A DNA stretch of 38,926 bases from a virus. This document shows, one piece after another, positions 1-38,926 of this stretch (the first letter of the stretch is position 1; the number at the start of each line of letters is the position of its first letter). The notes beneath the pieces are model-generated. The model was given only the letters and a program-made list of their open reading frames with translations, searched no databases and was not told the DNA's origin. The position numbers were made by a program, and so were the translations under genes. Location: IMG/VR virus record IMGVR_UViG_3300033145_003411, positions 1 to 38,926 of that record. One strand, written 5' to 3'.

Positions 1-357
1 GAGGTTGGTGAAATTCAATTCCAAAGAGATACTATTTTGCCAAAACTCAAAATGATTCGTGATAAAATTAACGAACAGATTATGCCTATGTATGATGAAA
101 ATATATTTGTTGATTTTGATAATCCTGTTCCGGCTGATAAAGAAATGGAATTAAAAGCAACAGAAATTTATTTAAAGCAAGGTGTTAAGACTGTAAATGA
201 AGTTAGACAAGAGATGGGATTAGAGGAAGTCGAATGGGGTGACGTTCCTTTTATTCCTACCGCACAACAACCGAAAGGGGGAGGGCAAGAAGATGTAGAT
301 GACATGGCTAAGGTTTTCGCAGATCAATTAATTAATAAGGCAAGACAAAACTTTTAA
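1..357 (+). CDS. Phage portal protein, C-terminal part (5' truncated by window edge)
   Basis: The reading frame is open from base 1, so only the last 118 residues of a longer protein are visible. The visible part (RDTILPKLK near the start, then FVDFDNPVPADKEME, then a helical stretch VNEVRQEMGLEEVEWGD and the proline-containing VPFIP) matches the C-terminal region of HK97/SPP1-type portal proteins. Portals form the dodecameric ring at the capsid vertex through which DNA is packaged and ejected. The downstream order (minor head protein, protease, capsid) is the usual one after a portal. The terminase genes should lie just left of the window. The call rests on recalled family similarity. Confidence 0.8.
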   Translation, partial: EVGEIQFQRDTILPKLKMIRDKINEQIMPMYDENIFVDFDNPVPADKEMELKATEIYLKQGVKTVNEVRQEMGLEEVEWGDVPFIPTAQQPKGGGQEDVDDMAKVFADQLINKARQNF

Positions 358-369
358 AGGAGAAAGAAA

Positions 370-675
370 ATGGAAAGTACCGAGACCAAGGCGTTCTTCA
401 CTGAGGTAGAGCAATCTATGCTTATGATTGTTGAAGGAATTGAATATATCAATTCCCGGATAACCAAACTTGCAAATGAGATTCGCGGGGTAACAGACGA
501 GGAGATTAAAGAGCCTATTGCTACTCGGCTACAACCTAATCTTCCCAGAGCAATTGCTTTTAAAGAAATGATTGGAGAATGCTCAATTTTTCTTAAGCAA
601 ATCAAAAAACAACTTGACCGATTACATCTTATCGAACATGTTGAATACAAGGTCCCGCTTCGTAAAAATTTTTAG
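370..675 (+). CDS. Small helical protein of unknown function in head module
   Basis: A 101-residue ORF starting 12 bases after the portal stop with a clear AAAGGAGAAAG ribosome binding site. It is predicted to be largely helical and charged, with heptad-like hydrophobic spacing in the first 50 residues and again around residues 65-90, compatible with a coiled coil. There are no membrane segments and no zinc motif. I do not recognise the family. Its place between portal and minor head genes suggests a virion or assembly role, but that is inference only. Confidence 0.62.
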   Translation: MESTETKAFFTEVEQSMLMIVEGIEYINSRITKLANEIRGVTDEEIKEPIATRLQPNLPRAIAFKEMIGECSIFLKQIKKQLDRLHLIEHVEYKVPLRKNF

Positions 676-676
676 C

Positions 677-744
677 GGACGTCCACTAGTTCTGCAAAAA
701 TTTATGAACTCTGCCAATCTCCTTAAATCAGTAAGGAGATTGGC
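677..744 (+). other. Cluster of palindromes and a 13-bp perfect hairpin in an intergenic gap
   Basis: The 91-base gap between two head-module genes holds three inverted repeats. They are an 8-bp palindrome GGACGTCC at 677-684, a 5-bp stem AGTTC (688-692) with GAACT (706-710), and a perfect 13-bp stem at 713-725 pairing with 732-744 across a 6-base loop. The right arm of the long hairpin contains TAAGGAG, a Shine-Dalgarno-like sequence that would be sequestered when folded. The next start codon has its own unpaired AAAAGGAG further right. No T-run follows, so a simple intrinsic terminator is unlikely. An RNA-processing site or attenuation structure is possible. Confidence 0.45.
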
Positions 745-766
745 TATAAGGAAAAGGAGAAAGAAA

Positions 767-961
767 ATGATTAAGAAAATAGTGACTTACACAGAGGCTG
801 AGGCAAGGGAAAAAGAGTGCCGTCAAGCGTTTTTAAAATTGCCTGGGGATTGTATCAAATTCCCAGAATGTTCTGGTTCTAAATGTATGTTTTGGGTATG
901 GGATAGTTATAGTTCCGAACAGCGAATAAATCCTAAAGGGTATTGTGGTTTGATTAGTTGA
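767..961 (+). CDS. Small four-cysteine phage protein
   Basis: A 64-residue protein. The frame is open further upstream to 572, but that stretch overlaps the preceding gene, whereas ATG at 767 follows AAAAGGAGAAAG at ideal spacing. The C-terminal half carries cysteines in the arrangement C-x6-C-x4-C followed by FWVW and a final GYCG. This resembles a small family common in tailed phages with KCMxW and a terminal GYCGL. The cysteines may bind a metal. Function is unknown. The gene lies between the portal and a protease gene in the same operon. Confidence 0.62.
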   Translation: MIKKIVTYTEAEAREKECRQAFLKLPGDCIKFPECSGSKCMFWVWDSYSSEQRINPKGYCGLIS

Positions 962-987
962 AATATTTAATTTAAAGGATAATGGAA

Positions 988-1818
988 ATGAAAGAAGACA
1001 AGCTTAAATGGAGTCATGAGAAGTTCTTGTATCCGGTCGTTAGAGTATTTGCTGAAAAGGCCGGAGGTTCGGGAACTATTGTTTATTCCGAACAAGACCC
1101 TGAAAACAAAGAAGAAAACATTACTTTAGTTTTAACTAATCACCATGTAATAGACGATCTTATCAGTCATAAAGAGGAATGGGATTCTTTATTGAAAAGG
1201 AAAAAGGAAAAAGAGTTCAAGAAGAAAGCGAAAGTTGAGCGGTTTGAATATGTTAGAATGTCAACCGTTGATAGCTCTAATAGATACGATGCTGATATTC
1301 TTGCTTATGATAAGAATGAAGATTTAGCTATTCTTAGGATTAATAGTCCAAGAAAATTTGAGTATGTAGCTAATCTAATTCCTAAAAAAGAGATTAAGAA
1401 TTTGAGATTATTTCAAGATGTTGTTGTTGGAGGTTGTTCTTTATTGCATGAACCGTTTTGTAATTTTGGACAGATTACTTTTTTGACTGAGGAGATTGAC
1501 CAGAAACAATATCTTATGACTAACTCTAATTCCGTTTTTGGTAATTCAGGCGGCGCTTTATTTCTTAAAGAGACTGGTCAAATGATTGGAGTCCCGTCAA
1601 GGATTACCGGCATTCAATTAGGCTTTGGAGTTGACATTATGACCTGGATGGGATTTGCTGCTCACCCAAAAAGAATTTATGGATTTTTAGAGGAGCAGGA
1701 ACTGAAGTTCATTTGGGATAAAAAAGATACCTATGCCAAAGCTATGAAGCGGAGAGATACAAAAGAAAAGACAGCTTTGCTTGAACTTAAAGCGCAACTT
1801 GTTGGCAGTGGAAATTGA
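988..1818 (+). CDS. Trypsin-like (chymotrypsin-fold) serine protease
   Basis: A 276-residue protein with the motifs of a trypsin-like peptidase. It has GSGTIVYS near residue 27, LTNHHV with catalytic His at about residue 53, NEDLAIL with Asp at about 112, and GNSGGAL with the nucleophile Ser at about 187. There is no signal peptide, so it should act in the cytoplasm or in the virion. The ATG at 988 was chosen over ATG at 982 because AAAGGA at 974-979 sits 8 bases before 988 but only 2 before 982. A lysine/glutamate-rich insert lies between the His and Asp motifs (about residues 60-90). A separate HK97-type prohead protease is encoded downstream, so this is a second protease in the head cluster. 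Its substrate is unknown. Confidence 0.85.
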   Translation: MKEDKLKWSHEKFLYPVVRVFAEKAGGSGTIVYSEQDPENKEENITLVLTNHHVIDDLISHKEEWDSLLKRKKEKEFKKKAKVERFEYVRMSTVDSSNRYDADILAYDKNEDLAILRINSPRKFEYVANLIPKKEIKNLRLFQDVVVGGCSLLHEPFCNFGQITFLTEEIDQKQYLMTNSNSVFGNSGGALFLKETGQMIGVPSRITGIQLGFGVDIMTWMGFAAHPKRIYGFLEEQELKFIWDKKDTYAKAMKRRDTKEKTALLELKAQLVGSGN

Positions 1819-1843
1819 AACTTAACCTAAAGGAGAGAAAATA

Positions 1844-2233
1844 ATGACTAACGAAGCCGAAGAAATGGCTAAGAAGATGATTAACAATTTCGAGTCTAAG
1901 GCTAAGAAGAAAGAGATTAAGGTTAATCCGCCGATTGAATGTGTGAATTGCGATTTGCGATTGTCTGATATGGTAGATAAAGAAAATAAACTTTATCCTG
2001 GTTGGATTGGAGTTAGATTACAGGCGCCTCCATTTATGCTTTATATTTGCCCAAGATGTCAAGTGGCTATGGGTCCAGTGAATATTGTTGACGTTATGAA
2101 TGCCTCAGAAGAATTGCAGACTAAACAAAAAGATGATGAAAAGAAAAAGCCATTGAGCTTTGATGGGATGGTTGAGGCTAAAGAAGAACTTGGAGATGAT
2201 TATAAACTTGGAGAGGCTGAGAAGTGTGTGTAG
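1844..2233 (+). CDS. Small protein with a paired CxxC zinc-binding motif
   Basis: A 129-residue protein with an AAAGGAGAG site upstream. It has CVNC at residues 33-36 and CPRC at about 68-71, separated by a hydrophobic beta-like stretch (YPGWIGVRLQAPPFMLYI). This is the usual layout of a zinc ribbon. The flanks are helical, charged and lysine-rich. The family is unknown to me. Similar zinc-ribbon proteins occur near minor head genes in phages, but a specific role cannot be read from the sequence. Confidence 0.68.
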   Translation: MTNEAEEMAKKMINNFESKAKKKEIKVNPPIECVNCDLRLSDMVDKENKLYPGWIGVRLQAPPFMLYICPRCQVAMGPVNIVDVMNASEELQTKQKDDEKKKPLSFDGMVEAKEELGDDYKLGEAEKCV

Positions 2234-2467
2234 ATGTTAACGTATTATACAGATGGGGGTACTGGTTCACCTCCCGATTATATGATTTTTAATCCACCCG
2301 AGACGACAGATGCAAGAAGGGTTTTCCCTAGGGCTGATTATGAACAATGTCCGCAGTATTGGTTTTGGCCTTCTTATCCTCTTTATCCTTCTCCTCTTTA
2401 TCATGAACAAGATACTCCTCCTTCTTATGTAGACATTTATATTAGGCTGTATGGCTTTGTATGGTAA
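2234..2467 (+). CDS. Pro/Tyr-rich small ORF, hypothetical
   Basis: A 77-residue ORF whose ATG follows directly on the stop of the preceding gene, so translation could be coupled. There is only a weak GGAGAGG about 20 bases upstream. The protein is unusually rich in Pro, Tyr and Trp (for example SYPLYPSPLY), with no recognisable domain. An ORF of similar length exists on the opposite strand. Tight packing favours the + strand reading. Confidence is limited by composition and the poor ribosome site. Confidence 0.45.
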   Translation: MLTYYTDGGTGSPPDYMIFNPPETTDARRVFPRADYEQCPQYWFWPSYPLYPSPLYHEQDTPPSYVDIYIRLYGFVW

Positions 2468-2538
2468 CATAAGGCGATTTAGGACAACAACCAATGGTAA
2501 AGTATAGGTAGGGAAATAAAACAGTTTAGAATGGATGT

Positions 2539-5061
2539 ATGCAAGGGTTAGTAAAAAAAGTTTTTGACCATGTTCTTGATGAGATTGGACCTCAGATTGT
2601 AGAGTTGTCTGAAAATTCTGATAATCGTTATTGGGAGAGATTTTTAAAAGCTATTGGCCCTGGCATGAGAAGTATGGAGTATCAGCTTAAGAGAGAATTT
2701 AGGAGGCAAGAAGCTGAAATTATTCGTGGCATAAGGAAACCATCAAAAACTTATAAGGCTAATCCTGTTTTTCCTGTAAAACCTTTGACTTTGGAACAGA
2801 TTTATCAATTTAATACCGAAAGGGCTAAGACTTTAACTCAGCTTGCTACAAAACCTGGTTATGGGAATTGTGCTGTTAAGGCTGGTAAAGAGAGTTTAAG
2901 GAAGTTAGGTATTGATGTTGATTTCAATTTACAATTACCAGAAGTAGGAGAATTTGTTGATGAATGGACCTTAAAACTTGCCGGCGAGGTGACTGGCTCA
3001 ACGGTTGATAATATAAAGAAAACTTTACGAAAAGGGATTATGGAAGGCGAGTCTTATCAACTGTTGACCGAAAGAGTAAAGAAGGCTTTTAAGACTTCGC
3101 CTGTTAGGGCCAATATGATTGCTCAGACTGAAGCCGTTAGAGCCGGTAACGGCGGTCAAATATTAGCTTGGGAAAAAACAGACGGCGCAATCTCAATGAA
3201 ACGCTGGTGGACAAGTAGAGACGAAAGGGTCTGTCCGTTTTGTCTAAGGATGCACGGGAAGGAAATTTCATTAAGAGATAATTTTGCTAATCTTGGTGGC
3301 AGTGTCGATGGTCTGACTTCTGAGGGTAAACCTGTTTCGATGTTGGTAAGTTATTCTGATGTTGGTTTTCCACCGCTTCATATTCGTTGCCGTTGTGTTT
3401 TAATTGGCGTTCCGAGGGGGGAAGAAAGTCTAAGGCCAGTCGTTGAAGAGCCTATGGCTGAGAAACCTAAGCCGAAGCCTAAGAAACCAAAACGGCGCCC
3501 TATAAAAGATATTCCAAATAATAGCAAAGGGGCGTCTGAGTTTGGAAAGAGGCTAAAAGATACTGATATTTCACCAGGAGGTTCAACTGGCGCAAAGATA
3601 TTTAAAGATAATGAAGGTTTTGATTGGGTAGTAAAATCTTATCCAGACGAAAGGCAGATTTTCTCTGAATGGATTTCTAATAATCTTTATAAACGTGCTG
3701 GTATAGATGTTCCAGAAACAAGGCTCGCTTTAATAGATAAAAAATATAGGGTGGCTACTAAATGGCTTGATGATGCAAGACCATTAGATATTTCTTCTTT
3801 AAAGGGTATTAATAAATCGTTTAAAGATGGGTTTGCAATGGATTCTTGGTTAGCTAATTGGGATGTTATTGGTTTAACTGGTGATAATGTAGTCAAAAGC
3901 GGAAGCAAATTTTTTAGAGTTGACCAGGGCGGGTCTTTGTTTTTTAGAGCGCAAGGCGGGCTAAAGGGTGATTTATTTGGATCGGTAGTTAAAGAGCTAG
4001 AGACTATGAGGTCGAAGGTATCTAGCCGCACTTCTGGTATGGTTTTTGGAGATTTAACAGATACCTTTGTTAAACATCAGATTAAAAAAACCGTTTTGAA
4101 ATTTACTGATGATGATTTAGCCTCTCTGATTATTGATTCTGGCCTTAGAGAAGTTAATCGTGAATATGCAGATGATTTACTTAAAAAATTGATTAGTAGA
4201 AAAAAATATTTAGAAGAGTTTACAAAACCTCCCTCTTCTAGCCTATCTTCTATTTTTAAGGATGCAACTCACCAAAAAGTTTTCGATGATTATTATGAAT
4301 CTTTTGCGAAGGAACTTTCTTTATTAAAAACCAAGGAAAGTAAGAAAGAATTTGTAAAAAATGTTTTTTCTACTGATACCGATCTTGAGCTTATTAAAAA
4401 TAGTATTGATACATGGAAGCATGATGCTCAGGCTATAAACCCTTTAAGGCTTAAACTTTTAGCCGTGGAGCTTGAGAATAAAATATCTGACCTTTCTGTT
4501 GCGCTTTCCTCGGAAGTGGATTTTATATATGAACATGAGTTGGTTAAAACCCTTACTTCGAAAAATATTAAGGGGTATATAAAATCGAGAGCATTAAATC
4601 AGGCTTATATACGGAATATGACAAAAAAAGATTCGATTACTTTGTATAGAGGCGTTGGAGGGAGCAGGGGGGAAGCCAAGAGGCAAGCTTTAACTTATTT
4701 ATCAAAAGGGGCCAAGGTTGATATTTCGTCTAATTGTTTGTCTGGGTACTCAAGTTCAGAACTCGTTGCTACTGATTTTGGGAAGGTGATTTACACTAAG
4801 AATGTAAGAGTTGGGGACATTATTTTTGATGAGGATATTATAAATATTTTATCGAGGGATTTTCATAAGGATGAAAAAGAATTTATTATCAAAGGGCTTT
4901 CAAACGAAGTGGGGGAGTTGGGTAAGGATATAAAAGCTATTAAAGTAGTTGACGATATTCCTTCACATGGTGTTGATCCTTTCGACCCTGATGAGATACT
5001 TCCAGATTGGGAACCGGCAGACGGGGGGATTTTTGGGCCGGACCCATTTGCTGATGACTAA
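2539..5061 (+). CDS. Minor head protein: gpF-like domain fused to kinase-like and ADP-ribosyltransferase-like domains
   Basis: An 840-residue three-part protein. Residues 1-290 are a Mu gpF/SPP1 gp7-type head morphogenesis region, with AQTEAVRAGN near 195, CPFC at 232-235 and HIRCRC at 281-286. A Pro/Lys-rich linker spans about 303-322. Residues 345-495 look like a HipA/PI-kinase-type fold: VVKSY with Lys366, SEW with Glu377, NWDVIGLTGDN with Asp442/Asp449/Asn450, and RVDQGG with Asp462. Residues 660-805 carry R-S-E ADP-ribosyltransferase signatures: LYRGVGG with Arg704, SGYSSS at 735-740 and DEKEF with Glu779 and Glu781. The tail is acidic and Pro-rich. Minor head proteins of this class sit inside or at the portal vertex, so the C-terminal domains could enter the host with the DNA, as T4 Alt does. 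The ribosome site is weak. The kinase-like assignment is the least certain part. Confidence 0.85.
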   Translation: MQGLVKKVFDHVLDEIGPQIVELSENSDNRYWERFLKAIGPGMRSMEYQLKREFRRQEAEIIRGIRKPSKTYKANPVFPVKPLTLEQIYQFNTERAKTLTQLATKPGYGNCAVKAGKESLRKLGIDVDFNLQLPEVGEFVDEWTLKLAGEVTGSTVDNIKKTLRKGIMEGESYQLLTERVKKAFKTSPVRANMIAQTEAVRAGNGGQILAWEKTDGAISMKRWWTSRDERVCPFCLRMHGKEISLRDNFANLGGSVDGLTSEGKPVSMLVSYSDVGFPPLHIRCRCVLIGVPRGEESLRPVVEEPMAEKPKPKPKKPKRRPIKDIPNNSKGASEFGKRLKDTDISPGGSTGAKIFKDNEGFDWVVKSYPDERQIFSEWISNNLYKRAGIDVPETRLALIDKKYRVATKWLDDARPLDISSLKGINKSFKDGFAMDSWLANWDVIGLTGDNVVKSGSKFFRVDQGGSLFFRAQGGLKGDLFGSVVKELETMRSKVSSRTSGMVFGDLTDTFVKHQIKKTVLKFTDDDLASLIIDSGLREVNREYADDLLKKLISRKKYLEEFTKPPSSSLSSIFKDATHQKVFDDYYESFAKELSLLKTKESKKEFVKNVFSTDTDLELIKNSIDTWKHDAQAINPLRLKLLAVELENKISDLSVALSSEVDFIYEHELVKTLTSKNIKGYIKSRALNQAYIRNMTKKDSITLYRGVGGSRGEAKRQALTYLSKGAKVDISSNCLSGYSSSELVATDFGKVIYTKNVRVGDIIFDEDIINILSRDFHKDEKEFIIKGLSNEVGELGKDIKAIKVVDDIPSHGVDPFDPDEILPDWEPADGGIFGPDPFADD

Positions 5062-5073
5062 GGGGGAATAAAT

Positions 5074-5283
5074 ATGCTGAAAAAGAAAAAAATTAAAGGA
5101 AAAATAAAAGTTGAAGGTATGCGCCGAGGTCCAAATGGGGTTTGGGTGTTTCGCGATTCATGTGAAGCCGAAGATAGTTGGCTTCAGCATACTAGAGCAT
5201 TGAAGGCTAATAAAAAGCGCAAGGCAAAAGAGATGGAAGATAATAGCATGTATGTTTATGTCGATAAAATCGGCGTTTTTTAA
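5074..5283 (+). CDS. Small basic hypothetical protein
   Basis: A 69-residue ORF starting 12 bases after the minor head gene with AGGGGGAA as ribosome site. The N-terminus and middle are very lysine/arginine-rich (MLKKKKIKGKIK; KANKKRKAKEME). No domain is recognised. Its position and spacing suggest it is the last gene of the operon before the promoter-bearing gap that follows. Confidence 0.58.
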   Translation: MLKKKKIKGKIKVEGMRRGPNGVWVFRDSCEAEDSWLQHTRALKANKKRKAKEMEDNSMYVYVDKIGVF

Positions 5284-5301
5284 ATATTTAAAATAAACTT
5301 G

Positions 5302-5330
5302 TTGTTTTTTTTATTTAATTAAAGTATAAT
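5302..5330 (+). promoter_or_regulatory. Candidate sigma70-type promoter
   Basis: A perfect TATAAT at 5325-5330 lies 17 bases after TTGTTT at 5302-5307 (half match to TTGACA), within a T-rich tract. This is the first sizeable gap on the + strand (5284-5377) and it precedes the protease-capsid genes. An 11-base sequence CTTGGAGGTTG at 5335-5345, just after the -10 box, recurs exactly at 7508-7518 in the hairpin region before the capsid gene. Confidence 0.4.
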
Positions 5331-5377
5331 ATGACTTGGAGGTTGTTGAAGATGGAATTGGTGAAGGAATTGAAAAT

Positions 5378-5515
5378 TTGATTATAGAACTTCAATCTAT
5401 GCCAATATCTTATGATGAGAATATTAGAAAAACAATGGATAGCTTAATTAAATCATTAGGCAAATGCAAAGGAATTGTTATTATTAGCAATGGACTTGAA
5501 GGGAGTATGTCTTAA
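5378..5515 (+). CDS. Possible short ORF coupled to the next gene
   Basis: The frame is open from about 5330 to a TAA at 5513-5515 that overlaps the next ATG (TAATG). The best-supported start is TTG at 5378, 9 bases after AAGGA (5364-5368), giving 45 residues. ATG at 5399 would give 38 and TTG at 5336 would give 59. The residues look protein-like (LIIELQSMPISYDE, then CKGIVIISNG near the end). No family is recognised. The overlap with the next start favours a real coupled gene, but the start is uncertain. Confidence 0.33.
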   Translation: MIIELQSMPISYDENIRKTMDSLIKSLGKCKGIVIISNGLEGSMS

Positions 5516-5766
5516 TGGTTAAAGTAAAAATATATGAAGATTTCGAGGTTACTGTTGACCAAGGGAAAGCAATTGTTAAGTCAGGGATTGTAAGGAAGTA
5601 TGCCAGAGCATTGATTAAAGCTCTTATGAATAAACATTGGGAACCTGTTTCACCTTCTAATCCTTGGCCCGATTATGCTGCCGCTCAAAGTATTGCAGAG
5701 TTTTTTGATGGTAAAATAATTGAGGCGACTGGAAAGCCGGTTTACAAACCTAATGTAATTTATTGA
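5515..5766 (+). CDS. Hypothetical protein upstream of prohead protease
   Basis: An 83-residue ORF with GAAGGGAG about 7 bases before the ATG, which itself overlaps the upstream stop. It begins with a beta-like segment (MVKVKIYEDFEVTVDQG), followed by a basic helix and a Trp/Pro-containing central part (HWEPVSPSNPWPDY). There is no recognised domain. It ends 16 bases before the prohead protease gene, with which it is probably co-transcribed. Confidence 0.62.
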   Translation: MVKVKIYEDFEVTVDQGKAIVKSGIVRKYARALIKALMNKHWEPVSPSNPWPDYAAAQSIAEFFDGKIIEATGKPVYKPNVIY

Positions 5767-5782
5767 CGGGGGATGGGAAGAG

Positions 5783-7504
5783 ATGAAAATAGATAAAGCA
5801 GATGAATTTTTAAATAAGTATGGGCTTGGCAAAGATAGCGTTATTAGTATCAAAGCTGTAAACGATTTTGATGTTGGTGAAGTAGATAAAGAGAAACGAA
5901 CAATCATTACTACTATTACAACTGCTGGTATTGATAGAAGTGGAGATATTGTTCGGCCTGACGGCGTTTCTTTAAAGAATTATCGAAAGAATCCTGTCGT
6001 GCTTTGGATGCATGGTAGCGGGGGGATGTTTTCGAGCGGTACTCCTGAACTTCCTATTGGTAAGAATTTATGGATTAAGCCAAACAACAAAGGTTTGGTT
6101 GCCAAGACTCAGTATGCTAATCACGAGTTAGCTGATAAAGTTTTTGAATTTAGGCAATCGGGATTTCCACTTGCTCAGTCAATTGGCTTTATGATCCAAG
6201 AAAGTATATCAAAGAATAAAGATGGCAAAAAAAACACAAAGTTTAATAACCAGCTAAAAGATTTAGTTGATAAGGAATGGCTTGAAGATAAGAATGTTGA
6301 TAAGGTTGATCGGATAATTACCAAATGGGAACTCCTCGAATATTCAGACGTTATCGTCCCGGCTAATCCTGAGGCTTTAGGTAGGGCCGTTGAACTGGAA
6401 ATAATTAAGTCAGATTTTCCAGACTTGTATAAAGAATCACAAGATAATGAAATGCTTATGTATAAGACTATGTTTCCTGATATGGAAATAAAAGACATAG
6501 TTGTTGTAGAGGGCAAAGAAGAAGAAGTAGTAGAGGGAAAGGAAACTAAAGATAATGAAAAAGAAAATATTACTATTTCTATTGTTTCTGAAAAAGATAT
6601 TTCAGAAGATAAGGCTTTAACGCACAATTCTAAGACTTCTGATACAGAGCCTGTTTGGGGGGATTTGGACAAGACTAAATTGCCGCAAAAAGCCTTTGCC
6701 GATGAGGGAGAGCCTGATAAGAAATCTACTTGGAAGTATCCCCACCATTGGGTAAAAAATGGGGGTAAGTTAGATGACAGTGGGATTTTTACAACTGGAG
6801 ATATGTTTTTACACAAGGGGGGACTAAATGCTGCTTGGGCTGCTGCACAAGGCGCAAGAACTGGTAAACCAGCTTCGGCGTCAATAATAGCTCATCTTTC
6901 AAAACACCGAAAAGATTTAGGATTGAAAGACGCTGAAGAGATAATCGAAAAGGAAATTTTAGCCTCTGAAATAGTTTCAGAAGCTATGCTGGCTTCAATG
7001 GAAGCTTGTTTGGCTGGAATGGAAATTGTTCAAGAAGAAATGAAAACTTTGTCTTATAGATTGGATGCTATTGAAAATGTTGAACTGTTGGAGGGAGAAT
7101 CGCAAAAAACTGAAATATCAGATAAAGACGATACTAATAAAACAGCACCTCTTATTACTGAACGATTTCTAGAAGAAAATTTCGATGAACTACTTGATAA
7201 AACTGGAGTATTAGATACTTTGAGCACATTAAGTGAAAGTATTGAACATCTGAGTTTTGATATACAAGCCTTGAAAGAGGACAAAGAAAAAGAAGATGAC
7301 ATTGTAACAGTTGTTGAAACTGAAAAAGACAAAGATAAAATGTCATTTGAGCAGGCTTTAGAAATAATGAAAGCGGCTAAGGAACTTGCGATGGTGGCCA
7401 TAAAGCCTGCAAGGGATCAAGGAGAGAAAGAAGGATATAAACAAGGTATTGAGAAGGCTGCCCTTGAGTTGGCGAAGGTCAGAGGGAAAACAGTTTTTGA
7501 ATAA
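5783..7504 (+). CDS. HK97-type prohead protease with long C-terminal (scaffold-like) region
   Basis: A 573-residue protein. Residues 35-205 match the S78 prohead protease family: TAGIDRSGDIVRPDG at 48-61, WMHGS with catalytic His77, AQSIGF with Ser133, and the EYSDVIVPANPEA block with Glu186. These enzymes cleave the capsid delta domain and scaffold during maturation. Usual family length is about 200-250 residues, so this one is more than twice as long. An acidic linker (235-290) leads to a second module at 291-385 (KLPQKAFA, WKYPHHWV and SIIAHLSKH), a motif set seen in other phage protease/scaffold fusions. The last 180 residues are acidic helices likely to act as scaffold and be removed. 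The ribosome site is GGGAAGAG. Confidence 0.86.
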   Translation: MKIDKADEFLNKYGLGKDSVISIKAVNDFDVGEVDKEKRTIITTITTAGIDRSGDIVRPDGVSLKNYRKNPVVLWMHGSGGMFSSGTPELPIGKNLWIKPNNKGLVAKTQYANHELADKVFEFRQSGFPLAQSIGFMIQESISKNKDGKKNTKFNNQLKDLVDKEWLEDKNVDKVDRIITKWELLEYSDVIVPANPEALGRAVELEIIKSDFPDLYKESQDNEMLMYKTMFPDMEIKDIVVVEGKEEEVVEGKETKDNEKENITISIVSEKDISEDKALTHNSKTSDTEPVWGDLDKTKLPQKAFADEGEPDKKSTWKYPHHWVKNGGKLDDSGIFTTGDMFLHKGGLNAAWAAAQGARTGKPASASIIAHLSKHRKDLGLKDAEEIIEKEILASEIVSEAMLASMEACLAGMEIVQEEMKTLSYRLDAIENVELLEGESQKTEISDKDDTNKTAPLITERFLEENFDELLDKTGVLDTLSTLSESIEHLSFDIQALKEDKEKEDDIVTVVETEKDKDKMSFEQALEIMKAAKELAMVAIKPARDQGEKEGYKQGIEKAALELAKVRGKTVFE

Positions 7505-7506
7505 TT

Positions 7507-7645
7507 GCTTGGAGGTTGCATATAAAAGCAACTAGAGCGATATAGTTTATCATAGCCTGGAGGCTAATTAGATTAGTCAGGGCATTATCAAAAAAGGAGA
7601 ATGGATATAGACCGACCTGGAGATTAAAATAGAATAATCAGGGTC
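7507..7645 (+). promoter_or_regulatory. Three tandem bulged hairpins in the major capsid gene leader
   Basis: The 182-base gap before the capsid gene contains three similar elements, each a short outer stem, a TGGA(G) bulge on the 5' side, and a 5-bp inner stem. Element 1 (7507-7538): outer GCT/AGC, inner GTTGC (7515-7519) with GCAAC (7528-7532). Element 2 (7555-7583): outer GCC/GGC, inner CTAAT (7564-7568) with ATTAG (7572-7576). Element 3 (7614-7645): outer GACC/GGTC, inner GATTA (7622-7626) with TAATC (7635-7639). The stem sequences differ but pairing is kept, while the TGGA bulge is constant, which is internal covariation. This suggests an RNA-binding protein site or an mRNA stability element. 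The capsid ribosome site (AGAGAGG, about 7674-7680) is outside them. Confidence 0.55.
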
Positions 7646-7686
7646 TCATGGCAAGGAAATAAAAAGGATTATAGAGAGGTAATAAT

Positions 7687-8934
7687 ATGCCTGAGATCAG
7701 TGTTGAAGATTTGAAAGAAATGGTCGTTAGTGCTGTTGTTGAGGGAGTTAAAGAAACACAAGGTGAAGACCTTACTCGACAAGAAATGGATGACCATTTT
7801 AAGACTATGATGGAGGAACTTCAAAATCCCGAAACTGATGTAAAACCTAAATTTACTGGTGGGGATATTGATAGCGAAGATAATGTTATTGATGAGACCA
7901 AAGATTTTAAGACCTTTGGAGAACAGCTTCAGGCCATTGTTAAAGCCGGGTCCGGGAATAAGGAAATTGATCCAAGACTCGTTATTGAAAAGGCCACTGG
8001 ATTAGGAGAAAATATTCCTTCTGAGGGCGGATTTCTTGTCCAGCCTGAATTTGCTGCCGAGTTGATTAAAAGACTTTATGAAAATGGGCAAGTCGCTTCA
8101 CGTTGTAGGTCTTTGCCTATTTCGTCTAATAGGATTATTCTTAAAGCGGTTGATGAAACGAGTAGGGCTGACGGTTCCAGACATGGTGGTGTAAGGGCTT
8201 ACTGGAAAGATGAAGCCGTTGCTGGAACAGCTTCTAAACCTAAGTTTCGTGAAATGACTTTATCTCTTAAAAAGTTGATTGGTATTTGTTATGCGACCGA
8301 GGAACTTGTAGAAGACGCTGTTGCTTTAGAGGGCCTTGTAAGAGACGATTTTGCGGAGGAGTTTGCCTTTAAGATTGATGATGGAATTATAAACGGGACC
8401 GGCGCTGGACAGCCATTTGGCATTTTAAATTCTGCTTGTTTAGTTTCGCAGGCGGCTGAGACTTCCCAGGCTGCTGATACTGTTAAAGCGGCCAATGTTA
8501 TTAAAATGAGATCAAGAGCCTGGTCAAGAGGTCGTGGAAATTCCGTTTGGTGGATCAATCAGAATATCGAACCTCAACTTCATCAAATGACTCTTGCTGT
8601 TGGAACTGGTGGAGTCCCGGTGTATCTGCCCGCTTCTGGTCTTAGTGGAAGTCCTTATGATACGCTTTATGGGCGTCCGGTTATTCCTATCGAACAATGT
8701 CCGACTCTTGGTGATGTTGGCGATATTATTTTTGCCGATATGAGCCAGTATCTTTTGGCTACTAAGTCTGGCGGGAAGCTAAAATCTTCATCTTCAGTTC
8801 ATTTGAAGTTCTTGGAAGACGAGACTATTTTTAAATTTACTTATCGTGTCGATGGTCAACCGACTTGGAACAGTGCTTTGACTCCTTACAAGGGATCTAC
8901 TCTGTCACCGTTTGTCGCTTTGGCGGCTCGTTAA
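7687..8934 (+). CDS. Major capsid protein (HK97 fold)
   Basis: A 415-residue protein typical of the HK97 major capsid family. The first ~100 residues are acidic and helical (delta domain/scaffold, expected to be cleaved by the upstream protease). They are followed by SEGGFLVQPEFAAELIKR, the N-arm/E-loop region, LKKLIGICYATEELVEDA, the EFAFKIDDGIINGTG block and GQPFGILNS, then P- and A-domain sequence ending in a basic terminus. It assembles the icosahedral shell. The gene follows the protease after a structured leader, the standard order in this phage class. Confidence 0.95.
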   Translation: MPEISVEDLKEMVVSAVVEGVKETQGEDLTRQEMDDHFKTMMEELQNPETDVKPKFTGGDIDSEDNVIDETKDFKTFGEQLQAIVKAGSGNKEIDPRLVIEKATGLGENIPSEGGFLVQPEFAAELIKRLYENGQVASRCRSLPISSNRIILKAVDETSRADGSRHGGVRAYWKDEAVAGTASKPKFREMTLSLKKLIGICYATEELVEDAVALEGLVRDDFAEEFAFKIDDGIINGTGAGQPFGILNSACLVSQAAETSQAADTVKAANVIKMRSRAWSRGRGNSVWWINQNIEPQLHQMTLAVGTGGVPVYLPASGLSGSPYDTLYGRPVIPIEQCPTLGDVGDIIFADMSQYLLATKSGGKLKSSSSVHLKFLEDETIFKFTYRVDGQPTWNSALTPYKGSTLSPFVALAAR

Positions 8935-8953
8935 GGATAGGAGGTAAAATATT

Positions 8954-9436
8954 ATGGGAACTTATGGAATAAATATTGCGGAAGAAGCTCATTTTGTAAA
9001 TCTGTATCCTCCCAAAAGCCTTAATGGTGGCGGGAGTTCAGATGTTTTTAGCATGGAAAATTATGGACATGCTACGATTGTTATTCAGCTTGGTGCTACG
9101 GTCGGAGCGACTGTTGGGGTCCAGGTAGAAGAGTGCGATGACTTCACCCCAACTACACATCCTGGGATTGCCGGTTGGGAATACTATCTTGAGACCACGG
9201 ACTCAGGAGATACCCCGGCGGCTGGTGTAACGAGCTCCTCGACTGTTGGTTTGAGTTTAGCCGCGTCAACCAATTCGTTTGTTATAATCGAGCTGGACGG
9301 GACTTTACTTTCAGACGGTTATGAAAATGTTAGAATCACTATTCGTGATCCTGCCGCTGCTACAATCGGAGCGGCTTTTGCGATTCTTTCTGGCAGTCGT
9401 TATGGGCAAGCACAAACGCCGACTGCTATTGTTTAG
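8954..9436 (+). CDS. Putative head-associated beta-rich protein (decoration candidate)
   Basis: A 160-residue protein directly after the capsid gene with a GATAGGAGG ribosome site. It is rich in Gly, Ala, Thr and Val with alternating hydrophobic strands and no membrane segment or Cys motif. The end reads AILSGSRYGQAQTPTAIV, a pattern recalled from proteins encoded next to capsid genes in several phages. The position suggests a capsid-binding or decoration protein, but no biochemical role is shown by sequence. Confidence 0.65.
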   Translation: MGTYGINIAEEAHFVNLYPPKSLNGGGSSDVFSMENYGHATIVIQLGATVGATVGVQVEECDDFTPTTHPGIAGWEYYLETTDSGDTPAAGVTSSSTVGLSLAASTNSFVIIELDGTLLSDGYENVRITIRDPAAATIGAAFAILSGSRYGQAQTPTAIV

Positions 9437-9465
9437 GTAACTAAAATTATGAAAGGAGTTTTTAT

Positions 9466-9783
9466 ATGAAAGTAAAAATTTTAAGACCTTGTGCATTTAC
9501 CGAGCGTTATTCTTTTCTTGTTGGAGAGATTATTGATGTTAGTTCTCGTATGGCAAAGGAAATGGAAAGAACAGGAGAAGGAGAAATAACCAGGGATCGA
9601 GTTACAGCCGAGATGGAAGGCGGGGGTAAAAAGAATCCCGGTCAAAAGAAAAGAACAAGGCGTAAGGCCGTTGAAGTTTATGATAACAAGGCTATCGTTA
9701 AAGAAATGGAAGAGACAAAAAAGAAAAAAGAGGACTTACCTAAACAGAATAAGGTTAAAGATTCTGAAAGCGATAGTCAATAG
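9466..9783 (+). CDS. Small head-module protein with SH3-like start and basic tail
   Basis: A 105-residue protein with AAAGGAG upstream. Residues 1-45 (VKILRPCAFTERYSFLVGEI, then IDVSSRMAKEME) resemble a short beta-barrel found in many phage proteins near the capsid gene. Residues 50-105 are low-complexity, very Lys/Arg/Glu-rich and probably disordered. Function is unknown. It is followed by a GC-rich structured gap. Confidence 0.62.
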   Translation: MKVKILRPCAFTERYSFLVGEIIDVSSRMAKEMERTGEGEITRDRVTAEMEGGGKKNPGQKKRTRRKAVEVYDNKAIVKEMEETKKKKEDLPKQNKVKDSESDSQ

Positions 9784-9784
9784 T

Positions 9785-9860
9785 CTTGGAATAACCGAAA
9801 GGATTTCCAAGTTGGGCTTTGGAGCGGGGGCTTTTCCTCCTTTCGATCCGCTCCTGGCCC
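9785..9860 (+). promoter_or_regulatory. Two adjacent hairpins in the gap before the paralogue pair
   Basis: Hairpin A pairs CTTGGAA (9785-9791) with TTCCAAG (9805-9811); its inner CC/GG pair closes a GAAA tetraloop. Hairpin B pairs GGGC (9814-9817) with GCCC (9857-9860) and then GGAGCGG (9821-9827) with CCGCTCC (9848-9854), around a pyrimidine-rich loop. The stretch is more GC-rich than the flanks. No T-run directly follows, so this is more likely an RNA-processing or stability element, or a weak attenuator dividing capsid and accessory transcripts. Confidence 0.45.
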
Positions 9861-9885
9861 TTAAATACAAGAAGAGGAAAATAAT

Positions 9886-10293
9886 ATGGGCGTAGAAAAT
9901 ATAACTGCCACCTGGGTATCAGGAGATTTATATTTCCATCGTGTTGATACCATGGCTACTATCTGCTGCATAACAGATGATCATGGATCAAATATTAATT
10001 TAGGTTTAGGTGTTCAAGGAATTGCAGCCGGGTATAAAATTGCCCGTGGTAATGCTTCTTTAACTGGGGATGCTACGATCGTTACTGGATTGACCGCAGT
10101 TGTAGATTTCTCTTTAGCTATAAGGAATGAGGCTGGAAACGCAACTTCAGCGAATTATTGCACGGTTGCAAACGGATTCCCTTCGTCTGGAAGTCTATTG
10201 GTTTATAGATGGATGCCTACAAGTGCAAGCACAACAACTCTTATTGCTTCCACAACTAAGGGGACTTTGGATTGGATTGTGGTTGGAACATAG
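9886..10293 (+). CDS. Paralogue 1 of a tandem pair, putative virion surface protein
   Basis: A 135-residue protein that aligns along its whole length, with no length difference, to the next gene product. Both begin MGVENI and share WVSGDLYFHR, DTMAT, GSN, NLGL, VQG, AAGYK, ARGNA and VTGLTAVVDF, and end in DWI-x-x-GT. The composition (Gly, Ala, Thr, Val; beta-strand-like) suits a virion surface or decoration protein. The ribosome site AAGAGGAAA precedes the ATG. No family name is recognised. Confidence 0.7.
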   Translation: MGVENITATWVSGDLYFHRVDTMATICCITDDHGSNINLGLGVQGIAAGYKIARGNASLTGDATIVTGLTAVVDFSLAIRNEAGNATSANYCTVANGFPSSGSLLVYRWMPTSASTTTLIASTTKGTLDWIVVGT

Positions 10294-10325
10294 ACTGATA
10301 AAAGGAGGGCGGAGAAGGAGTTAAT

Positions 10326-10733
10326 ATGGGTGTAGAAAATATTTCAGGCTCATGGGTATCGGGCGACTTATATTTCCATAGAACTGATACTATGGCAACG
10401 ATTGTTAAGATAACAGACGACTATGGATCAAATGTTAATCTTGGCCTTGTTGTGCAAGGAGTTGCGGCTGGGTATAAACTGGCAAGAGGTAATGCAACAT
10501 TTACGGCGAATGCTACGGTTGTCACAGGTTTAACAGCGGTTGTTGATTTTGTTTTAGGCCAAAGAAATCAAAAGGCCGATGCTGATACTGCTAATAATTG
10601 TTGTGTTTATAATGGTTCTATTTCAGGAGGAAGTTTAATACTCCGCCGGTATGCCGCTTCAAGTGCTACAAGAACTGTAGTGGTTGATGCGACTACTGCT
10701 GGAACTATTGATTGGATAGCTATTGGAACTTAA
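10326..10733 (+). CDS. Paralogue 2 of a tandem pair, putative virion surface protein
   Basis: A 135-residue protein and clear tandem duplicate of the previous gene, separated by 32 bases that contain a strong GGAGGGCGGAGAAGGAG ribosome region. The first 75 residues are highly similar between copies. The region around residues 80-120 has diverged (QRNQKADADTANNCC here), which would fit variable surface loops on a shared beta scaffold. It lies just upstream of a glycosyltransferase gene, so it is a candidate glycosylation target, by inference only. Confidence 0.7.
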   Translation: MGVENISGSWVSGDLYFHRTDTMATIVKITDDYGSNVNLGLVVQGVAAGYKLARGNATFTANATVVTGLTAVVDFVLGQRNQKADADTANNCCVYNGSISGGSLILRRYAASSATRTVVVDATTAGTIDWIAIGT

Positions 10734-10760
10734 CCAAAATTCGAAAAGGAGAATTTTATT

Positions 10761-11801
10761 TTGAAGAAAGGATTAAGAATTGCTTCGGTTGCACATCACG
10801 GATGTATTCGTGTGCTTAAACAAGCGATTGCTTTACAGAAACAAGGGCATAAAGTTTTTTTAATCTCAGAGCAAGTCCCGTATGGTTATACGAGATTTGA
10901 TATGACAGCAGTTTATAAAGGACCGGAAAATTTGAAATCAGTTTTAAACAATTTAGATTTTGATCTTATTCATGTTCATAATGAACCTGATTGGATGGTC
11001 CCGATTTGTAAAGAGGTTGCTAATGGGAAGCCTGTTATCTATGATATACATGACCTTGAACATTTACGCTGGCTGTCTATTGCACAAAAGCCGGGAGAAG
11101 ATGAGACAAAAGCATTTGAGGCGGCAGACGCTTTAGTTCATGTTAGTAAATCTTGTAAATTTGCTGCTGAAAGATACCACGGTGACAGTAAACCAAATAT
11201 TGTTTTATACAGTTTTGAGAATGAAGAATTTTTAGCCAGGGACATAGATTTAGATTTTACTCCAAATTGGAAATCTCTTTGTTATGAAGGTGGACTTGAT
11301 ACTAAAGCCCCTGTTCAAAAAGAAGATGGGCGAGCAACAATTAATTTGAGAAATTTAGTCCCGATTGCTAAAGCATTTAGAGAGCAGAATTACATGGTTC
11401 ATTTTTATTCTGCAAATCCTCTAAGTGATAGAGCTTATGAAATGCTTGGTTGTTATGTTGCCGCTCCGGTTATCTATACAGCTATGCTTCAAGGGTTGAG
11501 ACCTCATGGACTTGGGTTTGTAGGAGGGGCTTTATCTACTGCTTTATTGGAATTTTGTATGCCTAATAAACTTTTTGAGTATATGAGTCAAGGCGTAACG
11601 CCGGTAAGTTTATTTGCAAGTGAAGTTGGTATTTTTTTGAAAGAGTATGATTGTGGTATTGCTTTAGATGGATTACAAGATTTGGACAGACAACTAGAAG
11701 ATTTACCAAAGAAAAGAAAAAATGTTTTGACGGTTAGGAAAGAACTTACAATGGAAAAACAAATTCACAAGTTGGAGGATTTGTATCAAGAGGTGCTATA
11801 A
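10761..11801 (+). CDS. Glycosyltransferase, GT-B fold, family-4-like
   Basis: A 346-residue protein. The start is TTG at 10761, preceded by AAAAGGAGAA 7 bases upstream. The N-terminal Rossmann-like half has LRIASVAHHGCIRVLKQA, ALQKQGHKVFLIS, FDLIHVHNEPDWM and VIYDIHDLEHLRW. The C-terminal half has the nucleotide-sugar binding signature MPNKLFEYMSQGVTPVSL near residue 270. These are typical of group-1/GT4 glycosyltransferases, which transfer a sugar from an activated nucleotide donor. Its position inside the head-tail operon suggests late expression and a virion or envelope target. Donor and acceptor cannot be read from the sequence. The stop overlaps the next ATG (TAATG). Confidence 0.86.
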   Translation: MKKGLRIASVAHHGCIRVLKQAIALQKQGHKVFLISEQVPYGYTRFDMTAVYKGPENLKSVLNNLDFDLIHVHNEPDWMVPICKEVANGKPVIYDIHDLEHLRWLSIAQKPGEDETKAFEAADALVHVSKSCKFAAERYHGDSKPNIVLYSFENEEFLARDIDLDFTPNWKSLCYEGGLDTKAPVQKEDGRATINLRNLVPIAKAFREQNYMVHFYSANPLSDRAYEMLGCYVAAPVIYTAMLQGLRPHGLGFVGGALSTALLEFCMPNKLFEYMSQGVTPVSLFASEVGIFLKEYDCGIALDGLQDLDRQLEDLPKKRKNVLTVRKELTMEKQIHKLEDLYQEVL

Positions 11802-12139
11802 TGTCAGTTTATACTTATGCTACTAAGGGCGGTCGGGCCGCTTCTCTCGCGGTTGATTTTGCTGTTGCTGAAACGCCATGGCAATTTGAGGAGGCAAGAT
11901 TGACTTTAGAGGCAACTATGAACGCTACTTTTTCAATAACTTTAGATTCTAATGATGGCGCCTTGTATGACCATACATTTTTAGGTGGTTCTTCAGGTGC
12001 TGTTAATTCTAGTACTTATATAACTTATCAGCCAACAAGACCCCATACTCTTGTTAGTGGTGATTCTTTAACTTTTGAAGTATCTGGTGCTTCTGCTTCT
12101 GGGGCCTCTTGGGGGCTTCAAGTGATTTACTCTAATTAG
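11801..12139 (+). CDS. Hypothetical beta-rich structural-type protein
   Basis: A 112-residue protein starting on the A of the glycosyltransferase stop (TAATG overlap), so translation is probably coupled. It is rich in Ser, Thr, Ala and Gly with strand-like alternation (FSITLDSNDGALYDHTFLGG; SGDSLTFEVSG), like a small virion surface or decoration domain. There is no membrane segment or known motif. Its Ser/Thr richness next to a glycosyltransferase is noted but proves nothing. Confidence 0.6.
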   Translation: MSVYTYATKGGRAASLAVDFAVAETPWQFEEARLTLEATMNATFSITLDSNDGALYDHTFLGGSSGAVNSSTYITYQPTRPHTLVSGDSLTFEVSGASASGASWGLQVIYSN

Positions 12140-12141
12140 TC

Positions 12142-12780
12142 ATGCCAAATTTTATTACTATATCAGATATTAAAAACGAGCTTGGCGAAGCTGCGATTGA
12201 TGATAGTAATACCGGCCTTATTGAACAGGTTATAGGTTCGGTTGAAGGGTTGTGGGATAGTCTGACAGGGAAAAACTGGTATGCTGCAACTTATAGCGAG
12301 ATTATTGATTATCCAAGTAGAACAATTTCTCAAATGGCAGACCATAATAGCGTTTATGAAATTTACTTAAACAATTATCCTGTGGCGAGTTTGATTGATA
12401 TTTGGAATGATCCTGATAGAAATTTTACAGATACGGCATATAGATATTCAGCGACTTATACTACTTGTGCCTCTGCTAAAGGAATTGTTTTTCTTGAACA
12501 TGAAACCGCTCCGGCTATTGGTGTTCAGAATATTAGGATTCGTTATGTTGCCGGTTATTACTCTGAAGCTTCTGGTATTATCCCAGCATTGCCTTTAGAT
12601 ATTCGCGGAGGGATAGTCAGACAATCTGCTTATTGGTTTAAGCTATCAAAAGAGGGAAGGTGGGATATTATTTCTAAAGCCCAACCTCAAGGCGGCTCTA
12701 CTGGATATAGAGAATTGGAAGGCGCTTTGTTGCCAGAATTTCAATTACTTGTAGCAAGGTATAGAAAATACAATGTTTAA
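12142..12780 (+). CDS. Head-tail connector (gp6/gp15-type adaptor)
   Basis: A 212-residue protein. The start FITISDIKNELGEAAIDD, then LIEQVIGSVEGLWDSLTGKNWY, fits the helical bundle of phage head-tail adaptors (HK97 gp6, SPP1 gp15), which bind under the portal. The central region is beta-rich (YEIYLNNYPVASLIDIWN) and LPLDIRGGIVRQSAYWFKLS follows near the end, as in that family. It overlaps the following gene by 8 bases. The ribosome site is weak, so coupling to the upstream gene is likely. Confidence 0.72.
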   Translation: MPNFITISDIKNELGEAAIDDSNTGLIEQVIGSVEGLWDSLTGKNWYAATYSEIIDYPSRTISQMADHNSVYEIYLNNYPVASLIDIWNDPDRNFTDTAYRYSATYTTCASAKGIVFLEHETAPAIGVQNIRIRYVAGYYSEASGIIPALPLDIRGGIVRQSAYWFKLSKEGRWDIISKAQPQGGSTGYRELEGALLPEFQLLVARYRKYNV

Positions 12781-13279
12781 GCTGGAATTAGAGCCTGGAA
12801 ACATTTCTTACTTTTTGAGAAAGTTTAGACTTAAAAGAGCTAGGCGCCCGGCTGACATTTTAATGGCTTTAAATAAAGCCGGGGCTGTTGTTCATGGCCG
12901 GGCAATAGAAAATGTTACAGGTAGGGTTTTGAATGTGGGTAAGCCTCATGGGGGCAGATTACTTTCAAGTATTAGACATGAGCCTGCAAGAAAAGAAGGA
13001 AGGAATTTTGTAACTGCTGTTGGAAATAAATTAAGCCCTGTTAATTATGGTGCCGCGCATGAATACGGATATACTGTTCCGGCTATGAGGATTTATCCTG
13101 TAAAGAAAAAGGTTTTATCTTGGATAAGCCGAGACGGTAAAAGAAGGTTTGCTAAATATGTAAATCGGCCAGCTTATTCAGTCATAGCAAGGCCCTGGTT
13201 ATGGCCTGCATTTAAGGATAGCGGTCCACAAATCGATGACTTTTTAACCGAAGCCGGAGTGAGTTTGTTGAAGTGGTGA
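12773..13279 (+). CDS. Head closure / tail completion protein (HK97 gp10 or gpG-like)
   Basis: A 168-residue basic protein with a family-typical layout. It has an N-terminal helix rich in Arg, HGRAIENVTGRVLNVG, LLSSIRHEP, then NYGAAHEYGYTVPAMRI and the C-terminal RPWLWPAFKDSG. The AxxHEYG and ARPWLxPA motifs are characteristic of phage minor structural proteins that join head and tail (HK97 gp10-like or Mu gpG-like). It overlaps the preceding gene by 8 bases and is followed by the tail-terminator candidate after 1 base. Confidence 0.7.
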   Translation: MFKLELEPGNISYFLRKFRLKRARRPADILMALNKAGAVVHGRAIENVTGRVLNVGKPHGGRLLSSIRHEPARKEGRNFVTAVGNKLSPVNYGAAHEYGYTVPAMRIYPVKKKVLSWISRDGKRRFAKYVNRPAYSVIARPWLWPAFKDSGPQIDDFLTEAGVSLLKW

Positions 13280-13280
13280 T

Positions 13281-13721
13281 ATGGCAAGCGGAACAATAAA
13301 TCAGCTATACGATATTATTGAGCGGATAAAAGTTCAGTTAGCTTATCCTACTGGATCAAGTCCGTATAATAATAAGATAAGTAGCGACCAAATAAAAGGC
13401 GAATATATTGATATAGACAAGGCTAATTCTTATCCTATGCTTTGTATTGTTTCAACTACGATCGGATTAAATCAGACGGACCAGATTTCATCTGACCAAA
13501 ATGTTACGGTTGATGTTTTAGGATATGTGAAAGATATAGATGATCCTCTTGCAACTGCTTTAAAGTTAGCAAGTGATATGGAAAATTCAATCATGGCAGA
13601 CGATACATTGAATGGCCTTGTTTATTCTTTGAGTATTGATTATGATGTATCTGCTTTTACGCAAGGTGGGTTTGCGGCTGTTATGATGTCTTTAAAAGGA
13701 ATTGCAACAAGAACTGAGTAA
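13281..13721 (+). CDS. Putative tail terminator
   Basis: A 146-residue protein with an alpha/beta pattern. It has an initial helix (INQLYDIIERIKVQL), strands (YPMLCIVSTTIGLN; QNVTVDVLGYVKDID), a helix (LATALKLASDMENSIMAD), and then a final strand pair (AAVMMSLKGIATRTE). This order and the position between head closure and tail tube genes fit the tail terminator family (lambda gpU-like), which caps the tube. The call relies mainly on position and secondary-structure pattern. Confidence 0.62.
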   Translation: MASGTINQLYDIIERIKVQLAYPTGSSPYNNKISSDQIKGEYIDIDKANSYPMLCIVSTTIGLNQTDQISSDQNVTVDVLGYVKDIDDPLATALKLASDMENSIMADDTLNGLVYSLSIDYDVSAFTQGGFAAVMMSLKGIATRTE

Positions 13722-13742
13722 TAAGACCGGAGGGGAAATAAA

Positions 13743-14798
13743 ATGGCAAATTGGATAACAGGTAGAGAAATTATTGTGGGATTGGATATTGCCGCAACTT
13801 GGAGGGAACCTGTCTCTGTGAATGCGGTTGGTAAAGGATTGTTAATTACAGCTGAATCAATGGGGGCTAAAGCTCCAAATTATCTTGCTGATGATAGCCT
13901 TGGTCAAGATGATATTGATGAATTAATTAGAACTTCTGAAGCTATAACTGGTGGAGGGCTTACTGGTTATTTTAGATTTCAAGATTGGGATATGCCCCTT
14001 GCAATGGCTTTAGGAAGCGCCGCAAGTCCTGCAACGGCGGCACTTGCCACCTTGACTATGCAAGCTACATATTCAATGTCATCTAATATCGACGGGATAT
14101 TTGGAACATTGGCTATGAAAAAAGCCGGGACAACTTATGGTGTTTGGGAAATTCCTTCGGTTAAGTTTACAGGCTTTACTATTCATGGTGCTGTTAATGA
14201 ATTGGCCACTATTGAGACGAGATATAGTGGCAATAAAATTGAAACAGTAGGGGCTTCAAATACAACTTTATCGACTGTGTCTTATACTGATTCTCCGATT
14301 GCCGTAATGAATACCAGATTCGCAATTCGTATGAATACTTCAGGCTGTGCGGCTTTGACTGATGCTGATAAAATTTATCCGCAAGAGTTTGAAGTCATAA
14401 TGGATAGGCCAATGGACGAGCCCTATGAAGCCGGGCATGAAGATATGTCTGAACCTGTTCAAGATGGGTTTGCTGAAGTGACTTTGAATATGACTTTTGA
14501 TAAATATAGTATGGATACTTACATGAGTTCTTTAGACGATTCTTCAACGAGAGTTTTTAAGCTCGATATTGAATTTGAGGGTAAGATAATTGAAGGAGTC
14601 AGGAGATATGGATGCTTAATTAATATGCCAAAAGTTCAATTTACACAAGCTGAATCTACTGTTGGTGGGCCTGGTAAAATCGGTCATGTTGTTACCGGAC
14701 GTTGTTTAAGAGTTGCGAGCGCTGTGACCGGGATGGTAGGAACAGACCCGATTAATATCATAATGACTAATACTCGGACAACTAACGTCTTATTGTAA
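13743..14798 (+). CDS. Major tail (tube) protein
   Basis: A 351-residue protein with a CGGAGGGG ribosome site. It opens with WITGREIIVGLDIAATWREP and GLLITAESMGAKAPNYLADDS, the usual start of one class of siphovirus tail-tube proteins, followed by a long beta-rich body and FDKYSMDTYMSSLDDSSTRVF. It should form the tail tube around the tape measure. No sheath gene is present beside it, which supports a non-contractile tail. The tail chaperone gene follows after 25 bases. Confidence 0.82.
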   Translation: MANWITGREIIVGLDIAATWREPVSVNAVGKGLLITAESMGAKAPNYLADDSLGQDDIDELIRTSEAITGGGLTGYFRFQDWDMPLAMALGSAASPATAALATLTMQATYSMSSNIDGIFGTLAMKKAGTTYGVWEIPSVKFTGFTIHGAVNELATIETRYSGNKIETVGASNTTLSTVSYTDSPIAVMNTRFAIRMNTSGCAALTDADKIYPQEFEVIMDRPMDEPYEAGHEDMSEPVQDGFAEVTLNMTFDKYSMDTYMSSLDDSSTRVFKLDIEFEGKIIEGVRRYGCLINMPKVQFTQAESTVGGPGKIGHVVTGRCLRVASAVTGMVGTDPINIIMTNTRTTNVLL

Positions 14799-14823
14799 AC
14801 TTTAACGAAAAGGAGAAAGTAAT

Positions 14824-15288
14824 ATGAGATTAAAGATTAAGCCTGAGCCTCTTTGGATTGCAGCAGACGATCCTGCGTTTGATGGTTCGGAGTTAGGCTC
14901 TTTTGCAGATGAGGTTAGAGCTACCCTGAAATTTTTGATAGAGCCAACAACAAGAATGATGATTAGAAATTCGCTCGATTCAAATACGCATGAGAAATTT
15001 GAAACGGAATTTATTGATGGGAAAAGGGAAAGGAGAGCCACTGAAAAACTTGATGACATAGGCTTCCAAAATGAATTAGTTGATAAAATTATTGTTGATT
15101 GGGAAGGCTTGCAAGATGAAGAAGGTAAAATAATTCCTTGTGATAGAGAGAATAAATTGATTTTAGCTGATAGCTATCCAGGGCTTGCTATTGCTTGGGT
15201 AAATATTTCAAGAGAAATAATGGATAGACATAACCAAGCGCAAGGGGAACAGGAAAAAAACTTGCCGACTTCGCCTATGCAATCTTAA
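14824..15288 (+). CDS. Tail assembly chaperone, short form (gpG-like)
   Basis: A 154-residue acidic protein with AAAGGAGAAAG upstream of ATG. It lies between the tail tube and tape measure genes, where tail assembly chaperones are encoded. The sequence (RATLKFLIEPTTRMMIRN, then DKIIVDWEGLQDEEGK and a DSYPGLAIAWVNISRE helix) is consistent with a tail-tube-associated chaperone. Near its end it contains the slippery heptamer A AAA AAC in the correct phase. The short form ends 9 codons after the slip site. Confidence 0.76.
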   Translation: MRLKIKPEPLWIAADDPAFDGSELGSFADEVRATLKFLIEPTTRMMIRNSLDSNTHEKFETEFIDGKRERRATEKLDDIGFQNELVDKIIVDWEGLQDEEGKIIPCDRENKLILADSYPGLAIAWVNISREIMDRHNQAQGEQEKNLPTSPMQS

Positions 15289-15632
15289 CATGGGCGGGGG
15301 AAAAAATTGATTGTGAAGTATGTAAAACTTTATCGGCTCAAGGCTCGAAAAGACCGACTTGCAAGGAATGTATTGGACTTACAACCGAGCCGAATGATGA
15401 GACGTTTTTTTGGTGGGATTTATACTCTCGTTATTCGGTTTCACTTATTCGACAAGGTCAAGATGGGATTTCTATTGATTCTAAAACGGTTCAGATTATT
15501 TCAAGACAGGAGGGGATTTCAGAACTGGCGTTTTTGAGGGTGTTGCAAATAATTGCTCATCAACTAAGTAAGATAACAAGACAGAACAGGGAAGCTCAGG
15601 AGAGACAATGGCGGCAGGCTCAAAAACAATGA
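14824..15632 (+). CDS. Tail assembly chaperone, -1 frameshifted long form (gpG-T-like)
   Basis: If ribosomes slip -1 at A AAA AAC (15255-15261), reading continues from 15261 for 123 codons to TGA at 15630-15632. The product is 269 residues (146 + 123). This extension has no start codon of its own, is open over its full length, and looks like real protein (LADFAYAILTWAGEKIDC, FFWWDLYSRYSVSLIRQG, then a Gln/Arg-rich end). It carries CEVC and CKEC about 17 residues apart, a probable zinc site. It overlaps the tape measure start by 25 bases. In lambda and many siphoviruses this frameshifted form links tube subunits to the tape measure. Confidence 0.78.
15255..15261 (+). promoter_or_regulatory. 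-1 ribosomal frameshift slippery heptamer A AAA AAC
   Basis: In the zero frame the codons are GAA-AAA-AAC, so the heptamer AAAAAAC has the X XXY YYZ phase needed for tandem -1 slippage. It lies inside an uninterrupted A7 run (15254-15260). I could not see a strong downstream pseudoknot by eye. Location (end of the gene between tail tube and tape measure) matches known chaperone frameshift sites. Confidence 0.75.
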
Positions 15633-18600
15633 TGTTCACGCTGAAGGTGCGTGATGATGGAACCGCCGTTATTAAGAAAACCGATAAAGCTCTTGGCGGT
15701 TTCGGAAAAAGAACAGATCAAGTTTCTAAAAAAGCCAAAGGTCTTTCTGCTTCTTTAGGAAAGACTATTGGCCTTTTGGCTACAATGGGGATTTCCTCTT
15801 ATGCTTTGATGAGAGGCATAAGTTCCGCTATTAAAACTTATATAGACTTTGAGCATTCCATGTCGAATGTTGCTTCGGTTGCCGGGGCAACGACAAAAGA
15901 GATGAAACAGCTTGAAAGCCAGTCAAGAAAACTTGCCGCTACAAGTGTGTTCACTGCTTCTGAAGCCGCCGCCGCTCAGTATCATTTGGCTTCTGCTGGT
16001 ATGGAAGTTAATGAAATTATAGCCGCTCAAAAAGGAGTTATGGACCTTGCGGCTGCTACTCAACATGACCTCGCCGAAACAGGCCGTGTTGTTGCTTCTA
16101 CCTTATCTCAATTTTCATTAGACGCCGCTGAATCTGCGAGAGTAGCAGATGTTTTTGCTTCTGCTATTAGTGGTTCTCAAGCTAACATGGAGAAGCTTGG
16201 AACTTCTATGACGTATGTTGGCCCGGTTGCTAAAGGGGTTGGGTACACTTTAGAAGAAACGACAAGTGCTTTAATGGCGTTTTACAATGCTGGCCTTGAC
16301 GGAAGTATGGCCGGAACAGCATTGAGGGCGGCTTTGACAAGACTTTTAGATCAAACACCTGAGATAACTAGGGTCTTGAAAGACCTTGGAGTTAATGTTT
16401 TTGATAATTCAGGCAAGATGAAATCCTTTGCAGATATTGTGGATGTTCTTTCGGAAGCCGGAGCTGGCGCTGAAGAAATTATGAAGCTGTTTGGGCTTCG
16501 TGCTGGTCCTGGTATGATTGCTGTTATTGCTAAAGGCGGAGATGCAATAAGAGGATATAGAGAGAAGCTTGATGATACTGGTAAGGCTGGTAGAATGGCC
16601 GCTCAACAAATGGATAATCTACAGGGAGATTTGGATAAATTATCTTCGCAAGTAGAAGACTCGGCTATTGCTTTTGTAGAGGAACTTGCTCCGGCCTTAA
16701 GCGATTTTGTTCAAAATATGACATCGATGATTAAAACAATGTCAGATTTTTGGATTCCTGTATTTGATGATTTTCTTGATTTGATTGGCGATGTGGCTAA
16801 GTTTGGGATGTCAGATTTGAATACAGCGGCATTAGAGGTTGCAAACCAAGGGATCCCTGTATTAACAAAGAGAATTAAATCTTTGAAAGAAGAACAAGAG
16901 GAGTCAACAAAAGCTTGGGTAAGAGCAGATAACGCGGTTGCCGGATTCTTTGGTCTAATAAATCTTCCGGCATACTTTCAAAGATCTCATGCAGAAAATA
17001 GGATTGCATCAATTACTACAGAGCTTGGAACCTTAGAAATGCATTTAAAAAAAGCAGTAAGAGATAAAGGATTTAAAGATTTAGAGGATCAAGGAGCTAG
17101 TTTAGGTATAGCAATGGGGGACGTTAATTTTATCCTAAAAGCTAATAAAGAGGCTCTAAAAAAATCTATGGAGCATACAAGGGGCCTTGCAAAAGCTCAA
17201 AAGGAAGCAGAAAAAGCAGCCAAAAAAGCGGGCAAAGCAGCAGAAAAAGCGGCCAAGGCTGCCGCTAAAGCTGAAAAAGAGAGAATGGATTCTTTAATAG
17301 AAACTGCAGATGATATAACAGATGCTTTAGAAGATTGGGCTGATACTTATCCTGAAGTTGGCAAGGCTGCACTAAAAGCTAATGCTCAAGAAAAGGCGTT
17401 AATGGAAAACGCTCTTAATCTTTGGTATGACTATGAAAAAACAACGGTTAAATATAAAGAAGAGGCGCTTAGAAAAAAAATAGAATTGATGAGAGATTAT
17501 GGGGCGACTGAAGAACAAATTGCTTTATCAACTGCTGAATATAAAAAGGAAATTGAAGATCAAAAACTAACAGAATTTGGAACTTTCATAGACGGCATAA
17601 AAGCCGGTTATGATGATTTGCTTGAAAAAGAATTTAGTTGGGGAGAACAGGGTAAGAAAATATTTAAAACTTTTACAGGAAGTCTAACTTCTGCTTTCAG
17701 TAATTCTTTTGTTGCCATTATTAAAGGAGATTGGGATTCTTTAGAAGATGCTTGGCAAGGTTTTTTAGATTCAATGGTTCGGGCTTTTGCTGATATGCTT
17801 GCTGAGCTTGCAATAAAATGGGCGGCTTCTGAGATTGTTAGTTTGATTAGTGGAGGAAGCGGTCCAGGAAATATTGTAGGAACTGCTGTGCAAGTAGCTG
17901 CTCAACAAGCCGGAGGTGGGCCAGGTGGTGGTCCTGTGCAAACAGGGATTCAAGGCTATCAAGCATATCAGACAGCGACTCAAGTAGGAAGTGCATTAAC
18001 GGCTACAGCAATTCAACAAGGGATTGCGGCAGGTGCGGCAGAAATGGGTGCTGGGCTTGGTGCGGCGGCTGAATTAGGTAGTCAGCTAGGCGCAGCGGCA
18101 GTGACAGAAGTTGGCCCAACCTCTGCCCAATTAGGATTAGAGACGGCAGGAGCAGCTTGGGCCGGTCCTGCGGCAATTTTACTAGCCGGTCTAACAATGG
18201 GTGGGGAAGGCGATCCGATAAAAGGAGCAACCGATGTTATAGAAGGAATTCTGGGGGCGGCCGGCGCAGTTGGCGAAGGTATAGGGGAATTACTTGGTTG
18301 GGGTAGTGATTCCCATGCTCCATTGACAGAGGCGCAAAAGATTCAATATAAAGTTTTTGATGAGATAAAGAAAATATACGAAATGGCAATGGGAGTGGGA
18401 GGGCATCCAGCAGACGGTGTATTTGGTTTCGTTCCTGATTTAGCATCAATTCTTGGACGCGAATCAGATATGACTGAAGAACAAGCACAATCAATTATTA
18501 GTCTTTTTAAAGGAAAGCGTCCAGAATTTGAGAGTATTGATGAAATGGAACAATTTTTAAATCAAATGTTATCAATATCTCATTATGGAGTAGGAACTCC

Positions 18601-18805
18601 TTACGTCCCTCAAACCATGCCTGCGATTGTTCATGAAGGAGAAAGAATTTTATCCAAGTCCGATAATAAAGCATTGATTGAGGCCGTTACAACGCAGAAT
18701 CAGGGAATAACGATCAATGTCTCAGGGTCTATGTTTGCAGATGATAATTTTATTGCTTGGCTTTATGAAAAGCTGAATACATACGGGAATAGACTTTATG
18801 GCTAA
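15608..18805 (+). CDS. Tape measure protein
   Basis: A 1065-residue protein, the longest + strand product in the window. The ribosome site AGGAG at 15598-15602 lies inside the frameshifted chaperone tail. Residues 75-350 match the phage tail tape measure core: YIDFEHSMSNVASVAGAT, AGMEVNEIIAAQKGVMDLAA, SQANMEKLGTSMTYVGPVA and the AGTALRAALTRLL block. An Ala/Lys-rich coiled coil is at about 520-560, a Gly/Ala-rich hydrophobic segment at about 750-900, and a conserved HEGERILSKSDN near the C-terminus. It sets tail length and is expelled with DNA. The stop overlaps the next gene by 8 bases. Confidence 0.92.
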   Translation: MAAGSKTMMFTLKVRDDGTAVIKKTDKALGGFGKRTDQVSKKAKGLSASLGKTIGLLATMGISSYALMRGISSAIKTYIDFEHSMSNVASVAGATTKEMKQLESQSRKLAATSVFTASEAAAAQYHLASAGMEVNEIIAAQKGVMDLAAATQHDLAETGRVVASTLSQFSLDAAESARVADVFASAISGSQANMEKLGTSMTYVGPVAKGVGYTLEETTSALMAFYNAGLDGSMAGTALRAALTRLLDQTPEITRVLKDLGVNVFDNSGKMKSFADIVDVLSEAGAGAEEIMKLFGLRAGPGMIAVIAKGGDAIRGYREKLDDTGKAGRMAAQQMDNLQGDLDKLSSQVEDSAIAFVEELAPALSDFVQNMTSMIKTMSDFWIPVFDDFLDLIGDVAKFGMSDLNTAALEVANQGIPVLTKRIKSLKEEQEESTKAWVRADNAVAGFFGLINLPAYFQRSHAENRIASITTELGTLEMHLKKAVRDKGFKDLEDQGASLGIAMGDVNFILKANKEALKKSMEHTRGLAKAQKEAEKAAKKAGKAAEKAAKAAAKAEKERMDSLIETADDITDALEDWADTYPEVGKAALKANAQEKALMENALNLWYDYEKTTVKYKEEALRKKIELMRDYGATEEQIALSTAEYKKEIEDQKLTEFGTFIDGIKAGYDDLLEKEFSWGEQGKKIFKTFTGSLTSAFSNSFVAIIKGDWDSLEDAWQGFLDSMVRAFADMLAELAIKWAASEIVSLISGGSGPGNIVGTAVQVAAQQAGGGPGGGPVQTGIQGYQAYQTATQVGSALTATAIQQGIAAGAAEMGAGLGAAAELGSQLGAAAVTEVGPTSAQLGLETAGAAWAGPAAILLAGLTMGGEGDPIKGATDVIEGILGAAGAVGEGIGELLGWGSDSHAPLTEAQKIQYKVFDEIKKIYEMAMGVGGHPADGVFGFVPDLASILGRESDMTEEQAQSIISLFKGKRPEFESIDEMEQFLNQMLSISHYGVGTPYVPQTMPAIVHEGERILSKSDNKALIEAVTTQNQGITINVSGSMFADDNFIAWLYEKLNTYGNRLYG

Positions 18806-19868
18806 TGCAAGATTTTTATATAATAATTTTATTGATAGCACAGTAAATATTACTGTTTCAACCCAACATGCCGGAGTTGTTACAGCTACAAAGAAAGACG
18901 GGACAGGCTCGGCCACCATGCAAATAACCGGAGCGTTTTCCGGTTCAGATGAAACTAAGTATGTTGTTCAAATTGATAATGTTGCAGGTGGTGCCGAAAT
19001 TGGAGAATCGACTTATAAATGGTCAGACGATGGAGGGGCGAATTGGGATGCTTCGGGCGTTACAACAAGCGCCTCCTATGCCACTTTAAATAATGCTGTG
19101 ACTGTAAAATGGACTGCCGGAACTGGAGACGATTTTGTAATAAATGATAAATGGTCTTTTTACGGTATATCAAGATTCAATGCAAATAAAGTTTATGACT
19201 GGCAAAGAGACTCAAGATGGAGGTCAACGGTTGCTTCGTCTAATACTATAACAATTGATTTGACTGCAAGCCAGACGCCTACTGCCGTTGTTCTTTATGA
19301 CCACAATTTTACTTCTGTCGCTACTTTGACTTTGATGGCAAGCTCTGGAGATGTTTGGGCAAGCCCTGCATATTCTCAGGTATTAACAGTTGCGGCTACA
19401 AAGATTTTGTATTATATTACTACTACTGAGAACTATCGTTATTGGAGGTTAGGAATAGAGGATAATACAAACAGTGATAGCTATGTAGAAATTGGTTCAA
19501 TGTTTCTTGGAGAATATACGGAATTGGTTAAGAATTTTATGCCAGGATATTCTAAAAACAGGGTTGCAAAAACCTCTGTAAATATAACTCCTTATGGTGT
19601 TGAAAACGATTATTTTTATAACTGGCAGGAGAAATTTAGATTATCATTTGATAAACTTGCAGATGCAGACGTTGTAAGTCTTGAGGATATGACTGATAGT
19701 TTAGGGTACAGAAGTACGGGGGTTTTAAACAGACTTTATTTTAATCGTGACAGTTCTGAGGCTTCTGAATTTTGGATGGTGTCTTTAAGGTCTTTACCAA
19801 GAAGAAATATTTTTACAGGCCGGACAAATATTGAAATTGAATTAACCGAGGTTTCTCGAAGTGTATGA
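18798..19868 (+). CDS. Putative distal tail protein with inserted beta domain
   Basis: A 356-residue protein encoded right after the tape measure, where distal tail/baseplate proteins are found. Residues 20-115 form a beta module (GSATMQITG, YKWSDDGGANWD, DDFVINDKWSF) resembling repeat domains recalled from other phage tail proteins. Residues 140-235 (RWRSTVASSNTITIDL; YRYWRLGIEDN) look like a galactose-binding/discoidin-type sandwich. The C-terminal part (FRLSFDKLADADVVSLEDM) resembles distal tail folding domains. Carbohydrate contact is plausible but inferred. Confidence 0.62.
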   Translation: MANARFLYNNFIDSTVNITVSTQHAGVVTATKKDGTGSATMQITGAFSGSDETKYVVQIDNVAGGAEIGESTYKWSDDGGANWDASGVTTSASYATLNNAVTVKWTAGTGDDFVINDKWSFYGISRFNANKVYDWQRDSRWRSTVASSNTITIDLTASQTPTAVVLYDHNFTSVATLTLMASSGDVWASPAYSQVLTVAATKILYYITTTENYRYWRLGIEDNTNSDSYVEIGSMFLGEYTELVKNFMPGYSKNRVAKTSVNITPYGVENDYFYNWQEKFRLSFDKLADADVVSLEDMTDSLGYRSTGVLNRLYFNRDSSEASEFWMVSLRSLPRRNIFTGRTNIEIELTEVSRSV

Positions 19869-22098
19869 CGTAACAATAGATTGGATTAAGGATGTTGAGT
19901 CTGGGAAAGTCCCGGCTCCTTATCTTATTATTGATACTCCTTTAGGCTATCGTGTTTATGGTTTGAAAGATGTTTCGAATTTAGACGCTTTAGGGACGGA
20001 CTATTTTGATTTTAAAGGGAGGATTATTTCATTAAGTGGATTAACAAGATCAATTCAGCCTTCTACTTCTACGATTATTGGTAGTTATAGCCAAAAGCAA
20101 TTGCAAGTTTTAACAGTTGTTTTAGATGATGCCGATTCTTATTTTAGAAAACTATTTCAGATTGACCCTTTCCTTGGGCAGAGTGCTACTTTATATACTG
20201 GCTTTTTAGATGATGCTACGACTGACCATATAGCTTTATTTTCCGGTCAGATTACTAAGGTTGAAGGAAATGATAAAGAGGTTAGATTATCAATAGAAGA
20301 AAAGAGTTCGGTTTTTGATAATCTATTTAGTCTTAAAAGGGCAGGTCGTTTTGACAATCCTTTGAATACCAATGATAGACTTCCGATTGTTTATGGGGAT
20401 ATGACTACTGGTTCTGAGGGAGTGTGGAAAGCTAATTATATTGATACAGTTAATTTTGTTTATTGCTATGCTGGTCATGAAGTTTTATCAAATGGAAATG
20501 GAAATGATATTACAGTTTATGTTGATGGAGTAGAAGACTGGCCTAAATTTGATGAGTCTAATTCGTCTTATGAAGATATGGCTACAATTGATTTTGGTTT
20601 TTATGGGGATTTATTTTCTGAAGACTGTTCGGCATTTGGCTCATGGGCGGATCATGATTCTGGAGATGGAGTTTCAACCCAAGTAACATTTGATGGGAAA
20701 AGCTGTTTTAGATTTGACGGGGGTAGTGTTACTTCTGCGAATAAGGCTGAAAGACAGTTAATATCTTCATTAACATTAGAAAACCGTTTCTCTATTGAGA
20801 TAAAGATATATTTTGACCTTTTGGGGACTTATGCTAACTATGACTATTTTATGTTTCATTTCAGATTGGGAGAAAGTAGGGAGTATTTAAGTGTTTTTTT
20901 TGCTACAGATGGAGTTTATATTTCTCCTGTTTGGGATACTGGCTCAATAGGGAATTTTGTTGTTCTTGATACTTGGCAAACTTGGAAGTTTATAGTAACA
21001 GATCAAAATCCATTGACTGTAGATATTTATTTAGATGATATTTTGATTGTTAGGGGGTATTCTATTTCCGCGATTTCGGGGGTATCTCAAAAATTTATCT
21101 TGCTTCAAAGAGGGGATGCAACAGCTAATACTAAAACATATCTTGACTATATCAAAATTGATAATGGTGCTCGTTGCAACAAAGGAAATTCAATTGTTAC
21201 TGTCAAAGGGAAAGGTAAAGCAAGCGGTTCAACTTTAATTGAAAACATCATTGATATTCTTTATGACTTTCTTGTAGTTGAAGCCGAAATGCCATCTGCT
21301 TTATTCAATACTTCTGGTAAAGCTAAAGCAATAGCCAATTTTGATTCACAAAGTTATGTAGCCGCAGGCGTTATAGATAGTGATGAAAATCTTTGGAATA
21401 TTGTTTCAAAGATGATGGGCTCTTTTCTTGGTTCGGTTTATTTTGACGGAGATGGTGATCTGATTGTAGATATTGATATTGGCTATGAATACTTCCCTCA
21501 TGCTGTTATTAATAAAGGAGATATTGATCTTAGTTCTTTGAAATGGAAACTAAATCGTGACGATCTTATAAATCAGATTCCGGTAAGTTATTCTTACAAT
21601 TATGCTCAAAATGAATTTGAATCACATGGACCAGGAACATCAAGTATAGATGCGGCCAGCCAGGGAATTTTCGGAGAAAGAATGCCGACTACTCCGCTTA
21701 AATTTTACTGGTGTAGAGATTCAACAAGCGTAGGAAACATTATGAATCTTTTAGTGGCAAAATTAAAGACTCCTACCTATCAGGTTTCTTTTAGGAATGT
21801 TACTGCAAAATGTTATCATATAGACGTAGGAGATTATTTAGCTGTAACGTTGCCATTGTATGATGAAGAATCAGGAGAAGAATGGATAAATCAAATTGTT
21901 AAAGTTGTTCGCACCTCTCCTGATTTTGCAAAAGGAACGGTTGATTTTACAGTAGTGGATACTCAGACATTTATGACATGGGCCGAATTAGCCCAGGGAA
22001 CTTATCGGGAAAGTAGTTTTTTAGGAACGCCAGGAACCCCGCTATTAGCCGATGGTTCGGTTAAAGCTGGCGGCAATAGAGATTTGACTGTATATTAA
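19861..22098 (+). CDS. Tail tip / baseplate hub-like protein
   Basis: A 745-residue protein starting with GTG at 19861, overlapping the previous gene by 8 bases. The N-terminal 180 residues (YLIIDTPLGYRVYGLKDVSN and IISLSGLTRSIQPSTSTIIG) and the IYDDADSYFRKLF-like stretch fit tail-tip attachment proteins of siphoviruses. A central region of about 250-400 (FRFDGGSV, TYLDYIKIDNG) looks like an inserted lectin-type beta sandwich. The C-terminal half (NLWNIVSKMMGSFLGSVYF; VTAKCYHIDVGDYLAVTLP) matches hub domain features. It probably connects the tube to receptor-binding parts. Confidence 0.72.
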   Translation: MYDVTIDWIKDVESGKVPAPYLIIDTPLGYRVYGLKDVSNLDALGTDYFDFKGRIISLSGLTRSIQPSTSTIIGSYSQKQLQVLTVVLDDADSYFRKLFQIDPFLGQSATLYTGFLDDATTDHIALFSGQITKVEGNDKEVRLSIEEKSSVFDNLFSLKRAGRFDNPLNTNDRLPIVYGDMTTGSEGVWKANYIDTVNFVYCYAGHEVLSNGNGNDITVYVDGVEDWPKFDESNSSYEDMATIDFGFYGDLFSEDCSAFGSWADHDSGDGVSTQVTFDGKSCFRFDGGSVTSANKAERQLISSLTLENRFSIEIKIYFDLLGTYANYDYFMFHFRLGESREYLSVFFATDGVYISPVWDTGSIGNFVVLDTWQTWKFIVTDQNPLTVDIYLDDILIVRGYSISAISGVSQKFILLQRGDATANTKTYLDYIKIDNGARCNKGNSIVTVKGKGKASGSTLIENIIDILYDFLVVEAEMPSALFNTSGKAKAIANFDSQSYVAAGVIDSDENLWNIVSKMMGSFLGSVYFDGDGDLIVDIDIGYEYFPHAVINKGDIDLSSLKWKLNRDDLINQIPVSYSYNYAQNEFESHGPGTSSIDAASQGIFGERMPTTPLKFYWCRDSTSVGNIMNLLVAKLKTPTYQVSFRNVTAKCYHIDVGDYLAVTLPLYDEESGEEWINQIVKVVRTSPDFAKGTVDFTVVDTQTFMTWAELAQGTYRESSFLGTPGTPLLADGSVKAGGNRDLTVY

Positions 22099-22114
22099 AA
22101 GGAGATGAAAGAAA

Positions 22115-22480
22115 ATGAAAGGAAAATTTGTTTTATTGATTTTTGTTTTTTTGTGTCTAGCAGGATGTAGCTCTCATAAATGGACAAAAAAAGATATTGC
22201 TTATGAGGCTACATATCAAGTTTTACATATTGTTGATTGGAGGCAGACTTTAGGGATAACTGAAAAGCCTGATATTTATTGGGAGATGAATCCAATTTTA
22301 GGAGAACATCCAAATAGAGATACAGTGAATATTTATTTTTTAGCTTCGGGTTTGGGGCATATTTTTATAACAGATTTGTTACCTCAACCATGGCGTAAAA
22401 GATGGTTAATGTTTACTGGATTTGTAAAAATATATTGTGTAGAAAATAATTTTTCAATTGGGTTGGGATGTAATTTTTAG
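22115..22480 (+). CDS. Phage lipoprotein of conserved unknown family
   Basis: A 121-residue protein with AAAAGGAGATG upstream. The N-terminus KGKFVLLIFVFLCLAGC is a lipoprotein signal ending in the lipobox LAGC (Cys at about residue 18). The mature part has YEATYQVLHIVDWRQTLGI, WEMNPILGEHPNRDTVN and a closing LPQPWRKRW, a combination recalled from small phage proteins of unknown function. Membrane anchoring suggests a role at the envelope, such as lysis or superinfection control. The sequence cannot discriminate between them. Confidence 0.7.
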   Translation: MKGKFVLLIFVFLCLAGCSSHKWTKKDIAYEATYQVLHIVDWRQTLGITEKPDIYWEMNPILGEHPNRDTVNIYFLASGLGHIFITDLLPQPWRKRWLMFTGFVKIYCVENNFSIGLGCNF

Positions 22481-22495
22481 ACAAAGGAATAACTT

Positions 22496-23335
22496 ATGGC
22501 AGATCAAAGAATAAAATCAACCGAAGAAATGGTTGGATCAGGACATGCCACTAAAACTGATACGTTAAATCGGCTGACCCTGGTCGAGCATAACGACACC
22601 GGCAGTCACGCCGCAGCCAATGAAAGCATCCGCGGCCTGGTTGTTTCACGGTCTGACGATGCCAACCTGGCGATTTCGGCCGGCTGGGTGGTGATTGATG
22701 ACGGAGCGAGAATCGAGCGCCGGGCCTTAGCTGTTAGTACTACTAAGGCGCATGGAGAAACAGGTGGTGCGCTTGTCACGGTCTATGTCTATATCGACCC
22801 GGACGCAGCATCGGGCGGGACACGCCCGACTTTGAACAGCAATAATATCGTGGTGAATACCACGGCTCCGACTTGGGATGCGGCTAAGGGCGGGCTATAT
22901 AGCTCGAATATGCGGTGTGTTGGGGCTTGGTTTATCGATACAGACAATCATGCTTATAGCACTCTTGTAGCCCACCCTGATGGCGAAACTGTCTTGTGGA
23001 TGAAAGAGGGGGCTATTTGTAATGATCAAGTAAATACAAACTATGCCAACCAGGATTTTTCAGCGTTTTGCCCTTTAGTTGACAAGACAGTGGTTTTTTT
23101 TCGGGCGCATCAACAATATGTTTCGGCAGCGGGCAGTTTGTATTCCAAAGGCTATGATCTTGTTGGAACAGATGGCCATATCATAGGTACTGTAGAAGTA
23201 GATAGTAGGCAGTCGACTGTTCGGACGTGGGAGTTTGGATATATCAGCACTACGCATTTGTACGTAGACTTTAAGACTAACAATGCTGGTGCAAAATATA
23301 GCATTTTTTGTACTGGCTGGAGGCTATTAAGATGA
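22496..23335 (+). CDS. Putative tail fibre / receptor-binding-type protein
   Basis: A 279-residue protein starting with the fibre-like IKSTEEMVGSGHATKTDTLNR and HNDTGSHAAAN. The rest is beta-rich and ends in a sheet-like stretch (TRTWEFGYISTTHLYVDF is approximate to the end of the chain, with a final TGWRLLR). It follows the tail-tip gene and precedes a small fibre-associated type gene with ATGA overlap. Base composition changes sharply: about 22560-22910 is much more GC-rich than the flanks, then AT-rich again, suggesting recombination within the gene. Receptor binding is inferred from position and pattern. Confidence 0.6.
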   Translation: MADQRIKSTEEMVGSGHATKTDTLNRLTLVEHNDTGSHAAANESIRGLVVSRSDDANLAISAGWVVIDDGARIERRALAVSTTKAHGETGGALVTVYVYIDPDAASGGTRPTLNSNNIVVNTTAPTWDAAKGGLYSSNMRCVGAWFIDTDNHAYSTLVAHPDGETVLWMKEGAICNDQVNTNYANQDFSAFCPLVDKTVVFFRAHQQYVSAAGSLYSKGYDLVGTDGHIIGTVEVDSRQSTVRTWEFGYISTTHLYVDFKTNNAGAKYSIFCTGWRLLR

Positions 23336-23694
23336 CAGAAAGCGCATTTACCTATGATAAAACTGGAATCGTGCAAAGTTTTTTTTGCATTTACACAGGC
23401 CAGCCGGTCCCGGAAGGGCTCAGCCTGTGCCTGTGCGGAGAAGTAATCGAAACAAGCGAAGATCCTTGCCCGCTGTACCGAGTCGATCCCGCGACCGGCA
23501 AACACCGCCTGGCTACGCCCGATGATATCGAAGCCGCGCAGGTGGCCACAGACCGGGGACGTTTGGAAAATGAGATCGTGGACCTGCGGATTCGCGCGGA
23601 CGCGGCCGCGGCCGAAGGCTTTACTGACCTAGCCGGGACGCTCCAGGCGGAAATAGCGGCCAGGCGGGAGGGTCTGCAAGCTCTTGAAAAATGA
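23332..23694 (+). CDS. Small protein downstream of fibre gene, possible fibre accessory
   Basis: A 120-residue protein. ATG at 23332 overlaps the upstream TGA (ATGA) and has GGAGG at 23319-23323, so it is preferred to the in-frame ATG at 23308. Residues 1-55 include several Cys (FCIYTGQPVP, LCLCGEVIE, EDPCPLY) and residues 70-120 are a helical Ala/Glu/Arg-rich segment (RADAAAAEGFTDLAGTLQ) likely to form a coiled coil. The 3' two-thirds is strikingly GC-rich compared with the neighbours, pointing to import from another genome. Confidence 0.6.
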   Translation: MTESAFTYDKTGIVQSFFCIYTGQPVPEGLSLCLCGEVIETSEDPCPLYRVDPATGKHRLATPDDIEAAQVATDRGRLENEIVDLRIRADAAAAEGFTDLAGTLQAEIAARREGLQALEK

Positions 23695-23786
23695 AAAAGT
23701 CTATCGGCAAGAAATCTAAACGAGGACATAGACCCGGAAGCAAGAGAAGGAGAAGGTCGCAGAAAGAGAGAAAAAAATATGGCTGA
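23691..23786 (+). CDS. Very basic 31-residue ORF
   Basis: ATG at 23691 overlaps the preceding stop (ATGA) and the ORF ends at TGA 23784-23786, overlapping the next start. The peptide is extremely Lys/Arg-rich (KKSIGKKSKRGHRPG then SKRRRRSQKERKK). Both overlaps are of the kind seen for real coupled genes here. Such composition could also arise because the stretch carries the purine-rich ribosome site of the next gene. No family recognised. Confidence 0.4.
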   Translation: MKKSIGKKSKRGHRPGSKRRRRSQKERKKYG

Positions 23787-24039
23787 TTTTCAAGAGACGG
23801 TTCTGGAAAAACTAGATATTCAAGGCGAAGTTTTGACCCGCCTCGATGTACGTATGGACGGGATGGTTGAAAAGGTTAACGGTCACCATAAAACTTTATA
23901 TGGAGGTCAGGGCGATGGGGGTCTCTGTCAGTCGGTCACTTTACTCAAGGAGCGCCAGAGCGCCTGGAATAAGGGACTTACTTTTTTAATTAGTGCGGCT
24001 ATTGGACTGGCGGCTTGGGCTAAGTTTTGGAAGGATTAA
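23779..24039 (+). CDS. XhlA-like membrane protein of the lysis cassette
   Basis: An 86-residue protein with a long hydrophilic N-terminal helix (QETVLEKLDIQGEVLTRL, DVRMDGMVEKVNGHHK) and one C-terminal membrane segment at about 65-82 (GLTFLISAAIGLAAWAKFW). This layout is that of haemolysin XhlA-type and related phage membrane proteins that act with holins and endolysins. It stands at the beginning of the lysis genes, one base before a lipoprotein gene. A general small membrane protein of other role cannot be excluded. Confidence 0.6.
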   Translation: MADFQETVLEKLDIQGEVLTRLDVRMDGMVEKVNGHHKTLYGGQGDGGLCQSVTLLKERQSAWNKGLTFLISAAIGLAAWAKFWKD

Positions 24040-24252
24040 ATGAAAAAGCTTTTTGTCATGGTTATTCTTATGGCATTTTTCATAGTAGGTTGTGCTACTA
24101 TGCCGATAAAACTACCGGACAGACCAGCACTTATGGGGATTCCGATAAGAGGAGCCAATGGCGAAATAGCATTCTTAATCCCGGAATCGGAAATTAAGAA
24201 ACTTATATTGTATCTTGAACGGCTAGAAAGAATCGTTAAAGGAGAAAAATGA
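24040..24252 (+). CDS. Small lipoprotein, outer-membrane spanin candidate
   Basis: A 70-residue protein with a lipoprotein signal KKLFVMVILMAFFIVGC ending in a lipobox-like IVGC (Cys at about 18). A short Pro-containing mature part follows (MPIKLPDRPALMGIPIRG) and then a C-terminal helix (SEIKKLILYLERLERIV). Size and Pro-rich start are compatible with an Rz1-type outer-membrane spanin, though no clear inner-membrane partner is encoded in an overlapping frame. Its stop overlaps the epimerase start (ATGA). Confidence 0.6.
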   Translation: MKKLFVMVILMAFFIVGCATMPIKLPDRPALMGIPIRGANGEIAFLIPESEIKKLILYLERLERIVKGEK

Positions 24253-25313
24253 AAGTTTTAACAGTTGTAGGAGCCAGGCCAAATTTTATCAAGGCTGTTT
24301 CAGTTAGTAAGGCTTTGGCAAAAAATTATATAACAGAAGTTGTTATTCATACCGGGCAACATTATGATTATAATATGAATCAAGTTTTTTTTGATGAATT
24401 AGATATTCGTTCACCTAAGATAAATTTAGGAATAAAGTGCGATTCAAAAGAATTTTTAGATGAGATGGTGTTCGGAATTTCAAAACAGATTGAAGAGCAT
24501 AGTCCTGATATTGTTTTAGTTTATGGAGATACAAATTCAACTTTAGCCGGAGCATTAGCTGCTAATAAATGTTCAATACCTTTAGCCCATGTTGAAGCGG
24601 GACTTAGGTCTTGTGACAATGATATGGTTGAAGAACAAAATAGAATTATTACTGATAGGCTTTCACAATATTTATTCTGCCCTTCTGAATGGGCCAAAAA
24701 ACAATTAGAGATTGAAAGTATAGATGGAAGCATTTTTGTTGTTGGGGATGTAATGCTGGATACTTTTTTGAATTATTTTACTAAAGAATTTGTTTATTCT
24801 AATTTCCTTCCAGATGGAAGTGGACCGTTTGTCTTAGCTACTATCCATAGAAAAGAAAATGTCAAATTGGCTGATAAGATTTTAGAAATAATAAATAATA
24901 TTTCTTTGCCTGTTGTTTTCCCTTTACATCCGAGACTTGGGAAAGAAATAGATCAAAGTAAATATCAAAATATAAATTTCATTCCCCCTCAATCTTATGT
25001 CCATTTACATAGTCTTTTGTATCAATGTTCTTTTGTTGTGACTGATTCCGGTGGCCTTCAAAGAGAGGCTTATTACGCTCGTAAGAAATCTTTAGTAATA
25101 AGGGACAAAACTGAATGGAGGGAATTGGTAAGTGCTGGTGTTTGTCGTTTAGTGAGAATAGACGATTTAGAAAGTTTTGAAGATGATATTAGTTGGGCAA
25201 GAAATTCTTTTAATATTTTTAATTCATGGCCTGATGGGATTTATGGAGAAGGAAAGGCTAGTGAAGAAATAGCAGAAGTTTTGAAAGGAGTAATAAAATG
25301 GGATTCGAGTTAA
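24249..25313 (+). CDS. wecB: UDP-N-acetylglucosamine 2-epimerase (WecB-like, non-hydrolysing)
   Basis: A 354-residue protein of normal length for the family. Motifs in order are VVGARPNFIKA at the N-terminus, HTGQHYDYNMNQ at about 35-46, VYGDTNSTLAGALAAN near 90-105, HVEAGLRSCDNDMVEEQNR near 115-133, TIHRKEN near 198, PLHPRLG, and TDSGGLQREAY near 272. These are the substrate-binding and catalytic blocks of enzymes interconverting UDP-GlcNAc and UDP-ManNAc. It is placed inside the lysis cassette, overlapping a lipoprotein gene and the endolysin gene, which is odd for a sugar-nucleotide enzyme. Probable roles are altering host surface polysaccharide or supplying a sugar for virion modification. 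Confidence 0.9.
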   Translation: MKVLTVVGARPNFIKAVSVSKALAKNYITEVVIHTGQHYDYNMNQVFFDELDIRSPKINLGIKCDSKEFLDEMVFGISKQIEEHSPDIVLVYGDTNSTLAGALAANKCSIPLAHVEAGLRSCDNDMVEEQNRIITDRLSQYLFCPSEWAKKQLEIESIDGSIFVVGDVMLDTFLNYFTKEFVYSNFLPDGSGPFVLATIHRKENVKLADKILEIINNISLPVVFPLHPRLGKEIDQSKYQNINFIPPQSYVHLHSLLYQCSFVVTDSGGLQREAYYARKKSLVIRDKTEWRELVSAGVCRLVRIDDLESFEDDISWARNSFNIFNSWPDGIYGEGKASEEIAEVLKGVIKWDSS

Positions 25314-25765
25314 ACAAACCGATTAGTATTACAATCCATCATTCGGCTTCTAAAGATCATGAAACATTAGATTGGGGAGGTCTTGTAAGATACCATGTAG
25401 ATTTTAGAAGGTATTTAGATGTTGGTTATCATTATGGAATTGAAAGGTTTAATGGGAAGCCAAAGTTAAATTTCGGTCGCGCTCCTTGGCAAAATGGTGC
25501 TCATTGTCCAGGGATAAATCGTAAATCACTTGGAGTTGTATTTGTTGGAAATTTTATGGATCAAGAGTTAGATAAGTCTCTTTTGATAATGGGAGTTGAG
25601 CTTTGCACGTCATTATGTGTTTCATTTAATATACATCCAAAAAATATTTATGGTCATAGAGAAATGTCAAGAAGACCTACTGCTTGTCCAGGGAGAAATT
25701 TTCCTTTAGATAAATTAAAAAAATATGTTTTATCGTCTTGGGAAGTAAAGTATAAAGGAGATTAA
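25298..25765 (+). CDS. Endolysin, N-acetylmuramoyl-L-alanine amidase (Amidase_2)
   Basis: A 155-residue single-domain amidase of the T7-lysozyme/PGRP family. Zinc ligands are visible as TIHHSA (His13/His14), YGHREM (His120) and TACPG (Cys130). The conserved VGYHYGIE with Tyr44/Tyr46 and SLGVVFVGNF are also present. It should cleave the amide between MurNAc and the stem peptide. There is no signal peptide, so release would depend on a holin. The gene overlaps the epimerase gene by 16 bases, with AAAGGAGTAA as ribosome site, and is followed immediately by a holin-like gene. Confidence 0.9.
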   Translation: MGFELNKPISITIHHSASKDHETLDWGGLVRYHVDFRRYLDVGYHYGIERFNGKPKLNFGRAPWQNGAHCPGINRKSLGVVFVGNFMDQELDKSLLIMGVELCTSLCVSFNIHPKNIYGHREMSRRPTACPGRNFPLDKLKKYVLSSWEVKYKGD

Positions 25766-25766
25766 T

Positions 25767-26393
25767 ATGGGTTTCTTTGATGATATAGCTAAAGCTGCCG
25801 CTGATGAGGTTTTAGGTTTTATTCCAGGGGGCAATGTCGTTAAAGCCATTGCCAAAAACTTGTTCGGTACAGACAGCGAGGCCGACGCGGAAGCCCTGGT
25901 CACGGCCGACCCGGTGAAACAACTAGAGTTGGACAAGGCTGTGCTGGAGCACAAAGTCAAGACGGCTGTAGTCAACCTGGAAGTGCTCCGGGAAAAAAAC
26001 AGGCACGCCGAGGCCGAGAACCAGGACTTGAGGCAGAAGATTAACGAGCATGAAGGCACGGCCAACGACCTCAAACAGTTCGGGTTTTTGGGCCGGGTCA
26101 TTCTGTTTCTACGAGGTTGCCAGCGGCCAATCTGGGGTTTTTTCGCCCTGGTGCTGACCTGGCACGTGGTTACTGGAATTATGAGTGCGGAATTAAAACT
26201 GCCTGAATCAGAACGCTTGTCCTATATGTTACTGTTGATACTGATGCTCATTGATTTATTGGTGCTGAGTTTTCTTTTCGGAGAACGAGCACTCAAGAAT
26301 TTGTTGCCGTTCGCCTTACAGTTGTTAGGTATCAAAATAGATAAAACCGTGTTAAAAGAGGAGGATAATTTTATCAATACAAAAAGGTATTAG
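25767..26393 (+). CDS. Holin-like membrane protein (GTA-type 3TM class)
   Basis: A 208-residue protein. The N-terminus FFDDIAKAAADEVLGFIPGG is an amphipathic/hydrophobic start, followed by a long helical coiled-coil region at about 50-100. Two membrane segments lie at about 122-140 (IWGFFALVLTWHVVTGIM) and 151-172 (LSYMLLLILMLIDLLVLSFL). This architecture matches holins of the 3TM GTA/phage class. It immediately follows the endolysin (1-base gap). The middle of the gene (about 25870-26130) is GC-rich and both ends are AT-rich, a mosaic like that in the fibre region. Confidence 0.72.
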   Translation: MGFFDDIAKAAADEVLGFIPGGNVVKAIAKNLFGTDSEADAEALVTADPVKQLELDKAVLEHKVKTAVVNLEVLREKNRHAEAENQDLRQKINEHEGTANDLKQFGFLGRVILFLRGCQRPIWGFFALVLTWHVVTGIMSAELKLPESERLSYMLLLILMLIDLLVLSFLFGERALKNLLPFALQLLGIKIDKTVLKEEDNFINTKRY

Positions 26394-26410
26394 TTTTAAT
26401 TGTCCAACCC

Positions 26411-26525
26411 AGGCCAGAATAATTTCTCGTTATTTTGAAAAAGGTTAGATTATCAAGATTCAAAAGAGCTATCTTGAGCATTTTAACCAACACATTCTAA
26501 CTTGTTTTATTCTGGCCTATTTTTT
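26411..26525 (+). terminator. Nested stem-loop between convergent gene blocks, probable terminator or structured RNA
   Basis: A perfect 12-bp outer stem pairs AGGCCAGAATAA (26411-26422) with TTATTCTGGCCT (26507-26518), followed by A then TTTTTT (26520-26525). Nested inside are GTTAGA (26444-26449) with TCTAAC (26496-26501) and TCAAGAT (26453-26459) with ATCTTGA (26471-26477). It separates the + strand late operon from the converging - strand genes. The T-run suits + strand termination. The ~84-base interior is unusually long and ordered for a plain terminator. The right arm overlaps the 3' end of a small - strand ORF. Confidence 0.6.
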
Positions 26526-26632
26526 GAGTTACGTTTTAATCTTTCCCATAAAGATTTTTTCTTTTCAAAGAAGTGGCATCGACCATCGTTAATTGTAGAG
26601 GGGCAAGGCCATGTCCTATCAGGAAAATTCAC
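26507..26632 (-). CDS. Small Cys-containing ORF coupled to upstream gene
   Basis: A 41-residue ORF starting with GTG at 26632, which overlaps the TGA of the preceding gene (GTGA). AAGG lies immediately before it, so initiation probably depends on coupling. It reads MNFPDRTWPCPSTINDGRCH and then a very basic FFEKKKSLWERLKRNSKN. The CPSTINDGRC part looks like a small metal-binding or disulphide motif. No named family. The stop lies within the nested stem-loop arm. Confidence 0.42.
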   Translation of the reverse strand: MNFPDRTWPCPSTINDGRCHFFEKKKSLWERLKRNSKNRPE

Positions 26633-27093
26633 CCTTCAAGATATTCGCTTTTAAATCTGTAACGTTCTTTTATCTCATGGAAATTTCCTAACATTGGATG
26701 TTCTAAAACAGGAAATTCGTAAAGAAGATTTGCCATGTGAAAGGATTCAAAATTTACAGGTAACTCTTTTGTTTTATGTTTAAGTGCGCTTATAGCCCTA
26801 CCTTTTGCTTTATTCTGACCTTCTTTCCTTCTAGGCATTTCGCTTACAGAACAGAATGAAACTCCTCTTGATATAGGATGTTCAAGGTCGGCTGATAATA
26901 CACAGACTGTAATAATTGGGGTTCCGTCTTCTGTTCTGAAATAATAAAATTTTGGTTTTAGTTTTTTAGCCAATTCTTTAAAATGGTTTTGCTTGTAATA
27001 GCTACAACTACTACAACAAGTTTCATTTTTAGGTCCGCAAAAAGGTTCTCCGCAACTATCACAAAGGCACCTTGCTTGAAAACTTTCTAACAT
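26629..27093 (-). CDS. Hypothetical protein with N-terminal Cys-rich zinc motif
   Basis: A 154-residue protein with GAGAAATGAA before ATG and a promoter-like repeat directly upstream. The N-terminus has eight Cys arranged as C-x-C-x2-C then C, CC and C-x2-C (ARCLCDSCGEPFCGPKN; TCCSSCSYYK), a treble-clef or double zinc site. The body has a beta/alpha core (KFYYFRTEDGTPIITVCVLS) and a conserved-looking RRKEGQNKAKGRAISALKHK helix. The family is unknown, and a nucleic-acid-binding role is possible. Confidence 0.65.
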   Translation of the reverse strand: MLESFQARCLCDSCGEPFCGPKNETCCSSCSYYKQNHFKELAKKLKPKFYYFRTEDGTPIITVCVLSADLEHPISRGVSFCSVSEMPRRKEGQNKAKGRAISALKHKTKELPVNFESFHMANLLYEFPVLEHPMLGNFHEIKERYRFKSEYLEG

Positions 27094-27100
27094 TTCATTT

Positions 27101-27121
27101 CTCCTTTATTATATTATAACG
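27101..27121 (-). promoter_or_regulatory. Repeated promoter-like element, copy 1
   Basis: Read on the - strand this is GTTATAATATAATAAAGGAG, a TATAAT box running into the ribosome site of the 154-residue gene. The same element occurs at 30634-30657, 34595-34619 and 35036-35056. No TTGACA-like box is present 16-18 bases upstream, so an activator, an extended contact or a phage-specific factor may be involved. Confidence 0.55.
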
Positions 27122-27136
27122 GACTTTGGTTAATTT

Positions 27137-27529
27137 TTATAAAAATATTATCCTATCTTTTATCTCTCTATTGTTTCCTATTTTATTTAATATTGGCTTT
27201 ATAACTTTTTCATAGATATGGTATCTATTTGCAAGCCCAGCGCCGAGTTTAGATATAAGAAATATTTGATTTGGATGGTCAATTATATGGTGCATTAAAA
27301 GGCCCATTTCGCTCGAACATAAATGAACATATTCTTCTGGCCGGAAAAAACTTTTATCTTCATTGTTAGGTGCTATTTTAGTAATGGATCCATAAGTATT
27401 TGGTTCATCACGGCATATAGCCGCGCCTCCTTTCCCCCTTCTTTCAAGATTATCTCCAAAAACAAAAACATACGTAGGATTTTTTCTTAGCCATGAAACT
27501 GTTATTTTACTTGGAATATCTTTTTTCAT
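27137..27529 (-). CDS. Conserved phage protein with FGDNxxRRGxGGAA signature
   Basis: A 130-residue protein. The signature VFVFGDNLERRGKGGAA at residues 20-36, then PNTYGSITKIAP and a C-terminal alpha/beta segment (IFLISKLGAGLANRYHIYEKV), marks a family common in phages and bacteria but without a known function that I can recall. The Gly-rich loop followed by a GLAxR segment is reminiscent of macrodomain-type ADP-ribose pockets, which is only an inference. The ATG overlaps the stop of the upstream gene (ATGA), so the two are co-translated. Confidence 0.72.
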   Translation of the reverse strand: MKKDIPSKITVSWLRKNPTYVFVFGDNLERRGKGGAAICRDEPNTYGSITKIAPNNEDKSFFRPEEYVHLCSSEMGLLMHHIIDHPNQIFLISKLGAGLANRYHIYEKVIKPILNKIGNNREIKDRIIFL

Positions 27530-27900
27530 TTAAAAATATCTTCTAAAAGTTCAGATTGATAACGACTTATTTCTCTTGTCGTTTCAAATTGATTAAGAGT
27601 AATGTCAATAAATATTTTTTCTTTTTCGGATAACTTTTTCAATTTTACATTTCTAAGTGATAATCCACAAATTCTAAACATCCAATTTAGCCTTTCTCTT
27701 TTTTTCATTTTATCTCTCCTTGTATTGCGTTTAAACATTAATTCCAAAAATTCTACTTGGCGCTCAGTCAAAATTCCTTTTTGTTGGAATTTTTTACTGA
27801 GGCTGATAAGTGAATCGAGTTGTTTGTTGGTCATTGAATAGAATCCCATATGCTTAAAAATATGCTCTACTCTTTCCTTGTCAAAATTAAACATTTTCAT
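27526..27900 (-). CDS. Hypothetical helical basic protein
   Basis: A 124-residue protein. The frame extends upstream to 28026, but ATG at 27900 follows AAAGGAG at 5-base spacing, while the upstream part would be translated from GC-rich hairpin sequence and is Pro/Gly-rich. It is mostly helical and basic (FDKERVEHIFKHMGFYSM; RNTRRDKMKKRERLNW), with LTERQVEFLELMF in the middle. No domain recognised. Nucleic-acid contact is plausible from charge only. Confidence 0.62.
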   Translation of the reverse strand: MKMFNFDKERVEHIFKHMGFYSMTNKQLDSLISLSKKFQQKGILTERQVEFLELMFKRNTRRDKMKKRERLNWMFRICGLSLRNVKLKKLSEKEKIFIDITLNQFETTREISRYQSELLEDIFK

Positions 27901-27920
27901 CTCATCTCCTTTCCGTGAAG

Positions 27921-28016
27921 GGCCGGGGTTAATCCTTGGCCCGCTCAAGGCCCCGGCCATGGTAAGTGCGGGCTTGGCCAGCGGTCCGGTAGGATTAAGG
28001 GGCGTCCGCTGGTCAA
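27921..28016 (-). promoter_or_regulatory. Two GC-rich hairpins in early-region gap
   Basis: The 122-base gap between two - strand genes is sharply GC-rich. Hairpin 1 pairs GGCCGGGG (27921-27928) with CCCCGGCC (27951-27958) and then CCTTG (27934-27938) with CAAGG (27946-27950), leaving a 5-base bulge. Hairpin 2 pairs 27974-27984 with 28006-28016 (11 positions, one G-U). Neither is followed by a T-run on the - strand. They could be attenuators, processing sites or small mobile hairpin elements. Confidence 0.45.
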
Positions 28017-28022
28017 ACTCTT

Positions 28023-28196
28023 TCAATCAAGGAAAGTCTCTTTAGCAAGCCTTGCTACATTTGGTTTCGCACGGAGAAAAGCTCGAAATTTATCCTCGGT
28101 TTTGTTTTCCAATGTAACCAGAGCCTCTTTTACAGACTCCTCGGAAGCCAAGAAGTCTTTAACTCTTTTCATTTTTAAGCGTCTAAAAGCAATCAT
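28023..28196 (-). CDS. Small helical ORF (57 residues)
   Basis: ATG at 28196 follows GAAGGAG at 5-base spacing. The product is MIAFRRLKMKRVKDFLASEE at the start, then helical ESVKEALVTLENKTEDKFRA. Codon use and composition are like the neighbouring genes. Start at the second Met (8 codons later) is possible but lacks a ribosome site. No family recognised. Confidence 0.6.
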   Translation of the reverse strand: MIAFRRLKMKRVKDFLASEESVKEALVTLENKTEDKFRAFLRAKPNVARLAKETFLD

Positions 28197-28235
28197 ATAG
28201 TCTCCTTCTACCCTGATTGGCTCAGGGCTGACCTT

Positions 28236-28301
28236 TTATAAACTAATTTCTATCTTCCCATCTACGTAGCCTGGGTATGTTGTGTTTGTTAGTTTTTTCA
28301 T
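28236..28301 (-). CDS. 21-residue ORF coupled to upstream gene
   Basis: ATG at 28301 overlaps the TGA of the preceding 72-residue gene (ATGA), with AGAGGA about 6 bases before. It encodes a short peptide beginning MKKLTNTTYPGYVDGK. A small GC hairpin (CCCTGA 28211-28216 with TCAGGG 28222-28227) lies after its stop. The overlap supports translation, but the size limits confidence. Confidence 0.33.
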   Translation of the reverse strand: MKKLTNTTYPGYVDGKIEISL

Positions 28302-28516
28302 TGTATGTCCTCTTTTAATTTCTTAGCCGCCTCCAAAAGTTCACTGAGGCAGTAAATAAACTCATCGGAATTAAACTCTTTATGGAACGGCTCCGCTTGT
28401 TGCTCGTCTATATTCCATGTGACATATATTCGTACTGAGTACGACTCATTAAGGAATCTTTCTATATATTTCCATGGATCATGCTTTGTTTTATAATCTA
28501 TATTAGTTTTTAACAT
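28298..28516 (-). CDS. Small hypothetical protein (72 residues)
   Basis: ATG follows AAAGGAGAAAAAAGG. The protein has a strand-like centre (SYSVRIYVTWNIDEQQ) and a C-terminal helix (YCLSELLEAAKKLKED), with an aromatic N-terminal part (KTKHDPWKYIERF). No known family. It overlaps the following short ORF. Confidence 0.58.
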   Translation of the reverse strand: MLKTNIDYKTKHDPWKYIERFLNESYSVRIYVTWNIDEQQAEPFHKEFNSDEFIYCLSELLEAAKKLKEDIQ

Positions 28517-28548
28517 CCTTTTTTCTCCTTTAGTTAAGTGTTTTGTCT

Positions 28549-28713
28549 TTAAGTTTTTGTATCCACGTCAAAAGCTAATTTTATAAATCTTGATGCCCCT
28601 TCATTAGACACATCATAATCAGCGCCTGCGTCCTGGGCCATACATGCAATATTACAATGCCAAGAATGTGCATAGTCTGAATCTTTTTTCATTGCCTTTT
28701 TTAGCACAGCCAT
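28549..28713 (-). CDS. Small conserved phage protein with SWHCNIA motif, 5' end displaced by repeat frameshift
   Basis: The frame from ATG 28713 encodes 54 residues: MAVLKKAMKKDSDYAHSWHC then NIACMAQDAGADYDV and ASRFIKLAFDVDTKT. The SWHCNIA, a second helix, and A-R-F-x-K-L-A-F-x-V-D-T pattern are recalled from a widespread small phage family of unknown function. The strong ribosome site (AAGGAG) belongs to an upstream ATG at 28745, which now yields only MSKEVKK before TAA because of a triple 8-bp repeat. With two repeat units that start would read in frame through the whole gene. At present translation may reinitiate at 28713, 8 bases after the stop. Confidence 0.6.
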   Translation of the reverse strand: MAVLKKAMKKDSDYAHSWHCNIACMAQDAGADYDVSNEGASRFIKLAFDVDTKT

Positions 28714-28717
28714 TGCC

Positions 28718-28741
28718 TTCTTTACTTCTTTACTTCTTTAC
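28718..28741 (-). repeat. Three perfect 8-bp tandem repeats (TTCTTTAC on + strand)
   Basis: Units at 28718-28725, 28726-28733 and 28734-28741 are identical. They lie between the ribosome site/ATG (28745) and the body of a conserved small gene. Eight is not a multiple of three, so gain or loss of a unit shifts the frame. Loss of one unit restores a continuous ORF of 62 residues. Confidence 0.85.
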
Positions 28742-28745
28742 TCAT

Positions 28746-28853
28746 TTTCTTTCTCCTTCTACCTTTATAAACTCTTTCCCGGTCCACTATTAGGCCGGGT
28801 GAGGGCTAGCGCAGGTGATAACCCTTGCAAAACCCGCACCGCCGACAAAATTA
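28746..28853 (-). other. Non-coding gap with a GC hairpin
   Basis: No ORF is supported on either strand. CCCGG (28778-28782) can pair with CCGGG (28795-28799). The right part of the gap is GC-richer than the flanks, as in the gap at 27921-28016. The ribosome site of the small gene starting at 28745 is at the left edge. Confidence 0.4.
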
Positions 28854-29171
28854 TTACTCCTTTGCTGGGAACTTGAAAACATAGTGCCCGCCGCGCTTTT
28901 CCCGGTAAAAATACAGCATCCAGAAAAGATGATTTTCCTGCAACGCTTCTATTATGTACTCATTGCCGGACCAGCCGCCGGTGCTGATTTTGAGGGTGTA
29001 GATTTTATCTCGGAACTTGTCTTTTTTCGGCCCGGTCAACTCGAAATATTGGGGATAAGACCAGAGGTCTTCGAGAAGCCAGACAAGCTCCTCGGCCGAC
29101 TTCTCCCTTATATCCCAATTCCGAATGGTCTCCAATTCTTCTTCTGTTGGGTAACCGTCTTTGTCAGGCAT
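28854..29171 (-). CDS. Conserved phage protein with DGYPTEEE and GGWSGNE motifs
   Basis: A 105-residue protein starting MPDKDGYPTEEELETIRNWD. Start 29171 is chosen because the upstream small gene ends one base earlier (TAA-C-ATG) and family members begin with this motif. In-frame ATGs at 29204 and 29237 would overlap that gene. The rest has a helical EELVWLLEDLW segment, then LKISTGGWSGNEYIIEAL and a C-terminal GGHYVFKF, signatures recalled from a common small phage family of unknown function. The region is GC-richer than average here. Confidence 0.7.
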   Translation of the reverse strand: MPDKDGYPTEEELETIRNWDIREKSAEELVWLLEDLWSYPQYFELTGPKKDKFRDKIYTLKISTGGWSGNEYIIEALQENHLFWMLYFYREKRGGHYVFKFPAKE

Positions 29172-29172
29172 G

Positions 29173-29346
29173 TTACAGCCCTGTTTCCTGGCTTTTAAGT
29201 TCATAAATTCTCCGAATAAGGGGGAATGACAGCTCAAAGTCTGACACTTCTTCGCCGTCTAGAATATTCTCAATCGCTTCTATTTGGGCCAATAGTAAAA
29301 CAATGACGTTATCCTTTTCTCTGCGCTCTTTACACGGACTTGACAC
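29173..29346 (-). CDS. 57-residue helical protein with GTG start
   Basis: GTG at 29346 follows AGAAGG at suitable spacing, 3 bases after the stop of the PyrE-like gene. The protein starts MSSPCKERREKDNVIVLLLA and continues with QIEAIENILDGEEVSDFELS and FPLIRRIYELKSQE. It ends one base before the next ATG. The tight fit between two good genes and the protein-like sequence make it a real gene below usual length cut-offs. Function unknown. Confidence 0.62.
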   Translation of the reverse strand: MSSPCKERREKDNVIVLLLAQIEAIENILDGEEVSDFELSFPLIRRIYELKSQETGL

Positions 29347-29349
29347 TTT

Positions 29350-29883
29350 TCACCTTCTTAAATCATCAAGGGTAAATATGCTTTCAAACGCATATCCATG
29401 CCTTTCTATTCGCTCCTTTGCGCCTTCTAATCTATCAACCAAAACTACGACCTTTTTAATATTAATATGACCTTTCCCAAGAAAGGCTAAACAGGTTGTA
29501 TCAATCGCCCGTATAAGTGATCTGCCCGTTGTAGCTACGTCATCAATAATTATTACACTATCGCCTGGTTTAATCTGCCCCTCAACCGATTTACGTTGAC
29601 CATGTTTTTTCTGCTCGTCTCTGATAAAAAAAGTGTTGTAGTAACCCCTGCCAGACAAGGCTCCAAGCATGACAAGTGCTCCCAGAGCCGGGCCACCAAC
29701 AGCATCAGCTTCACCTATTTGCTTGCGAAACAAGCTAGCGATAATAGGTGAAAAATCTTTTGAGGTTGTCAGTGGCTTGCAATCAATATAGAAATCACTC
29801 TGCTTGCCGGACGATAACGTTGTCGGGCTATACTTAATAGCTTTTGATAATTCTTTTGCTATGAGGGTTTTTATAGTTACCAT
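29350..29883 (-). CDS. pyrE: Orotate phosphoribosyltransferase-like protein
   Basis: A 177-residue protein. ATG at 29883 (after GGGGAG) is preferred over the upstream ATG at 29916, which overlaps the previous gene. Family features are SSGKQSDFYIDCKPL at 24-38, GGPALGALVMLGAL at 63-76, FFIRDEQKKHGQ at 85-96 and the PRPP-binding loop VIIIDDVATTGRSL at 110-123. OPRTase makes OMP from orotate and PRPP in pyrimidine synthesis. Together with the class II ribonucleotide reductase it suggests the phage boosts nucleotide supply. A related phosphoribosyltransferase with another base substrate is possible. Confidence 0.85.
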   Translation of the reverse strand: MVTIKTLIAKELSKAIKYSPTTLSSGKQSDFYIDCKPLTTSKDFSPIIASLFRKQIGEADAVGGPALGALVMLGALSGRGYYNTFFIRDEQKKHGQRKSVEGQIKPGDSVIIIDDVATTGRSLIRAIDTTCLAFLGKGHINIKKVVVLVDRLEGAKERIERHGYAFESIFTLDDLRR

Positions 29884-29884
29884 T

Positions 29885-30085
29885 TCATTTCTCCCCACCT
29901 TTAGGTTCTCCCACATACCACGGGCAACCAGGGCCGGGGCGCATATAGAGAATATCAGTGATTTGGTGGTAATTCATTTGACAGCGCTTGCTCCAATGGT
30001 CGGAAATATACAGCGGGCAATCTTCTGAACACTCCCCGCTTGGGTCTGGTTTTGGTATTTTCGGCCCGGCTCGATATTCGGTCAT
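29885..30085 (-). CDS. Small Cys-rich protein, probable metal-binding
   Basis: A 66-residue protein. ATG at 30085 has GGGAGAAATAGC upstream and overlaps the stop of the frame that ends the preceding broken gene (ATGA). Longer in-frame starts would read through that gene. It has GECSEDCPLYISD, RCQMNY and PGPGCPWY, giving four Cys in a C-x3-C, C, C pattern common in small phage proteins. It ends with TGA just before the PyrE-like ATG. Function unknown. Confidence 0.62.
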   Translation of the reverse strand: MTEYRAGPKIPKPDPSGECSEDCPLYISDHWSKRCQMNYHQITDILYMRPGPGCPWYVGEPKGGEK

Positions 30086-30305
30086 GCTATTTCTCCCTTC
30101 CTTCCGTTTTTCTCCCAATCCTCGATCATGGCCCAAAACACCCGGCCAGGCATCCGTCTAAATGGTAACCAGGTATCTTTTCTGACCGGCTGGGGCCACC
30201 CCACACAGCAAGAACCTCAAAGGTCCAAAGACGGCCCTTGTAGGTGTGCTCGTAGAAGCTGTTTGAGCAGAGAAAGCCACCGTCAGGTATAGGGTCGCAA
30301 GGCAT
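30082..30305 (-). pseudogene. Small conserved-type phage gene broken by a one-base frameshift
   Basis: ATG at 30305 lies one base after the previous stop. Frame 0 reads MPCDPIPDGGFLCSNSFYEH and continues to LWTFEVLAVWG, then degenerates and stops at 30126. From the GGGG run at 30202-30199 the -1 frame reads VGWPQPVRKDTWLPFRRMPG and RVFWAMIEDWEKNGRKG and stops at 30082, overlapping the next ATG (ATGA). One added G would give a continuous 74-residue protein. It is either a sequencing/assembly error in a homopolymer or a true mutation. Programmed frameshifting is less likely because no slippery heptamer is present. Confidence 0.62.
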
Positions 30306-30306
30306 G

Positions 30307-30627
30307 TCAAAACCTCTTTAAAAGTTCTAAGAGTTTTTTAGGAATAGGATCATTGACAGGTATGCCTCGTTCTATTATTTGGGTATTTGTATTTGGTTCA
30401 TAATACACATAATAATAAGTTTTTTCTTCTGAAAAACTTATTAAAAGAGAATTACGTTCATACCATTCCAGGGTTATTTCTGTCGGTCCAGTAAGAGATA
30501 ATTGACAATCAATTCCATCATATCTGTCAATATCTTGTGGGAAGCCTTTTAAGAAAAAAATAATATTTTCAGTAGTCTTTTTTAGTCCTTCTTGAAGTTG
30601 CCTAATTCTTCCGATTGACTCGTTCAT
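30307..30627 (-). CDS. Hypothetical protein (106 residues)
   Basis: ATG follows AAAGGAGTAAAAA and the second copy of the promoter-like repeat. The protein has an N-terminal helix (IGRIRQLQEGLKKTTENI), beta strands (CQLSLTGPTEITLEWYER; KTYYYVYYEPN) and a final helix. There is no recognised domain or membrane segment. It heads a run of small coupled genes extending left to 28549. Confidence 0.62.
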   Translation of the reverse strand: MNESIGRIRQLQEGLKKTTENIIFFLKGFPQDIDRYDGIDCQLSLTGPTEITLEWYERNSLLISFSEEKTYYYVYYEPNTNTQIIERGIPVNDPIPKKLLELLKRF

Positions 30628-30633
30628 TTTTTA

Positions 30634-30657
30634 CTCCTTTATTATATTATAACCTAT
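30634..30657 (-). promoter_or_regulatory. Repeated promoter-like element, copy 2
   Basis: On the - strand it reads ATAGGTTATAATATAATAAA followed by GGAG. It agrees with copy 1 and copy 3 in the TATAATATAATAAAG core. It precedes the 106-residue gene. The upstream flank is A/T-rich with no -35-like box at standard distance. Confidence 0.6.
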
Positions 30658-30670
30658 TTGAACAGATTTT

Positions 30671-31657
30671 TTAAAAAAATCCTTTAACCTTTTCCTTATA
30701 AGGCTTGTATGGATTTGTCTTTGCAAAATCGTAAATATCGGCCCGATCTTTTAAATGGCCTTTTGCTGGCATAATGACGCCGACTGGTTTTCCTTGATCG
30801 AGAAATAAAGCCATATCGAAAGAATAATCCGCCTCTTGGTCACTCTTTTTTATTTTAACTTCTGCATTTGGATATAGTGTTAGAATAACATCAACGTATT
30901 TTGCTTGAAATAAGTCTTCATATTGATCTGGATAATCTTTACCTACAATATGGGCACAAGCAAAATGAGAAATATAATTATCTGTTGGCTGTAAAGTTTC
31001 TCCCATAATTTCAGCGTCAACAAATTCTCCTTCAAACATTATTTCCATATCTTCATATTTTCTATTTTTTACTGTATTAACAGGGAACTTAGGCTTGAAA
31101 TTTTCATCAACTCTTACCATATAATAACCATCAGTAAATAAATCTTTTGTTAAATATTGTTGATCTACATTTTCAATAATTTCTTGTTTCCTTGGAACGA
31201 ACTCGTTATAATACCAACCATCAATACTTTGAATCCTTCCTTTAGTTCTACCCGGTAATTTTCTAGGGCCTAATTTATTTCTTTGCCGATAAGCCCTCGA
31301 AGGAAATTTTTTCTTGATTGTATCTTTAAATTTTTTTAATTCTTCTTTAGTATTGATTATAGTATAAATTGTTCTGGTTTTGTCAATCTTAAATTCGACT
31401 ACGCCGTAATTCTTTTTGTTTTTATTGTATGCGTCCGATGCGATTTCATTACTATAATCTTCAATATGTCCAAGTTTGCTTCTTCGACTTAATTGTCTTA
31501 CATAATCTGAAGCTCCATAATCCCATTCTTTTTCAACGTCTCTTTGTTTTGGTGCAATAGCAATAGCTTTATCAATATTATCTAAGAGGAAATGTTTTTG
31601 TTCAGCCATACTAAAAAACGAGCTTTGATTGAAACCTTGGAAAACTTCTCTATTCAT
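30671..31657 (-). CDS. Hypothetical protein (328 residues) linked to GNAT gene
   Basis: ATG at 31657 overlaps the end of the upstream GNAT gene by 8 bases, so they are coupled. The protein has an initial region with FQGFNQSSFFSMAEQKHFLL, a basic middle (KKKFPSRAYRQRNKLGPRKL), and beta-rich parts including DGYYMVRVDENFKPKFPV and YSFDMALFLDQGKPVGVIMP. The last part, with strand-turn-strand pattern ending AKGHLKDRADIYDF, resembles a small compact domain. No family is recognised. Coupling suggests it acts with the acetyltransferase, for example as its substrate or partner. Confidence 0.65.
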   Translation of the reverse strand: MNREVFQGFNQSSFFSMAEQKHFLLDNIDKAIAIAPKQRDVEKEWDYGASDYVRQLSRRSKLGHIEDYSNEIASDAYNKNKKNYGVVEFKIDKTRTIYTIINTKEELKKFKDTIKKKFPSRAYRQRNKLGPRKLPGRTKGRIQSIDGWYYNEFVPRKQEIIENVDQQYLTKDLFTDGYYMVRVDENFKPKFPVNTVKNRKYEDMEIMFEGEFVDAEIMGETLQPTDNYISHFACAHIVGKDYPDQYEDLFQAKYVDVILTLYPNAEVKIKKSDQEADYSFDMALFLDQGKPVGVIMPAKGHLKDRADIYDFAKTNPYKPYKEKVKGFF

Positions 31658-32738
31658 TATATAACCTCTTATGCAAAGTAATTAAAGCACCGCAAGGTTT
31701 CAGTCCATGATTAGATAGATTCTGAATCATAGGGACATTTCCTATATTAGCACCAAAACAAATATATTCTACTCCTTGTTCTCCATAATGTTTTTGCCTT
31801 CTGCATATTAAAGCCGAACCTATTCCTATCCTTTTATAAAAAGGAGAAACAATTAAACCCATTCCTGATTGCGGATTTGTTATTACTCCTGTTTTGTTTT
31901 TTAAATCAATATCAATATCAACAATAATCGCCCCAACAATCCTTCCTCTGATTTTGCCTATAAGAACGTAAGGAAATTCATTCTTACTTTTTATAACTTC
32001 TTCAAATCTATTAGTATATAAATCTTGCGCCATTCCTTTATTAAAAAAGTTATCAGTAACAAATCTCGAAGGAAAACCCGAAAGAGAGAAAACATCTCTA
32101 TACATCTTTCGTATATCTTCAACATCGCATTCTTCTGCTTTAGTGATACTATCCAAACCCGTCCCTAAAAGGTCTTCTGGTCTATAAGCAAAATCTTGTG
32201 ATAAAGTAGCCATATTAAGAAAACCCTCGGCGTAGTAAAAACCGGCTTTTTCTAATGCTCTTATTTCAACAACCGAAGTCGAAGGTAAGTTAGCTGATAG
32301 AAAAGTATATCCATATTCTTTAGCCTGTTTGCAAATTTGTTTTGCTAATTCATTTGCTGTTTCTTCTTGGTGGTAAAAAAAGTTTTTATCCGTTTCATTA
32401 GTTTGTTTACGAACAGTAAAAAGTTCTATTCCTCCTATTTTAAAATTCCAATACTTGCTCAAAAAATCAGAGCTTGACAACTTTATTATTCCATTTGCTT
32501 GTTCAGCTGTGGATTGAACAATTACTAAGTTTCCTTTTTCAAAATCTATAAAAATATTTTTCGCTCTTATTTGCTCAAGAAAAGTATCAATATGATATTT
32601 GACTACTTCAGGAATTACTTTACCAAAACGCATAGAGACTATTTTCTGATAGTAATTTTGAAGAAGCTTAATTACTTGGTTGTCTAATTCATTGCCGGAC
32701 TTATCGTTAGGAATATAAGGAAAGTTTATATTAAACAT
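31650..32738 (-). CDS. GNAT-family N-acetyltransferase, two-module, WecD-like
   Basis: A 362-residue protein. The C-terminal half (about 195-360) is a clear GNAT domain with GKIRGRIVGAIIVDI (strand pair), GLIVSPFYKRIGIGSALI containing the acetyl-CoA loop R/K-x-x-G-x-G, and VPMIQNLSNHGLKPCGALIT. The N-terminal half has FLSANLPSTSVVEIRALEKAGFYY, the C-terminal part of a second GNAT-like module, as in WecD-type sugar N-acetyltransferases. It should transfer acetyl from acetyl-CoA to an amino group, perhaps on an amino-sugar nucleotide. It lies 2 bases after the preceding gene in a compact - strand operon. Confidence 0.8.
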   Translation of the reverse strand: MFNINFPYIPNDKSGNELDNQVIKLLQNYYQKIVSMRFGKVIPEVVKYHIDTFLEQIRAKNIFIDFEKGNLVIVQSTAEQANGIIKLSSSDFLSKYWNFKIGGIELFTVRKQTNETDKNFFYHQEETANELAKQICKQAKEYGYTFLSANLPSTSVVEIRALEKAGFYYAEGFLNMATLSQDFAYRPEDLLGTGLDSITKAEECDVEDIRKMYRDVFSLSGFPSRFVTDNFFNKGMAQDLYTNRFEEVIKSKNEFPYVLIGKIRGRIVGAIIVDIDIDLKNKTGVITNPQSGMGLIVSPFYKRIGIGSALICRRQKHYGEQGVEYICFGANIGNVPMIQNLSNHGLKPCGALITLHKRLYNE

Positions 32739-32739
32739 A

Positions 32740-32976
32740 CTATTTTTCTATAAACTTTGCCGAATAAATATGGTTATATTCAATATTATCTTCGCAATCT
32801 GAAAGTTTTACTCCATCGGCCACAAAAATAATATTTTCTGACTTTAGATTAAGAATTTCTAATTGTTCAGGAGTTAATTCTATCTTGACAGTTCTGAGAT
32901 AAATTAAAGTTGCATCATATTCTGCTGATTCATTAAAATCTCGCGGATCATAAGACATGTCAATTTCTAAATACAT
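32740..32976 (-). CDS. Small acidic hypothetical protein
   Basis: A 78-residue protein with AAGGAGAAAAA before ATG, overlapping the previous gene by 10 bases. It has TLIYLRTVKIELTPEQLEIL then NIIFVADGVKLSDCEDN, an alpha/beta pattern shared in part (VEMIDDF..RIKLTQEQVQL) by the protein encoded at 33375-33905, so both may carry a related small domain. No known function. Confidence 0.6.
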   Translation of the reverse strand: MYLEIDMSYDPRDFNESAEYDATLIYLRTVKIELTPEQLEILNLKSENIIFVADGVKLSDCEDNIEYNHIYSAKFIEK

Positions 32977-33365
32977 TTTTTCTCCTTAATTACAAATCGT
33001 TCTCGAAATAATTTGGCAATCTTTCCTATTTCAGTTTGTCTATTCATAATATCTTTTAAATGTTTTGTAGATATATATGCTTTCATTTGGTTATTATATT
33101 CGATAATTTGTAGGTCTTGTAATACTGAGAATGCTAAATCAATTTCCTCAGAATAAGGAAAATCAGAATCAAAATTGAAATGTATATCTTCCATTATATC
33201 AGGGAAAGCCTCTTTCATTTCTTGATAAAATTTGTAAATATTTCCTTTTTTTAGAAATAATTTTCTGTCGCCTTTCTCAAGCGCTTTTACAAGTACCTCT
33301 AAAATAATATCCGAAGCATCATAGTCTGGGACATACGCATCAAAACGTCCAATTTTTGTTTTCAT
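32967..33365 (-). CDS. Hypothetical protein (132 residues)
   Basis: The ribosome site AAGGAGAAAG precedes ATG. The start KIGRFDAYVPDYDASDIILE is followed by a basic helical region (EKGDRKLFLKKGNIYKFYQE), an acidic part (FNFDSDFPYSEEIDLAFSVL) and a basic C-terminus. The pattern could hold a winged-helix-like unit, but no family is recognised. It is encoded 9 bases after the Cys-rich gene and coupled to the next. Confidence 0.62.
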   Translation of the reverse strand: MKTKIGRFDAYVPDYDASDIILEVLVKALEKGDRKLFLKKGNIYKFYQEMKEAFPDIMEDIHFNFDSDFPYSEEIDLAFSVLQDLQIIEYNNQMKAYISTKHLKDIMNRQTEIGKIAKLFRERFVIKEKKCI

Positions 33366-33374
33366 TCTTTCTCC

Positions 33375-33905
33375 TTAATCTTTCTGGATACAAATTGGTT
33401 TAACGATTTCGTATATCTTTTTCCCTCTCGCTTCTCCTACACAACTTGGGGTGGATAGTTGAACCTGCTCCTGGGTTAGTTTTATTCTAACAATACGAAA
33501 AAAACCGTTAAAATCATCAATCATCTCGACATATAAATATAGTTCTTCCTCTTTCTTCTCTGGCAATTCTGAAACTTGAATCGCTAAGGCATTTTTTTCA
33601 GTTACATCATCACAAATTTCCCAATGATAATAAGAAGTTCCAATTTTTTCGCATTTAGTTCCTCCCCCGTTACCTTCTTCCCAATCAATCGGGCAATGAG
33701 AGCAATCTATTTTTGTGCCTTCGTTGTCAGGTGTGTTAGGAAAATTATCAGAAACATATTGACATAAATAACAAGAATGAAGTATATTTCTGTATTCTGG
33801 GTCGTATTTTTCAAGCCAACCAACTTTTCTTAACCCTGTTTCCCCCATACCCCTCCATTGACGCCGGAACTTGGATATAGCCTCGGACCTTGTTAATTTA
33901 TTCAT
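33375..33905 (-). CDS. Phage protein with zinc-type CxxC cluster
   Basis: A 176-residue protein. ATG is preceded by AAAGGAGAAAA. Cysteines are arranged as CYLCQYV near residue 45-48, then CSHCPIDWEEG near 68-71 and single Cys at about 84 and 98, a likely zinc-binding fold recalled from phage proteins with a CxLCxY...CxxCPxxW pattern. The C-terminal 65 residues (EELYLYVEMIDDFNGFFRIV, RIKLTQEQVQLS) form a separate alpha/beta unit similar to the small protein at 32740-32976. Confidence 0.68.
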   Translation of the reverse strand: MNKLTRSEAISKFRRQWRGMGETGLRKVGWLEKYDPEYRNILHSCYLCQYVSDNFPNTPDNEGTKIDCSHCPIDWEEGNGGGTKCEKIGTSYYHWEICDDVTEKNALAIQVSELPEKKEEELYLYVEMIDDFNGFFRIVRIKLTQEQVQLSTPSCVGEARGKKIYEIVKPICIQKD

Positions 33906-33917
33906 AATTTTTCTCCT

Positions 33918-34226
33918 TTATTCTACTGCTTCAGTTAAAGTCCATAAACAAAGGCCAGTTTCGCATATCATAATTTTAATCCTCCCTTGCCATGAGTCTG
34001 TTTTTAAAATCTCAACTTTCGTTCCTGGCTTTAAAGTGATAGCCTGCCTCATATCTAAAATCTTTTTTAAGGCTTTGCGCTTTTTGGTTATTGAAAAATT
34101 TATAACCTGGTCAAGTATCCGTTCCGTTCTACAAAAAGCATATCCTTCTACTGTGTATTTTATTTCTCCAGCAAACAAATTGCTTGAAAAAAATAACATG
34201 AAAATAAATATTAGGATTGCTTTCAT
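33918..34226 (-). CDS. Exported SH3-like small protein
   Basis: A 102-residue protein with a signal peptide (MKAILIFIFMLFFSSNLFAG, cleavage likely after Ala19) and a mature part ending in ITLKPGTKVEILKTDSWQGR and KIMICETGLCLWT. This resembles bacterial SH3-type domains that bind cell-wall or metal ligands in periplasmic proteins. It overlaps the previous gene's end (ATGA). A periplasmic role against host defences or superinfecting phages is possible, but unproven. Confidence 0.68.
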   Translation of the reverse strand: MKAILIFIFMLFFSSNLFAGEIKYTVEGYAFCRTERILDQVINFSITKKRKALKKILDMRQAITLKPGTKVEILKTDSWQGRIKIMICETGLCLWTLTEAVE

Positions 34227-34585
34227 TTTCTCTTAAATCCCCAACAATTATTAATTATGTTAACTTTTTCTGCTAAAGTAAATTCGTAATCAGTAGTGGG
34301 AACGTTTTTATTAGTCGATGTAAACACATAATTAGAGAACGCATGATGTGAACAATATTCTCCTTCCAAATATACACAAGATGAACATTGTTCAAGATGG
34401 TTGAACTTTTCTACATTTACATGCTGTATCTTGTCTGCAATTGCCACTCTACGAACTATGTATTTCTTATAATCATATATAAATAGCTCCCCTATACCAT
34501 GAAGACTACTTAAAATTATCTTATCAACCCATAAAAGGTTTCCATAAATATCTCTGAAGTGATTTTCTTTGATTTCATAACCCAT
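34223..34585 (-). CDS. Hypothetical protein with Cys/His motif
   Basis: A 120-residue protein. ATG follows AAAGGAGTTTAAAAAA and the variant promoter-like copy at 34595-34619. It has CSSCVYLEGEYCSHHAF at about 67-83, a compact Cys/His cluster suited to zinc binding, and a C-terminal AEKVNIINNCWGFKRK similar to phage proteins with a terminal NNCxGFK. Function unknown. Confidence 0.65.
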   Translation of the reverse strand: MGYEIKENHFRDIYGNLLWVDKIILSSLHGIGELFIYDYKKYIVRRVAIADKIQHVNVEKFNHLEQCSSCVYLEGEYCSHHAFSNYVFTSTNKNVPTTDYEFTLAEKVNIINNCWGFKRK

Positions 34586-34594
34586 TTTTTTAAA

Positions 34595-34619
34595 CTCCTT
34601 TATTTTTATTATAACCTAT
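34595..34619 (-). promoter_or_regulatory. Repeated promoter-like element, copy 3 (variant)
   Basis: On the - strand it reads ATAGGTTATAATAAAAATAA then AGGAG. The ATAGGTTATAAT and AAAGGAG ends match the other copies, while the middle differs (AAAAA in place of ATAAT). It precedes the 120-residue gene at 34585. Confidence 0.5.
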
Positions 34620-34656
34620 AAATCCTTTTGCTTTTTGTGCTTCTCCATCCCCTTTT

Positions 34657-34965
34657 CTAACAGTGGTCAATACTACTAGGCCCCTCCTCTAAAGAAAAAA
34701 TCAATCCAAGAAGTAGCCAGGTCCCCCCACGTATAACAAATGGTATAAAGAATGCTATTGATGCTAACTTTTTCTCCCCAGTTTCAACAAATACCTCATT
34801 CGCTACATGAAGTTCATACATACTATACATAGATCCAGTAAAGAATAAAATAAAAGCTAAAATTAAGGCTGTATAATATATCCAACTCTTATCATCTGAG
34901 CAGAGGCAAAAAATTATAAGACCTATAAAAAAGAACTCATGGAAAAATAAAATCAAATAACTCAT
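34657..34965 (-). CDS. Small integral membrane protein
   Basis: A 102-residue protein with three predicted membrane segments at about 3-22 (YLILFFHEFFFIGLIIFC), 28-49 and 67-90 (FFIPFVIRGGTWLLLGLIF), and short charged loops. The ribosome site AAAGGAG precedes ATG. Such early-region small membrane proteins in phages can be superinfection-exclusion or host-modifying factors, but the sequence shows only topology. Confidence 0.65.
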   Translation of the reverse strand: MSYLILFFHEFFFIGLIIFCLCSDDKSWIYYTALILAFILFFTGSMYSMYELHVANEVFVETGEKKLASIAFFIPFVIRGGTWLLLGLIFSLEEGPSSIDHC

Positions 34966-35027
34966 TTTACTACTCCTTTAAATTTAAAAAAATTAATACT
35001 TCCTAATAAAACTAAAACACTTTTCAT
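34962..35027 (-). CDS. 21-residue leader-like ORF
   Basis: ATG at 35027 follows AAGAAGGAAAG, directly downstream of the promoter-like repeat. The peptide begins MKSVLVLLGSINFFK and the stop overlaps the ATG of the membrane protein gene (ATGA), so it would couple translation. Its hydrophobic start is typical of a leader peptide. Short length keeps confidence low. Confidence 0.35.
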   Translation of the reverse strand: MKSVLVLLGSINFFKFKGVVK

Positions 35028-35035
35028 CTTTCCTT

Positions 35036-35056
35036 CTTTATTATATTATAACCTAT
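35036..35056 (-). promoter_or_regulatory. Repeated promoter-like element, copy 4
   Basis: On the - strand it reads ATAGGTTATAATATAATAAA then G. It is identical to copy 2 over the core. It lies after the reductase gene and before the 21-residue ORF and membrane protein gene, so it would begin a new transcript there. Confidence 0.58.
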
Positions 35057-35084
35057 TCTGGATTGTTTTTTGAAAATAATTTAT

Positions 35085-38000
35085 TTACCCACAATTAGAC
35101 CAGCCACACGAAAGGCATTTAGAGCAACCTTCCTCTAAGACAACGCTATAATTTTTACATTCTGCACAAATAGTTCCAACCCCTTCTTTCTGAAATTCAA
35201 CATCAGAATAATTTTTTTCAAGTATTTTAGCTACAGCATCAGGAACAGAATAAACAGGAAAGCCATAATTCCAAACCACTCCATTTCCTCTGATATTCTT
35301 TAATTGTTTGATTATTTCAACTACATCAATTCCAGAACGCAAAGCAAGAGAAATTAATCTTGCTATCGCTTCGCCATCGGCTGATTCATCTGCTCCTGAT
35401 TTACCTGTAATCAAGAATACATCAAAAGGTTTTTTAATATCGTTTTCGTCTTTTACCTCTCCTATGGCAATATATAAATGGCCTTTATTCGTTCTGATTT
35501 TTTCTATAATAGCTTCTGTCCTACTTGGTCTTTCAACCGGAGACCTTTTAGATACTTGAGCCTCAACCTCCCTTGAGCCCTCTCTATACATTGTAACTGA
35601 CTTGCATCCTGATTGATAAGCCTTATGAAACGTATCACTTATTTCTTTTTTTGTAATATTTTTTGGTAAATTTATTGTCTTAGATATTCCCGAATGGATG
35701 TATTTTTGAAGTGTTGATAACATTTTTATATGCTGTTCTGGTTTTATGTCTTTCGCACATGCAAAATATTCTGGAACCTTTTTACCCGGATGTTCATTTA
35801 CCCACTTTTCATACAATGGATGTTTTATTGTAATCGTTTCTTCTATACATTTCTTTTCAAACTCGAATGAAAATACAGGTTCACATCCACTTGAACAATT
35901 TGCTATTAGGCTTATTGAACCAGTAGGAGCTATTGTAGTTAGTAAACCATTTCTCCTTGTCATTCCAATTGAGACTAACTTTTCCGGTATACCTTTTTCT
36001 TTCCCTAGTTTTTCACTTGCCTCGTTTGCATAGTCGCTTAGAGCTTTCATTATCTTTTCAGATATTTCAATAGCCTCTTTACTCCTGTAATCTATCTCTA
36101 ATTTAATCAAAGTATCAGCAAGGCCCATAATTCCGAGTCCTATTCTTCTTGTCTTTTTAGCCTCTATTTCAAATTGACTTGTTGGATAAGTCGTAACATC
36201 AATAACATCATCAAGAAATCTAACTGAATAACCAACAATTTTTTCTAATGACTGAAAATCAAATTCTTTATTTTTAACAAACTTTGATAAATTTATTGAG
36301 CCAAGCACGCAACTGCCATTAGATGGCAACGGCTGTTCGCCACACTGGGCACACAGTATATTATTGTGCTTAGGTTTTTTAGACTTAGTCTCATCTTCAT
36401 TTACCATTATATAAAAATTATGATTACCATCAACAGTCCCATTATAAACATCTTCATACCCATCTTCTTCAACCGAAACAACAACAAAATTTAACTCAGA
36501 GGCTTGTTGTAAATCTTTGTACGAAGTAAAGCAATATTTATTAAACCCTGATTCATTTGAACAACGTATTCTATAATGGACGCTACTCTTTTTGCATGAA
36601 GATTCCCATTCTTTTCTTAGTGGGTTCCTTTTAAGATTTTTTCTAAGTATATTATAAATATACATTTGATTAATCCTAGTTTCCCGTTGCCTATTTTCAA
36701 GATACGAATAAAATTTATTTCTATTACCCTCATCTGAACGTCCATAATCGTTTGAACATTTCCAAGAACAAAACGAACGCTCTCTATTCCGCCATTTAGT
36801 TATAAAGGGATCTCCACACCACTCACATATTTTATTTACATAAATACAACCACTATCAAAAAATATATCCATATCTGTTTCTTTTATTAATTCTAAAAAT
36901 CTTTTGTATTCTCTAATATGGGAAGAATGTTCTAAAGCAATAACCCCTGCTTTTTTAGCCGCTGCTAACAACATCTTACTCGAACAAGTATAATCACCGA
37001 GAGAATATGAGCTAGAAGGCAAGCCGCTCGATAAACAATAATCATGCCATTCGTCCTTAGTAACTCGCCTACCCAATTCCTTAGAATACTTAATAGCTTG
37101 ATTAAAAACATGGTCTGGAGTAACCCCTTTGTATCTACCATTATTACACCCAGAATGGTCCTGTTTTATTAACCAATTTTTTTCAGGAAATCTATTCATA
37201 GGATTATTATCACCAAACATATTTAATGAATGTAATTTATCGTGATCTTCCTTAGTCATAACAATTAAATTATCAAAAGTATTATCTAACCCATTATAAT
37301 TATCATGATGAACAACCTCGTCAAATTTTAATTTGCGGCCAAGTTTAAACTCAGCCAATATCCTATGTTCTGATATGGTCTGCGAAAAGCCTGTATTAAT
37401 CCATTTATAATCCTGTGATTTAGAATTAGAATGGTTAAGTATTTCTTTAAAAGAAGCGTTGTATGAAATCATGTGATGCAATCTATCACCACTAACTAAC
37501 TCATCGGCTCTCTTTATACTGCCTCCCTTTGTATAAAACTTATGATTTTCAGTACAACGAACAATAGAGCCATCATCTAAAGTAACTTTAAGAATTTTCT
37601 TATTTTTACCAGTAAGGCGTGGTCTACGCATCATTTGAACTTCAACCTTCTGTATTTTTTTATTAAAACAAAACACAGGTATATCTTTATTTTCTTCAGC
37701 CAAAGTTTTAATATCAACATATTGTCTACCATCAGCTACGTAAACCATTGAGTTACCAACAATACAAGGGTTACATGATTCAATAGTTTCTATCTCTTTT
37801 AATTCACTACGTTTATTGATTTGATCAATAAAAATAACCGAAGGTTCGCCGGAGTTCCACGTCCCTGAAACTATCTCATCCCAAAGAGCATTCGGATTAA
37901 TAGTTTCTACTTCATTTCCTTTCCATGTCAAAGAGAAAGGTTCTCCAAGTTCTAATTTATTCATAAATTTATCTGTTATAGCAACACTTAAATTAAAATT

Positions 38001-38558
38001 AGATAAACGGCCTTCTTTGTTTTTTGATCTGACAAATTCAAATATGTCTGGATGGTCACAACGTAATGTTGCCATATTAGCACCGCGCCTAACACCTCCT
38101 TGTTTCATCTGACCTGTAGCAACATCGAAAATCTTTAGAAAAGAAACTGGTCCGCTTGCTACGCCGTTTGTATGCTTTACTTCTGATCCTTTTGGCCTGA
38201 GTGATGAAAATGAAAATCCAGTGCCTCCGCCTTCTTTATGAATAAGAACTGCTGTTTTTAAGGAATCAAAGATTCCTTTTATGCTATCGTCTATTCCAAT
38301 AACGAAACAAGCAAGTAATTGTCTTGTTGGTTTTTTGCCTGCATTTATAAGACATGGTGTATTAGGTAAAAATTTCAATTCATTCATCATTCTATAAAAT
38401 CTTTTTTCCCATTTATTCTTTGCCTCTTCTGATATTTCAGCAGAAGCAATAGAATTAGCAACACGATGTAGCATATCTTCTGGAGATTCTTTATCTCCTT
38501 TGCTTGTAATCAAATAACGAAACTCTAATATCTCTTTTGCATTCTCAGTCAAATTCAT
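35085..38558 (-). CDS. nrdJ: Adenosylcobalamin-dependent (class II) ribonucleotide reductase containing an intein
   Basis: A 1157-residue precursor. After removal of the 474-residue intein (265-738) the mature enzyme would be 683 residues. Features are LLACFVIG with redox Cys84, HKEGGGTGFSFSSLRPKGS at 107-125, ANMATLRCDHPDIFEF, the split finger loop NP/CGEQPLPSNGSCVLGS with radical Cys739 and redox Cys750, APTGSISLIANCSSGCEP, and a C-terminal Cys-rich tail (CAECK, GCSKCLSCGWSNCG) typical of NrdJ. It reduces ribonucleotides to deoxyribonucleotides in either oxygen state, with B12 cofactor from the host. RBS AAAAGGA precedes ATG. It is encoded 2 bases after the acyltransferase gene. Confidence 0.93.
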   Translation of the reverse strand: MNLTENAKEILEFRYLITSKGDKESPEDMLHRVANSIASAEISEEAKNKWEKRFYRMMNELKFLPNTPCLINAGKKPTRQLLACFVIGIDDSIKGIFDSLKTAVLIHKEGGGTGFSFSSLRPKGSEVKHTNGVASGPVSFLKIFDVATGQMKQGGVRRGANMATLRCDHPDIFEFVRSKNKEGRLSNFNLSVAITDKFMNKLELGEPFSLTWKGNEVETINPNALWDEIVSGTWNSGEPSVIFIDQINKRSELKEIETIESCNPCIVGNSMVYVADGRQYVDIKTLAEENKDIPVFCFNKKIQKVEVQMMRRPRLTGKNKKILKVTLDDGSIVRCTENHKFYTKGGSIKRADELVSGDRLHHMISYNASFKEILNHSNSKSQDYKWINTGFSQTISEHRILAEFKLGRKLKFDEVVHHDNYNGLDNTFDNLIVMTKEDHDKLHSLNMFGDNNPMNRFPEKNWLIKQDHSGCNNGRYKGVTPDHVFNQAIKYSKELGRRVTKDEWHDYCLSSGLPSSSYSLGDYTCSSKMLLAAAKKAGVIALEHSSHIREYKRFLELIKETDMDIFFDSGCIYVNKICEWCGDPFITKWRNRERSFCSWKCSNDYGRSDEGNRNKFYSYLENRQRETRINQMYIYNILRKNLKRNPLRKEWESSCKKSSVHYRIRCSNESGFNKYCFTSYKDLQQASELNFVVVSVEEDGYEDVYNGTVDGNHNFYIMVNEDETKSKKPKHNNILCAQCGEQPLPSNGSCVLGSINLSKFVKNKEFDFQSLEKIVGYSVRFLDDVIDVTTYPTSQFEIEAKKTRRIGLGIMGLADTLIKLEIDYRSKEAIEISEKIMKALSDYANEASEKLGKEKGIPEKLVSIGMTRRNGLLTTIAPTGSISLIANCSSGCEPVFSFEFEKKCIEETITIKHPLYEKWVNEHPGKKVPEYFACAKDIKPEQHIKMLSTLQKYIHSGISKTINLPKNITKKEISDTFHKAYQSGCKSVTMYREGSREVEAQVSKRSPVERPSRTEAIIEKIRTNKGHLYIAIGEVKDENDIKKPFDVFLITGKSGADESADGEAIARLISLALRSGIDVVEIIKQLKNIRGNGVVWNYGFPVYSVPDAVAKILEKNYSDVEFQKEGVGTICAECKNYSVVLEEGCSKCLSCGWSNCG
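36345..37766 (-). mobile_element. Intein with HNH homing endonuclease in NrdJ
   Basis: Splicing block A begins with Cys265 (CIVGNSMVYVADG). Block B has GSIVRCTENHKFYT with Thr336 and His339. The endonuclease region has SEHRILAEFKLGRKL, EVVHHDN with His417/418, GLDNTFDNLIVMT and DHDKLHSL (an HNH_3-like site) at 395-445. A four-Cys zinc motif CEWC...CSWKC lies at 578-601, and blocks F/G are VDGNHNFYI and NNILCAQ. The intein ends in Gln738 rather than the usual Asn, with Ala before it rather than His, and the +1 residue is Cys739. The NPC-GEQ insertion site is a known hot spot in reductases. Confidence 0.88.
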
Positions 38559-38560
38559 AT

Positions 38561-38926
38561 TTAATCCTTTTTCTTTGCAGGCGAACCGATATAAATTCCA
38601 GGCTCTATACAGTCTTTTGTAACTAGTGATCCGGCTCCAATTTCTACTCCTGGCCCAATAACAATTCCTGCTAATATAATAGTTCTGGAACCAATTTTAC
38701 AATCAGGTCCAATAATGACAGGGAGCTCTTCTGTATCGGAATCTCCCATATGTTTAACTCTTGTCGTAGTAACGCCTGAACCTATCAATACATTATCTTT
38801 AATGATAGTAGATTTTCCAATCATTGTCTGGCGTTTGATAATAACATTATTTCCTATTTTACAAGGACCGCTTGTATTTACATAATCTTGTAAAACCGTA
38901 TCATCTCCAATAACAGTTCCTTTCAT
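38561..38926 (-). CDS. Hexapeptide-repeat (left-handed beta-helix) acyltransferase, possibly truncated by window edge
   Basis: At least 121 residues. The ATG is the last three bases of the window on this strand, so the true start may be further out. Repeats of the [I/V]-G-x4 type run throughout (VIGDDTVLQDYV; CKIGNNVIIKRQTMIGKSTI; IGSRTIILAGIVIGPGVEIG), ending with GIYIGSPAKKKD, typical of sugar O/N-acyltransferases such as WbpD/NeuD-like enzymes. Such trimeric enzymes acetylate amino-sugar nucleotides. It is encoded 2 bases before the reductase gene and may belong with the epimerase and GNAT genes in glycan synthesis. Confidence 0.82.
   Translation of the reverse strand: MKGTVIGDDTVLQDYVNTSGPCKIGNNVIIKRQTMIGKSTIIKDNVLIGSGVTTTRVKHMGDSDTEELPVIIGPDCKIGSRTIILAGIVIGPGVEIGAGSLVTKDCIEPGIYIGSPAKKKD

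What the first reader, a model, noticed from the sequence alone, without database searches (positions are those of the whole stretch)
2539..5061. Minor head protein fused to kinase-like and ADP-ribosyltransferase-like domains
The sequence shows gpF motifs (CPFC, HIRCRC), then K366/E377/D442/N450/D462 in kinase-like spacing, then R704, SGYSSS and EKE779-781 of an R-S-E ART. ART domains carried on head proteins are known (T4 Alt as injected effector; SPP1-type gp7 fusions). A third, kinase-like domain between the two suggests a multi-enzyme payload modifying host proteins at infection onset, or a kinase-like fold used for AMPylation or pseudo-kinase regulation.
Basis: partly seen in the sequence, partly recalled or inferred. 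Interest (0 to 1): 0.86.

Follow-up and report, generated by a model that had tools for sequence, protein, structure and literature searches.

The report
Phage head protein carrying kinase and ADP-ribosyltransferase
A phage capsid-associated protein carries a protein-kinase-like enzyme and an ADP-ribosyltransferase-like enzyme, probably shot into the bacterium with the DNA; the kinase belongs to a large family that no Pfam or NCBIfam model covers, and its bacterial cousins occur, in every genome tested, together with the enzyme that ADP-ribosylates nitrogenase.

Summary
Window 2539-5061 (+) encodes 840 aa with three modules: a MuF/gpF minor-head domain (Pfam E 9e-19), a kinase domain (residues ~345-560) and an R-S-ExE ADP-ribosyltransferase (ART, ~690-790). 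The kinase is real: AlphaFold pLDDT 93.8, best PDB matches CtkA, PI3K/Vps34 and HipA. At least 583 IMG/VR stretches encode this kinase; no Pfam or NCBIfam model covers it. Of 83 viral kinase proteins, 42 carry a detectable ART downstream, 40 a MuF domain and 12 all three, so kinase+ART is a recurrent cargo. The window's ART is DraT-like by sequence (Pfam E 1.4e-5, just under the curated cut-off), but its structure prediction failed, so the fold is untested.

Unexpectedly, one cellular clade of the kinase is always fused or adjacent to a dual-specificity phosphatase (45/45 loci). All 33 genomes tested, mostly diazotrophs, also encode DraT (background 5-12%). Kinase and ART thus associate in two settings.

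Most likely it is a head-packaged, ejected two-enzyme effector. Ejection, catalysis, targets and kinase-ART cooperation are inferred. Verdict: a new variant of the MuF-effector theme, with an apparently undescribed kinase family.

The parts
2539..5061 (+). Whole gene: 840-aa MuF - kinase-like - ART-like minor head protein
   Evidence: Open reading frame, translation and domain matches
3007..3405 (+). MuF/gpF domain, residues 157-289, with CPFC and HIRCRC Cys/His motifs
   Evidence: Pfam PF04233 E 9e-19; PHROG head-morphogenesis and portal families
3436..3543 (+). Pro/Lys-rich linker, residues ~300-335, between MuF and kinase
   Evidence: Sequence
3571..4218 (+). Kinase domain, residues ~345-560: K366, E377, N440/D442, N450, D462-x-G-G
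   Evidence: AF2 pLDDT 93.8 over residues 335-578; PDB fold matches CtkA, PI3K, HipA; residue conservation
4219..4605 (+). Helical spacer, residues 561-689
   Evidence: Predicted helices, low confidence
4606..4908 (+). DraT-like R-S-ExE ADP-ribosyltransferase core, residues 690-790 (R704, SGYSSS, E779, E781)
   Evidence: Pfam DRAT E 1.4e-5; DraT alignment; shuffle test
4951..5058 (+). Acidic Asp/Pro-rich C-terminal tail, residues 805-840
   Evidence: Sequence; function unknown
37..357 (+). Portal protein fragment upstream (genomic context)
   Evidence: PHROG 2662 E 2.2e-12
5783..7504 (+). Head maturation protease / head protein downstream (genomic context)
   Evidence: PHROG 617 and 80
7687..8934 (+). 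Major capsid protein (genomic context)
   Evidence: PHROG 10 E 1.9e-42

Best explanation
A two-enzyme effector carried on a phage head protein. The MuF part docks the protein at the portal end of the head during assembly (inferred from MuF family knowledge and from its place between portal and capsid genes). The protein, or its C-terminal part, enters the new host with the DNA (inferred). There a HipA/CtkA/PI3K-type kinase domain phosphorylates a host target (fold and conserved catalytic residues shown; activity inferred), and a DraT-like R-S-ExE domain ADP-ribosylates a host protein, probably on arginine (sequence match shown; fold, activity and arginine preference inferred). The two enzymes probably act on the same target or pathway, because the same kinase family recurs next to ARTs in many phages and co-occurs in trans with DraT in bacteria.
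For: MuF domain and place between portal and capsid genes. High-confidence kinase fold. Catalytic residues conserved in 91-93 of 93 homologues. ART motifs and DraT match. The pairing recurs: ART downstream of the kinase in 42 of 83 viral kinase proteins, 12 of them MuF-kinase-ART; 19 of 36 phage-type proteins in bacterial genomes. Pfam ARTs also lie in the kinase proteins of Jeremy, fHe-Yen8-01, phiT5282EW and a P. juntendi phage-like plasmid, and BFVD fold matches include phage proteins annotated as portal, ADP-ribosyltransferase and Nudix. A homologue is annotated particle-associated. In the cellular clade, 45/45 loci have a phosphatase partner and 33/33 genomes carry DraT, against 12/229 and 35/300 in background samples. 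Precedent: the MuF-ART Bxa kills E. coli by arginine ADP-ribosylation through its C-terminal domain (PMC11699363).
Against: No experiment. The ART fold model failed (pLDDT 42) and the DRAT match is 0.1 bit under the curated cut-off. No close relative of this protein was found, so conservation of the ART residues in its own lineage could not be tested. The cellular kinases form one clade, so the 33 genomes are not independent. Not all phage kinases have an ART: about 24 carry another, unnamed C-terminal region.
Confidence: 0.62

Rival explanations
1. Two independent effectors on one carrier: kinase and ART hit unrelated host targets and are joined only because MuF is a convenient delivery vehicle, as in other multidomain phage proteins.
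For: Polyvalent and MuF proteins combine unrelated enzymes (PMC5512222, PMC9503650). The kinase also occurs without a detected ART and with Nudix or an unnamed C-terminal region.
Against: The pairing is frequent and involves different ART types (window DraT-like, ADPrib_exo_Tox-like and ART-PolyVal), and DraT co-occurs with the cellular kinase clade.
Confidence: 0.25
2. The kinase-fold domain is not a protein kinase but regulates the ART (autoinhibition until ejection) or transfers another group, for example AMP.
For: Kinase folds can AMPylate or glutamylate (general knowledge: SelO, SidJ). The domain sits directly before the ART in many proteins.
Against: K, E, D, N and DxGG positions are nearly invariant also in ART-free and stand-alone proteins, which points to catalysis of its own. 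The cellular form is paired with a phosphatase that keeps its HCxxGxxR loop in the members checked, which suggests reversible phosphorylation.
Confidence: 0.15
3. Purely structural minor head protein: the extra domains are decayed or serve head assembly only.
For: The gene lies in the head module and no virion or toxicity data exist for it.
Against: The ORF is intact with all kinase catalytic residues. Major-capsid relatives of this phage have portal-protease-capsid modules with no MuF or kinase detected, so the extra domains are not needed for head assembly.
Confidence: 0.07

Closest known systems
MuF polymorphic toxins with C-terminal ART (Bxa of Bacteroides stercoris prophage; EFV toxin)
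   Same: N-terminal MuF minor-head domain and C-terminal ART on one polypeptide, of similar size in Bxa; head-gene position (PMC11699363, PMC5576092)
   Different: A kinase-fold domain lies between the two here; the papers mention none (no occurrence of 'kinase' in the Bxa paper, or in the MuF survey). No adjacent ADP-ribosyl hydrolase or immunity gene was recognised downstream. Bxa's own middle domain was not compared.
T4 Alt
   Same: Head-packaged ART delivered at infection (PMC9503650)
   Different: Alt is not a MuF fusion with a kinase (general knowledge); the only ART family matched by the window ART in Pfam is DRAT
CtkA / HipA kinases
   Same: Closest solved folds (E 1e-5, TM ~0.6 for CtkA; HipA E 6.5e-4); similar N-x-D ... 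N ... D catalytic layout (HipA side from general knowledge)
   Different: Below Pfam HipA_C and HipA_2 cut-offs, own invariant motifs WLANWD, DxGGxL, RAxG..K; separate family
DraT (nitrogenase Fe-protein ART)
   Same: ART motifs TLYRG, N-x-L..[FY][ST]S, A..FG, ExE(F/Y)
   Different: Lacks the conserved N-terminal part of DraT (match covers model positions 162-249 of 256); fused in cis to the kinase, which in diazotrophs is encoded separately
Polyvalent-protein kinases of Iyer et al. 2017 (PMC5512222)
   Same: Kinase domains in large phage effector proteins
   Different: Described as a serine/threonine/tyrosine-kinase-superfamily group that lost the C-terminal subdomain, with conserved His and Asp and found mainly in Verrucomicrobia-Chlamydia and Bacteroidetes; ours has NWD and fits the HipA/PI3K side

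Membership tests
MuF (PF04233) minor head protein | Profile match above curated cut-off | tested here: met
   68.7 bits against 29.6
MuF (PF04233) minor head protein | Gene in the head module near portal and capsid genes | tested here: met
   Portal fragment upstream, protease and major capsid protein downstream
MuF polymorphic toxin | Adjacent immunity gene | tested here: inconclusive
   Small ORFs 5074-5283 (69 aa) and 5336-5515 (59 aa) follow the gene; their function is unknown
MuF polymorphic toxin | Toxic C-terminal domain delivered with virion | not testable with these tools
   Needs virion proteomics and expression tests
Protein-kinase/PI3K-like fold (HipA/CtkA side) | Kinase fold | tested here: met
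   pLDDT 93.8, Foldseek CtkA E 1e-5, Vps34, HipA
Protein-kinase/PI3K-like fold (HipA/CtkA side) | Catalytic Lys, Glu, Asp, Asn and metal-binding Asp conserved | tested here: met
   91-93 of 93 homologues
HipA (Pfam HipA_C, HipA_2) | Profile match above curated cut-off | tested here: not met
   14.0 and 13.6 bits against 30.5 and 27
R-S-E mono-ADP-ribosyltransferase | R, S-x-S/T and ExE motifs in order | tested here: met
   R704, GYSSS, E779/E781 align with DraT motifs
R-S-E mono-ADP-ribosyltransferase | ART fold | tested here: inconclusive
   Shallow alignment, pLDDT 42, no fold match
DraT (PF07357) | Profile match above curated cut-off | tested here: not met
   24.9 bits against 25.0, E 1.4e-5, C-terminal part of the model only

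The most novel reading that the evidence does not exclude
This kinase family is a dedicated partner of arginine ADP-ribosylation. In diazotrophs a kinase-phosphatase switch acts on the DraT/DraG/nitrogenase circuit; in phages the same kinase is fused to ARTs so that one injected protein phosphorylates and ADP-ribosylates the same target, or phosphorylates the ADP-ribose itself so that host hydrolases cannot remove it.
Probability: 0.15. Interest if true: 0.92.

Novelty: new variant of a known kind. Interest (0 to 1): 0.72.

Why it matters
MuF-ART fusions are known, but a kinase domain between them was not found in the papers read or searched. The kinase is encoded by at least 583 viral stretches, yet no Pfam or NCBIfam model covers it. 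Its separate cellular clade, always beside a dual-specificity phosphatase and in every tested genome accompanied by DraT, offers a concrete genetic lead for nitrogenase control: delete the kinase or phosphatase in a laboratory diazotroph and assay Fe-protein ADP-ribosylation.

Tried and rejected
Whole-protein, ART-only and MuF-only scans of IMG/VR found no relatives, and tblastn of the ART segment against phages found none. The ART HMM built from other phage kinase proteins does not match the window ART, so 'same ART as the others' was dropped. The argonaute hit in PDB (6qzk, E 0.077) and designed repeat-protein hits were treated as chance. The ART AF2 model (pLDDT 42) and its fold search were discarded. 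I considered calling the unnamed ~570-aa C-terminal region of 24 proteins an ART, but found no Pfam, PDB or ART-profile support. Kinship with the polyvalent-protein kinases of PMC5512222 was rejected on their published description, not by direct comparison. A first count of phosphatase neighbours by single-linkage clusters was redone with an HMM because fused proteins linked the clusters. The DraT association could be a nitrogen-fixation effect: among 229 Gammaproteobacteria, 10 of 19 with nifH over the cut-off have DraT, so nitrogen fixation alone would not easily give 33/33, but shared ancestry of the kinase clade weakens the statistic; nifH itself was not searched in the 33 genomes.

Full report
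WHAT IS THERE. Window 2539-5061 (+) is an intact 840-aa ORF. Residues 157-289 are a MuF domain (PF04233, E 9e-19); PHROGs place the N-terminal ~300 residues with portal and head-morphogenesis proteins. The gene lies between a portal fragment (37-357) and a head protease (5783-7504) plus major capsid protein (7687-8934). The window is a 38.9-kb IMG/VR virus record with 37.5% G+C.

KINASE DOMAIN. Residues ~345-560 match proteins from Pseudomonas, Yersinia, Enterobacter, Morganella, Aeromonas, Gordonia and actinobacterial phages, and three plasmid records. An IMG/VR scan with a 9-sequence profile gave at least 583 encoding stretches. In 93 domains K366 is conserved 91 times, E377 91, D442 92, N450 92, D462 93, with further near-invariants W441, G464/G465, G473, K476, E486 and R554. 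AlphaFold2 on residues 335-578 with 115 rows gives pLDDT 93.8 and pTM 0.90. Foldseek finds CtkA first (E 1e-5, TM ~0.6), then LepB, Vps34/PI3K, choline kinase and HipA. In BFVD the best hits are phage proteins annotated as portal, ADP-ribosyltransferase or Nudix, and Gordonia phage proteins. No Pfam or NCBIfam model covers the family; PHROG 3162 matches 3 of 115 members. It is therefore a real kinase fold with a conserved active site; that it is an active protein kinase is inference.

ART DOMAIN. Residues 692-786 match Pfam DRAT (E 1.4e-5, 24.9 bits, cut-off 25). Against a DraT HMM the segment scores 19.1 bits; the best of 2000 shuffles 8.6. The alignment carries TLYRG (R704), the Ser motif, A..FG and ExE(F/Y). 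It lacks the conserved N-terminal part of DraT. A structure prediction with three DraT rows failed (pLDDT 42), and its fold search gave nothing. The ART call rests on sequence.

ARCHITECTURE ELSEWHERE. Among 83 kinase ORFs from 80 viral loci, 40 carry MuF, 42 an ART downstream of the kinase, and 12 all three. Three of the remaining post-kinase regions have an ART-PolyVal match (shown for L044). Of 36 phage-type kinase proteins in bacterial genomes, 19 carry ART and 8 MuF. About 24 viral proteins instead share an unnamed ~570-aa C-terminal region, and some carry Nudix. A P. juntendi plasmid encodes a Nudix-kinase-ART protein directly after a MuF protein. The fHe-Yen8-01 homologue is annotated as particle-associated. 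The ART of the window differs from the ADPrib_exo_Tox-like ARTs of the others, so kinase-ART pairing involves more than one ART type. Relatives of this phage by capsid protein have terminase-portal-S49 protease-capsid modules with no MuF or kinase detected in the stretches held; the effector is accessory.

CELLULAR CLADE. The genome scan also returned small kinase proteins, mostly in nitrogen fixers such as Methylomonas, Derxia, Rubrivivax, Thiobaca and Zoogloea (organism names; their nitrogen fixation is general knowledge). All 45 are fused (6) or adjacent (39) to a dual-specificity phosphatase, with the HCxxGxxR loop intact in the members checked; none of the phage-type kinase loci in that genome set has it. 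The 33 genomes tested all have DraT at E <= 2e-82 and one kinase each, two in one genome. Background: DraT in 12 of 229 Gammaproteobacteria and 35 of 300 genomes of the order of Rubrivivax; the strong stand-alone kinase hits in those samples (G003 and G158; G018, G308 and G008) are all in DraT-bearing genomes, of which G158 and G308 are new. DraG-type hydrolases are in 15 of 15 checked. In L009, L132, L145 and L159 kinase, draT and draG lie within a few kilobases. A tree puts the phosphatase-linked kinases in one clade (support 100), so the genomes are not independent cases. I found no paper describing this link.

MECHANISM. Shown: carrier domain, kinase fold, conserved kinase site, ART sequence motifs, recurrent pairing. 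Inferred: head packaging and ejection, phosphorylation of a host protein, ADP-ribosylation (probably arginine, from the ExE motif), cooperation between the two. MuF-ART proteins have precedent: Bxa kills E. coli by arginine ADP-ribosylation through its C-terminal domain (PMC11699363), and MuF-ART fusions are catalogued (PMC5576092, PMC9503650). A kinase group in phage polyvalent proteins is described in PMC5512222, but its features (His-Asp catalytic pair, lost C-terminal subdomain, mainly Verrucomicrobia-Chlamydia and Bacteroidetes) differ from this one.

VERDICT. Confirmed observation, interpretation largely right. New variant of a known theme, containing an apparently undescribed kinase family whose cellular branch co-occurs with the nitrogenase ADP-ribosylation system.

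Noticed in passing
L116-L168 (e.g. L132, L145, L159) and L009: In diazotrophs a stand-alone relative of the kinase is always fused or adjacent to a dual-specificity phosphatase, and all 33 genomes tested encode DraT; a candidate unrecognised regulator of nitrogenase ADP-ribosylation.
   Followed up: partly
L010, L013, L016, L020, L033, L041 and others (alignment A6): About 24 viral kinase proteins end in a shared ~570-aa region with motifs GG...S..DR.RRG, SGGA.Y.FTR and NETIFK that matches no Pfam or PDB family; a possible new effector domain.
   Followed up: partly
L052 and L110: Two kinase domains in tandem on one polypeptide.
   Followed up: no
L007 (P. juntendi plasmid p2463-1): Phage-like plasmid with a MuF protein directly followed by a Nudix-kinase-ART protein: the same parts split over two genes.
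   Followed up: partly
window 35085-38558 (-): Ribonucleotide reductase large chain interrupted by an intein with an HNH endonuclease match.
   Followed up: no
window 24249-25313 (+): UDP-N-acetylglucosamine 2-epimerase gene (E 6e-83) in the phage, perhaps for host surface-sugar change or glycan synthesis.
   Followed up: no
window 5074-5515 (+): Two small ORFs (69 and 59 aa) directly after the effector gene, in the place where MuF toxins often have immunity genes.
   Followed up: no
L094, L097 (Pseudomonas cerasi, Pseudomonas sp. KUIN-1): Kinase proteins of about 720 aa in chromosomes; L094 has a C-terminal Nudix domain, L097 has the same layout by length and kinase position.
   Followed up: no

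Follow-up and report, generated by a model that had tools for sequence, protein, structure and literature searches.

Do three tandem hairpins ahead of the major capsid gene of an uncultured tailed phage form a selected RNA structure, and, if so, what might read them? To our knowledge, the post-transcriptional matching of capsid supply to demand in tailed phages has been little studied, and we found nothing on point in the literature concerning conserved RNA ahead of capsid genes. The sequence analysed here (hereafter the window) is the whole of a 38,926-base virus record, which represents part of the genome of such a phage. The record begins at base 1 inside a portal-like gene, of which only the 3' end is present, and the head gene cluster includes genes for a trypsin-like protease (982-1818) and a Mu-F-like/ADP-ribosyltransferase-like protein (2539-5061), with tail genes downstream of the major capsid gene.

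The array is located in a 182-base untranslated leader (7505..7686, plus strand), which runs from the upstream stop to the capsid start and separates the last two head genes. The upstream gene (5783..7504, plus strand; stop codon at 7502-7504) encodes a protein of 573 aa with a prohead-protease-like N-terminal part, whose match to Peptidase_S78 fell just under the cut-off, and a further domain conserved in other phages. The downstream gene (7687..8934, plus strand; ATG at 7687) encodes 415 aa, and the matches of its product to phrog_10 (E 1.9e-42) and phrog_617 (E 9.6e-24) agree with its designation as the major capsid gene in an earlier note on this DNA. The likely ribosome-binding site of the capsid gene, AGAGAGG (7673..7679, plus strand, placed by inspection), lies nearly 30 bases 3' of hairpin 3 and outside its enclosure.

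Three hairpins with a common internal loop

Hairpin 1 (7504..7541, plus strand), whose first base is the final base of the upstream stop codon, consists of an outer stem of seven pairs (ATTGCTT/GAGCGAT), an unpaired GGA opposite A, an inner stem of six pairs (GGTTGC/GCAACT) and the terminal loop ATATAAAA. The same GGA opposite A interrupts hairpin 2 (7555..7583, plus strand), between the outer stem GCCT/GGGC and an inner stem of seven pairs (GGCTAAT/ATTAGTC) closed by the loop TAG, and hairpin 3 (7614..7645, plus strand), between the outer stem GACCT/GGGTC and the inner stem GATTA/TAATC, which is closed by the loop AAATAGAA. The terminal loops measure 8, 3 and 8 bases, stem lengths differ between copies, and the gaps between successive hairpins are 13 and 30 bases. 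All the stems named in the earlier note, i.e. inner GTTGC/GCAAC, CTAAT/ATTAG and GATTA/TAATC and outer GCT/AGC, GCC/GGC and GACC/GGTC, were found where it had placed them.

The three hairpins share the core 5'-C-Y-U-[GGA]-G ... Y-[A]-G-R-G-3', a 3x1 internal loop in which GGA stands opposite A, adjoining a constant U.G pair. In each copy the last base of the 5' arm is U, and next come the unpaired GGA (7511-7513, 7559-7561 and 7619-7621) and an inner stem that opens with G; the 3' arm carries a single unpaired A facing the GGA (7534, 7579 and 7640) and then G-R-G, the constant U pairing with the G after that A. The GGA triplets occur in the contexts CUUGGAGG, CCUGGAGG and CCUGGAGA, each in an internal loop. 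The constant "TGGA bulge" described previously is indeed the same in all three copies, but its T pairs with G, and the unpaired part is GGA opposite A.

Partition function analysis of the full leader gave probabilities of 0.6-1.0 for the inner stems and of 0.5-0.8 for the outer stems of hairpins 1 and 3, with merely 0.36-0.37 for the outer pairs of hairpin 2. Six wobbles are present, three in hairpin 1, two in hairpin 2 and one in hairpin 3, all of them G.U on the sense strand, and no A.C counterpart occurs among the pairs of the three hairpins. This distribution fits selection on the sense RNA, albeit weakly, since three of the six wobbles are the constant U.G. A short reading frame (MDIDRPGD, 7601-7627) behind AAGGAG enters hairpin 3, with a spacing to the ATG that seems too short for a good start.

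The hairpins could not be assigned to a known RNA family. No match in the window reached the Rfam 15 gathering score, and at E up to 5 the region 7440-7720 gave just three matches, each below threshold and on the opposite strand. In a kink-turn, a bulge of three bases precedes tandem sheared G.A and A.G pairs, so that each strand contains GA; here the opposite strand after the inner stem, read by eye, is 5'-AG-3' and not GA. Intrinsic terminators, with a GC-rich stem and T-run, were also considered and rejected: no terminator-like site was found on the sense strand within 6800-9000, nor over the final 150 bases of the leader.

Tests of the repetition and the leaders of capsid relatives

Compared with shuffled sequences, the single hairpins are of moderate stability (z -5.1, -2.2 and -1.8 for hairpins 1 to 3), and the fold of the whole leader is only modestly better (z -1.5), thus stability alone is no proof of an array. 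The alignment of the three copies is more telling. Standard pairs occupy 29 of its 30 cells, and 6 of the 10 aligned pairs have changed on both sides between copies, in line with the covarying stems reported by the earlier note. When the 3' letters were dealt at random, the observed both-side changes were matched in 2 of 500 deals, and sliding the partner by 1-3 columns reduced pairing to 23-50%. Even with any bulge sequence and several geometries permitted, none of 3000 dinucleotide-shuffled leaders contained three hairpins with a loop in common, and just one contained two.

Across about 3.6 Mb of phage strands, this leader alone carries an array of three with unlike stems, the other arrays being either chance pairs or DNA duplications whose stems are identical or almost so. 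The strict motif occurs seven times in 3.62 Mb of strands, three of these in this leader, and no second array was found in the 38.9-kb record. A covariance model scored the three hairpins at 44.3, 43.7 and 47.9 bits, respectively, with the next best site in the window at 12 bits. As the structure was read off, and the model built from, the same three sequences, these figures show improbable repetition, not independent between-phage covariation. Taken with the shuffles and the survey of phage strands, they bear out the earlier proposal of a selected RNA structure: the evidence that the three hairpins form one, around an unchanging recognition loop, is good, if internal to one genome.

The relatives examined comprised 13 found by capsid sequence, 20 by protease, 80 by capsid profile and one bacterial genome, in which one capsid relative was located. 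No three-hairpin array was present in any of these capsid or protease relatives. The earlier note had named homologous leaders as the place to look for the hairpins, and by its own standard this absence weakens the generality of the array. Capsid relatives in viral contigs reach 62% identity at most (best matched segment), too distant for their leaders to be aligned. Neither the tail-tube protein nor the Mu-F-like head protein, used as query, gave any relatives. Since four window proteins as queries gave no close relative in the collections searched, this phage appears isolated there. BLAST of the leader against phage records produced chance matches only, and a DNA pattern for tandem CCTGGAG...CAGGG cores gave, among the matches listed, none that passed the paired-hairpin test.

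Of the 64 capsid loci examined, 15 have a terminator-like stem with a T-run no more than 150 bases 5' of the capsid start; the window is among the 64 and not among the 15. By inspection, four relatives (L002, L003, L005 and L101) have a promoter-like sequence and then a structured stretch before the capsid gene. In L003 (3176-3392) and L005 (3723-3923) the promoter-like sequence is accompanied by two YTYGACGAG-type segments in hairpin context and a stem with T-run before the capsid start; these leaders possibly contain a different RNA array, of two copies, at the corresponding position. In L002 (2848-3078) and L101 (1729-1879) a promoter-like sequence, a short transcript and a strong terminator directly 5' of the capsid gene resemble a small RNA gene or attenuator. 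The TTGGAG that occurs in terminator-like stems of L077 and L109 is completely paired there and has no relation to the array. As some relatives place promoter-like sequences, hairpin pairs or terminators just before the capsid gene, this junction may serve more generally for control.

Possible roles of the array

The stems vary yet still pair, whereas the loop and the bases that close it are constant; the part contacted by a protein is therefore most likely the loop. We propose that the array acts in cis on capsid expression, offering a protein identical docking sites in the leader of the capsid mRNA, a reading which in our judgement has an even chance of being correct; it includes protein binding, the identity of the binder and the direction of control, all of which we infer. 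The GGA/A internal loop beside the U.G pair would be the recognition element, present in three copies in the leader of the capsid message, on which one protein may dock three times, cooperatively or additively, at intervals of about 50-60 bases. Docking would alter the translation or the lifetime of the capsid message, and capsid supply would thereby be matched to need, for example through feedback by a phage head protein or a switch operated by a small phage RNA-binding protein. The first base of hairpin 1 lies in the upstream stop codon, and a ribosome terminating there would therefore melt this hairpin, which could couple the upstream and capsid genes. On the other side of the array, the capsid ribosome-binding site is not enclosed and lies nearly 30 bases past hairpin 3, thus simple occlusion by this hairpin is not obvious, and a protein would have to be large or multimeric to repress by covering the site directly.

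The fixed core with covarying stems, its position directly ahead of the capsid gene and the lack of any other such array in the record support docking sites; against them count the presence of three copies only, in one genome, with no homologous leader found, and the low probability (0.37) of the outer stem of hairpin 2 in the full leader. A binding array for a capsid-regulating protein, one of the roles put forward previously, is thus retained as the most economical reading, with no binding protein identified. No known RNA-binding domain was recognised among the window proteins scanned, and as the record is a genome fragment, the putative binder gene may be missing from it. A 69-residue protein of no family (5074-5283), with a pI of 9.9 and 26% K+R, is a mere candidate.

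The nearest working analogy, and an analogy only, would be with MS2, an RNA phage in which translation of the replicase gene is governed by an operator, the 19-nt TR hairpin, and which uses multiple dispersed stem-loops (PMC4751978). The likeness lies in a short interrupted hairpin in a phage message, in MS2 read by a phage protein; the difference is that the putative element here, a GGA/A internal loop, lies in the leader of a capsid gene and belongs to a tailed DNA phage. As far as searched, the array is new as an element, of a general kind that is already known. In a fuller proposal, which is tentative and somewhat doubtful, a tailed dsDNA phage would control its major capsid protein by a triple RNA operator, recognised either by one of the phage's head proteins or by a small RNA-binding protein of the phage that would be new; if a phage protein does read the array, the two would constitute a new RNA-protein recognition pair. 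The triple identical loop also offers a handle, in that a short bait RNA would have a clean negative control with the loop closed and the stems kept.

Several other roles could be envisaged for such a leader. The hairpins might serve translation or stability without any specific protein, shielding the untranslated 182-base stretch from RNases or Rho, or offering GGAG as a ribosome standby site. The leader of T7 gene 10 carries a stabilising hairpin and a processing site and is likewise the structured leader of a capsid message, but here one loop is present in three copies. The array precedes a gene needed in high amounts and its loop strand, UGGAG, is akin to a ribosome-binding site; however, the final G of GGAG is paired in the fold, and a stabiliser requires neither a constant internal loop nor the opposite A or U.G pair in three copies, which leaves such an element with a rather small chance and argues against the pure mRNA stabiliser of the earlier note. 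An antitermination role is unlikely. The put RNA of phage HK022, which would be the second analogy, consists of two adjacent hairpins near early promoters and needs no phage protein to act in cis on RNA polymerase; like it or lambda nut, the hairpins here might modify the polymerase, directly or via a phage protein, and so permit late read-through of the head and tail genes. The array shares with put RNA its tandem hairpins with unpaired purines, and the stems with T-runs before the capsid gene in 15 of the 64 loci suggest that read-through here may matter in the group, but it consists of three hairpins spaced 13 and 30 bases apart rather than two, lies in mid-operon rather than early, and has no terminator-like site on the sense strand of 6800-9000.

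The number of GGA triplets in the leader, 7 against 3.1 expected from the density in the window, with three kept unpaired, recalls target leaders of host CsrA/RsmA, which have several GGA-bearing hairpins per leader. The CsrA consensus is RUACARGGAUGU, in which ACA and GGA are invariant and GGA lies in the loop of a hairpin (PMC4347634). Here, by contrast, GGA follows CYU without a preceding ACA and occupies an internal, not a terminal, loop, and no CsrA was found among the phage proteins scanned, leaving such sites improbable. Inverted repeats would fold as DNA too, and a recombinase or replication protein could recognise them as hairpins extruded from single-stranded DNA, or a DNA-binding regulator as operator palindromes; yet the inner stems are too unlike for a common DNA operator, the wobble pairs are on the sense strand only, and a position between head genes of a tailed phage would be an unusual site for attachment or replication, thus a DNA-level element is quite improbable. 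That the RNA forms part of the virion or of a packaging motor, like phi29 pRNA, is the most improbable by far: the array does lie inside the head gene cluster, but no promoter/terminator unit surrounds the hairpins, Rfam gave no match, three separate small hairpins are unlike the pRNA fold, and beyond its location nothing supports the virion component that had also been suggested.

Other features of the record

Several further genes of the record deserve mention. The trypsin-like protease gene lies within the head gene cluster in addition to the prohead-protease-like gene. The 840-aa head protein encoded at 2539-5061 combines a Mu-F-like domain with a C-terminal stretch that resembles dinitrogenase reductase ADP-ribosyltransferase just under the Pfam cut-off, and may be an ejected enzyme. 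After the capsid gene, two tandem paralogous proteins of 135 aa with no assigned function are encoded at 9886-10293 and 10326-10733, and 3' of this pair lies the gene for a 346-aa protein (10761-11801) that looks glycosyltransferase-like by eye. At 35085-38558, a ribonucleotide reductase (barrel domain and TSCPD) is split by an intein with an HNH endonuclease.
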